Of a stretch of 46,900 nucleotides of DNA, positions 1-46,900 are shown one piece after another (the stretch's first letter is position 1; every line of letters starts with the position of its first letter). The position numbers were made by a program, and so were the translations under genes. Below the pieces are notes generated by a model. The model was not told the DNA's origin and ran no database searches. It saw only the letters and a program-made list of their open reading frames with translations. This DNA is from Akkermansiaceae bacterium (GTDB taxonomy: Bacteria; Verrucomicrobiota; Verrucomicrobiia; Verrucomicrobiales; Akkermansiaceae). The stretch is from positions 1-46,900 of the forward strand of contig JALOUA010000006.1 of NCBI GenBank assembly GCA_025457625.1. Reading direction: 5' to 3'.

Positions 1-645
1 GATGAGCGCGCCGGGCAGGGCGGAGATGATGTTGACGGTGATGATGATGGAGGTTCCGTTGCCGATGCCCTTTTCGGTGATCTGGTCGCCGATCCACATG
101 AGCAGCACGGTTCCGGCGACGATGGTGATGACGGTGAGGGTCATCCAAAGGGCGGAGGGATCCGGCACGAGGGTGCCGAAGCGCTCGATTCCGGACATGT
201 AGGGGATGTTGCCGGGCGCGGTGAGCGACCTTGCGACGAAGAAGCCCTGCACGATGGCGATGGCGATGGTGATGTAGCGCGTGTATTGGGTGATCTTCTG
301 GCGGCCGCCGTCCTCACGGGCGAGGCGCGAGAGTTTGGGCACCACCGCCGTCATGAGCTGCACCATGATGGATGCGGAAATGTAGGGCATGATGCCGAGC
401 GCGAAGATGCCAGCCTGCTGGAGTCCGCCGCCGGAGAACACGGTGAGCAACGCGGTGATGCCGCCGGTGGGGCTGGTGGGATCCTGCTTCTGCAAGTCGT
501 CCAGCCACGCCTTGATGACGGTGGCGTCCACGCCCGGCAGGGTGATGTGCACGCCGAGGCGGATGATGACGATGAGCGCCAGGGTGAAAAGAATGCGGTC
601 CCGGAGTTCGGGGATCTTCCAGGTGTTGGCGAATGCGGAGATCAT
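1..645 (-). CDS. secY: Preprotein translocase subunit SecY (3' part off window edge)
   Basis: Minus-strand translation from ATG at 645: MISAFANTWKIPELRDRILFTLALIVIIRLGVHITLPGVD...GGITALLTVFSGGGLQQAGIFALGIMPYISASIMVQL; typical SecY N-terminus, next to rplO. Confidence 0.95.
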   Translation of the reverse strand, partial: MISAFANTWKIPELRDRILFTLALIVIIRLGVHITLPGVDATVIKAWLDDLQKQDPTSPTGGITALLTVFSGGGLQQAGIFALGIMPYISASIMVQLMTAVVPKLSRLAREDGGRQKITQYTRYITIAIAIVQGFFVARSLTAPGNIPYMSGIERFGTLVPDPSALWMTLTVITIVAGTVLLMWIGDQITEKGIGNGTSIIITVNIISALPGALI

Positions 646-753
646 GACGGGTGGATGGGAAGAAAAGACGGGCGGTTTATATACACGACGAGGAAGCGCG
701 CAAGCGCTTCCCCGCCGGAAATCAGGTTGTGGTGGATCTCTGATGCAAGCGGG

Positions 754-1197
754 TTACGCCTTGATCGTGCCGCCGGCCTTCTCGATCTTGGCGCGGGCGG
801 CGGCGCTGACCTTGTCCAGCTCGATGGTGAAGGCTTTCTCCACCTCGCCATCGGCAAGGAGTTTGACCTTGTCGCAGCGGCCGTTGAGCAGTCCGGACTT
901 GCGGAGGGATTCCTCGTTGATCACGGCGCCCGCCTCGAAGCGGCCGTCGAGATCGCCGACGTTGACCGTGCCGACCACGTCGCGGAAGTCGAAGTTGTTG
1001 AATCCGCGTTTGGGCAGGCGGCGGTGAAGCGGCATCTGGCCGCCTTCGAAACCGACGCGGGTGCCGCTGCCGGAACGGGCTTTCTGGCCCTTGTTGCCTT
1101 TGCACGCGGTCTTGCCGTGACCGGAGCTTTCGCCGCAGCCGAGACGCTTGACCCGGCGCTTGGCTCCGGGGTTGGGGCTGTAGTTGTGAAGTTGCAT
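754..1197 (-). CDS. rplO: 50S ribosomal protein L15
   Basis: MQLHNYSPNPGAKRRVKRLGCGESSGHGKTACKGNKGQKARSG; start placed at MQLHN, not at the repeat-encoded MSDPSDPSD extension. Confidence 0.96.
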   Translation of the reverse strand: MQLHNYSPNPGAKRRVKRLGCGESSGHGKTACKGNKGQKARSGSGTRVGFEGGQMPLHRRLPKRGFNNFDFRDVVGTVNVGDLDGRFEAGAVINEESLRKSGLLNGRCDKVKLLADGEVEKAFTIELDKVSAAARAKIEKAGGTIKA

Positions 1198-1224
1198 GAT
1201 GATTCGCTGTGAGTTGATATCAGA

Positions 1225-1260
1225 GTCTGACGGGTCGGACGGGTCCGACATGTCCGACGT
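1225..1260. repeat. Four tandem 9-nt units (GTCYGACGG-like) in rpsE-rplO spacer
   Basis: gtctgacgg gtcggacgg gtccgacat gtccgacgt read directly. Confidence 0.85.
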
Positions 1261-1265
1261 TCAGG

Positions 1266-1952
1266 TTAAATCGCCTTTTCCTTTTTCTTCTTGCCGCGGG
1301 ATCCGAGGATCTGGTCGCGGGTGCGGAGTTGGGAGAGGGCCTTGAGGGTGGCTTTCACCACGTTGGCGTGGTTGGAGGAGCCCATCGACTTGGCGAGGAT
1401 GTCGCGGATGCCGACGGCCTCGCAGACGGCGCGGACGCCGCCACCGGCGATGATGCCGGTTCCCGGCGAGGCGGGCTTGAGCAGCACCTTGCCGCCGCCG
1501 TATTCGGCGTAGATTTCGTGGGGGATGGTGCCATCGACGATGCTCATCGGCTTGAGCACCTTGCGGGCGCCCTCGCTGGCCTTCTTGATGGCGTCGGCCA
1601 CTTCGTTGGCCTTGCCGAAGCCGAGGCCGACCTTGCCGATCTTGTCGCCGGAGACGACGAGAGCGGAGAAGGAGAAGCGGCGGCCGCCCTTGACGACCTT
1701 GGCGCAGCGGTTGATGAAGACGACCTTTTCGGAGAGCTCGTTGCCCTCGGAATCGGTGGGGGCGGCGCGCTCTTCGCGGCGCGGACCACGGCCGCGGCCA
1801 CCTCCGCCGCCGCCTTGATATCCGCCGCCACCCTGGCCGCGGTTGCCTTGATAGCCGCCTTGATGGCCGGAATTGGCGACCGGGCCGAGTGCCGGCGCGG
1901 GAGCTGCGGCTTCGACCGGGGCGGGCGTTTCGTTTTCTGGAATAGTTACCAT
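1266..1952 (-). CDS. rpsE: 30S ribosomal protein S5 with Gly/Arg-rich N-terminal extension
   Basis: Core [29 protein letters not shown]...[27 protein letters not shown]-terminal [29 protein letters not shown]. Confidence 0.96.
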
Positions 1953-1973
1953 GATGTGTGTCGGGGCAGGGCG

Positions 1974-2330
1974 TTAGAATTGGAGTCCGCCTTCACGCAC
2001 GGCATCGGCGAGGGCCTTGATTTTTCCATGATAGAGGTGGCCGCCGCGGTCGAAGACCACGGCGTTGATGTTGGAAACCTTGGCGCGCTCGGCGAGGAGT
2101 TGGCCGACCTTGCGGGCGCAATCGACGTTGGACGAGGCTTTTTCGAAGCTTTTGTCCATGGTGGAGGCGGAAACGAGGGTCTTGCCGGCCGAGTCGTCGA
2201 TGACCTGGGCGTAGATGTGCTGATTGGAGTAGTGGACGGCGAGGCGCGGGCGCTCCGGGGTTCCGCACACCTTGCGGCGGATGCGTTTGTGGATGCGCTG
2301 GCGGATCGTCTTGCGGTTGATGGTGCTCAT
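1974..2330 (-). CDS. rplR: 50S ribosomal protein L18
   Basis: [31 protein letters not shown]; operon position. Confidence 0.96.
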
Positions 2331-2350
2331 GATGCCGTGAATGGTTGGAA

Positions 2351-2890
2351 TTATTTGCCGACGCTCTTGCCTTCCTTGCGGCGCACGTGCTCGTCGGAGT
2401 AGCGGACGCCCTTGCCCTTGTAGGGCTCCGGCGGGTAATAGCCGCGGACTTCGGCGGCGAACTGGCCGACAAGCTGTTTGTCGATGCCCTCGACCTTGAT
2501 CTTGGTGTTTTCGTTCACCGTGACGGTGAGGCCGGCGGGGATCGGGTGGAGCAGCGGATGGGAGCGGCCGAGCGAGAGATCGAGGTCCTTGCCCTTGACG
2601 GCGGCGCGCAGGCCGACGCCGTGGATTTCCAGGCTCTTCTCGAAGCCCTTGGAGACGCCGATGATCATGTTGTGGATGAGGCTGCGGGCGGTGCCGTGAA
2701 GGGCACGGACCTGGCGGGCCTCGGTGGCGCGACAGACGACGACGTTGCCGTCCTCGTTCTTGAGCGAGATGCCTTCGGGAAGGTTGAAGTCGAGTTTGCC
2801 CTTGGGGCCTTCGACGACGACGGTGCGGCCGTCGAGTGAAACGGCGACTTTTTCCGGAAGAGAGATGGGTTTGAGTCCGACTCGTGACAT
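2351..2890 (-). CDS. rplF: 50S ribosomal protein L6
   Basis: [33 protein letters not shown]...[26 protein letters not shown]. Confidence 0.97.
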
Positions 2891-2920
2891 GGTGATGTGT
2901 TCCTTTCGCGAGTTAAGGGT

Positions 2921-3316
2921 TTACCAGACGTTGGCGAGGAGTTCGCCGCCGAGCTTGTGTCGTTTGGCATTGCCGCCGGACATCACGCCTTTCGAGGTGG
3001 AAAGGATCGAGATGCCGAGGCCGGACATGACGCGCGGGATTTCCGTGGAGCCGACGTAGTGGCGGCGGCCGGGGGTGGAAACGCGCTTGAGGTCGGTGAG
3101 GACCGGACGGCCGTCCACGAACTTCGGCTTGACCTTGAGTTCGGTGCGCTTGCCGGTGACGACTTCGTAATTCCAGATGTATCCCTCCTCCTTGAGGATG
3201 TTGGCGATATCCGCCTTGATCTTGGAGTAAGGGGCGGAGAATTCCTCATTGCCGGCGCGGGCGGCGTTTTTGAAACGCGTGAGGAAATCGGCGATTGGAT
3301 CGGTGAGAACTGCCAT
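2921..3316 (-). CDS. rpsH: 30S ribosomal protein S8
   Basis: DPIADFLTRFKNAARAG...GLGISILSTSKGVMSGGNAKRHKLGGELLANVW. Confidence 0.97.
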   Translation of the reverse strand: MAVLTDPIADFLTRFKNAARAGNEEFSAPYSKIKADIANILKEEGYIWNYEVVTGKRTELKVKPKFVDGRPVLTDLKRVSTPGRRHYVGSTEIPRVMSGLGISILSTSKGVMSGGNAKRHKLGGELLANVW

Positions 3317-3349
3317 GGTGATGGTTCCTTTGAAAATGGTTGGGGTGGC

Positions 3350-3934
3350 TCAGACCGCGGCGGCCTCTTCGGTTTCGTTGGCTTTTTTCATGTCGCGGAA
3401 CGGCATGCCGAGCTCGCTGAGCAGGGCGCGTCCCTCGGCATCGGTCGGGGCGGAGGTGACGAAGATCAGGTCGAAGCCGATCTGGCGCTTGATCTGGTCG
3501 ATTTCGATTTCCGGGAAGATCGATTGTTCCTGGACACCGCAGGCGTAGTTGCCGCGGCCGTCGAAGGACTTCGAGGAGATTCCGCGGAAGTCGCGGATGT
3601 TGGGCGCGGTGATGTGGATGAAGCGCTGGAGGAATTCCCACATGCGCGCGCCGCGCAGCGTGACGCGGGCGCCGAGGACCTCGCCCTCGCGCAGTTTGAA
3701 GTTGGCGACGGACTTCTTCGAGTAGGTCACGGAAGGTTTCTGGCCGGTGATCTTGGTGATCTCGGCGACGGCGTCATCGACGGCGACCTTGCGGTCCGGG
3801 GCCTTGCCCATGCAGGAGGTGACGACGATTTTCTCGAGGCGTGGAACCTGATGGAGATTGGTGTAGCCGAGCTTCTTCTGGAGAGCCGGCACGACCTTGT
3901 CCTTGTAGTGTTGCTGGAGTGTGGGTGTGCTCAT
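3350..3934 (-). CDS. rplE: 50S ribosomal protein L5
   Basis: LQQHYKDKVVPALQKKLGYTNLHQVPRLEKIVVTSCMG...DFRGISSKSFDGRGNYACGVQEQSIFPEI. Confidence 0.97.
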   Translation of the reverse strand: MSTPTLQQHYKDKVVPALQKKLGYTNLHQVPRLEKIVVTSCMGKAPDRKVAVDDAVAEITKITGQKPSVTYSKKSVANFKLREGEVLGARVTLRGARMWEFLQRFIHITAPNIRDFRGISSKSFDGRGNYACGVQEQSIFPEIEIDQIKRQIGFDLIFVTSAPTDAEGRALLSELGMPFRDMKKANETEEAAAV

Positions 3935-4001
3935 TGTTTTCTTTGCGGGTCAGCGCGTTGGTGTTGGGCGCTTAAGCGCGGGCGGGTTCCGCATGGCGGA
4001 A

Positions 4002-4235
4002 TCAGCCCACTTTCCTGACGTTGGAGATGTGGATGGGGCCGTCGATGGTGGTGATGCCGCCGGAGGGGTTGGCCTCGGTCGGCTTGGAGGCCTTCTTGAC
4101 CGGGCGCACGCCCTCGACGACGACGCGGCCTTTTTCGGCGTTCACGAGCAGCACGGTGCCGCGCTTGCCTTTGTGGTTGCCGGTGATGACTTCGATTTCG
4201 TCACCTTTTTTGACGTGGGTCTTGATGCGGCTCAT
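4002..4235 (-). CDS. rplX: 50S ribosomal protein L24
   Basis: [38 protein letters not shown]. Confidence 0.95.
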
Positions 4236-4269
4236 GGGAGTGGAATGGTGGGGTGAGGCGGATTGTGAT

Positions 4270-4635
4270 TCAGAGCACCTCGGGGGCGAGGGAGACGATT
4301 TTCATAAAGGCTTTCTCGCGCAACTCGCGGGCGACGGGGCCGAAGATGCGGGTGCCGCGCGGGTTGTTGTCCTTGTCGATGATGACAATGGCGTTGGAAT
4401 CGAAACGCAGGACCGAGCCGTCGGCACGGCGGATGGGATAGGAGGTGCGGACGACCACGGCCTTGACCACACTGCCCTTCTTGACGGAGGCGGTGGGGAT
4501 CGAGTCGCGGACGTGGGCGGTGATGACGTCGCCGATGCAGGCGGTGCGGCTGCGTTTGCCGATCACGCCGATCATTTTGGCGCTGCGCGCGCCGGTGTTG
4601 TCGGCGACGGCGAGCATGGTTTCCATCTGGATCAT
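4270..4635 (-). CDS. rplN: 50S ribosomal protein L14
   Basis: [26 protein letters not shown]...[28 protein letters not shown]. Confidence 0.97.
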
Positions 4636-4643
4636 GGCAGGAA

Positions 4644-4677
4644 GAAATTTGAGATTTGAGATTTGAGATTTGAGATT
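4644..4677. repeat. Heptanucleotide tandem repeat (GAGATTT)n between rpsQ and rplN
   Basis: gaaattt gagattt gagattt gagattt gagatt. Confidence 0.9.
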
Positions 4678-4690
4678 CGGCGGAGCCGGC

Positions 4691-4960
4691 TCAGTGGGTG
4701 ATCACCTCGGTGAGGGTCCAGCGCTTGAGTTTGGAAAGCGGGCGGGTTTCGGTGATGCGGACGCGGTCGCCGATCTTTGCCTCGCTGTTCTCGTCGTGGA
4801 CGTAGTATTTCTTGGATCGCTTGACGATCTTGTTGAAGCGCGGGTGCGGCACGCGGGCGACGTGTTCGACGACGAGCGTCTTGTTCATCTTGTCCGAGAT
4901 GACGACGCCGACGCGGGTCTTGCGGACGGCGGTTTTGGTTTCCTGTGAGGATTCGCTCAT
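4691..4960 (-). CDS. rpsQ: 30S ribosomal protein S17
   Basis: [43 protein letters not shown]. Confidence 0.95.
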
Positions 4961-4992
4961 GATGGGGATCGGTGTGGCGTGAATGGCGTGGA

Positions 4993-5190
4993 TCAGGCGA
5001 GGGTTTTCTTCGCGTTGAGAGCGGTGAGGACGCGGGCGGTGTCGCGGCGCACCAGGCGGATGCGGGCGGAGTTCTCAAGCTGGCCGGTGGCCTTCTGGAG
5101 GCGGAGGTTGAGGGCTTCCTGCTTGAGGTCGCGCAGACGGACGCTGAGTTCGTCCGGCGTGAGTTCGTTGATGTCTTTGGCTTTGGCCAT
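4993..5190 (-). CDS. rpmC: 50S ribosomal protein L29
   Basis: [37 protein letters not shown]; operon position. Confidence 0.95.
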
Positions 5191-5214
5191 GGCGGTGAAG
5201 GATGGGAGCTTGGA

Positions 5215-5634
5215 TCAGGTGTGCGGATTGCGGGCGACGAGGCGGGTGCGGATGCCCAGCTTGTAGGAGGCGAGGCGCATCGCTTCCTTGGCGGCGGATT
5301 CGGTGACGCCGCCGACTTCGAAAAGGATGTTGCCGGGGCGGATCACGGCGACCCAGCCCTCGACGGCGCCTTTGCCCTTGCCCATCCGGGTTTCCGGCGG
5401 GCGTGAGGTGATGGACTTGTGCGGGAAGATGCGGATCCAGACTTTGCCTTTGCGTTTGAGCGAGCGGTTGATCGCGATACGGCAGGCTTCGATCTGGCGG
5501 TTGGTCATCCAGCCGCGGTCGAGGGTTTGCAGACCGAAGTCACCGAAGGCGACGGTGGTTCCGCGCTGGGCGTTGCCGGAGCGGCTTCCGCGGTGGCTTT
5601 TGCGGAACTTGGTTCGTTTGGGCATCAAAGGCAT
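5215..5634 (-). CDS. rplP: 50S ribosomal protein L16
   Basis: [33 protein letters not shown]...[31 protein letters not shown] upstream. Confidence 0.96.
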
Positions 5635-5687
5635 GGCTCAGTCCTCCTTGGAAAATGTTAGGTGTGAATGTGGGGAAATCATGTGAA

Positions 5688-6425
5688 TCAATTGCGCGGA
5701 TTCGGACGACGGTCGCCGCCGCGATCACCGCCACGGCCGCCACGGCCGCCGCGATCGCCGCGGTCGCCCTGGGGTCTGCCGCCACCGTTGCCGGTGCCGT
5801 CATCCTCTTTCTTGTTGACCCAGCACTTGACGCCGATGATGCCGTAAACGGTGCGGGCTTCGGCGAAACCGTAGTCAAGCGGGACGCGGAGGGTTTGCAG
5901 CGGCACCTTGCCCTCGCGGTAGCCTTCGGCGCGGGCGATGTCGGCGCCACCGAGGCGGCCGGCACAACGGAGGCGGATGCCTTCGGCACCGAATTCCATG
6001 GCGGTTTGCAGCGCGCGTTTCATGGCGCGGCGGAAACTGATCCGGCGCTCAAGCTGCACGGCGATCTGCTCGGCGACGAGTTGCGCGTCGAGTTCCGGCT
6101 TGCGGATCTCGATGATGTCGATCTTGACCTGCGCACCCTTGCAAAGGTCGCCGATCTCCTTGGTCATGACTTCGATTTCCTTGCCCTGGCGGCCGATGAT
6201 GAGGCCCGGACGCGAGGTGTGAAGGGTGACGCGGACGCTGTTCCATGCGCGTTCGATGACGACGCGGGCAAGGCCGGCGTTCTGGAGCTTGTTCTTGAGG
6301 TATCCGCGGATCGCGAGGTCCTCATGAAGCTTGTCGGTGTAGTCTTTGCCTGCGGCATACCACTTGGAGCGCCAGTCCTTGTTGACGGCGAGGCGGAATG
6401 CGATCGGATTTACTTTCTGGCCCAT
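5688..6425 (-). CDS. rpsC: 30S ribosomal protein S3 with RGG/RGD-rich C-terminal extension
   Basis: MGQKVNPIAFRLAVNKDWRSKWYA...core S3; tail GNGGGRPQGDRGDRGGRGGRGGDRGGDRRPNPRN. Confidence 0.97.
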   Translation of the reverse strand: MGQKVNPIAFRLAVNKDWRSKWYAAGKDYTDKLHEDLAIRGYLKNKLQNAGLARVVIERAWNSVRVTLHTSRPGLIIGRQGKEIEVMTKEIGDLCKGAQVKIDIIEIRKPELDAQLVAEQIAVQLERRISFRRAMKRALQTAMEFGAEGIRLRCAGRLGGADIARAEGYREGKVPLQTLRVPLDYGFAEARTVYGIIGVKCWVNKKEDDGTGNGGGRPQGDRGDRGGRGGRGGDRGGDRRPNPRN

Positions 6426-6455
6426 GTTCGGTGCGGGGTGTTAGGAGAGATGGAT

Positions 6456-6884
6456 TCAGGCTTGTGTCTCCGCGGCGGCCGGGGTGGCGGCGGGAGTTTC
6501 TTCGGATTTCGGAGCGGCGGCCTTGCGGGCGGCCTTCTTTTTCTTCTCAGGAGCGGAGCCCGTGAGCGTGATGGAGATGTGGCTGGAGCGGCGGATGATC
6601 GGGCCGGCGGATCCCTTGGCGCGGGGTTTGAAACGGCGCAGCATGGGTGCGGCGCCGATCACGGCTTCCTTGATGACGAGCGTGCCGGCATCGAGCGAGA
6701 AATTGTTCTCGGCATCGGCAATCGCGGTCTTGAGCGTCTTGCCGATGAGTTGGGCGGCTTTCTTGGGTGTGAAGGTGAGGATATCGAGGGCGCTGGAGAC
6801 CGGCAGGCCTTGAATTTCCCGGGCGACGTCACGCGCCTTCTTGGGCGAGAGACGGACGTATTTGCTGGTGCTTTTGACTTCCAT
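6456..6884 (-). CDS. rplV: 50S ribosomal protein L22 with Ala/Lys-rich C-terminal tail
   Basis: YVRLSPKKARDVAREIQGLPVSSALDIL...RFKPRAKGSAGPIIRRSSHISITL; tail APEKKKKAARKAAAPKSEETPAATPAAAETQA. Confidence 0.95.
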   Translation of the reverse strand: MEVKSTSKYVRLSPKKARDVAREIQGLPVSSALDILTFTPKKAAQLIGKTLKTAIADAENNFSLDAGTLVIKEAVIGAAPMLRRFKPRAKGSAGPIIRRSSHISITLTGSAPEKKKKAARKAAAPKSEETPAATPAAAETQA

Positions 6885-6904
6885 GGTGCGGCGGGCGTGA
6901 GGAG

Positions 6905-7630
6905 TTACTGCTCTGGGGCTTGAGTTTCGAGGATGGCGAGATCGCCGGGACGAGGGGTTTCCGCCGGATTGTCGAGGGATTCGACAAACAGGCCGCTGAC
7001 GCCCTTGCGGACGTCGGCGAGAATGGCTTTGCCATACGGTTGTTGGCCGCGGGCGAGGCGAAAGGTCATGCCGATGCGGGCACCCTGGCTTTCACCGATG
7101 TTGAGAACGAGCATGCCGCTCTCCTGATCCAGGCTGACGATGCGGGCTTGCTGGAGGGAGCCGGTCCGGACGTCGGGACGCGGCTTTTGGCGCAGGCCGA
7201 GAACCACGTCAAGCTCTCTGAGTGAGGTTTCGACGCGGAGTCGGGCATCCGGATCGGAAACCACGGCCTGGCGGAGGTAATCGTTGACGGATGCGGCAAG
7301 GCGGGTGACGGCGCTTTCGAGCTCGGCATTCCGCTCGTTGGCGATCTGGAGGTCGGCCGCGGCCTGGATGAGGCGGTCATCACCGCCATCGAGCAGGTTT
7401 TTGCCTAGGGCTTCGAGACGCTCGCGGACTTGGGCGAGTTGTTCGGCCGCCTGTTTTTCGCCGCGGTTGGCTTCGGCGAGGCTGCGTTGCAGGACCTGGT
7501 TCTGTTCCTGGAGATCGAGCAGCGCCTGCTGGAGTTGCTCCGCATCCGGCGTCTGGGCCGCGCACATTCCGGCGGCGGCCAGCAGCCCGAGGGCGGCGGC
7601 GACAGCGTGGGAATGGAAGGTGCGGCGCAT
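6905..7630 (-). CDS. Secreted/periplasmic coiled-coil protein of unknown function inside the S10 operon
   Basis: Signal peptide MRRTFHSHAVAAALGLLAAAGMCAAQT followed by long Q/E/L/A coiled coil and C-terminal domain (ARIVSLDQESGMLVLNIGESQGARIGMTF); same strand between rpsS and rplV. Confidence 0.85.
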   Translation of the reverse strand: MRRTFHSHAVAAALGLLAAAGMCAAQTPDAEQLQQALLDLQEQNQVLQRSLAEANRGEKQAAEQLAQVRERLEALGKNLLDGGDDRLIQAAADLQIANERNAELESAVTRLAASVNDYLRQAVVSDPDARLRVETSLRELDVVLGLRQKPRPDVRTGSLQQARIVSLDQESGMLVLNIGESQGARIGMTFRLARGQQPYGKAILADVRKGVSGLFVESLDNPAETPRPGDLAILETQAPEQ

Positions 7631-7659
7631 GGTTTGGCGGATGAGGAACGCGAGGTGGC

Positions 7660-7932
7660 TTACTTCTTGCCGATGCCGCCGTGCTGGCGGAAAATCCGGG
7701 TCGGGGCGAACTCGCCCAGTTTGTGGCCGACCATGTTTTCGGTGACGTAAACGGGGACGAAGGTCTTGCCGTTGTGGACGGCGAAGTTGTGGCTGACGAA
7801 GTCCGGGGTGATCATCGACTTGCGGCTCCAGGTTTTGATGGGCTTGCGGTCGGATCCGGCTTCGGCCATGGCATCGATCTTGGCGAGCAGCTTCTGGTCG
7901 ACGAACGGGCCTTTCTTGAGTGAGCGTGGCAT
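7660..7932 (-). CDS. rpsS: 30S ribosomal protein S19
   Basis: [19 protein letters not shown]...[47 protein letters not shown]. Confidence 0.97.
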
Positions 7933-7934
7933 GG

Positions 7935-7969
7935 GGAATTTGAGATTTCAGATTTGAGATTTCAGATTT
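7935..7969. repeat. Heptanucleotide tandem repeat, alternating GAGATTT/CAGATTT, between rplB and rpsS
   Basis: ggaattt gagattt cagattt gagattt cagattt. Confidence 0.9.
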
Positions 7970-7984
7970 CGGATTGAGAAGGGG

Positions 7985-8824
7985 TTACTTCTTCTTGTGG
8001 CGGGACTCGACGATGAAGACACCGGTGGTCTTCTTGTGATGGCGGGTCTTCTGTCCCTTGGCGTGGCCCCAGGGGCTGAGAAGGTGCTGGCGGCCGCCAC
8101 CGGACTTTGATTTGCCCTCACCACCGCCGTTGGGGTGGTCCACCGGGTTCATGCACATGCCGCGCACGGTCGGGCGGACGCCCATCCAGCGGGTGCGGCC
8201 GGCCTTGCCGGACGTTTCGTTCATGTGGTCGCGGTTGCCGACCTGGCCGATGGTGCAGAAGCAGCGGTCGTTGAAGCGGCGGATTTCACCGGACGGCATC
8301 TTGACGAGCGCCCAGCCGCCGTCGCGGTTGGAGAGCACGGCGAGCTGGCCGGCGGCGCGGGCGACCTTGCCGCCGTTGCCGGGGATCAACTCGATGTTGT
8401 GGATGGAGGTGCCGAGCGGCACGGCGCTGAGCGGCATGGCGTTGCCGGTTTTGGGCGCGACGTTGTGGCCGGAAACGACGCTTTGTCCGACTTCGAGGCC
8501 GAGCGGCGCGAGGATGTAGGACTTCTGGCCGTCCTCATACTGGATGAGCGCGATGCGGCAGGTGCGGTTGGGATCGTATTCGATGCCGATGACCTTGGCT
8601 GGCATGTCGAGCTTGCCGCGCTTGAAGTCGATGAGGCGGTAATGGCGCTTGTGACCACCGCCGATGTGACGGCAGGTGATGCGGCCGGTGTTGTTGCGGC
8701 CGCCGCTGCGCTTGAGCGGCGTGAGAAGACTCTTCTCCGGCTTGCTCTTGGTCACCTCCTCGAAGGACGGGAGGTTCTTGTAGCGCGCGGACGGGGTGAT
8801 TGGCTTGAAGTTTTTCAATGGCAT
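7985..8824 (-). CDS. rplB: 50S ribosomal protein L2
   Basis: [28 protein letters not shown]...[32 protein letters not shown]. Confidence 0.98.
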
Positions 8825-8872
8825 GACTCGCGGAACGGTGAAGTGTTACGTTTGGAGCGGCGGGCTAGGCGC

Positions 8873-9157
8873 TCAGATGAGGTCGAGTGATTCGCCTTCT
8901 TTCAGACGGACGATGGCTTTCTTCCAGTGATTGGTGCGGCCGGAATCGGAGCGGCGCTTGCGGCGCTGCTTGCCGTCGTAGTTGGCGGTGCGGACCCCGA
9001 TGACGGTTTTGTCGAACAACTGCTCGACGGCCTGCTTGATCTCGAGCTTGTTGGCCTTGCGATCGACTTCCAGGGTGACCTCGTTGTTGGTCTCCTGGAG
9101 CATGGTGGCCTTCTCGCTGAGGCGGACGTTTTTGATGACCTGGTAAATGTCTTTCAT
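8873..9157 (-). CDS. rplW: 50S ribosomal protein L23
   Basis: VIKNVRLSEKATMLQETNNEVTLEVDRKANKLEIKQAVEQLFDKTVIGVRT. Confidence 0.95.
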   Translation of the reverse strand: MKDIYQVIKNVRLSEKATMLQETNNEVTLEVDRKANKLEIKQAVEQLFDKTVIGVRTANYDGKQRRKRRSDSGRTNHWKKAIVRLKEGESLDLI

Positions 9158-9180
9158 GATCTCGGTGTGTGGTCCGGGGT

Positions 9181-9789
9181 TCAGGCGCTGCGCTGCGCGA
9201 GGGTTTGGAGGGCGTCACCCACGAGGATGACGCTGTTGGCAAGGAGGAGTTGCTCGACGTTGACATCGCTGCCGGTGACGAGTTGCACCCAGGCGACGTT
9301 GCGGGCGGCGAGGTAGGTGGATTCGTCGAACGAGTTGGAAACGACGAGGATCTTGCCGGGCGTGGTGATGGCGTTGATGGCGGCGATGAACGATTTGGTC
9401 TTGCCGTCGGCGACCGCGAACGAATCCACCACCTTGAGTTTGCCGCCGCGGACGAGGTCGCCGAGGGTGCGGCGCAGGGCGAGCTTGCGCACGGACTTGG
9501 TGACCTTTTTCGAGTAGTCGCGCGGGCGCGGGCCGAAGACGACGCCGCCGCCCACGAAGATGGGGGCGCGCTTGTCGCCGTGGCGGGCGTTGCCGGTGCC
9601 CTTCTGCTTGTAGATCTTCTTGTTGTTGCCGGAAACCTCGCCGCGGGTCTTGGTGTTGGCGGTTCCGGAACGGCGGTTGGCGCGGTAGGCGGTCACGAGA
9701 TCGTGAACGGCCTGACGTCCCTTTTCCGGACCGACCAGCACGAGGTTGGCGGCTTGGGCGTCTTCGACGGTGAGTGACTTGGCGGACAT
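9181..9789 (-). CDS. rplD: 50S ribosomal protein L4
   Basis: [59 protein letters not shown]. Confidence 0.96.
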
Positions 9790-9826
9790 GGCTGTTGGTC
9801 TATCAGGTTAATCGGATGCCTGTGGA

Positions 9827-10462
9827 TCAGGCGGACTTTTTCTTGGCGGCGCGCACGGTGACGTAGCTGCCCTTGGTGCCGGGGATCGCGCCGGAAACGA
9901 GGATGACGCCATCCTCCGGCCGCACGGCGACGACCTTGAGGTTCTGCACGGTGGTGCGGGTGGTGCCCATGTGGCCGGGCATCTTCTGGTTTTTCCAGAC
10001 GCGGCCGGGAGTGGAACGGCAGCCGATGGCGCCCGTCCGGCGGTGCATCATCGATCCGTGGGTCATGCGCAGGCCGCCGAATCCGTGGCGCTTGACGGCA
10101 CCTTGGAAACCCTTGCCCTTGGAATCGCCGATCACGTCCACCCACTGGCCGGCGGTGAAAGTTTCCATTCCCGGATGGGTCTCGGGCAGCGCGGCTCCGT
10201 CCTCGAGGCGGAACTCGCGGATGAAGCGCTTGGGCGTGGAGCCGGCCTTCTTGAAGTGACCCATGGCAGGCTTGATCACGCGCTGCTCCTTCTGATCGTC
10301 GTAGCCGACCTGCACGGCGGTGTAGCCGTCCTTCTCCGTGGTCTTGGACTGGAGAATGGTGTTGCCGGAAACGTCGATGACGGTGACGGGAATCATGATC
10401 CCGGCCTGTTGGTCGAACAAGCGGGTCATGCCGAGTTTTTTGCCGAGGAGGCCGAGTGACAT
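9827..10462 (-). CDS. rplC: 50S ribosomal protein L3
   Basis: MSLGLLGKKLGMTRLFDQQAGIMIPVTVIDVSGN...GAVKRHGFGGLRMTHGSMMHRRTGAIG; start placed at MSLGLLGKK inside the longer ORF. Confidence 0.96.
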   Translation of the reverse strand: MSLGLLGKKLGMTRLFDQQAGIMIPVTVIDVSGNTILQSKTTEKDGYTAVQVGYDDQKEQRVIKPAMGHFKKAGSTPKRFIREFRLEDGAALPETHPGMETFTAGQWVDVIGDSKGKGFQGAVKRHGFGGLRMTHGSMMHRRTGAIGCRSTPGRVWKNQKMPGHMGTTRTTVQNLKVVAVRPEDGVILVSGAIPGTKGSYVTVRAAKKKSA

Positions 10463-10469
10463 GGCGGTG

Positions 10470-10497
10470 GAGATTTGAGATTTGAGATTTGAAATTC
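10470..10497. repeat. Heptanucleotide tandem repeat (GAGATTT)n between rpsJ and rplC
   Basis: gagattt gagattt gagattt gaaattc. Confidence 0.88.
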
Positions 10498-10517
10498 GGG
10501 AAACCTGAGGCGGAAAC

Positions 10518-10826
<309 letters not shown>

Positions 10827-10878
10827 GGTGGAGGGCTGGTGACGGTTTACGTGGTGGTTCTACAGGGCGAGTGATGGT

Positions 10879-13020
<2,142 letters not shown>

Positions 13021-13050
13021 GGACGGGAGAGTGCGGAGCGCGTGGCGGTG

Positions 13051-13524
13051 TTAGAACCGGAAATGGGCGAAGGCGCGGTTGGCCTGGGCCATCTTGTGGA
13101 CGTCGTCGCGCTTGCGGACGGCGGCTCCCTGGTTGTTGGCGGCGTCCTTGATTTCGTTGGCGAGTGCGACGTGCATCGGCGTGCCCTTGCGGTTGCGGGC
13201 GTAGCTGACGAGCCAGCGCATCGAGAGCGACTCGGAGCGGTCCGGGGCGACTTCCAGCGGAACCTGATAGGTGGCGCCACCGACACGGCGGGATTTCACT
13301 TCCACGCGCGGCTTGGAATTCTCCACGGCACGGGTGACGACTTCCAGCGGATCGACGGTGTCGATGCCCTCGTTGGCGCGGTCGATGGCGGCATAGACGA
13401 TGCGCTGCGCGAGCGAGCGCTTGCCGTCCCTCATGACCTTGCTGATCAGGTGACCGACCAGTGGGCTGTCGTAGCGGGGATCGCGACGATCCGGTTTTTC
13501 AAAGACTCGCTTGCGGCGTGGCAT
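13051..13524 (-). CDS. rpsG: 30S ribosomal protein S7
   Basis: MPRRKRVFEKPDRRDPRYDSPLVGHLISKVMRDGKRSLAQRIVYAA. Confidence 0.97.
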   Translation of the reverse strand: MPRRKRVFEKPDRRDPRYDSPLVGHLISKVMRDGKRSLAQRIVYAAIDRANEGIDTVDPLEVVTRAVENSKPRVEVKSRRVGGATYQVPLEVAPDRSESLSMRWLVSYARNRKGTPMHVALANEIKDAANNQGAAVRKRDDVHKMAQANRAFAHFRF

Positions 13525-13557
13525 GGCGTGGGTGGGATTGAGGTTCGGTGTTGGAAA

Positions 13558-13962
13558 TTACTTCTTCTTGGCGGGGGTGGCGGCGGCACCCGGTTTCGGG
13601 CGTTTGGCACCATACTTCGAACGGCTCTGGCGGCGCTTGTCGACGCCGAGGGTGTCGAGCGAGCCGCGGACGATATGGTAGCGCACACCCGGAAGGTCCT
13701 TCACCCGGCCACCGCGCACGAGCACGATCGAGTGTTCCTGGAGGTTGTGGCCCTCGCCGCCGATGTAGGCGATCACTTCGAAGCCATTGGTGAGGCGCAC
13801 TTTGGCCACCTTGCGGAGAGCCGAGTTCGGCTTCTTGGGCGTGCGGGTCATCACCTGAAGGCAGACTCCGCGGCGCTGGGGACAATTCACAAGGGCGGGT
13901 GACTTCGACTTTTCGGCCGGAGTTTGGCGTCCCTTGCGAACAAGCTGGTTGATGGTCGGCAT
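13558..13962 (-). CDS. rpsL: 30S ribosomal protein S12
   Basis: [96 protein letters not shown]. Confidence 0.98.
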
Positions 13963-14120
13963 GATTTCCTGCGTGGTTCTGGTTTGGCACGGGTGCAAAC
14001 CGGAGCAACGACGAGGAAACCTCGCTGAAGCTTTTCTCCGGAGCTGACCCGATAAATTTTCCCTTTGTGAAAGGTCCGCCTCTCTGTAAAAAAGCCGGCG
14101 GTTCGCAATGCGGGGCGGCG

Positions 14121-14148
14121 AATCTAGGGCGCGAACCCGACCTGACAA
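14121..14148 (-). promoter_or_regulatory. Predicted sigma70-type promoter of the str-S10-spc superoperon
   Basis: Minus strand TTGTCA-N16-TAGATT about 160 nt upstream of rpsL ATG. Confidence 0.6.
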
Positions 14149-14254
14149 GTCCTATTTTGAGAATCCTCGAAATTTTTTTGAATCGCCGCCAAATGAATGA
14201 GGACCGCGTTTCCCAGCCATCCGAAAACCGGCCCTCCCGGGTGCGCATGGACGG

Positions 14255-14683
14255 CTAAATCGAGCCGAAAAGCACGGCGGAATCAATCCCGTCGGCCGTC
14301 GTGACAATCAGCCACTGTCGGTCGTAATTGAGGCGCACGGTCGCCAAATGCCGGTGCGGCCATTGCTCGGGGGAAATCATCGAGAGCGCGCGGCGGCCGC
14401 CCATTTCGTAGAGGTAATAGGTTTCCCCGACCACCGGCTCGAAGCGGATTTCCGCCTCATAAACCAGCTTGTTCCAGTTGAAGTGGTCGATGGCCCGCAG
14501 GTAGTCCTCGCGGATTTCGGTGAGTTTCTGCCGCAAATCGCGCTCCACCTGGGAAATCCCCCGGGTTTTGAAGGAGGTCAGATCGTTCGGCACGATCGGC
14601 GGGCTGAGCGTGGAGACCGGGTAGGGCATGAAGGCCCGGGAGGGACTCGTGGAAAGCTCGGGAATCACGGTGGAATCGCTCAT
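14255..14683 (-). CDS. DUF2452-like protein (bacterial relative of eukaryotic C1orf50)
   Basis: GETYYLYEMGGRRALSMISPEQWPHRHLATVRLNYDRQW resembles the C1orf50/DUF2452 signature (YYLY...FSILSPKEW...L..D.SW), from memory; start at MSDSTVIPEL. Confidence 0.65.
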   Translation of the reverse strand: MSDSTVIPELSTSPSRAFMPYPVSTLSPPIVPNDLTSFKTRGISQVERDLRQKLTEIREDYLRAIDHFNWNKLVYEAEIRFEPVVGETYYLYEMGGRRALSMISPEQWPHRHLATVRLNYDRQWLIVTTADGIDSAVLFGSI

Positions 14684-14800
14684 GGGGAATTGCGCGCGAC
14701 CCGTCGTCCATGAAAGCGGTTTCCGCAACCCGAAAATTCCGTCGCCCCGCCCCTTGCCGGATTGGGGAAACCTGCTTTCATCGCCGCTCTTCACCCGCCC

Positions 14801-16558
14801 ATGACGCAATACCTCGAAACCATCGCCCGCGAGACGGGCATCCCGCTTTCCTCCGTATCCGCCACCGCCAAACTGCTCGCCGAAGGCGGCACCGTGCCCT
14901 TCATCTCCCGCTACCGCAAGGAGCAGACCGGCTCGCTCGACGAAGTCCAGATCACCACCATCCGCGACCGCATGCTCCAGCTTGCGGAGCTCGACACCCG
15001 CCGCTCGGCCATCCTCAAGTCGCTCGATGAACGCAGCCTGCTCACCCCCGGGCTGAAGAGTAAGATCGAAGCCGCCCTCACCCTCGGCACGCTCGAGGAC
15101 CTCTTCGCCCCGTTCCGCCCGAAGCGCCAGACGCGCGCCACCAAGGCCATCGAACGCGGACTCACACCCCTCGCCGATTGGCTGCTGGAAAACCAAAGCG
15201 CCGATCCCGCCGACGAAGCCGCCAAGTTCATCGACGCCGAAAAGGAAGTCCCCACCGCCGCCGACGCGCTCGCCGGCGCGCGCGACATCATCGCCGAACG
15301 CGTGGCCGACGATGCCACGCTGCGCGGACGTGTTAGAAAGACCTACCAGGAGGAAGCCACCGTTTCCTCCAGGGTCATGTATGGCAGGGAAGAGGATGCC
15401 GAAGCGCAGAAATTCCGCGACTACTTCGAGTGGAGCGAGCCGCTCAAATCCATCCCGTCCCACCGCATGCTCGCCATCCGCCGCGGCGAGAAGGACGGCT
15501 TTCTGCTCATGCGTGTCGAAGTTCCGTCAGACCGCGTCGTCCAGCAGGCGCTGCCGGATTGGGTGAAATCCCGTGCGGAAGGCGGCAAACAAGTCGCGCT
15601 CGCCGTCGAGGACGGCTGCAAGCGCCTGCTCATGCCTTCCATGGAAACCGAAGCCCGCCTGATGGCGAAAAAACGCGCCGATGAGACCGCGATCGGCGTG
15701 TTCGGCGAAAACCTGCGCGAACTTCTGTTAGACCCGCCGCTCGGTGAGAAACGCCTGCTCGCCATCGACCCCGGCTTCCGCACCGGTTGCAAGACCGTCG
15801 TGCTCGACCGCTCCGGCAAGCTGCTCCACCACACCGTGCTCCATTGCACCGCCGGATCGCAGCAACAGGCTTACGAAGCCGCCGTGGAGGTCACCACGCT
15901 GATCAGAAAGCACGACATCGAAGCCATCGCCATCGGCAACGGCACCGCCTCGCGCGAGACCGAGGCGTTCATCCGGAAAATCAAGATCACCGTTCCCATC
16001 GTGATGGTGAACGAAAGCGGAGCCTCGATCTATTCCGCCTCGGACGTCGCCCGCGAGGAATTCCCCAACGAGGACGTTACTGTTAGAGGCGCGGTCTCCA
16101 TCGGCCGCCGCCTGATGGACCCGCTCGCCGAACTCGTCAAGATCGATCCCAAGTCCATCGGCGTCGGCCAATACCAGCACGATGTCGACCAACGCGCGCT
16201 CAAGAACAACCTGGACGACACCGTCATCTCCTGCGTCAACGCCGTCGGCGTGGAACTCAACACCGCCTCCAAACAGCTGTTGTCCTATGTCTCCGGCCTC
16301 AACGCCACGCTCGCCGAAAACATCGTCGCCTTCCGCAATGAAAACGGCGCCTTCGCATCGCGCGCGCAGTTGAAGAAAGTCCCGCGCCTCGGCGACAAAG
16401 CCTTCGAACAGGCCGCCGGCTTCCTCCGCGTCCGCGGCGGCGCACATCCGCTGGACTCCTCCGCCGTCCACCCGGAACGCTACGCGCTCGTCGAGCAAAT
16501 GGCCGCCGACGCCGGCTGCAAGGTCGGGGAACTCCTCACCAACGGAAAATCGACCTGA
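14801..16558 (+). CDS. tex: Tex-family transcription accessory protein, N-terminal and central part (frame broken near 16546)
   Basis: MTQYLETIARETGIPLSSVSATAKLLAEGGTVPFISRYRKEQTGSLDE...LLAIDPGFRTGCKTVVLD...RGAVSIGRRLMDPLAELVKIDPKSIGVGQYQHDVDQ; ends prematurely at TGA 16556-16558. Confidence 0.92.
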   Translation: MTQYLETIARETGIPLSSVSATAKLLAEGGTVPFISRYRKEQTGSLDEVQITTIRDRMLQLAELDTRRSAILKSLDERSLLTPGLKSKIEAALTLGTLEDLFAPFRPKRQTRATKAIERGLTPLADWLLENQSADPADEAAKFIDAEKEVPTAADALAGARDIIAERVADDATLRGRVRKTYQEEATVSSRVMYGREEDAEAQKFRDYFEWSEPLKSIPSHRMLAIRRGEKDGFLLMRVEVPSDRVVQQALPDWVKSRAEGGKQVALAVEDGCKRLLMPSMETEARLMAKKRADETAIGVFGENLRELLLDPPLGEKRLLAIDPGFRTGCKTVVLDRSGKLLHHTVLHCTAGSQQQAYEAAVEVTTLIRKHDIEAIAIGNGTASRETEAFIRKIKITVPIVMVNESGASIYSASDVAREEFPNEDVTVRGAVSIGRRLMDPLAELVKIDPKSIGVGQYQHDVDQRALKNNLDDTVISCVNAVGVELNTASKQLLSYVSGLNATLAENIVAFRNENGAFASRAQLKKVPRLGDKAFEQAAGFLRVRGGAHPLDSSAVHPERYALVEQMAADAGCKVGELLTNGKST

Positions 16559-17055
16559 AACAATACGTCAGCGCCGAGGTCGGCCTGCCCACACTCCAAG
16601 ACATCCTGTTAGAACTCGCCAAGCCCGGTCGCGACCCGCGCAAACAATTCGAACTCTTCTCATTCCAGGAAGGCGTGGAAAAACCCGCCGACCTGCAGGT
16701 CGGCATGAAGCTCCCCGGCATCGTCACCAATGTCACCGCCTTCGGCGCATTCGTCGATGTCGGCGTCCATCAGGACGGACTCGTCCATGTCTCACAACTC
16801 TCCGATCAATTCGTGAGGCAGGCCTCGGAAGTCGTCAAAGTCGGGCAGAAAGTCCAGGTCACCGTCATGGAGGTCGATCTCAAGCGCAACCGCATCGCGC
16901 TCTCGATGAAATCCAAACCCGATGTGGCCGGGACGACCCGCCCCGGTTCTTCCTCCTCCGATCGCGGCCCCCGGCCGCAAGCCGGCCGCAACCCCAACTC
17001 CGCCCCCACCAACGATTGGTTCTCCCAGGCGATGAACCACGCGAAGAAAAAATGA
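16543..17055 (+). CDS. tex: Tex C-terminal part with S1 RNA-binding domain, in the -1 frame relative to upstream part
   Basis: RKIDLKQYVSAEVGLPTLQDILLELAKPGRDPRKQFELFSFQEGVEKPADLQVGMKLPGIVTNVTAFGAFVDVGVHQDGLVHVSQLSDQFV continues Tex in another frame. Confidence 0.9.
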   Translation, partial: RKIDLKQYVSAEVGLPTLQDILLELAKPGRDPRKQFELFSFQEGVEKPADLQVGMKLPGIVTNVTAFGAFVDVGVHQDGLVHVSQLSDQFVRQASEVVKVGQKVQVTVMEVDLKRNRIALSMKSKPDVAGTTRPGSSSSDRGPRPQAGRNPNSAPTNDWFSQAMNHAKKK

Positions 17056-17062
17056 TGGCAGC

Positions 17063-17830
17063 TTACTCGCCCGGCGCCGCATCATCGCCGTAGAAGCTCT
17101 TGATGTAGCCGTATTCGACGAGCGTGTCCTGCCAGGGCGCGAGGATGTTGGGGTCGCGGAAGATGCGGCCGGCCATGGCCAGCCACTCCTCGGCCTTGAC
17201 CAGGTTGTTGTCATCATAGGCCAGCGCGGCCTGCGCATAATAATAGTAGGGCGAATCGTCGAGGAAATCGTATTTCTCCGCGAGGATGGTCACCTCGTCC
17301 TTGAGGCCGAGCTTCTTCTTGGCGAGCAGGATCTTGAACTCCACCAGACGGCCGAGCGCCATGTTGTCGGGCGGAAGCTGTTTCATGACGCTCTCGAACA
17401 TGTCGAGGGCCTTCTGCCATTCCTTGGTGACGAAATACACCTCGCCGATGTTGAAATTGATGCTCGGGTTGTCCTTGGAAAACGCCGCGGCCTTTTTGAA
17501 CTCGGCGAGCGCCTTGTCGAAAGCGCGCATTTCCACGTAACAACTTCCGCGCAGGTTGTGGAGTTCCGGGCTGTCGGTGAAAATCGCGGCGGCCTTGTCG
17601 AGCTCCTCCATGGTTTCGAATATGCGCTTCTGCTGGAACACCCGGTTGGCCTCGCCGAGGTGCTTGATGAATTCCTTGCGCCGCTCTTCCGGCAGGTTCA
17701 GGAAGGCCTGCTGGTTGGGCAGCAGCGATTCTTTCTTCACATCGCCGGATTCGGCGGCCGGCGCGGCTTCGTTCTGGGCGGCCAGCGGCGTGAGCAGAGC
17801 GAACAGGCAGAGGATGGTGGTGGCTTTCAT
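17063..17830 (-). CDS. Secreted TPR-repeat protein
   Basis: Signal peptide MKATTILCLFALLTPLAAQ; TPR-like helices (SPELHNLRGSCYVEMRAFDKALAEFKKAAAFSKDNPSINFNIGEVYF). Confidence 0.85.
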   Translation of the reverse strand: MKATTILCLFALLTPLAAQNEAAPAAESGDVKKESLLPNQQAFLNLPEERRKEFIKHLGEANRVFQQKRIFETMEELDKAAAIFTDSPELHNLRGSCYVEMRAFDKALAEFKKAAAFSKDNPSINFNIGEVYFVTKEWQKALDMFESVMKQLPPDNMALGRLVEFKILLAKKKLGLKDEVTILAEKYDFLDDSPYYYYAQAALAYDDNNLVKAEEWLAMAGRIFRDPNILAPWQDTLVEYGYIKSFYGDDAAPGE

Positions 17831-17849
17831 GGGCATCAATTTCGCCCGC

Positions 17850-17878
17850 ACCCTAGGCAATGAACCGGCGGACGGCAA
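17850..17878 (-). promoter_or_regulatory. Predicted sigma70-type promoter for the TPR gene
   Basis: Minus strand TTGCCG-N17-TAGGGT just upstream of the start codon. Confidence 0.5.
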
Positions 17879-17946
17879 GAAGTCGTTCACGGTGAATTCA
17901 GGCGCGGGGAAATTTTCCGCTTGTCGCGGGCCGCGGCATCGTGTTT

Positions 17947-17960
17947 TGTTCCACCGAACA
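17947..17960 (+). promoter_or_regulatory. LexA-binding palindrome (SOS box), lexA autoregulation
   Basis: TGTTCcaccGAACA, perfect 5-bp arms with N4, 12 nt before lexA ATG; matches the TGTTC-N4-GAACA motif known for Verrucomicrobia. Confidence 0.88.
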
Positions 17961-17972
17961 CTGTTCAAATCC

Positions 17973-18587
17973 ATGCAAACACGACTCACCAAACGCCAGA
18001 AAGAAATCGTGGAATATCTCCGGATGGCCCAGCGGACCACCGGCATCATGCCATCCACCCGGGAAATCCAGCACTATTTCAAGTTCGCCAGCCAGACCGC
18101 GGCGATGAGCCATCTGCGCGCCCTCGAGCGCAAGGGCGTCATCCAGCGGCTCCCCGGCAAGGCACGGGCCGTCGTCTTCCCCGGCGATCTCGACCGCGGC
18201 GAAATCGCCGACATCCCGATCTACGGCAGCATCGCCGCAGGCATGGCCCAGGACGCCGAACCGGAGCGCCACGGCTCCCTCACGGTGGACATCTCGGCTC
18301 TCGGCATCCCCCGCCATGCGCGCACTTTCGCCCTCAAGGTGCGCGGCGATTCGATGATCAACGCCCACATCTGCCATGGCGACACGGTCATCCTCGAATT
18401 CCGCGAACCACGCAAGGGCGACATCGTCGCCGCGCTCATCGACGGCGAAACCACCCTCAAACGCTACATCGTGGAAAAAGGAAAACCGTTCCTGCGCGCC
18501 GAGAACGAGGATTATCCGGACCTGATCCCGGCGCGCGAACTGGTCATCCAGGGCGTGCTCGTCGCCTTGCTGCGCAATGCGGCGTGA
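17973..18587 (+). CDS. lexA: LexA repressor
   Basis: LTKRQKEIVEYLRMAQRTTGIMPSTREIQHYF...IPIYGSIAAG...FALKVRGDSMINAHICHGDTVILE...GETTLKRY. Confidence 0.95.
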   Translation: MQTRLTKRQKEIVEYLRMAQRTTGIMPSTREIQHYFKFASQTAAMSHLRALERKGVIQRLPGKARAVVFPGDLDRGEIADIPIYGSIAAGMAQDAEPERHGSLTVDISALGIPRHARTFALKVRGDSMINAHICHGDTVILEFREPRKGDIVAALIDGETTLKRYIVEKGKPFLRAENEDYPDLIPARELVIQGVLVALLRNAA

Positions 18588-18678
18588 TTCCCGCAGAAAT
18601 TGCATTTCCATGTGACCGGCCACGGGTTCAAATCCGCCCGCCGCGCCCATCCGGCGGCGACAACCCCCGATCACCATC

Positions 18679-20037
18679 ATGTGGAAAGGCCGCTTCTCCC
18701 AAGACACCTCCTCACTCGTCCAGCAGTTCGGTGAGTCCATCTCCTATGACTGGCGGCTTTTCCCGCATGACATCGCCGGCTCGATCGCCCATGCCCGCGC
18801 GCAGAAAAACGCCGGATTGCTGAGCGGGGAGGAGTTTTCCCAAATCGAAAGCGGCCTGCTTGATATCAAGGCGGACATCGTCAGCGGCAACTTCGAGTTC
18901 AAGGCCTCGCTCGAAGACATCCACATGAACATCGAGGCCGAGCTCACGCGCCGCATCGGCCCGGCGGGCGCCAAGCTCCACACCGCCCGCTCGCGCAACG
19001 ACCAGGTCGCCACCGACACCCGCCTCTACTGCCGCACCGAAATCGACGGACTGCTGCTGGAAACCACCAGCCTGCAGCTCGCCCTGCTCGACCGCGCGGA
19101 TCAATACGCCGCCACCGTCATCCCCGGCTACACGCACCTCCAGCGCGGCCAGCCGGTGACCGCCGGCCACCATTTCCTCGCCTACGTGGAAATGCTGGAG
19201 CGCGACAAGTCGCGTCTCACCGACTGCCGCAAGCGCCTCAACATCTCACCGCTCGGCTCGGGCGCGCTCGCCGGCTCCACCATCAACCTCGACCGCCGCG
19301 CCATCGCCGCCGAGCTCGGCTTCGACGGCGTGACGCACAACTCGATGGATGCCATCGCCGACCGCGACTACATCGCGGAGCTGTTGTTCGCCATCTCGCT
19401 TTGCGGCGCGCACCTGTCCCGCCTCAGCGAGGACCTCATCCTCTGGTGCACCGCGGAGTTCGCCTTCGCCTCCCTGTCAGACGCGCACACCACCGGCTCC
19501 TCGCTCATGCCGCAGAAGAAGAACCCGGACGTCTGCGAGCTCACGCGCGGCAAGACCGGCCGCCTCGTCGGCAACCTGATGAACCTGTTAGCGACGCTCA
19601 AGGGACTGCCGCTCACCTACAACCGCGACCTCCAGGAGGACAAACCGCCGCTCTTCGACTCGGTGGACACGCTGCGCCTCATCCTGGCCGTCAACACCGA
19701 GATGATCGCCGCCATGGAACTCAACGGGGAGAAATGCCGCGCCGCCGCCGCCGATCCGCTGCTGCTGGCCACCGACCTCGCCGATTACCTCGTCAACAAG
19801 GGCATCCCGTTCCGCCATGCGCATGAACTCGTCGGCAAGGCGGTGGCCGCCGCCATCGCAACCGGCACGCCGCTCGACCAACTCGACCTCGCCGCCATCG
19901 ACCCCGCCTACGGGCCGGATGCCAGGCAGGTCTTTTCGCTCGAACGCGCGCTCAAGGCCCGCAGCAATCCCGGCTCGCCCTCCATTGAGAACGTCCGCGC
20001 GGAAATTTCCCGCTGGCATGCGTTGCTCCGCCCGTGA
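18679..20037 (+). CDS. argH: Argininosuccinate lyase
   Basis: MWKGRFSQDTSSLVQQFGESISYDWRLFPHDIAGSIAHARAQ...GSSLMPQKKNPDVCELTRGKTGRLVGNL. Confidence 0.97.
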   Translation: MWKGRFSQDTSSLVQQFGESISYDWRLFPHDIAGSIAHARAQKNAGLLSGEEFSQIESGLLDIKADIVSGNFEFKASLEDIHMNIEAELTRRIGPAGAKLHTARSRNDQVATDTRLYCRTEIDGLLLETTSLQLALLDRADQYAATVIPGYTHLQRGQPVTAGHHFLAYVEMLERDKSRLTDCRKRLNISPLGSGALAGSTINLDRRAIAAELGFDGVTHNSMDAIADRDYIAELLFAISLCGAHLSRLSEDLILWCTAEFAFASLSDAHTTGSSLMPQKKNPDVCELTRGKTGRLVGNLMNLLATLKGLPLTYNRDLQEDKPPLFDSVDTLRLILAVNTEMIAAMELNGEKCRAAAADPLLLATDLADYLVNKGIPFRHAHELVGKAVAAAIATGTPLDQLDLAAIDPAYGPDARQVFSLERALKARSNPGSPSIENVRAEISRWHALLRP

Positions 20038-20041
20038 TGCC

Positions 20042-20716
20042 ATGGCCGCCTGTTCGCTGGTCATCGAAACCTCCACCCCCCGCGCCTCGATCACGCGGGT
20101 GGACGCGGACGGCCGCAACGAGACACGGGAATTCCACAGCGACCGCCATCACAACGCGCTGCTCTTCGGGCCGCTGCGGGAATTGTTAGACGGCATGCCG
20201 CGTCCGGAAATCCCGCTCGTGCTCGTCGGCAGCGGCCCTGGAAGTTACAGCGGCACGCGCGTGGGCATCGCCGCCGCGCAGGGCGTGGCCATCGCCATGG
20301 GCTGCCCCGCGGTGGCGGTGCCATCGATCCTTGCCGTGCCATCCGTGGCAAACGGCGCACGTTGCCTGGCCATCGGCGACGCGCGCCGCGGCAGCTTCTG
20401 GCATGCCACGATCACCGGCTTCGAATTGCCCGAGCCACCCGCGCTCTGTGACGCCGCGGAGCTGGTGTCCCGCATCGCACGGGCGCTCTCCGATGGAACC
20501 GCGGTTTTTTCCTTCGAGGATCCCTCGCGTTTCCCTCTCGGCCCGGAGCTTGCGGGCCTCGTCAAACAGGAATTCCCGGATGCCCCGCGGCTTTGGAGAG
20601 CATGGTTGTCCTCAACGGCTGAGACGCGCCGCATCCGGACCACCGCCATCCCCCAACCCCTCTACCTCAAGCCTCCCCATATCACTCCGTCCAAGCGCCC
20701 GCCGCTGATGGGATGA
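20042..20716 (+). CDS. tsaB: tRNA threonylcarbamoyladenosine biosynthesis protein TsaB
   Basis: MAACSLVIETSTPRASI...LVLVGSGPGSYSGTRVGIAAAQGVAIA...QPLYLKPPHI. Confidence 0.88.
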   Translation: MAACSLVIETSTPRASITRVDADGRNETREFHSDRHHNALLFGPLRELLDGMPRPEIPLVLVGSGPGSYSGTRVGIAAAQGVAIAMGCPAVAVPSILAVPSVANGARCLAIGDARRGSFWHATITGFELPEPPALCDAAELVSRIARALSDGTAVFSFEDPSRFPLGPELAGLVKQEFPDAPRLWRAWLSSTAETRRIRTTAIPQPLYLKPPHITPSKRPPLMG

Positions 20717-21017
20717 GCCCGGAGCACGGGTCACAGAACCGCACTCCCGCGGGCTGTGGCGTGGAAGCCGGCAAACCCGGTGACTTCAAACCCACACCAC
20801 CGGGAAACGGGGAGCCGCCGCAGCTCGGGGAAAAAGCGCCCCGCATCCCCGCCCGGAAGGCGCTGAGGAGACGGCCGTGGCATACTCATCCGCGGCGCGT
20901 GGCGCGAACCGCGGCTCGAGCGCGAGACAGTGAAACGGTTTCCCGCATCCGCAGGGGAACACGCCGGAGGTTTTTTGCGCTTGCGGGTGGCCCGTCCGGC
21001 AAGTGGAGTGCCCGCCG

Positions 21018-21683
21018 ATGACGCGCTGGCGCCCAAACCCGAAGCAATGGATCACCGGCTGTCTGGCCCTGATCGTTTGCCTGTTCGCGCTGCCAGCGTC
21101 CGGCCAGACGCTGAAGGTCAACTTCGCGGATGGTTTCGACTTCCCGGTCGGCAAGCCGAACGCCGACGGTTACTACAAGTCGCGCGGACTGCGTTTGCGC
21201 TCGCCCAAACACTTCGGCGAGGACTGGAACGGCCGCGCCGGCGGCAATTCCGACCTCGGCGATCCGGTCTATGCGATCGCTGAAGGCGTGGTCACTTTCG
21301 CCTACAACGTCCGTGGCGGATGGGGCAACGTCGTGATGACCCGCCATGCCTACCGCGACCCGGCCAGCGGCCAGGTGAAGTTCATCGACACGCTCAACGG
21401 CCACCTCGACCGCATGCTGGTGCGCACCGGCCAGATCATCAAGCGCGGCCAGCAGATCGGCACCATCGGCACCAACTCCGGCATGTATCCGGCCCACCTG
21501 CATTTCGAAATGCGCCACAACATCCGCATCGGCCTGCATCGCGACGTGGCCCCGGACGACATGGTCAACTGGGCGGATCCCACGCAGTTCATCAACCGCC
21601 ACCGCAAGCTCAACCGCGAGTGGCGGCCGGCGGCGATGCCCATCGGCACCTACAAGGAATACAAGGGGTTCAGGGGTCTGTAA
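21018..21683 (+). CDS. Secreted M23-family metallopeptidase
   Basis: Signal peptide; HFGEDWNG...LGDPVYAIAEGVVTFAYNVRGGWGNVVMTRH...GTIGTNSGMYPAHLHFEMR. Confidence 0.88.
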   Translation: MTRWRPNPKQWITGCLALIVCLFALPASGQTLKVNFADGFDFPVGKPNADGYYKSRGLRLRSPKHFGEDWNGRAGGNSDLGDPVYAIAEGVVTFAYNVRGGWGNVVMTRHAYRDPASGQVKFIDTLNGHLDRMLVRTGQIIKRGQQIGTIGTNSGMYPAHLHFEMRHNIRIGLHRDVAPDDMVNWADPTQFINRHRKLNREWRPAAMPIGTYKEYKGFRGL

Positions 21684-21696
21684 GTCCGCCGCCGCC

Positions 21697-22617
21697 ATGG
21701 AATCACCGGAACCGAACCAGACCATCGAAGCAAGCGATGCGCCCGCCAAACCCGGCCTGCGCCAGGATCTCGCGGTGCTGATGAAGGTGCGGCTCAATTT
21801 CTTCGTCCTCATCACCACCTTCTTCGGATTCCTGCTGGCCTCGCGCGGCGGCCCCTTCGAGTGGATGAAGCTGCTGCACACGATTCTCGGCGCGGCGGCC
21901 GCCGCCTTCGGCTCCGCGGCCTTCAACCAACTCATGGAGGTGGATCTCGACGCGCGCATGAAACGCACCGCCGACCGCCCCCTGCCCTCGCGGCGCATGG
22001 ACCCGCTGGTGGCCTTCGGCATCGGCTGGGTGCTTTCCGCCATCGGCATCATCCACCTCGCGGTGCAGGTCGGCCATTTCGCCGCCTACCTCACCGCGGC
22101 GACCATCGCGATCTATGTCTTTGTTTACACGCCGCTCAAGCGCGTGAGTTCCACCAACACGCTGGTGGGCGCGGTGCCGGGCGCGATCCCGCCGGTCATC
22201 GGCTGGGTCGGGGCAGGCGGCGCCCCCGGCTGGGAGGCGTGGTTTCTCTTCGGCCTGCTGTTCTTCTGGCAACTGCCGCACTTCATCGCCATCAACTGGC
22301 TGTGCCGCGACGAGTATGAGTCGGTCGGCTACAAGATGTGGTCGAACGGCGATCTGACAGGCAGGAAAAGCGGCATCCTCTCCGCGGTTTTCGCCCTGAT
22401 GCTCGCGGCGTGGTCGCTGCTGCCGGCTTTGCTCGGCTTCGCCAACCTGTTGTGGACGCTGCTGGGTCCGCTGCTCGCGCTGGTGATGATGGCGCTGGCG
22501 GTGAGGTTCGCCCGCGACGGCGAGCGGACCTCGGCGCGGCGCCTGTTCTTGTTCACCTTGCTATACCTGCCGGTGGCGCTGCTGGTGCTGACGCTGGCAT
22601 GGAGAGTCCGGGCATGA
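21697..22617 (+). CDS. ctaB: Protoheme IX farnesyltransferase
   Basis: LMKVRLNFFVLITTFFGFLLAS...NQLMEVDLDARMKRTADRPLPS...VYTPLKRVSSTNTLVGAVPGAIPPVIGW; UbiA-family DxxxD motifs and TM helices. Confidence 0.92.
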   Translation: MESPEPNQTIEASDAPAKPGLRQDLAVLMKVRLNFFVLITTFFGFLLASRGGPFEWMKLLHTILGAAAAAFGSAAFNQLMEVDLDARMKRTADRPLPSRRMDPLVAFGIGWVLSAIGIIHLAVQVGHFAAYLTAATIAIYVFVYTPLKRVSSTNTLVGAVPGAIPPVIGWVGAGGAPGWEAWFLFGLLFFWQLPHFIAINWLCRDEYESVGYKMWSNGDLTGRKSGILSAVFALMLAAWSLLPALLGFANLLWTLLGPLLALVMMALAVRFARDGERTSARRLFLFTLLYLPVALLVLTLAWRVRA

Positions 22618-22623
22618 GTTGTC

Positions 22624-23340
22624 ATGAGGGAATTGATCGCATCTTCCAAACGCCTCGGCGCCGCCCTCGGCGGACTGCGCTTCAGCGCGCCGGTGGACCG
22701 CGTCTATCAGCCGCTGGATTACGCATGGCGTCCGCATCAGCGCTATTTGGAGAAATATGCCGCGGGCCCGAAACGCGTGTTGTTTCTCGGCATGAACCCC
22801 GGCCCGTTCGGCATGGCGCAGACGGGCGTGCCCTTCGGCGAGGTCGCCGCCGTGCGCGACTGGCTCGGCATCGAGGAACCGGTGGGCAAGCCGCGCAACG
22901 AACACCCGAAGCGGCCGGTCGAGGGTTTCCAGTGCAAGCGGTCCGAAGTCAGCGGCCGACGCCTGTGGGGATTGTTCGCGGAGCGTTTCGACCATGCGGA
23001 ATCGTTCTTCAAACAACACTTCGTGCTCAACTACTGCCCGCTGGTGTGGATGAGCGCAACCGGTGCCAACCTCACGCCCGACAAACTTCCCGCCACTGAA
23101 ATGGAGCCGGTGGAAAAAGCCTGCCTGCAGCATCTCGGCGAGGTCATTTCCATCATGCGGCCGTCATTCCTCATCGGCATCGGCGGCTATGCCGAAGACC
23201 GCCTGCGGCGCGCGGCGCAAACCACCGGCAGCGCCGCGGTGATCGGCCGCATCCTGCATCCCTCGCCCGCATCCCCCGCCGCCAACCGCGGCTGGGCGGA
23301 GGCCGCCTCACGCCAGCTCGCGGATCTCGGCGTGTGGTGA
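22624..23340 (+). CDS. SMUG1-family single-strand-selective uracil-DNA glycosylase
   Basis: VYQPLDYAWRPHQRYLEKYAAGPKRVLFLGMNPGPFGMAQTGVPFGEVAAVRDWLGIEEPVGKPRNEHPKRPVEGFQCKRSEVSGRRLWGLF...LHPSPASPAANRGW. Confidence 0.93.
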   Translation: MRELIASSKRLGAALGGLRFSAPVDRVYQPLDYAWRPHQRYLEKYAAGPKRVLFLGMNPGPFGMAQTGVPFGEVAAVRDWLGIEEPVGKPRNEHPKRPVEGFQCKRSEVSGRRLWGLFAERFDHAESFFKQHFVLNYCPLVWMSATGANLTPDKLPATEMEPVEKACLQHLGEVISIMRPSFLIGIGGYAEDRLRRAAQTTGSAAVIGRILHPSPASPAANRGWAEAASRQLADLGVW

Positions 23341-23396
23341 AGACCGGACTCCACAAGTCTCTTGATTCGCCCATTGGAGAATGTTTTCATACACGC

Positions 23397-23666
23397 GTGA
23401 ACGGCCTGTCCACTTATCTTTTCTGGGATACTCCGGCCGACGCCGTGGACCCGGATCGTCACGCGGCCTGGTTGGTCAGGCGTGTTCTGGAATACGGCTC
23501 TTGGAGTGATTGGCAGTCTCTCGTGGACTATTACGGCAAACCTCGTCTGGCGCGCACCGTCGTCGGCTTGCGCGCGCTCAACCCGCGGGCCTTCGCGTTT
23601 TGCCGCGCCTGGTTCCGACTTCCCGCCACTGACTTCCGATGCTCCACCTCAGCGCAGTTCCGGTAG
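23397..23666 (+). CDS. AbiEi/DUF6922-like antitoxin (start uncertain; GTG at 23334 or 23397)
   Basis: MNGLSTYLFWDTPADAVDPDRHAAWLVRRVLEYGSWSDWQSLVDYYGKPRLARTVVGLRALNPRAFAFCRAWF; overlaps the downstream nucleotidyltransferase. Confidence 0.72.
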   Translation: MNGLSTYLFWDTPADAVDPDRHAAWLVRRVLEYGSWSDWQSLVDYYGKPRLARTVVGLRALNPRAFAFCRAWFRLPATDFRCSTSAQFR

Positions 23667-24247
23667 CCGTTCTCGAGGTTCTGGACCGGGTGGCGCCGTG
23701 TCTGGCAGCGCAGGGGTTTTCACTGGCAGGCGGAACCTCACTCGCTTTGAGATTCGGTCACCGAATCTCGGCGGATCTCGATTTTTTCACCACGGATGAA
23801 TTCGGGGCCAATGATCTCATCGCGAAACTCGGCGCATCCGCGGCCGAAGTGATCGATAAATCCAGTGGAACATTGCGATTGCTTGTCGGCGGAGTGAAAA
23901 TCGATTGCCTGCGTCATGCCTATCCATTGATCAACCCGCCGGATATCATCGGGAGCCTCAGGATGTGGTCGGTGGCCGATGTGGCGGCCATGAAACTCAA
24001 CGCGATCACCAACCGCGGCTGCAAAAAGGATTTCTACGACCTTCATGCCTTGTTGAAACATCACTCTTTGCCCGACCTGCTGGATGTCTATTGCCAAAAG
24101 TATTCGGTAGAGAACCGTTTCATGGTCATCCGCAGCCTCGTGTGGTTCGAAGACGCGGATGACGAGCCGGATCCCATTTCACAGGTGGAAGTCGCTTGGA
24201 CGGACGTGAAAGCCGCGATCAGCGAATCGGTCGCGTGTCTGCGATGA
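23639..24247 (+). CDS. AbiEii/AbiGii-family nucleotidyltransferase toxin
   Basis: FSLAGGTSLALRFGHRISADLDFFTTDEF...WSVADVAAMKLNAITNRGCKKDFYDLHALL: GGT..AL..GHR.S.DLDFF and K.DF.D motifs. Confidence 0.85.
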   Translation: MLHLSAVPVAVLEVLDRVAPCLAAQGFSLAGGTSLALRFGHRISADLDFFTTDEFGANDLIAKLGASAAEVIDKSSGTLRLLVGGVKIDCLRHAYPLINPPDIIGSLRMWSVADVAAMKLNAITNRGCKKDFYDLHALLKHHSLPDLLDVYCQKYSVENRFMVIRSLVWFEDADDEPDPISQVEVAWTDVKAAISESVACLR

Positions 24248-24252
24248 GCCAC

Positions 24253-24624
24253 TCATCCGCGGTTGCGGCGCGCGGCGATGAACGAGCGGATCGCCGCCAC
24301 GAAAAACACCCCGCATGTCAGAAACAGCACGACCGATCCCTGGACGGAGGCCTGCGTGAAATCAAAACCGCGCACCTTGACCGGCATGCAGGCGCCGAGC
24401 ATGCCGATGAGCGCGGCGAGCACGGCGATGTGCATCGCATGCTTGTGCAGCGCGGGTTTGAGCGTGGATGCCAGCCACGCGATCAGGAAGGCCACGCCAA
24501 TCCATGCCGGAATGAGCGCGGTTTTGGAAACCACGCCCGTCTGTGCGTTCGGGGTGCCCTGGGTGTAGCCGTAGAGGCCGACGAGGATGCAGAGGATGGC
24601 GGTGACGAGTGTGAGGTTGCGCAT
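24253..24624 (-). CDS. Small membrane protein of unknown function (four predicted TM helices)
   Basis: MRNLTLVTAILCILVGLYGY...ALIPAWIGVAFLIAWLAS...MHIAVLAALIGMLGACMP...VVLFLTCGVFFVAAIRSFI. Confidence 0.75.
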   Translation of the reverse strand: MRNLTLVTAILCILVGLYGYTQGTPNAQTGVVSKTALIPAWIGVAFLIAWLASTLKPALHKHAMHIAVLAALIGMLGACMPVKVRGFDFTQASVQGSVVLFLTCGVFFVAAIRSFIAARRNRG

Positions 24625-24736
24625 GGTGGTGTGACTCGGGGTTGCGGGATCATTCTCCCGAGCTTGCGGTTTCCTGCAAGCGCGATGGTGGAATTTGCAT
24701 TGACCGCATGCGCCGCCCGCCAAGACTCGCCGCAGC

Positions 24737-25597
24737 ATGAAACATCAGATGCTTTCCCTCCTCCTGTTCGGCCTCGCCAGCCACCTCGCCATTGCCGCGG
24801 AAGGCATCGCCTTCGGCCCGGTGCGCGCGCAGCCCGGCGAACGCGTCCGCCTCACCTCGCGCTCGGAATCCCGTGATGGCGTGCTCGAAATCACCAGGGA
24901 CGGCAAAACCAGCAAGGAAACCATGCGCTTTTTCCGCGAGCGCGAGTTGTGCTGGACCTTCCGCGACCCTGCGGCGGACGGCAGCGTGCGCGGCATGGTC
25001 GAGATCACAAAAATGGACACCTTCACCACCACCACCGTCGGCGGGCGCGAGGAGAAAACCGAAGACCGCAGCCCGCTCAACGGCAGGATGTTTGCGATGA
25101 CCAAGTCACCCAAGGGCGAGTGGTCGTTCGAACTCGACGGCTCGATCCCCCGCCAGCGCATCCAGAAGGAGATCGACGAACTCACCGTCTATCTCAAACG
25201 CCGCTGGTATCCCGAACGCATGGTCAAGGTCGGCGACTCATGGGAATTCGATCCCTCATGGATCCGCATGATCCTCCAGCGGGATCTGGAGCGGGCCCAG
25301 TTGATAGGAACCATGAAACTACGCCAGATCCGCCACACCGCGAAAAAGACCACCGCCGTGATCGATGTCTCGGTGCGCGGCAGCGGCGGCAACTTCCAGG
25401 CGGATGGCACCGAACAGAACGCGAGAATCGAACTCAAGGGCCAGGTCACGGTGGACCTCAAAACCATGCTCGACGAATCACTCGAACTCGATGGCGTGCT
25501 GGAAACCCGCAGCGGCAGAGTGAGCGAATCGAAAAAGGCCAACCTGCCGATCCGCCTCGTCGTGAACAAATCCTTCGTCAGGGGCGCGGGGTTTTGA
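24737..25597 (+). CDS. Secreted hypothetical protein
   Basis: Signal peptide MKHQMLSLLLFGLASHLAIAAEG; no family recognised. Confidence 0.75.
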   Translation: MKHQMLSLLLFGLASHLAIAAEGIAFGPVRAQPGERVRLTSRSESRDGVLEITRDGKTSKETMRFFRERELCWTFRDPAADGSVRGMVEITKMDTFTTTTVGGREEKTEDRSPLNGRMFAMTKSPKGEWSFELDGSIPRQRIQKEIDELTVYLKRRWYPERMVKVGDSWEFDPSWIRMILQRDLERAQLIGTMKLRQIRHTAKKTTAVIDVSVRGSGGNFQADGTEQNARIELKGQVTVDLKTMLDESLELDGVLETRSGRVSESKKANLPIRLVVNKSFVRGAGF

Positions 25598-25624
25598 GAA
25601 ACATCCGTTCAACCGTCCATCCCC

Positions 25625-26866
25625 ATGAAAACCATCCATCTGACGGCGATTGCCGCCATCGCCCTTAGCCAGGCCGCGTCCGCCGAGGCGCCCGCAGCCT
25701 TTGAAACGGCCGTCACGCTCAACGCCGCCGACCTGCTGCCCGCGGAGCAGTTGCGCGGACCCTCGCACCGCGTGCGCGACAGGGTAATGACGGATGGTTT
25801 CCTCGCGCATTTCGAAATCGACACCGACTTCGGCACCTTCGAAGCCGTCGGCGTGCCCCAGGTGAATCGCCGGATTGTGGAAGCCGATGCCATCCGCAAA
25901 CTCGTGGAAACGTCCAAGAGCGACCTGTTTGCCGAAGGCTTGAAACGCTCGGTCAACCAGCCGATCGACGCGGTGAAAAACATCGTCACGGACCCGGTGA
26001 CCTCGATCAAGCGCGCGCCGAAAACCGTCGGCCACTTCTTCAGCAAAGTGGGCGCGTCCGTCGAGCGCGGCGTGGACAGGATCAAGGCGGATCAAGAGGC
26101 CGGCCAAGGCCCGTCCGCCGCGGCAATCGGCAGGGGGGCGAGGAATGCCGCAGGCTTCGACAAGGCGAAACTCGACACCGCCCGCCAGCTTGGCGTGGAC
26201 CCCTATTCGGACAACACGCGCCTGCAGGAGGAGATGGACAAAGTCACCTGGGCCTTCTTCGCCGGCGGCCTGCCGCTGCGCATCGGCGCCGCCATCGCCT
26301 CCGCCGGTGTCGCGGTGGCCGCCACCAACATGGTGGGTGTGCCGGAGGAAACCTACGCCCTCACCCAGGCCGAGCTCGCCTTGCGCGACAACCGGTCTCT
26401 CACGGCCATGGGCCTGAAGGAGGAGGACATCAAGACTTTCCAGATCCAGCCGAACCTCAGCACCACGCGCCGCCACCGCATCGTCAAGTCGCTCGAAGCC
26501 CTGCCCGCCGCCGCCGGCCGCGGGCGCGTCATCCTGCTCGCCAATTCCTGCGAAAACCCGGATCAGGCGGATTTCCTGATCGCCGCGCTCGAGACGCTCG
26601 CACATCGCCAGCGCACCGGAGCGGCCGATTACAAGCAACTCCATGTCTTCGGCCGCCTGCCCGGCGCCACCACCGCCACCGGCATGCTGGAAGTGCCCGC
26701 TCCGGTCGATCACGTCACATGGACCGAACAAGTCGCCGCCTTCGCCAGGCGCGACGACCTCGGCACCGCGCCCAAGTCGCTCATCCACACCGGCAAGCTC
26801 TCGCCCGCCACCGCCGCGGGCTTTGCCGCCGCCGGATGGCAAACGGTCGCCGTGCCTTATCCCTGA
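25625..26866 (+). CDS. Secreted hypothetical protein
   Basis: Signal peptide MKTIHLTAIAAIALSQAASAEA; ARQLGVDPYSDNTRLQEEMDKVTWAFFAGGLPLRIG block. Confidence 0.75.
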   Translation: MKTIHLTAIAAIALSQAASAEAPAAFETAVTLNAADLLPAEQLRGPSHRVRDRVMTDGFLAHFEIDTDFGTFEAVGVPQVNRRIVEADAIRKLVETSKSDLFAEGLKRSVNQPIDAVKNIVTDPVTSIKRAPKTVGHFFSKVGASVERGVDRIKADQEAGQGPSAAAIGRGARNAAGFDKAKLDTARQLGVDPYSDNTRLQEEMDKVTWAFFAGGLPLRIGAAIASAGVAVAATNMVGVPEETYALTQAELALRDNRSLTAMGLKEEDIKTFQIQPNLSTTRRHRIVKSLEALPAAAGRGRVILLANSCENPDQADFLIAALETLAHRQRTGAADYKQLHVFGRLPGATTATGMLEVPAPVDHVTWTEQVAAFARRDDLGTAPKSLIHTGKLSPATAAGFAAAGWQTVAVPYP

Positions 26867-26887
26867 GCCGCAGCCAACCGCCCCGCC

Positions 26888-28219
26888 ATGAACTCCGCCG
26901 TCACTCCGGACGACCTCAACATCACCAACCTCGGCCCGCGCGAAATCCCCTCGCCCGCCAGCAGCCGCGACTTCGCGGAAAACGGCAGTTGCTGGCACAC
27001 CGACGGCGACCGCATCGTGCTCAACGACCACATGGACTCGATCCGCGAGGCCATGCGCATCGACATCGACCCGCCATCGATCGAGCTCGCCGGCCCGCGG
27101 CGCGAGATTTTTTTCAACCCGGCGGAAACCTGCATCGCCATCGTCACCTGCGGCGGCCTCTGCCCGGGCATCAACGACGTGATCCGCTCCATCGTCATGC
27201 AGGCGTATTACACCTACGGCGTGCGACAGATCCTCGGCATTCAATACGGCTATGAGGGACTCGATCCCTCGTTCGCCCACAAGCCGGTCGAACTCACGCC
27301 GGACGCGGTCATGAACATCACCAGCTTCGGCGGATCCATCCTCGGCACCTCGCGCGGCAAACGCGAGGTGAAGGTGATGGCCAACCGTCTCGAAGCGCTC
27401 GGCGTCAACATTCTTTATGTCATCGGCGGTGACGGATCGCAGCGCGGCGCGCAGGCCATCCACCAGGAACTCCAGCAGCGCGGCAGCCGCATCGCGGTGG
27501 TCGGCGTGCCCAAGACCATCGACAACGACATCATGTTCATGGACCGGAGCTTCGGCTACCAGACCGCGTTTGCCGCGGCCTTCCACGCCGTCAAATCCGC
27601 GCACACCGAGGCACGTGGCGCGCGCAACGGCATCGGACTGGTGAAACTGATGGGCCGCGACTCGGGTTTCATCGCCTGCTCCGCCGCACTGGCCACCGGC
27701 GAGGCCAATGCCGTGCTCATTCCCGAGGTCCCCTTCCGCCTGGAGGGCGAAAACGGCCTGTTTTCAATCCTCGAACAACGCCTTGCCGCCCGCGGCCATG
27801 CGGTGGTCATCGCCGCGGAGGGCGCGGGCCAGGATTTGATCCCGGACGCGGATCACGCCACCGACGCCTCCGGCAACAAGCTCCACGCCGACATCGGCAT
27901 CTTTCTCAAGGAACAGATCGCCGGCCATTTCAAGTCGCGCGGAATCGAGGCCAACCTCAAATACATCGATCCGAGTTACATCATCCGCAGCGTTCCCGCC
28001 TCGCCGGAGGACCGGATTTTCTGCCTCAACCTCGGCCGCCATGCGGTGCATGCCGGCATGGCGGGAAAAACCGGCATGGTGGTCGCCCGCTGGCACCAGA
28101 GTTATGTCCACCTGCCGATGAGCCTGGTCACGCGCGGCCGCCGCAAGGTGAATCCCGCCGGCGACCTCTGGCGCTCGGTGATCGAATCCACCGGCCAGCC
28201 CGTGCGCATGGGCGTCTGA
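26888..28219 (+). CDS. 6-phosphofructokinase family protein (GGDGS / PKTIDND type)
   Basis: IVTCGGLCPGINDVIRSIV...VIGGDGSQRGAQAI...GVPKTIDNDIMFMDRSFGYQTA...LMGRDSGFIA. Confidence 0.92.
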   Translation: MNSAVTPDDLNITNLGPREIPSPASSRDFAENGSCWHTDGDRIVLNDHMDSIREAMRIDIDPPSIELAGPRREIFFNPAETCIAIVTCGGLCPGINDVIRSIVMQAYYTYGVRQILGIQYGYEGLDPSFAHKPVELTPDAVMNITSFGGSILGTSRGKREVKVMANRLEALGVNILYVIGGDGSQRGAQAIHQELQQRGSRIAVVGVPKTIDNDIMFMDRSFGYQTAFAAAFHAVKSAHTEARGARNGIGLVKLMGRDSGFIACSAALATGEANAVLIPEVPFRLEGENGLFSILEQRLAARGHAVVIAAEGAGQDLIPDADHATDASGNKLHADIGIFLKEQIAGHFKSRGIEANLKYIDPSYIIRSVPASPEDRIFCLNLGRHAVHAGMAGKTGMVVARWHQSYVHLPMSLVTRGRRKVNPAGDLWRSVIESTGQPVRMGV

Positions 28220-28270
28220 GATTTCCAGCCCCACACCATCCCCGCTGCCGCCGAATCACGCTCAAACCCC

Positions 28271-28591
28271 ATGACCGACACCACACGCGACCACGGAACC
28301 CAGCCGCTCGACGGCTTGCTGACCCGCTGGGACATCAGCAACCACCAATTGGTCGAGACCTCGGTGGAGCAGTTGAACCACAAGCAGGTCCAGCGCGCGC
28401 GCAAGGGCCGCCAACTCACGCTCCACCTCATGCAGAAGGTCGCCCGCACGGTGAATGACGCCGTGCTCGCGAAGATTCCCAAGGACAAACAACCGGACTT
28501 CAAGCCCTACACGCACAAGCATCTCTTCAACTACGCCAAGGACCACAACCCGGCGTGGACCGACCCCAACGAGGCGCTCAGGCAACCGTGA
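28271..28591 (+). CDS. Conserved-looking small protein of unknown function
   Basis: 106 aa ORF directly upstream of and overlapping the oxidoreductase start; no family recognised. Confidence 0.6.
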   Translation: MTDTTRDHGTQPLDGLLTRWDISNHQLVETSVEQLNHKQVQRARKGRQLTLHLMQKVARTVNDAVLAKIPKDKQPDFKPYTHKHLFNYAKDHNPAWTDPNEALRQP

Positions 28592-29574
28592 GCGCGCCGT
28601 GGACCATCGTCGGCCAGGGCCTCGCGGGAACCTGCCTCGCATGGGAGCTTTGGCACCGCGGCGTGGAGTTCCGCATCATCGACCGCGAACGCGGCGGCAG
28701 CTCGCGCGTGGCCGCCGGACTCATCAACCCCGTCACCGGGAAAAATTTCGAACCCACGCCGCGCGTCGCGGAATTCCTGGCGGAGGCGCTGGTTTTCTAT
28801 CAAACGATTGCAAATCTGTTAGAAGGGGAATACTGGCATCCGCTGCCCATCCTGCGGCTGGCGGCCGATGACAGGGAATGGAACAAGATGCTCGCCAAGC
28901 GCGAACGGCCGGATGTCGCCTGCTGGCTGGCCAACCACGGCGCGCCACACGCCATCGACGGCTGGCTCGGCGCGCTGGAAGTCGCCGGCGGCGGCCGCAT
29001 CGACACCCGCGCGTTTCTCGACGCCTCGCGGGATTTTTTCCGCGGGCGCGGAATCTATCAGATGGAGGAAATCACGCGCAGCGGGGACACCCGGCTCATC
29101 TGGTGCGATGGCGCCGCGGGCCTGATCGGCGGCCGCTGCGGCAGCCACCGCTGCGCCAAGGGCGAGATCCTCACGCTCCACGCAAGCGGCTGGTCCGAAA
29201 GCCACATCCGCATCGGCGCGGGCGGTTGGCTGGTGCCGCTCGGCAATCATCGCTTCAAGGCGGGCTCGACATACGAGTGGGACCGGCTGGACGAAAAACC
29301 GACCGGGGAAGGCAGGGAAAAAGTCATGGCCATCGCCCGCAGGCTTGGCGGCAACGCGGATATCGGAATCCTCGCCCACGAGGCCGGAGTGCGGCCGATC
29401 CTGCGGCGCAGCGAACCCATGATCGGCCCGCTCGACATGGGCGGCTGGATGTTCAACGGACTCGGCTCGAAAGGCTCGCTGCTCGCCCCCGGCATGGCCC
29501 GGCGGCTCGCGGAATGGATCTGCCAGGGCATCGGCCCGGAGGTGGGCATGAGATACCGCCACCAAAGGCATTGA
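28588..29574 (+). CDS. FAD-dependent oxidoreductase (DAO family)
   Basis: APWTIVGQGLAGTCLAWELWHRGVEFRIIDRERGGSSRVAAGLINPVTGKNF; GTG start in GTGA overlap with upstream stop. Confidence 0.85.
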   Translation: MSAPWTIVGQGLAGTCLAWELWHRGVEFRIIDRERGGSSRVAAGLINPVTGKNFEPTPRVAEFLAEALVFYQTIANLLEGEYWHPLPILRLAADDREWNKMLAKRERPDVACWLANHGAPHAIDGWLGALEVAGGGRIDTRAFLDASRDFFRGRGIYQMEEITRSGDTRLIWCDGAAGLIGGRCGSHRCAKGEILTLHASGWSESHIRIGAGGWLVPLGNHRFKAGSTYEWDRLDEKPTGEGREKVMAIARRLGGNADIGILAHEAGVRPILRRSEPMIGPLDMGGWMFNGLGSKGSLLAPGMARRLAEWICQGIGPEVGMRYRHQRH

Positions 29575-29580
29575 AGGGAA

Positions 29581-32472
29581 TCATCTCCGGTTCAAAGCCT
29601 TGCCTGTGGGTGAATTCGCGACCTTGCGGACCGCTTCCGGTGTCCCTGCGGCCACCAGGTTTCCGCCGTGTTCGCCGCCGCCGGGGCCGAGTTCGATCAC
29701 CCAGTCGGCGGCGGCGATCACATCGAGGTGATGCTCCACCACGAGCACGCTGTGGCCGGCGTCGCGCAGGCGGAGGAAGGCGTCTAACAACCTCCGGACA
29801 TCGCCGAAGTGCAGGCCGGTGGTGGGTTCGTCGAAGAGATAGAGCGTGTGCGGGGCCTGCGGGCGGGCGAGTTCCACGGCGAGCTTGAGGCGCTGGGCTT
29901 CGCCGCCGGAGAGCGTGTTGGCGGGCTGGCCGAGTTTCAGATATCCGAGGCCGAGGTCCTCAAGCGTGGCGAGGATGTGGCGCAGCTTCGGGATCGGGCG
30001 GAAAAGCGCGAGTGCCTCGCTGACTTGCAGGTTGAGCACATCGGAGATGGATTTCCCCTTGTAGGTCGCTTCGAGCGTTTCGCGGTTGAAACGCCGCCCG
30101 CCGCAGGCGGGGCAAGGGACCCATGCGTCCGGCAGGAAGTGCATCTCGATCTTGAGCCGGCCATTGCCCTGACAGCGTTCGCAGCGGCCGCCCGCCGCGT
30201 TGAAACTGAAGCGCCCCGCGCCGTAGCCGCGTTGTTTGGAGAGCGGCAGCCTGGAGAACAGCTCGCGGATCAGATCGAACGCGCCGGTGAATGTGGCCGG
30301 ATTCGAGCGCGGGCTGCGGCCGATGGGCGATTGGTCGGCGACCACGCATTTTTCGATGAACTGGAGTCCTTCGATCGAGTCATGCCTTCCCGGAGCCTCG
30401 CCGGAGTGATGGAAATGCCGTGCCAGCGCCCGCCGCAGGATGTCATCGGCGAGTGTGGATTTGCCGCTGCCGCTCGGCCCCGCGAGGCAAACGAGTTGAC
30501 CTAACGGAATTTCCACATCGAGATTCTTCAGGTTGTGCTCGCGCGCGCCGCGAATGGTGAGCTTGCCGCCACCGAACTGTAGCGGCGGTCTGCGACCGTC
30601 GCTTTTCATCTTTGCCCTCAACCACTCCCCCGTCGGCGAATCAATCTCATCCGGAGAACCCGCCGCGAGCACCAAACCACCCGCCGAACCCGCGCCCGGT
30701 CCCATGTCGATCACCTGGTCCGCGGCGCGGATGATGTCCTCGTCGTGTTCCACCACGACCACCGTGTTGCCCAAATCCCGCAGGCGGGTGAGCGCGCGGA
30801 TCAGGCGCGCGGTGTCCGCGGCGTGCAGGCCGATGCTGGGTTCGTCGAGCACATAGATCACGCCGGAGAGGCCGGCCCCGATCTGGGTGGCGAGCCGGAT
30901 GCGTTGCGCCTCGCCACCGGAAAGCGTGCCGCTGCCGCGGTCGAGCGTGAGGTAGTCGAGCCCCACTTCCTCGAGGAACGAAAGCCGCTTGCGCACGTCG
31001 TTTGCAAGGCGCTTGCAGACCTCCATTCTGGCATCGTCCATCTGCATGCCATCCAGCCAGCCGAGCGCGGTGGAAACACCGAGCGCGCAAAAATCCTGAA
31101 TGCCCAGCCAGCGGTTGTCGGATCCACCGATCTTCACCGCCAGCCACTCGGGCTTGAGCCGCCTGCCGCCGCAAACATGGCACGGCCGGTGCGCCATCAC
31201 CCGCGAGAGCCGGCGGCGTGTGAGTTCGGTTTTCGCCTCGTGATATCTCCGCAGGGCTTCGGGCGAGAGGCCTTCAAGGGTTTTGGTCTGGGCTTTCCTC
31301 TCACGCCCGACCTTCCAACCGGTTTCCAACACACCGCCGAGAAACAACAAGTCGCGCGCTTCGGCGGGGAGGTCATCCAGCGCCGCCTCATCGGGCAGGC
31401 CGAACATGCGCAACAAGGCGCGGGTTTCGGCCAGAAACTGCCCGGCGCGCGAGGATTTTTCCGGCCACCAGCCGCGCAAGCCGCCTTTCAGCAAGGGCGC
31501 GGACGCGTCATCGACGAGCAGTTGCGGATCGCAGAACATTTCCGTGCCCAGTCCCTCGCAGGCCGCGCAGGCGCCGAGATGCGAGTTGAACGAAAAATGT
31601 TTCGGCGAGAGCTCGCCGACGATGAAACCGGTGGTGGGATTGCGCCAGGATGTCTGGAACGTGAGGTCGCGCCATCCGCCGGCATCCGGCTCCTGCACCG
31701 CCGCGCGCGCCTCCACGCCGCAGAGCCGCAGCGCGGTTTCCACCGAATCCGCCATCCGCGATTCCACCCCCGCGCGGATCACGAAGCGATCGACGACGAT
31801 TTCCAACGACGGCGGTGAATCCGGCCATGATTTCGCGGCTTCTTCGATTTCGTAAACCTCGCCATCCAGCCGCACCCGGATGTATCCCTGCCGCTGCAAG
31901 TCGCCCAACAGCCGCGCGGGTTCGCGCAGTTCCTCGGGCGGCACCGGCGCGAGCAGCATCACCTTGGTGCCCTCCGCCATCGCCGCGAGCGCGTTGACGA
32001 TGTCCGCCGCGCCCATCCGCTGGAGCCGCTCGCCGGTCTGCGGATCGTGCGGCACGCCCGCCGCCGCCCACAGCACGCGCAGGTAGTCGTGAATCTCGGT
32101 CGCCGTGGCCACCGTCGAGCGCGGGTTGAGCCCGCCGCCGCGCTGCTCGATGGCGATCGCCGGGCTCAGGCCCTCGATGGAATCGACGTCGGGTTTCTCC
32201 AGTTGGTCGAGAAACTGCCGCGCATAGACCGAGAGCGATTCCACATATCGCCGCTGGCCCTCGGCGTAGAGCGTGTGAAACGCCAGCGAGGATTTCCCCG
32301 AACCACTCGGCCCGGTGATCACCACGAGTTTCCCCCGCGGAAGATCGACGTCGATGTTCCTCAGGTTGTGCTGCCGCGCGCCGCGGATCCGGATCGTGTC
32401 CACCGGCCCAGAAAACCCCGGAGGTCTCCGGCTTCCAAGCTCCAAACGCGTGAGACGCGTGGGCAGGATCAA
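29581..32472 (-). CDS. uvrA: Excinuclease ABC subunit A
   Basis: [38 protein letters not shown]...[16 protein letters not shown]...[12 protein letters not shown]...[36 protein letters not shown]. Confidence 0.96.
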
Positions 32473-32556
32473 CGAAACATGGGACCGAAATCAGGCGAAA
32501 AAATCCTTGCATTGCCCGGCGCGCTGTCGTTCTTTTCCGCCCGCGCCGCGACCAAC

Positions 32557-32631
32557 GACCCGTTCGTCTATCGGTTAGGACTCCAGATTTTCATTCTGGC
32601 AAGAAGGGTTCGACTCCCTTACGGGTCGCCA
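32557..32631 (+). tRNA. tRNA-Glu (anticodon UUC), CCA encoded
   Basis: Acceptor GACCCGT/ACGGGTC, anticodon arm CCAGA-TTTTCAT-TCTGG, T arm AGGGTTCGACTCCCT, 3' G-CCA. Confidence 0.95.
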
Positions 32632-32645
32632 TCGTTGCAAGCAGG

Positions 32646-32670
32646 CCTCCGCCCCAAGCGGGGGTTTTTT
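32646..32670 (+). terminator. Rho-independent terminator after tRNA-Glu
   Basis: CCTCCGC-cccaa-GCGGGGG stem (one GU) followed by TTTTTT. Confidence 0.88.
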
Positions 32671-32693
32671 GGTTTTCAGGACATCCATCCGCC

Positions 32694-33435
<742 letters not shown>

Positions 33436-33458
<23 letters not shown>

Positions 33459-34590
33459 GCATGACCGCTTTCCGCCGGCGCTTTCCCGTGATACGCCAAA
33501 GCCCTTGCTGCTCTACCTCCACATTCCCTTCTGCCACCGGATCTGCCCGTATTGCTCGTTTTACAAGCACACGCCGGGTGACACGCCGGTCGGCGCGTTC
33601 ATCGACGCGCTGGCCGCCGAGGCGCGCGGCCGGATCAAGGATCCCGTGCGCACCATTTATCTCGGCGGTGGCACGCCCAGCATGCTCTCGCCACTTCACC
33701 TCGGGCGGCTGTTCGCCGCGCTGCATGAAACAATCGACTTCGCGAGGCTCGACGAAGTCACGCTGGAGGCCAACCCCGCGACCTTCGATGTGCGCAAAGC
33801 CCGCCTGTTCCGCGACCTCGGGGTGACGCGCGTTTCGCTGGGCATCCAGTCGTTCGCGCCGCAGGTCCTGCAAACGCTCGGCCGCGAGCACACGGCGGAG
33901 CAGGCCTCCGAATCGGTGGCCATCCTGCGCGAGGCGGGAATTCCCCAGGTGAACATCGACCTGATGTTCTCCATCCCGGGGCAATCGCGGGACGATTGGC
34001 AAAACACGCTGCGCCATGCGGTCTCGTTGCAGCCGGACCACATCTCCGCCTACAACCTCACCTACGAGGAGGACACCGGGTTTTTCGAATCGCTGCGGCG
34101 CGGCGAGATGCGCATGGACGAGGATGTGGACGCGCGGTTCTTCGAACTGGCCGGTGATTTTCTAACAACCGAAGGCTTCGATCATTACGAGACGTCCAAT
34201 TATGCGAAACCCGGCATGCGCTCGACGCACAACGAGGGATACTGGCGGGGCGAGGATTATCTCGGCCTCGGGCCCTCGGCGGTTTCCACCGTCGGATGCG
34301 TGCGTTCGAAAAACATCGCGGACACCGCCGCATACATCAATCGTATCAACTCGCTCGGCCACGCCATGGATGAGGCGGAGACCCTCGATGCGGAAGCCCG
34401 GCGCATCGAACGCATCGCGCTCGGTCTGCGCACCTCGGCGGGCATTCCGCTCACGCTTCTCGACAAGGAGGCGCGCCAACGCGCCGCCACGCTCGCGGCG
34501 GAAGGCCTCGCCGTCGTGCGGGACGGGCGCATGACGCTGGCCGGCAGGGGCCGCGCGCTTGTCGATCCGGTGGCTGCCGAGCTGGTCTGA
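33436..34590 (+). CDS. hemW: Radical SAM heme chaperone HemW-type protein
   Basis: LLLYLHIPFCHRICPYCSFYKHTPG...TIYLGGGTPSMLS...VTLEANP...RVSLGIQSF...INIDLMFSIPGQ-like; overlaps panB 3' end. Confidence 0.9.
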
Positions 34591-34679
34591 CGACCGCCGC
34601 GTTCCCCGCGTTCGCGTAATGGATGATTGCGGGATTTGCGTTAGCTTGTGTCTTCCCCCCAACCAAACTCCCCCCAAAA

Positions 34680-35135
34680 ATGAAAAGCAACCTCCCCCCC
34701 CGGGTTGTGAGCCGCCGCGGCATGACGCTGTTGGAGCTCACGGTCATTATTGTCGTCATGCTTGCGCTGATCGCCGTTCTTGCGATCGGCAGCCGGGCAT
34801 GGAAACGTGCCGGCGACCGCTCGGCCTGTGTGATGAATTTGCGGAACTTCCAGATGGCCACACGTTCCTACCAGAACATTTACGGATACTACTTCGGCGG
34901 ACAGCCGCAGATGGAATACGGCACGCGCGACATCTCGCGACATCTGCTCGAGAAGGGCTACATCTCGCAGGGGCTGCATGATCAGGCCAATGGCTCACGT
35001 CCCTGCGCGGGAGGCGGCACCTACCATTCCGCCGCGCCGGATGTCTTCCCCATGCCGGGCGAGCTTTACATGAAGTGCTCGCTCTCCGCCACCGAAGACC
35101 ACGAGCCGGAACCGTCAACCGCCGCCGATTGGTGA
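34680..35135 (+). CDS. Type IV pilin-like / pseudopilin protein
   Basis: RRGMTLLELTVIIVVMLALIAVLAIGSRAW: prepilin peptidase site with G|MTLLE and hydrophobic helix. Confidence 0.82.
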   Translation: MKSNLPPRVVSRRGMTLLELTVIIVVMLALIAVLAIGSRAWKRAGDRSACVMNLRNFQMATRSYQNIYGYYFGGQPQMEYGTRDISRHLLEKGYISQGLHDQANGSRPCAGGGTYHSAAPDVFPMPGELYMKCSLSATEDHEPEPSTAADW

Positions 35136-35153
35136 TTTTTCCTCCGGATCTTC

Positions 35154-35180
35154 CCGAATCCCGGCATTGCCGGGATTCGG
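35154..35180. repeat. Perfect inverted repeat, 13-bp arms, 1-nt centre
   Basis: CCGAATCCCGGCA t TGCCGGGATTCGG. Confidence 0.92.
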
Positions 35181-35194
35181 AAAACCGCTAGGCT
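35167..35194 (+). promoter_or_regulatory. Predicted sigma70-type promoter upstream of the GH75-like gene
   Basis: TTGCCG-N16-TAGGCT; -10 ends 6 nt before ATG at 35201. Confidence 0.5.
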
Positions 35195-35200
35195 GTCCCC

Positions 35201-36658
35201 ATGGCAGGGACGCAACACCGAAGGAAAGGACCCATCCCGCTACTCTCGTGGTTCGGGAAGCGCGATGTCTTTTATGTGACGGTGCTGGTGGTCGTGTGGC
35301 TGGCATCGGGATACGCCGGCAAGTTCAAGCGCGGTCTCAAGGAGGTTTTCGCCCCCGCGCCGGTGGTGGTGTCACCGGACGAGGAGGACATCCGCCGCCA
35401 GATCGAAGCGCGGCTTCGCTCCGAGATGGAGCAGGAACTGGAACGCGAGATCGCGGCGATGCGCAAGGCCGCCGCCGACAAGCAGGCGAAGGAGGCCGCG
35501 GATGCGCTCAAACCCGAACCGCCGACGGAAATGGCGGCCGGTTCGGTGACGGATGTGCGCAAACTCCGCTCCGGCATCCCGTTCAAGACCGAGGTGAAAT
35601 TCGACAAGGGCGGCATCGCCTCCAAAGAACGCGCCGATGAGGACAGCTTCACCGCCTCCTATCAACTCTCGCTGCGCGTGCCCGCCGCGGCGAAAACCAT
35701 GCAGGAACTCGAAACCACCAGTCCGGACCTCGCGAAGATCCTGCCGGGCCTGCCCGCGTTGATCGGGAAAGCGGAGGTCTCAGGCTGGTTCCACAAGCTT
35801 TATGAGAACAAGGTCGCCCGCATCCGCCGCGACGCCCACTCGCTCAACGAGGTGCTCACCAAGCACAATGTCTACGATTGCGAGACCATCCTGAATCTCC
35901 GCACGCCGGACGGAAAGCCCGTGTTCTTCATGCAGGCCGAGATGGATGTCGTGTCCGACGGCTCGGACGGAGACCGCCTGCCGGCCATGCCCGATGACAT
36001 CGTCAATTCCACCCACTATCAGCCGTTCACCAGTTATGGCTGGAAAAAGCGCGGCAAAACACCCAATCCCATGGTCGCCGGCTGGGAAAAACGCCTCGCC
36101 AACGGCCAGTTGGAACTCGCCGATCCGGCCACCAGCGCCGAGCGCAAGGCATGGCTGCGCGACCGCATCGACTATCTGAAACGCGGCATCGCCGATCTCA
36201 AGGCGCGCAGTTTCCTCATCGCCGAGTATGATCCCTTCATCGTCATCCCGATCAACCTGCTCACCGCGCGCGACCCCTTCGCGCCCAAGGTGGGCGACTA
36301 CGCGGTGGTGATCCATGATGGAAAAGCCTATCCCAGCATTGTCGGCGACGGCGGCCCGACCTTCAAGGTGGGCGAGGCCTCGCTGCGCATGGCCAGGCAG
36401 ATCAACCAACGCGCGTCTCCCTACAGCCGGCCGGTGTCCGACCTCAAGGTGAGTTATGTCGTTTTCCCCGGCAGCCGCGATCCCGAGAAGGGGCCGCCGG
36501 ATTACGCCCGATGGCGCAAGCGCTGCGCGGAGTTGTTAGACAATATCGGCGGGCTCGGCGAAGGCTACGCGCTCCATGAGTGGGAAGACCTGCTGAAAAA
36601 ACCCGAACCGCCGGCGGAGGAAACCCCCGTGCCGGCCGTGGAGCCGGGTTCACCGTGA
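35201..36658 (+). CDS. Membrane-anchored GH75 (chitosanase-like) protein
   Basis: N-terminal TM, coiled coil, then [39 protein letters not shown]...VSYVVFPGS resembling the GH75 catalytic core. Confidence 0.68.
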
Positions 36659-36671
36659 AACCGCATCAAAG

Positions 36672-36691
36672 CCCGCCCCATCCGGGGCGGG
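36672..36691 (+). terminator. Strong GC hairpin after the GH75-like gene (no clear U tract)
   Basis: CCCGCCCC-atcc-GGGGCGGG 14 nt after the stop. Confidence 0.5.
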
Positions 36692-36745
36692 TGCCAAACC
36701 GGTTCATTCCATCGAATTGACAAGCATGCGGGACCTCCACAGGCT

Positions 36746-37831
36746 GTGCCCGTGTCGTCCGAATTGAAACACTCGCCCCTCGAAGCCGCCCACCTCAATC
36801 TGGGAGCCCGGCTGGTTTCCTTCGCCGGGTGGAACATGCCGGTGCAATACACCTCGATCATCGACGAACATCTGGCAGTCCGCTCCAAGGCCGGAATTTT
36901 CGATATCTCGCACATGGGCCAGTTTTTCGCCAGCGGCCCCGGCGCTGAAACATGGCTCAACCGGATGTTCACCAACAACCTCGCGAAACTCACCCCCGGC
37001 CAGGGCCAATACACGCTCATGCTCAACGAAAACGGCGGCGTGATCGACGACCTCATCGCCTACCGCACCGGCGAATCCGAATACTTCCTCGTGGTGAACG
37101 CCTCGATGATCGACGAGGACTTCGCCTGGATGACCTCGCATCGGGACGCGGATGCCAGCCTGCGCAACGAGAGCGACTTGTGGGCCGGCATGGCCGTGCA
37201 GGGACCGCTCGCCAGGGAGGTTTTCGGCAGGGTTTTCCCGGCGGACACATTGCCGCCCAGGAACGGCATCGCCACCACCGCCGGCGGCGGCATCGTCTGC
37301 CGCACCGGCTACACCGGCGAGGACGGCTTCGAGTTCTTCTGCCCCGCCGCCGATGGCGGCGCCTGGTGGCAGAAGTTTCTAACAGCCGGTGCCGCGCCCT
37401 GCGGACTCGGCGCGCGCGACACGCTGCGCCTCGAAATGGGCTACCCGCTCAATGGCAACGACCTCTCACCCGAACGCACGCCCGTCGAGGCCGGGCTCGG
37501 GTTTTTCTGCGACCTGGAAAAAGGCGATTTCATCGGCCGCGAAATCCTCGCCCGCCAGAAAGCCGAGGGCCCGGCGAGGAAACTCACCGCCCTCCAATAC
37601 ACCGACAAGGGTCCCCCGCCCCGCGCGCATTATCCTGTCGTTTCATCCGACGGACGGGTCATCGGCGAACTCGCCAGCGGCGCGCTCTCACCCTCGCTCA
37701 TGACCGGCATCGGCATGGCCTACCTCCCCGCCCAATACTCCAAACCCGGCACCGAACTCCAAATCGACGTCCGCAGCCGCCTGTTTCCCGCCAAAGTCGT
37801 CAAAAAGCCGTTTTACAAGCACTCTCACTGA
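36746..37831 (+). CDS. gcvT: Aminomethyltransferase (glycine cleavage T protein)
   Basis: SPLEAAHLNLGARLVSFAGWNMPVQYTSIIDEHLAVRSKAGIFDISHMGQF...RTGYTGEDGFEFF. Confidence 0.95.
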   Translation: MPVSSELKHSPLEAAHLNLGARLVSFAGWNMPVQYTSIIDEHLAVRSKAGIFDISHMGQFFASGPGAETWLNRMFTNNLAKLTPGQGQYTLMLNENGGVIDDLIAYRTGESEYFLVVNASMIDEDFAWMTSHRDADASLRNESDLWAGMAVQGPLAREVFGRVFPADTLPPRNGIATTAGGGIVCRTGYTGEDGFEFFCPAADGGAWWQKFLTAGAAPCGLGARDTLRLEMGYPLNGNDLSPERTPVEAGLGFFCDLEKGDFIGREILARQKAEGPARKLTALQYTDKGPPPRAHYPVVSSDGRVIGELASGALSPSLMTGIGMAYLPAQYSKPGTELQIDVRSRLFPAKVVKKPFYKHSH

Positions 37832-37850
37832 TCACTGATCACTGATCACT
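37827..37850. repeat. Three tandem ACTGATC heptamers between gcvT and gcvH
   Basis: actgatc actgatc actgatc act. Confidence 0.88.
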
Positions 37851-37860
37851 TCACACTCCC

Positions 37861-38238
37861 ATGAACATCCCATCCGACCTCCGTTATTGTCCGTCCCACG
37901 AATGGTTGCGCCTTGAGGGCGACATCGCCACCGTCGGCATCTCCGACCACGCCCAGCAAGAACTCACCGACGTGGTGTTTGTCGAGCTGCCCGCCACCGG
38001 CCGCGCGGTCGATGCCGGTGATCCGACCGCCGTGGTCGAGTCCGTCAAGGCCGCCAGCGACATCTACGCGCCCGTCGGCGGCGAAGTCGTGGAGGTGAAC
38101 CCGGAAGTCGAAGCCGATCCCTCGCTCGTGAACACCGACCCCTACGGCAAGGGCTGGATTTTCAAACTGCGCGTGAAAAACGCCGCCGATGCCGCCACCC
38201 TGATGGACGCGGACGCTTATCAGGCGCATCTTTCCTGA
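37861..38238 (+). CDS. gcvH: Glycine cleavage system H protein
   Basis: LRYCPSHEWLRLEGDIATVGISDHAQQELTDVVFVELPATGRAVDAGDPTAVVESVKAASDIYAPVGGEVVEVN. Confidence 0.97.
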   Translation: MNIPSDLRYCPSHEWLRLEGDIATVGISDHAQQELTDVVFVELPATGRAVDAGDPTAVVESVKAASDIYAPVGGEVVEVNPEVEADPSLVNTDPYGKGWIFKLRVKNAADAATLMDADAYQAHLS

Positions 38239-38383
38239 GCGGCCGCCGCACACGACGCGGCGAAATAGCCGTGGCGGACCATGGAATGCCCGACTAGGCT
38301 TCCAACGGACAGAACCACGCCGGATGCGGGGCAGTCTTTCCTCGATCGGATGTGGCGTGTCCAAAACACCAACCCGAACGACG

Positions 38384-39070
38384 ATGAAAACGAAAACGTT
38401 CGCATGTTTGGCAGGGCTGGCCCTTGCCACCGCCGCACAGGCGGGAACTCCAGCCACGGCCATGGCCCCCGCACCCGAATCGGGGCTTTGGCAGTGGTTT
38501 ATCGGCGGCTCCGTGGGTTATCTCACCGATTTGGAAGAGGCCATGTACGGCCTGCAGGCCGGCATGGAATACCAAACCGCCGGCTCACCGGCGAGCCACG
38601 CCATCTATCTGGAAGTGGGATACACCCGGGATGATGTCAGCGGAAGCGAGACCGCCAATTTGCCCGGTGCCGTCAGTTGGAATGCCTCGGCGGATCTGGA
38701 CATCATTCCGATCACGCTGAACTACAAGTATCAGAACGCCCTCACGGATCGCCTCAACTGGTACGCCGGGCTGGGCTTGGGCATCGCCGTTCTGGACAGC
38801 TCGGTGGATTGGCGCTGGTCCCAGGCGGTGGCTCCTCCCAACAACACCGGGGCGGGCAGCGACGACGATTCCGATGTCGCGTTCTACAGCCATGTCTTCG
38901 CGGGCCTGTCCTATGACGTGAGCGACTCTCTCGAAATCTTCAGCGGAGTGCGCTACATCCTCATGGACAACAAGGACCTGCAAGTCGCTTTCGCCGGCCA
39001 GTCGATTGGCTACGAAGCCGGCATCGACGGCGATTTCCTGATCGAACTCGGGGCACGCTACCGCTTCTGA
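38384..39070 (+). CDS. Outer-membrane beta-barrel-like secreted protein
   Basis: Signal peptide; alternating-residue strands, C-terminal ...FLIELGARYRF ending in aromatic F. Confidence 0.75.
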   Translation: MKTKTFACLAGLALATAAQAGTPATAMAPAPESGLWQWFIGGSVGYLTDLEEAMYGLQAGMEYQTAGSPASHAIYLEVGYTRDDVSGSETANLPGAVSWNASADLDIIPITLNYKYQNALTDRLNWYAGLGLGIAVLDSSVDWRWSQAVAPPNNTGAGSDDDSDVAFYSHVFAGLSYDVSDSLEIFSGVRYILMDNKDLQVAFAGQSIGYEAGIDGDFLIELGARYRF

Positions 39071-39213
39071 GAAACCCGGCCGCTCCGGCTCCCCTGCCGG
39101 AGCGGCCCGCTGGTTCCGGCGGATTGCCAGGCGTTTTCCAATCCGCAGGGAAAGACGGACGTGGGTTTCCACCGTATCAAGCGTGAAACCTGAAACCAGC
39201 TTGCGATCCCGCC

Positions 39214-40521
39214 ATGCAATCCATCACCCCTCTCAACCGCCGCGATTTCATCCGAACCAGCGGAGGAACCGCCGCGGCCGTGGTTGCCGGCACCCTTGCC
39301 GCACCGGCGATCCTGCGCGGCGCCACACCAACCGCCGAACCCGTGCGCATCGGCCATATCGGTGTCGGTGTGCGCGGAACACTGCTGCTCGGCGCCGCCT
39401 CGTCCAACCCCGGCTGCAAAATCGTCGCGGTCTGCGATGTCTATCAGCCGCACCTCCGCAAGGCCGCGGAAGCCGCCAACAATCCCGACGTCAAATCCTA
39501 CAACGATTACCATGACCTGCTCAACGACCCCAAGGTCGAGGCCGTCGTCATCGCCACCCCCGATCACTGGCACGAAGCCATGGTCCTCGATGCCATCGCC
39601 GCCGGCAAGGATGTCTATTGCGAGAAAGGCTGGACCACTTCCGTGGCCGCCGCCAAACGCATGCGCGCCGCGATCAAAAAGGCGGGCACGGTTTTCCAAC
39701 TCGGCCACCAGGGCCGCCAGCTCGCCGCCGCGGATGTCGCGCGCAAAATGCTGCTCGATGGCGCGATCGGCGAGGTCACGCTGGTCAACCTCGGGCGCTT
39801 TTTCAATGGCACGCCCGAACATCCGCCGTGGCGATGGTATGGCAGTTATGGCAATTTCATCCGTCCCGATCCGCAGCAGGTGATCAAGGAACTCGACTGG
39901 GAGCGCTGGCTGGGGCCCGCGCCGAAGATCGATTTCAACGAACGCCACTTCTGGCACTGGCGCTGTTATTTCCCCTACGGCACCGGCCAGGCGGGCGACC
40001 TGCTGTCCCACGAAATGGACCTCGTCCAGTCGGTCCTGCGCTACGGCATCCCCGACACCTGCACCACCCACGCCCACAACGCTTTTTGGAAGGACGACCG
40101 CGAGGCACCCGATACCTGGCTTTCATCCTATGTCTTTGAAAAACCGAACTGCAGCGTCACTTTCGAAGGCTGCATGAATTCCAGACGCCAGCAAACACCG
40201 GAGTTCATCGGCCGCAACGGCCGGCTGATCTTCAGCGAGATCGGCCAGAACGCCTCGCTGTTCGAGACTTATGCCGACGGACCGGCCTACCGCCCCGCTC
40301 GCTACCCGCAGCCGCAACCCGACTTCTTTTTCACTCCGGGCCGGGAACACCGCAAACCCGATCATTTCACCGACTTCCTGAATTGCGTGCGCACCCGTGG
40401 GAAAACCCAATGCAACGAAGAGGAGGCCTTCATCGAGGCCGCCACCCTGCTGATGTCGTTCGAAAGTTTTCGCCTGAAACGCATGGTCCGCTGGGATGCA
40501 ACCCGCGAGGAAATCGTTTAA
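39214..40521 (+). CDS. Gfo/Idh/MocA-family oxidoreductase with TAT-like signal
   Basis: NRRDFIRTSGGTAAAVVAGTLAAPAILRGA; VRIGHIGVGVRGTLLLGAA...VEAVVIATPDHWHEAMVLDAIAAGKDVYCEKGW. Confidence 0.92.
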   Translation: MQSITPLNRRDFIRTSGGTAAAVVAGTLAAPAILRGATPTAEPVRIGHIGVGVRGTLLLGAASSNPGCKIVAVCDVYQPHLRKAAEAANNPDVKSYNDYHDLLNDPKVEAVVIATPDHWHEAMVLDAIAAGKDVYCEKGWTTSVAAAKRMRAAIKKAGTVFQLGHQGRQLAAADVARKMLLDGAIGEVTLVNLGRFFNGTPEHPPWRWYGSYGNFIRPDPQQVIKELDWERWLGPAPKIDFNERHFWHWRCYFPYGTGQAGDLLSHEMDLVQSVLRYGIPDTCTTHAHNAFWKDDREAPDTWLSSYVFEKPNCSVTFEGCMNSRRQQTPEFIGRNGRLIFSEIGQNASLFETYADGPAYRPARYPQPQPDFFFTPGREHRKPDHFTDFLNCVRTRGKTQCNEEEAFIEAATLLMSFESFRLKRMVRWDATREEIV

Positions 40522-40581
40522 TCGTTCCAAATCATTGAAAACCAATGGCTTTTACAGACTTTCCAAAATAATCCGCAGCGC

Positions 40582-40808
40582 TTGATATTTTTTAGAAAAA
40601 AATACTTTTGTTTTGCTGAATTTAAGGCAGCATGCCGCAGTTCCTGAAACGCTTCGGCGCGACGGAACGCCGGCCAAATCCGAGCTAGCCCGAATCATTC
40701 GAATCGATCTCCGGGGGGAAGTCATTCGAAGGAAGGCCATGCCGGTAGGTTCGGATCAAAAACGCGCGCTGCGAAACCCGGGGGGGAGTTCCAGCGCGCG
40801 TTTTTTTG
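40582..40808 (+). ncRNA. Candidate structured RNA or leader/attenuator ending in an intrinsic terminator
   Basis: TTGATA promoter-like element, hairpin with UUCG tetraloop (CGC-TTCG-GCG), then terminator (next feature); no protein homology seen. Confidence 0.45.
40759..40807 (+). terminator. Intrinsic terminator with 13-bp stem
   Basis: AAAACGCGCGCTG ... CAGCGCGCGTTTTTTT, about 20-nt apical region. Confidence 0.85.
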
Positions 40809-40877
40809 GTTCCAGCCCGCCGAGGCCGTCCTTTTCATTGCAAAACGCGCCATGCGGGCGAAACTCTCCGCACACTG

Positions 40878-41414
40878 ATGCACTCACAGGACGACATCCA
40901 TTATGCCCTCGAAACCACCCGCGTCCTGCACGAACCGGACCGCCGGATCCAAACCTTCGGCGAGACGCGCTTCGAGTTCCAGCTCATCAGCGAACTGATG
41001 GACCGCGTCGGCGAGGTGCGGATCCGCACCGGCGAGGTGGAGGCGCAGCGGCCGCGCATCCTGCGCCCGGACAACTTCCGCGAGATCGAGCTTGAGGGCT
41101 TCAATGACAGCGCCCGCGAACGTTTCGACCGGATGATGGAAAAATTCCGCGCCGAGGGCAAAGATCTCGCGTTCCTGCAATACGGGTTCCAATTCCGCCG
41201 CGGCGAGGTGCACGAGGAGGTCGTTCATGAAAGCATGGACAATGTGCGTGACCGCATGCTCGGCGACATCCGGCGCAGCGGCAATCCCTCGCTGGCGATC
41301 ATCGAGGGCGTCGATGACGCATGGGAAATCTGCGTGCTCAAGTTTTCCTTTGAGATGATCATCCGTTCCCACGAGATCAATGCCTTCGACCTCAAGCGCC
41401 GCGGGCTGATCTGA
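40878..41414 (+). CDS. Hypothetical protein
   Basis: ATG at 40878, MHSQDDIHYALETTRVLHEPDRRIQTFGETRFEFQLISELMDRVGEVRIRTGEV; no family recognised. Confidence 0.75.
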   Translation: MHSQDDIHYALETTRVLHEPDRRIQTFGETRFEFQLISELMDRVGEVRIRTGEVEAQRPRILRPDNFREIELEGFNDSARERFDRMMEKFRAEGKDLAFLQYGFQFRRGEVHEEVVHESMDNVRDRMLGDIRRSGNPSLAIIEGVDDAWEICVLKFSFEMIIRSHEINAFDLKRRGLI

Positions 41415-41439
41415 CACCTCCGGTTTCCCAGGCCTGCCC

Positions 41440-42324
41440 ATGAGACTCTGGACGCTCGTCAAAATCACCGCCGCGCTGGCCGTCACGAGCGTCATGGCGT
41501 TCACCGGCATGCTCGCCTACCACGTCGCCGTCGAACCCCTCGGTGGCGTCTTCGCGGAAATCATCCCCGATCCCGTCCGCATCGCCGGCGGACCCACCGA
41601 CCAGGACCTGGTGAAAATGCTCGAATCCGCGGAGATGCCCGACATTGATCCCGGCGAAAAGGCGTTTCAAAAAGCCCATGAAATGCTGGCTCTCGGCCGC
41701 ATCCCCGAAGCGCGCGAAAAACTCACCGCCATCGTCAATGTTTTCCCGAGCTCGTCCTCGGCACCCGCCGCCCGCCGCATTGTCGGCGAGATCAATCTGG
41801 ATGAAATCCTCTCCAGCAGCCACATGCAGGGCAAACAGGTCCATACCGTCGCCCGCGGCGACTCGCTGCTCGGCATCGCCGCGCGCTACAAGACGACCAT
41901 CGACTGCATGATGCACCTCAACTCGATGATGGAGATCCCGCGCATCCAACCCGGCCATGAAATCATCGTGATGCCGCTCGAATTCCGCCTGCTCATCGAG
42001 CCGCGCAGGCAGTCGGTCTCGCTATGGGACGGCGGACGCTTCATTCGCGAATATCCGGTGCTGCACATCAGCCATGCGGCCGCCACCCCGCGGCGCGCCA
42101 CCATCGCCTCCAAGGCCGCCGAACTCGACGGCCGCCGCGTTCTCCCGGAATCCAGGGAATACCGCGCCGCCGAGAAAGTCATCGTCATCGACAAACCGCC
42201 GCTGCAGATCCGCGGCTGGGACGGCAGCGGCGAGAAACCCGCGGCCGGCATCCTGCTGCGCCCCGCCGACATGGAGGAAATCGCACTACTCACCCGCGTC
42301 GGCAACGAGGTGGAAATCCGTTAG
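41440..42324 (+). CDS. LysM-domain protein with degenerate L,D-transpeptidase-like C-terminus
   Basis: HTVARGDSLLGIAARYKTTIDCMMHLNSMMEIPRIQPGHEIIVMP (LysM) then FRLLIEPRRQSVSLWDGGRFIREYPV...LQIRGWDGSGEKPAAGILLRPADMEEIALLTRVGNEVEIR. Confidence 0.8.
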   Translation: MRLWTLVKITAALAVTSVMAFTGMLAYHVAVEPLGGVFAEIIPDPVRIAGGPTDQDLVKMLESAEMPDIDPGEKAFQKAHEMLALGRIPEAREKLTAIVNVFPSSSSAPAARRIVGEINLDEILSSSHMQGKQVHTVARGDSLLGIAARYKTTIDCMMHLNSMMEIPRIQPGHEIIVMPLEFRLLIEPRRQSVSLWDGGRFIREYPVLHISHAAATPRRATIASKAAELDGRRVLPESREYRAAEKVIVIDKPPLQIRGWDGSGEKPAAGILLRPADMEEIALLTRVGNEVEIR

Positions 42325-42332
42325 ACAGCACG

Positions 42333-44513
42333 ATGGACTTCCAACTGGTCAGCGATTACCGGCCGCAGGGCGACCAGGCCCAGGCGATCGCCAAGCTCGC
42401 GAAGTCGCTGGAGGCCGGCAACCGCCACCAGACGCTGCTGGGTGTCACCGGCTCGGGCAAGACCTTCACGATGGCCAATCTGATCGCGCGGCATGGCCGG
42501 CCGGCGCTTGTCATGAGCCACAACAAGACGCTCGCCGCGCAGCTCTACTCGGAGTTCAAGAACTTCTTCCCCCACAACGCGGTCGAGTATTTCGTCTCCT
42601 ACTTCGATTACTATCAGCCGGAGGCCTACATTCCGCGCAGCGACACCTACATCGAGAAGGACTCGTCCATCAACGAGGAGATCGAGCGCCTGCGGCTCAG
42701 CACGATGGGTTCCCTGCTCACCCGCCGGGATGTGATCGTGGTGGCATCCGTCTCCTGCATCTACGGCTTGGGATCGCCGGAGGATTATGAAAACATGATG
42801 GTCCCGGTGTGGAAGGGCCAGAAACTCAGCCGCGGGGATTTCCTCAACTCGCTGGTCGGCATGCTCTTCGAGCGCAACGACATCCAGTTCGGCCGCGGCA
42901 AATTCCGCGTCCGCGGCGATGTGGTGGAGGTCCATCCGGCCTATCTCGACGAAACCGCCATCCGCGTGGAGTTTTTCGATGACGAGGTCGAGCGCGTCAG
43001 CAGCATCCACACGCTCACCGGACAGATCATCGAACGTCTCGAAAGCCACACGTTTTTCCCGGCCAAACAGTTCGTCACGCCCGGCGACAAGATGAAGCGC
43101 GCGGCTGTGGCGATCCGCGAGGAGCTTGAGGCGGGCATCGCCGGTTTCGAAAAACACCACAAGCTGCTCGAAGCCCAGCGGCTGCGCATGCGCACGGAAT
43201 ACGATCTGGAAATGATGGCCGAGATGGGCTTCTGCCAGGGCATCGAGAACTACTCGCGCCACCTCACCGGCCGCGAACCCGGCGCGCGGCCGCACACGCT
43301 GCTGGATTTCTTCCCGCGGGATTTCCTCCTGATGATCGACGAAAGCCACGCCACCATCCCGCAGATCGGCGGCATGTATGAGGGCGACAAGAGCCGCAAG
43401 ACGGTGCTCGTCGAGCACGGCTTCCGGCTGCCCAGCGCGCTGGACAACCGTCCGCTGCGCTTCGAGGAATTCATGCAGATGACCGGCCAGCGCCTCTACG
43501 TCTCCGCCACACCCGGGCCATTTGAAATCCTCAACTCCCGCCCCGAGAACAAAACCCACATCCCGGTGAAGTCGCGCAAGGAAGGCGGTGTGCCGGATCT
43601 GAAAAAACTCCGCGTCAAACCGAGCGGCAACGACGAACCGGTGGAGGACTTCGATCCCACCAAGCGCGGCACACCGCTGGTCGTCGAGCAGATCATCCGC
43701 CCGACCGGACTGCTCGATCCGGTCATCACATTGCGCCCGCTCAAGGGCCAGATCGACGAGACGATCGAACTCTGCCGCCAGCGCGTCGAACGCCACGAGC
43801 GCGTGCTGGTCACCACCCTCACCAAGAAGACCGCCGAAGACCTCAGCGAATACCTCAAGAGCGTCGGGCTCAAGGTGCGCTACATCCATGCCGACATCGA
43901 CGCCGTCGAGCGCGTGGAAATCCTCCGCCAACTCCGCGCCGCCACCGTGGACGTGCTGGTGGGCATCAACCTGCTGCGCGAAGGCCTCGACCTGCCGGAA
44001 GTCTCGCTGGTTTGCATATTGGATGCCGACAAGGAGGGCTTCCTGCGCAACCAGACCTCGCTCATCCAGACCGCCGGCCGCGCCGCGCGCCACCTCGCCG
44101 GGGAATGCGTCCTGTTCTGCGATGTGGTCACGGATTCGATCCAGTCGCTGCTCGATGTCTGCAACTACCGCCGCACGCGCCAGCAGCAATACAACGAAGC
44201 ACACGGCATCACGCCGCAAAGCGTGACTCGCGCATTGCAACAAAGTCTGCAAACCCACGAACACACGCGCGAACAGGCGGATGCGCTCAACCAATCCCTG
44301 GTGGCGGATGATATGGAGACTTATGACAAGCTCCGCGTGATCGCCGGACTGGAGGAGGAAATGCGCGAGGCTTCGTCGCGTCTCGAATTCGAGCGCGCGG
44401 CCCACCTGCGCGACCAGATCACCGCCTTGAAAGGAACCGCTCCCGCCACTGTCTCCAAACCGGTGAAATACCCCACAGGGAAAAGCGCGCGCGGCAAGCG
44501 AGTGTCTTCTTGA
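42333..44513 (+). CDS. uvrB: Excinuclease ABC subunit B
   Basis: MDFQLVSDYRPQGDQAQAIAKL...LLGVTGSGKTFTMANLI...FVSYFDYYQPEAYIPRSDTYIEKDSSINEEIERLRLS. Confidence 0.98.
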   Translation: MDFQLVSDYRPQGDQAQAIAKLAKSLEAGNRHQTLLGVTGSGKTFTMANLIARHGRPALVMSHNKTLAAQLYSEFKNFFPHNAVEYFVSYFDYYQPEAYIPRSDTYIEKDSSINEEIERLRLSTMGSLLTRRDVIVVASVSCIYGLGSPEDYENMMVPVWKGQKLSRGDFLNSLVGMLFERNDIQFGRGKFRVRGDVVEVHPAYLDETAIRVEFFDDEVERVSSIHTLTGQIIERLESHTFFPAKQFVTPGDKMKRAAVAIREELEAGIAGFEKHHKLLEAQRLRMRTEYDLEMMAEMGFCQGIENYSRHLTGREPGARPHTLLDFFPRDFLLMIDESHATIPQIGGMYEGDKSRKTVLVEHGFRLPSALDNRPLRFEEFMQMTGQRLYVSATPGPFEILNSRPENKTHIPVKSRKEGGVPDLKKLRVKPSGNDEPVEDFDPTKRGTPLVVEQIIRPTGLLDPVITLRPLKGQIDETIELCRQRVERHERVLVTTLTKKTAEDLSEYLKSVGLKVRYIHADIDAVERVEILRQLRAATVDVLVGINLLREGLDLPEVSLVCILDADKEGFLRNQTSLIQTAGRAARHLAGECVLFCDVVTDSIQSLLDVCNYRRTRQQQYNEAHGITPQSVTRALQQSLQTHEHTREQADALNQSLVADDMETYDKLRVIAGLEEEMREASSRLEFERAAHLRDQITALKGTAPATVSKPVKYPTGKSARGKRVSS

Positions 44514-44818
44514 CCGCACCGCTGTATCGCCGCGAGTCTCTGCGCGTGATCACCGTCAAACCGGACCGCCCGTATTTCGATGCCTGGCTGCGGCGCATGA
44601 AGCGCCATTTCGCCGCCAGCGGCCGGCTCAGCCAGACCGCGGTCCTGCTGGCCGGTGAATACGGGGAAAGCCCCGACGTCTGGGTCAAGCGCCTGCGCGC
44701 GCTGCTCGACGGCGGCGAGCCTCCCTCGCTTGAACTGCTCACCCGCATCGACGCCCTGCTGGCCCCTCCCGTGGTATCGCGGCCGGAGGAGATGTCACAG
44801 GGCATGCTTTTCGGCTGA
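44510..44818 (+). CDS. Small protein of unknown function translationally coupled to uvrB
   Basis: TTG start overlapping uvrB TGA (TTGA); MTAPLYRRESLRVITVKPDRPYFDAWLRRMKRHFAASGRLSQTAVLLAGEYGESPDVWVKRLRALLDGG. Confidence 0.6.
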   Translation: MTAPLYRRESLRVITVKPDRPYFDAWLRRMKRHFAASGRLSQTAVLLAGEYGESPDVWVKRLRALLDGGEPPSLELLTRIDALLAPPVVSRPEEMSQGMLFG

Positions 44819-45077
44819 CGGCCATCCCGCCGTCGGCCCTGTGTTTGGGATCGTCTGTCGGGTGGTATTGCGTCAGGTGAACCCACATCCGTTCGGCGCG
44901 CGTCTTGGAACGCGAATTGCCCGATCGCCCCTCCGTTCATGCACAAGATGCCGACAGTCCAAGCCATCCGCCGCATCCGTTGAGCGCCCGCCCCTCACCC
45001 GAGACCGGACCACGACCTTCGCACACTTTGGCGTGGAAAGGTTGCGGAGAGCTGGATAACCAGAGGATAAGAGGCGA

Positions 45078-45130
45078 TCTAACAGGAATAAATGTGAGAC
45101 TGCGGACTGGCACCCAGCGATGCTTGTTAG
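45078..45130. repeat. Inverted repeat CTAACA/TGTTAG around an internal hairpin
   Basis: tCTAACA (45078-45084) ... CTGG-cac-CCAG ... TGTTAG (45125-45130); ATCTAAC also directly repeated at 45210. Confidence 0.55.
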
Positions 45131-45256
45131 TCGGTAATGACGCTGTCGACGATCGAGGTGGCCGTGAAGTTCCGGGCATCGGCGGGTCAAGTTCCTGACT
45201 CCAAAGACGATCTAACATTTTTTGGCACTTAAATCCAAGGACTGACCCTTGTCACT

Positions 45257-45802
45257 CTATCGAGGTTTGGATGGACGCTCCATAAACAAATATCGACCAC
45301 TCGTTGCCTTATAAATTAATAAAAAGTCTTTGATTTTGGCGAATGGTTGATCGCTTGGGCCGAGAAAAATTATTGCGCATATTTTTCGTTGAATCGCTTC
45401 ATTTTCCATCTGCTTGATCCAAGCTTCGAGGTTATCAATTTTTTTTCCTTTGGCATCAACCCAATTTGTGTTATCTACTCCCAAGTGAAATATTACAAAT
45501 TCCGTGTTTTTCCTTTCTCCGGAAAATAGCAATTTATGCCAGGGATTCTTTTCATGATTATCTGCCAACGGTGGATAATAAAAGAAATTACTCTCATTCA
45601 CTTCAAATATTAAAGGATCTGCAAATGGTTTTGAAATTACTCGCCGTAGAGCGGCCGTAATTTCGGTTCCGCAGGCCGATTTGGGCAAGTTGATTTTTGT
45701 TCCGCCAGATTGTTCGGAAAAAGCGTTTACTTGGAGAGCGCAGACAAGCACAAATATAAGAGCTACTTTTCCGAGGAAAAAGAGTTGTGGTGTTTTATTC
45801 AT
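45257..45802 (-). CDS. Signal-peptide protein, candidate immunity protein of the RHS toxin
   Basis: [31 protein letters not shown]; start overlaps the 3' end of the RHS-toxin ORF by 8 nt; AT-richer than host. Confidence 0.6.
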
Positions 45803-46900
45803 GATTTAACGAGTTCCTGTTCCAACAAAAATTGTTTCTATTTTGAGTTTGGTAGCAACCATGTAGCGTGCATGTGGGTGCTATATCGGAATATGGAACC
45901 ACATCGCCACCGGTATGGAATCCCTGCTTGTTTGTGTGACCCACCAAGATGGCTTTATCATGTAGATCTATGACTGCTCTTACGCCATCCCCATTCAATG
46001 GCTCAAATCGTAAACTTATGAGATAACACTTATTTCCTTGGCTATCAGTAATAGACTCTGCTTCGCTAATTGCATTATGAAGTCTTTCAAGATCATCATC
46101 GTTAAAACCTGAATTGGGATCACCCTGGTCAAAAAATCCCCGTCCCTCTGCTCCGAGGTAATCCGTTCCGGATGTTGTTTCTCGCTCAAGTCCAAGTCTG
46201 TCATGGTTATACACTGCATCATTCCCCGCGAACCCATACAAGTTGATTCCGCCTTGTTCTTCAATCGGATCTCTGGATGGCCAGCGGCCGGTTAGCGGGT
46301 CATACCATCTGTATGTGTAGTAAGTCACACCCATGCTTTTCGGCGGAGAGGCTTCCCCGGCCGAATCATTGGATGGCAATGAGTTAAGGAAAAATCCGCC
46401 CGATGGAGGCTTGGGTGGCGGGGCGGGCGATTTGGTCGCGTTTCCGGCCGGGGGATCGTCTTCGGGCGGGTCTTGCGGGCGCGTCGGACGGGTCATCACC
46501 GCCTTCTGGGCGGAGACGCGGGGCGCTTGCTCGCAGACCGTCACCATGGCTGCGGCGTTTAGCGCTTCAGGGTTTGGGTGGGAAGCGAAATCGACTTCAG
46601 GGAGCGAGTCCTGATTGTCCGGCGGCGTGAGTTTGCCGTGCATGTCGCGGTCGGGGCCGAGCTTGCCGTGGGGGTGGCAACGGGCGTGGACTTCGCGTAG
46701 GGCGTCGATGTGGACGTGGGTGTAGATTTGGGTGGTGTCGATGCGTTCGTGGCCGAGCATTTCCTGGACGTAGCGGATGTCGGCCCCGCCACGGTGCATG
46801 ACGGTGGCACAGGAATGGCGCCACAAATGGCAGGAGCCGGGTTTGTCGATGCCGCAGCGTTGCAGGAGTTTTTTGATCCAGTTGCCGATGTAGGAGGGGC
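45795..46900 (-). CDS. Tyrosine recombinase catalytic C-terminus, RHS-associated core and toxin-like C-terminal domain in one reading frame (5' end off window)
   Basis: [61 protein letters not shown] ... [10 protein letters not shown] ... [48 protein letters not shown] ... VLVGH-like toxin region; no stop from 46900 to 45797. Confidence 0.85.

Follow-up and report, generated by a model that had tools for sequence, protein, structure and literature searches.

The S10 operon of an Akkermansiaceae bacterium carries, between rpsS and rplV, a gene for a predicted exported coiled-coil/beta-barrel protein, whose homologues occupy the same junction throughout the order and recur widely across Verrucomicrobiota. 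Few gene neighbourhoods in bacteria are as stable as the rpsS-rplV junction; E. coli and Chlamydia trachomatis have the two genes side by side. No report of this insertion was found in the literature. We give about an even chance to the reading that best accounts for the data, namely a phylum-level family of exported envelope proteins that would have been gained once, would be made at a ribosome-linked dose and would act as a periplasmic scaffold.

The gene at the junction and its surroundings

The original prediction described an open reading frame of 241 aa between rpsS and rplV, on their strand and with short spacers, and its coordinates proved exact. The junction gene starts with ATG and spans positions 6905-7630 on the minus strand of the window (the whole stretch of 46,900 nucleotides that was analysed), 29 nt from its upstream neighbour rpsS (S19; 7660-7932, minus strand, syntenic in relatives) and 20 nt from its downstream neighbour rplV (L22; 6456-6884, minus strand). 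The operon is otherwise intact, from fusA, rpsJ, rplC, rplD, rplW and rplB through to rpsC, rplP, rpmC, rpsQ, rplN, rplX and rplE, and all the S10/spc genes around the junction gene keep their usual order and lie, as it does, on the minus strand. Between positions 5000 and 11000 of the window no terminator-like site was found on this strand, and the same interval held a single, weak promoter-like match (6196-6223, within rpsC). Short spacers, a shared strand, the lack of terminator-like sites and synteny across families suggest, if only indirectly, that the gene is co-transcribed with rpsS and rplV.

Three further features of the region deserve description. Tandem 7-bp repeats (AATCTSA) occur in three S10/spc spacers (4647-4676, 7938-7974 and 10473-10495), with 9 matches against 0.06 expected, and are also present in the S10-region loci of several relatives; they look like a short tandemly repeated element. 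The rpsC gene (S3; 5688-6425, minus strand) encodes a long Gly/Arg-rich C-terminal tail of the RGG type, and the 142-aa product of rplV has an Ala/Lys-rich C-terminal extension.

Anatomy and predicted fold of the protein

The succession of signal peptide, coiled coil and C-terminal domain previously read from the sequence was upheld by hydropathy and by an AlphaFold model. Hydropathy and a lipobox scan delimit an N-terminal export segment (residues 1-26; 7553-7630, minus strand), with a 15-residue Kyte-Doolittle mean of 2.1 from residue 10 and no lipobox, which is most likely cleaved by signal peptidase I. A lipoprotein nature was considered and rejected, a lipobox being found in 1 of 55 members. 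Nearly all the junction proteins examined have a hydrophobic N-terminal segment, which in some families reads as a transmembrane anchor and not as a cleavable signal; for two homologues apparently devoid of it, the open frame extends beyond the called start and encodes one further upstream. The coiled-coil region follows (residues 30-120; 7271-7543, minus strand), modelled as two long helices (30-79 and 84-120), and then a C-terminal six-stranded beta-barrel (residues 157-236; 6923-7162, minus strand) that is common to all homologues and whose beta domain (161-234) is predicted with a pLDDT of 92-95. The overall pTM is low (0.38), and the arrangement of the parts is therefore unreliable. The coiled coil does not define the protein, since one clade of the class is composed of export segment and barrel only (111-137 aa); a separate model of such a short-form homologue gave the same six-stranded barrel.

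No Pfam or NCBIfam family reached its own cut-off for the protein, and matches to PF06810 (Phage_scaffold, 6e-5, below the cut-off) and to TIGR SMC models were set aside as coiled-coil bias. When the models of the junction protein and of its short form were compared with known structures in two Foldseek runs, FlgT and MreC were among the top three in both, followed by many barrels of F1/V-type ATPases, all with low TM-scores. Because the fold is common to F1/V-type ATPases and other proteins, it says little on function.

FlgT (PF16538), the H-ring protein of the flagellar motor, supplied the best targets (8z5n and 3w1e; TMq 0.26-0.43, for a common barrel fold), and is likewise exported and provided with a small C-terminal beta-barrel. 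The FlgT_C profile gave weak matches in 8 of 24 members, the best with an E-value of 0.0089 and below the gathering threshold, and none in 12 short forms. The other domains of FlgT are absent from the junction protein, however, and its gene resides in a ribosomal-protein operon instead of a flagellar locus. MreC (PF04085) offers a similar combination of N-terminal membrane segment, coiled coil and beta-barrel, and its chains 2j5u and 7eft were among the top structural matches, but MreC has two barrels and the junction protein one. In profile searches the matches to both MreC and TsaP stayed below threshold. Identity with MreC was rejected after hhalign to the genome's own MreC returned a probability of 2.3; the canonical mreB-mreC-mreD cluster lies on another contig. 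As for TsaP, the secretin-associated protein of type IVa pili, a weak profile and fold match involves its C-terminal part (3jc8), but no LysM domain appears among the Pfam matches of the junction protein and no pilus genes surround it.

Conservation and history

Presence in a single strain, which would have made the gene an oddity, is excluded by the homologues found at rpsS-rplV throughout the order. A homologue was detected in 56 of the 59 relatives searched (41 of 41 among high-quality genomes), placed between rpsS and rplV wherever both neighbours lay on the fetched stretch. The same arrangement occurs in 80 of 80 named loci, with rpsS-rplV gaps of 745-873 nt; these are mostly Akkermansiaceae, Akkermansia, Luteolibacter, Haloferula or Verrucomicrobiaceae, some of them from the same genomes as the 59-relative search, and were scanned with the family alignment A3, the broad alignment A1 being too diverse. 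Five other families of the order show it too, in each of their scorable loci (21 of 21). All of these 21 and 80 loci have more than 300 nt between rpsS and rplV, a length that none of their other 13 S10/spc junctions ever exceeds. The gene, present in Akkermansia muciniphila and in every family sampled from its order, thus keeps its position across divergent lineages as conserved genes of ribosomal-protein operons do.

Five second matches to the profile (L053-L057) lie outside the operon and are paralogues. Around those of L053 (2990-4639 of that locus, a tandem pair) and L055 (4841-5992) are encoded proteins that combine a membrane segment at the N-terminus with a coiled coil, and the context of these two neighbourhoods named no known system.

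The median dN/dS of the gene is 0.11, against 0.02-0.05 for rpsS, rplB, rpsC and rplV, over 60 close pairs that include some duplicated genomes. Since homologues lie at the same junction order-wide, invariant residues of the family are distributed over the C-terminal domain and dN/dS is low, the frame is no chance one: it encodes a real protein under strong purifying selection, which evolves faster than the ribosomal proteins. Its CAI is 0.55 compared with 0.57-0.79 for the ribosomal-protein genes; codon bias does not mark it as very highly expressed, and high expression is neither supported nor excluded.

At the level of the phylum, 289 genomes were searched with the family profile, rplV and rpsS and the coordinates compared, and 60 stretches from representatives were read. 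Among the matches listed, ~34 of ~50 assessable families have a homologue immediately before rplV and ~16 have a bare junction, these counts being estimates taken from group codes. The homologues measure 129-251 aa in several other lineages and 232-402 aa in a clade whose S10 operon has come apart between rpsS and this gene, which stays within ~190 nt of rplV. Such split operons (L142-L146, L152, L159 and others) form a single group on a ribosomal-protein tree (99% SH-aLRT), and in one genome (G207) the two halves are ~0.9 Mb apart on one contig; relocation of the gene away from rplV was not seen in any of the broken-operon lineages. Bare junctions have gaps of ~20-230 nt within an intact operon, and one family (f18, locus L140) has a 579-nt gap with no recognisable homologue. 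A search of 20 bare-junction genomes with the short-form profile gave no match elsewhere in 18, and the matches in the remaining two, which sit in longer reading frames elsewhere, were rejected as relocated copies.

On this tree, built from five ribosomal proteins of 76 loci by a quick search and with no outgroup, presence and absence of the gene require 9 changes compared with a mean of 16.3 after shuffling, and 0 of 500 shuffles scored as low. The lack of an outgroup means that the tree does not distinguish gain from loss, and a history of one insertion and subsequent losses is simpler because position, orientation and barrel are identical throughout. The pattern fits one old gain followed by repeated loss; the position in the operon is ancient and, given the bare junctions, lineages can do without the gene on evolutionary time.

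Possible meanings of the operon position

The S10-operon location would tie the dose of the protein to ribosome production. According to this best-supported reading, the gene would have been inserted between rpsS and rplV near the base of Verrucomicrobiota, and vertical descent with several losses would have followed; its product, made from S10-operon mRNA and exported by Sec, would remain in the periplasm, free in solution or anchored by its N-terminal helix, where the coiled coil may oligomerise and the beta-barrel bind a partner, as in scaffolds of the MreC, FlgT and TsaP type. Our best-supported guess is thus a scaffold in the periplasm, of a kind with MreC and FlgT, as its architecture suggests, made at a ribosome-linked dose, as the operon position suggests. 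We count in favour of this reading as a whole the constant placement, the fit to the tree, dN/dS, the N-terminal segments, the FlgT/MreC-like barrel with its weak FlgT_C matches and the lack of a terminator-like site; against it count the sub-threshold level of those matches, the lack of relation to MreC, the commonness of the fold, CAI, the losses and the clade devoid of coiled coil.

The strongest alternative, a possible but less probable one, holds that the gene was inserted once and kept there because excision is risky or strong expression suits it, with no tie to translation. In its favour, any functional link between the protein and the ribosome is conjectural, and the repeated losses were clean. 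Moreover, non-ribosomal genes such as secY, adk, map and infA are widespread in the spc/alpha part of ribosomal-protein operons, and in many bacteria secY, adk and map are carried in neighbouring operons of this type. The junction gene resembles them as a non-ribosomal, in its case envelope-related, member, but its place is within the S10 core, and the one phylum in which it was found, Verrucomicrobiota, is the one searched. Against this alternative stands the split-operon clade, in which the gene remained beside rplV when the operon broke on its other side.

A role in translocon export or membrane-protein biogenesis, with a dose that must follow ribosomes and the SecY of the spc operon, would agree with an exported protein encoded in the S10-spc transcript region and conserved beside rplV, but is improbable, as the searches matched the protein to none of SecDF, YajC, YidC and the periplasmic chaperones, in fold or in sequence. 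That the protein or its mRNA regulates the operon, as a feedback or leader element or a ribosome-acting factor, is very improbable: its strict placement upstream of rplV would suit such a role, but the members examined have an N-terminal export segment, selection acts on the protein, and the operon stays intact after its loss.

Returning to the scaffold, the protein may also link envelope growth to translation capacity, as originally proposed. In its full form this idea, that Verrucomicrobiota have an envelope scaffold of their own whose production the S10 operon fixes to that of ribosomes, and that envelope assembly thereby keeps pace with translation capacity, is tentative and rather doubtful.

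An undescribed protein, predicted to be exported, occupies the rpsS-rplV junction in most families of a whole phylum, and may provide a marker for Verrucomicrobiota. The PVC signature protein of the literature goes by the name CT421.2 in Chlamydia (PMC3444138). For the relative Verrucomicrobium spinosum, one publication describes transposon-saturation data, in which 100 proteins of unknown function are essential, together with methods for deletion (PMC12283558); since these transposon data are published, the essentiality of the junction gene may already be recorded there, and the question it raises is testable now. Through the gene one could ask directly whether cells adjust the building of their envelope to the number of their ribosomes.
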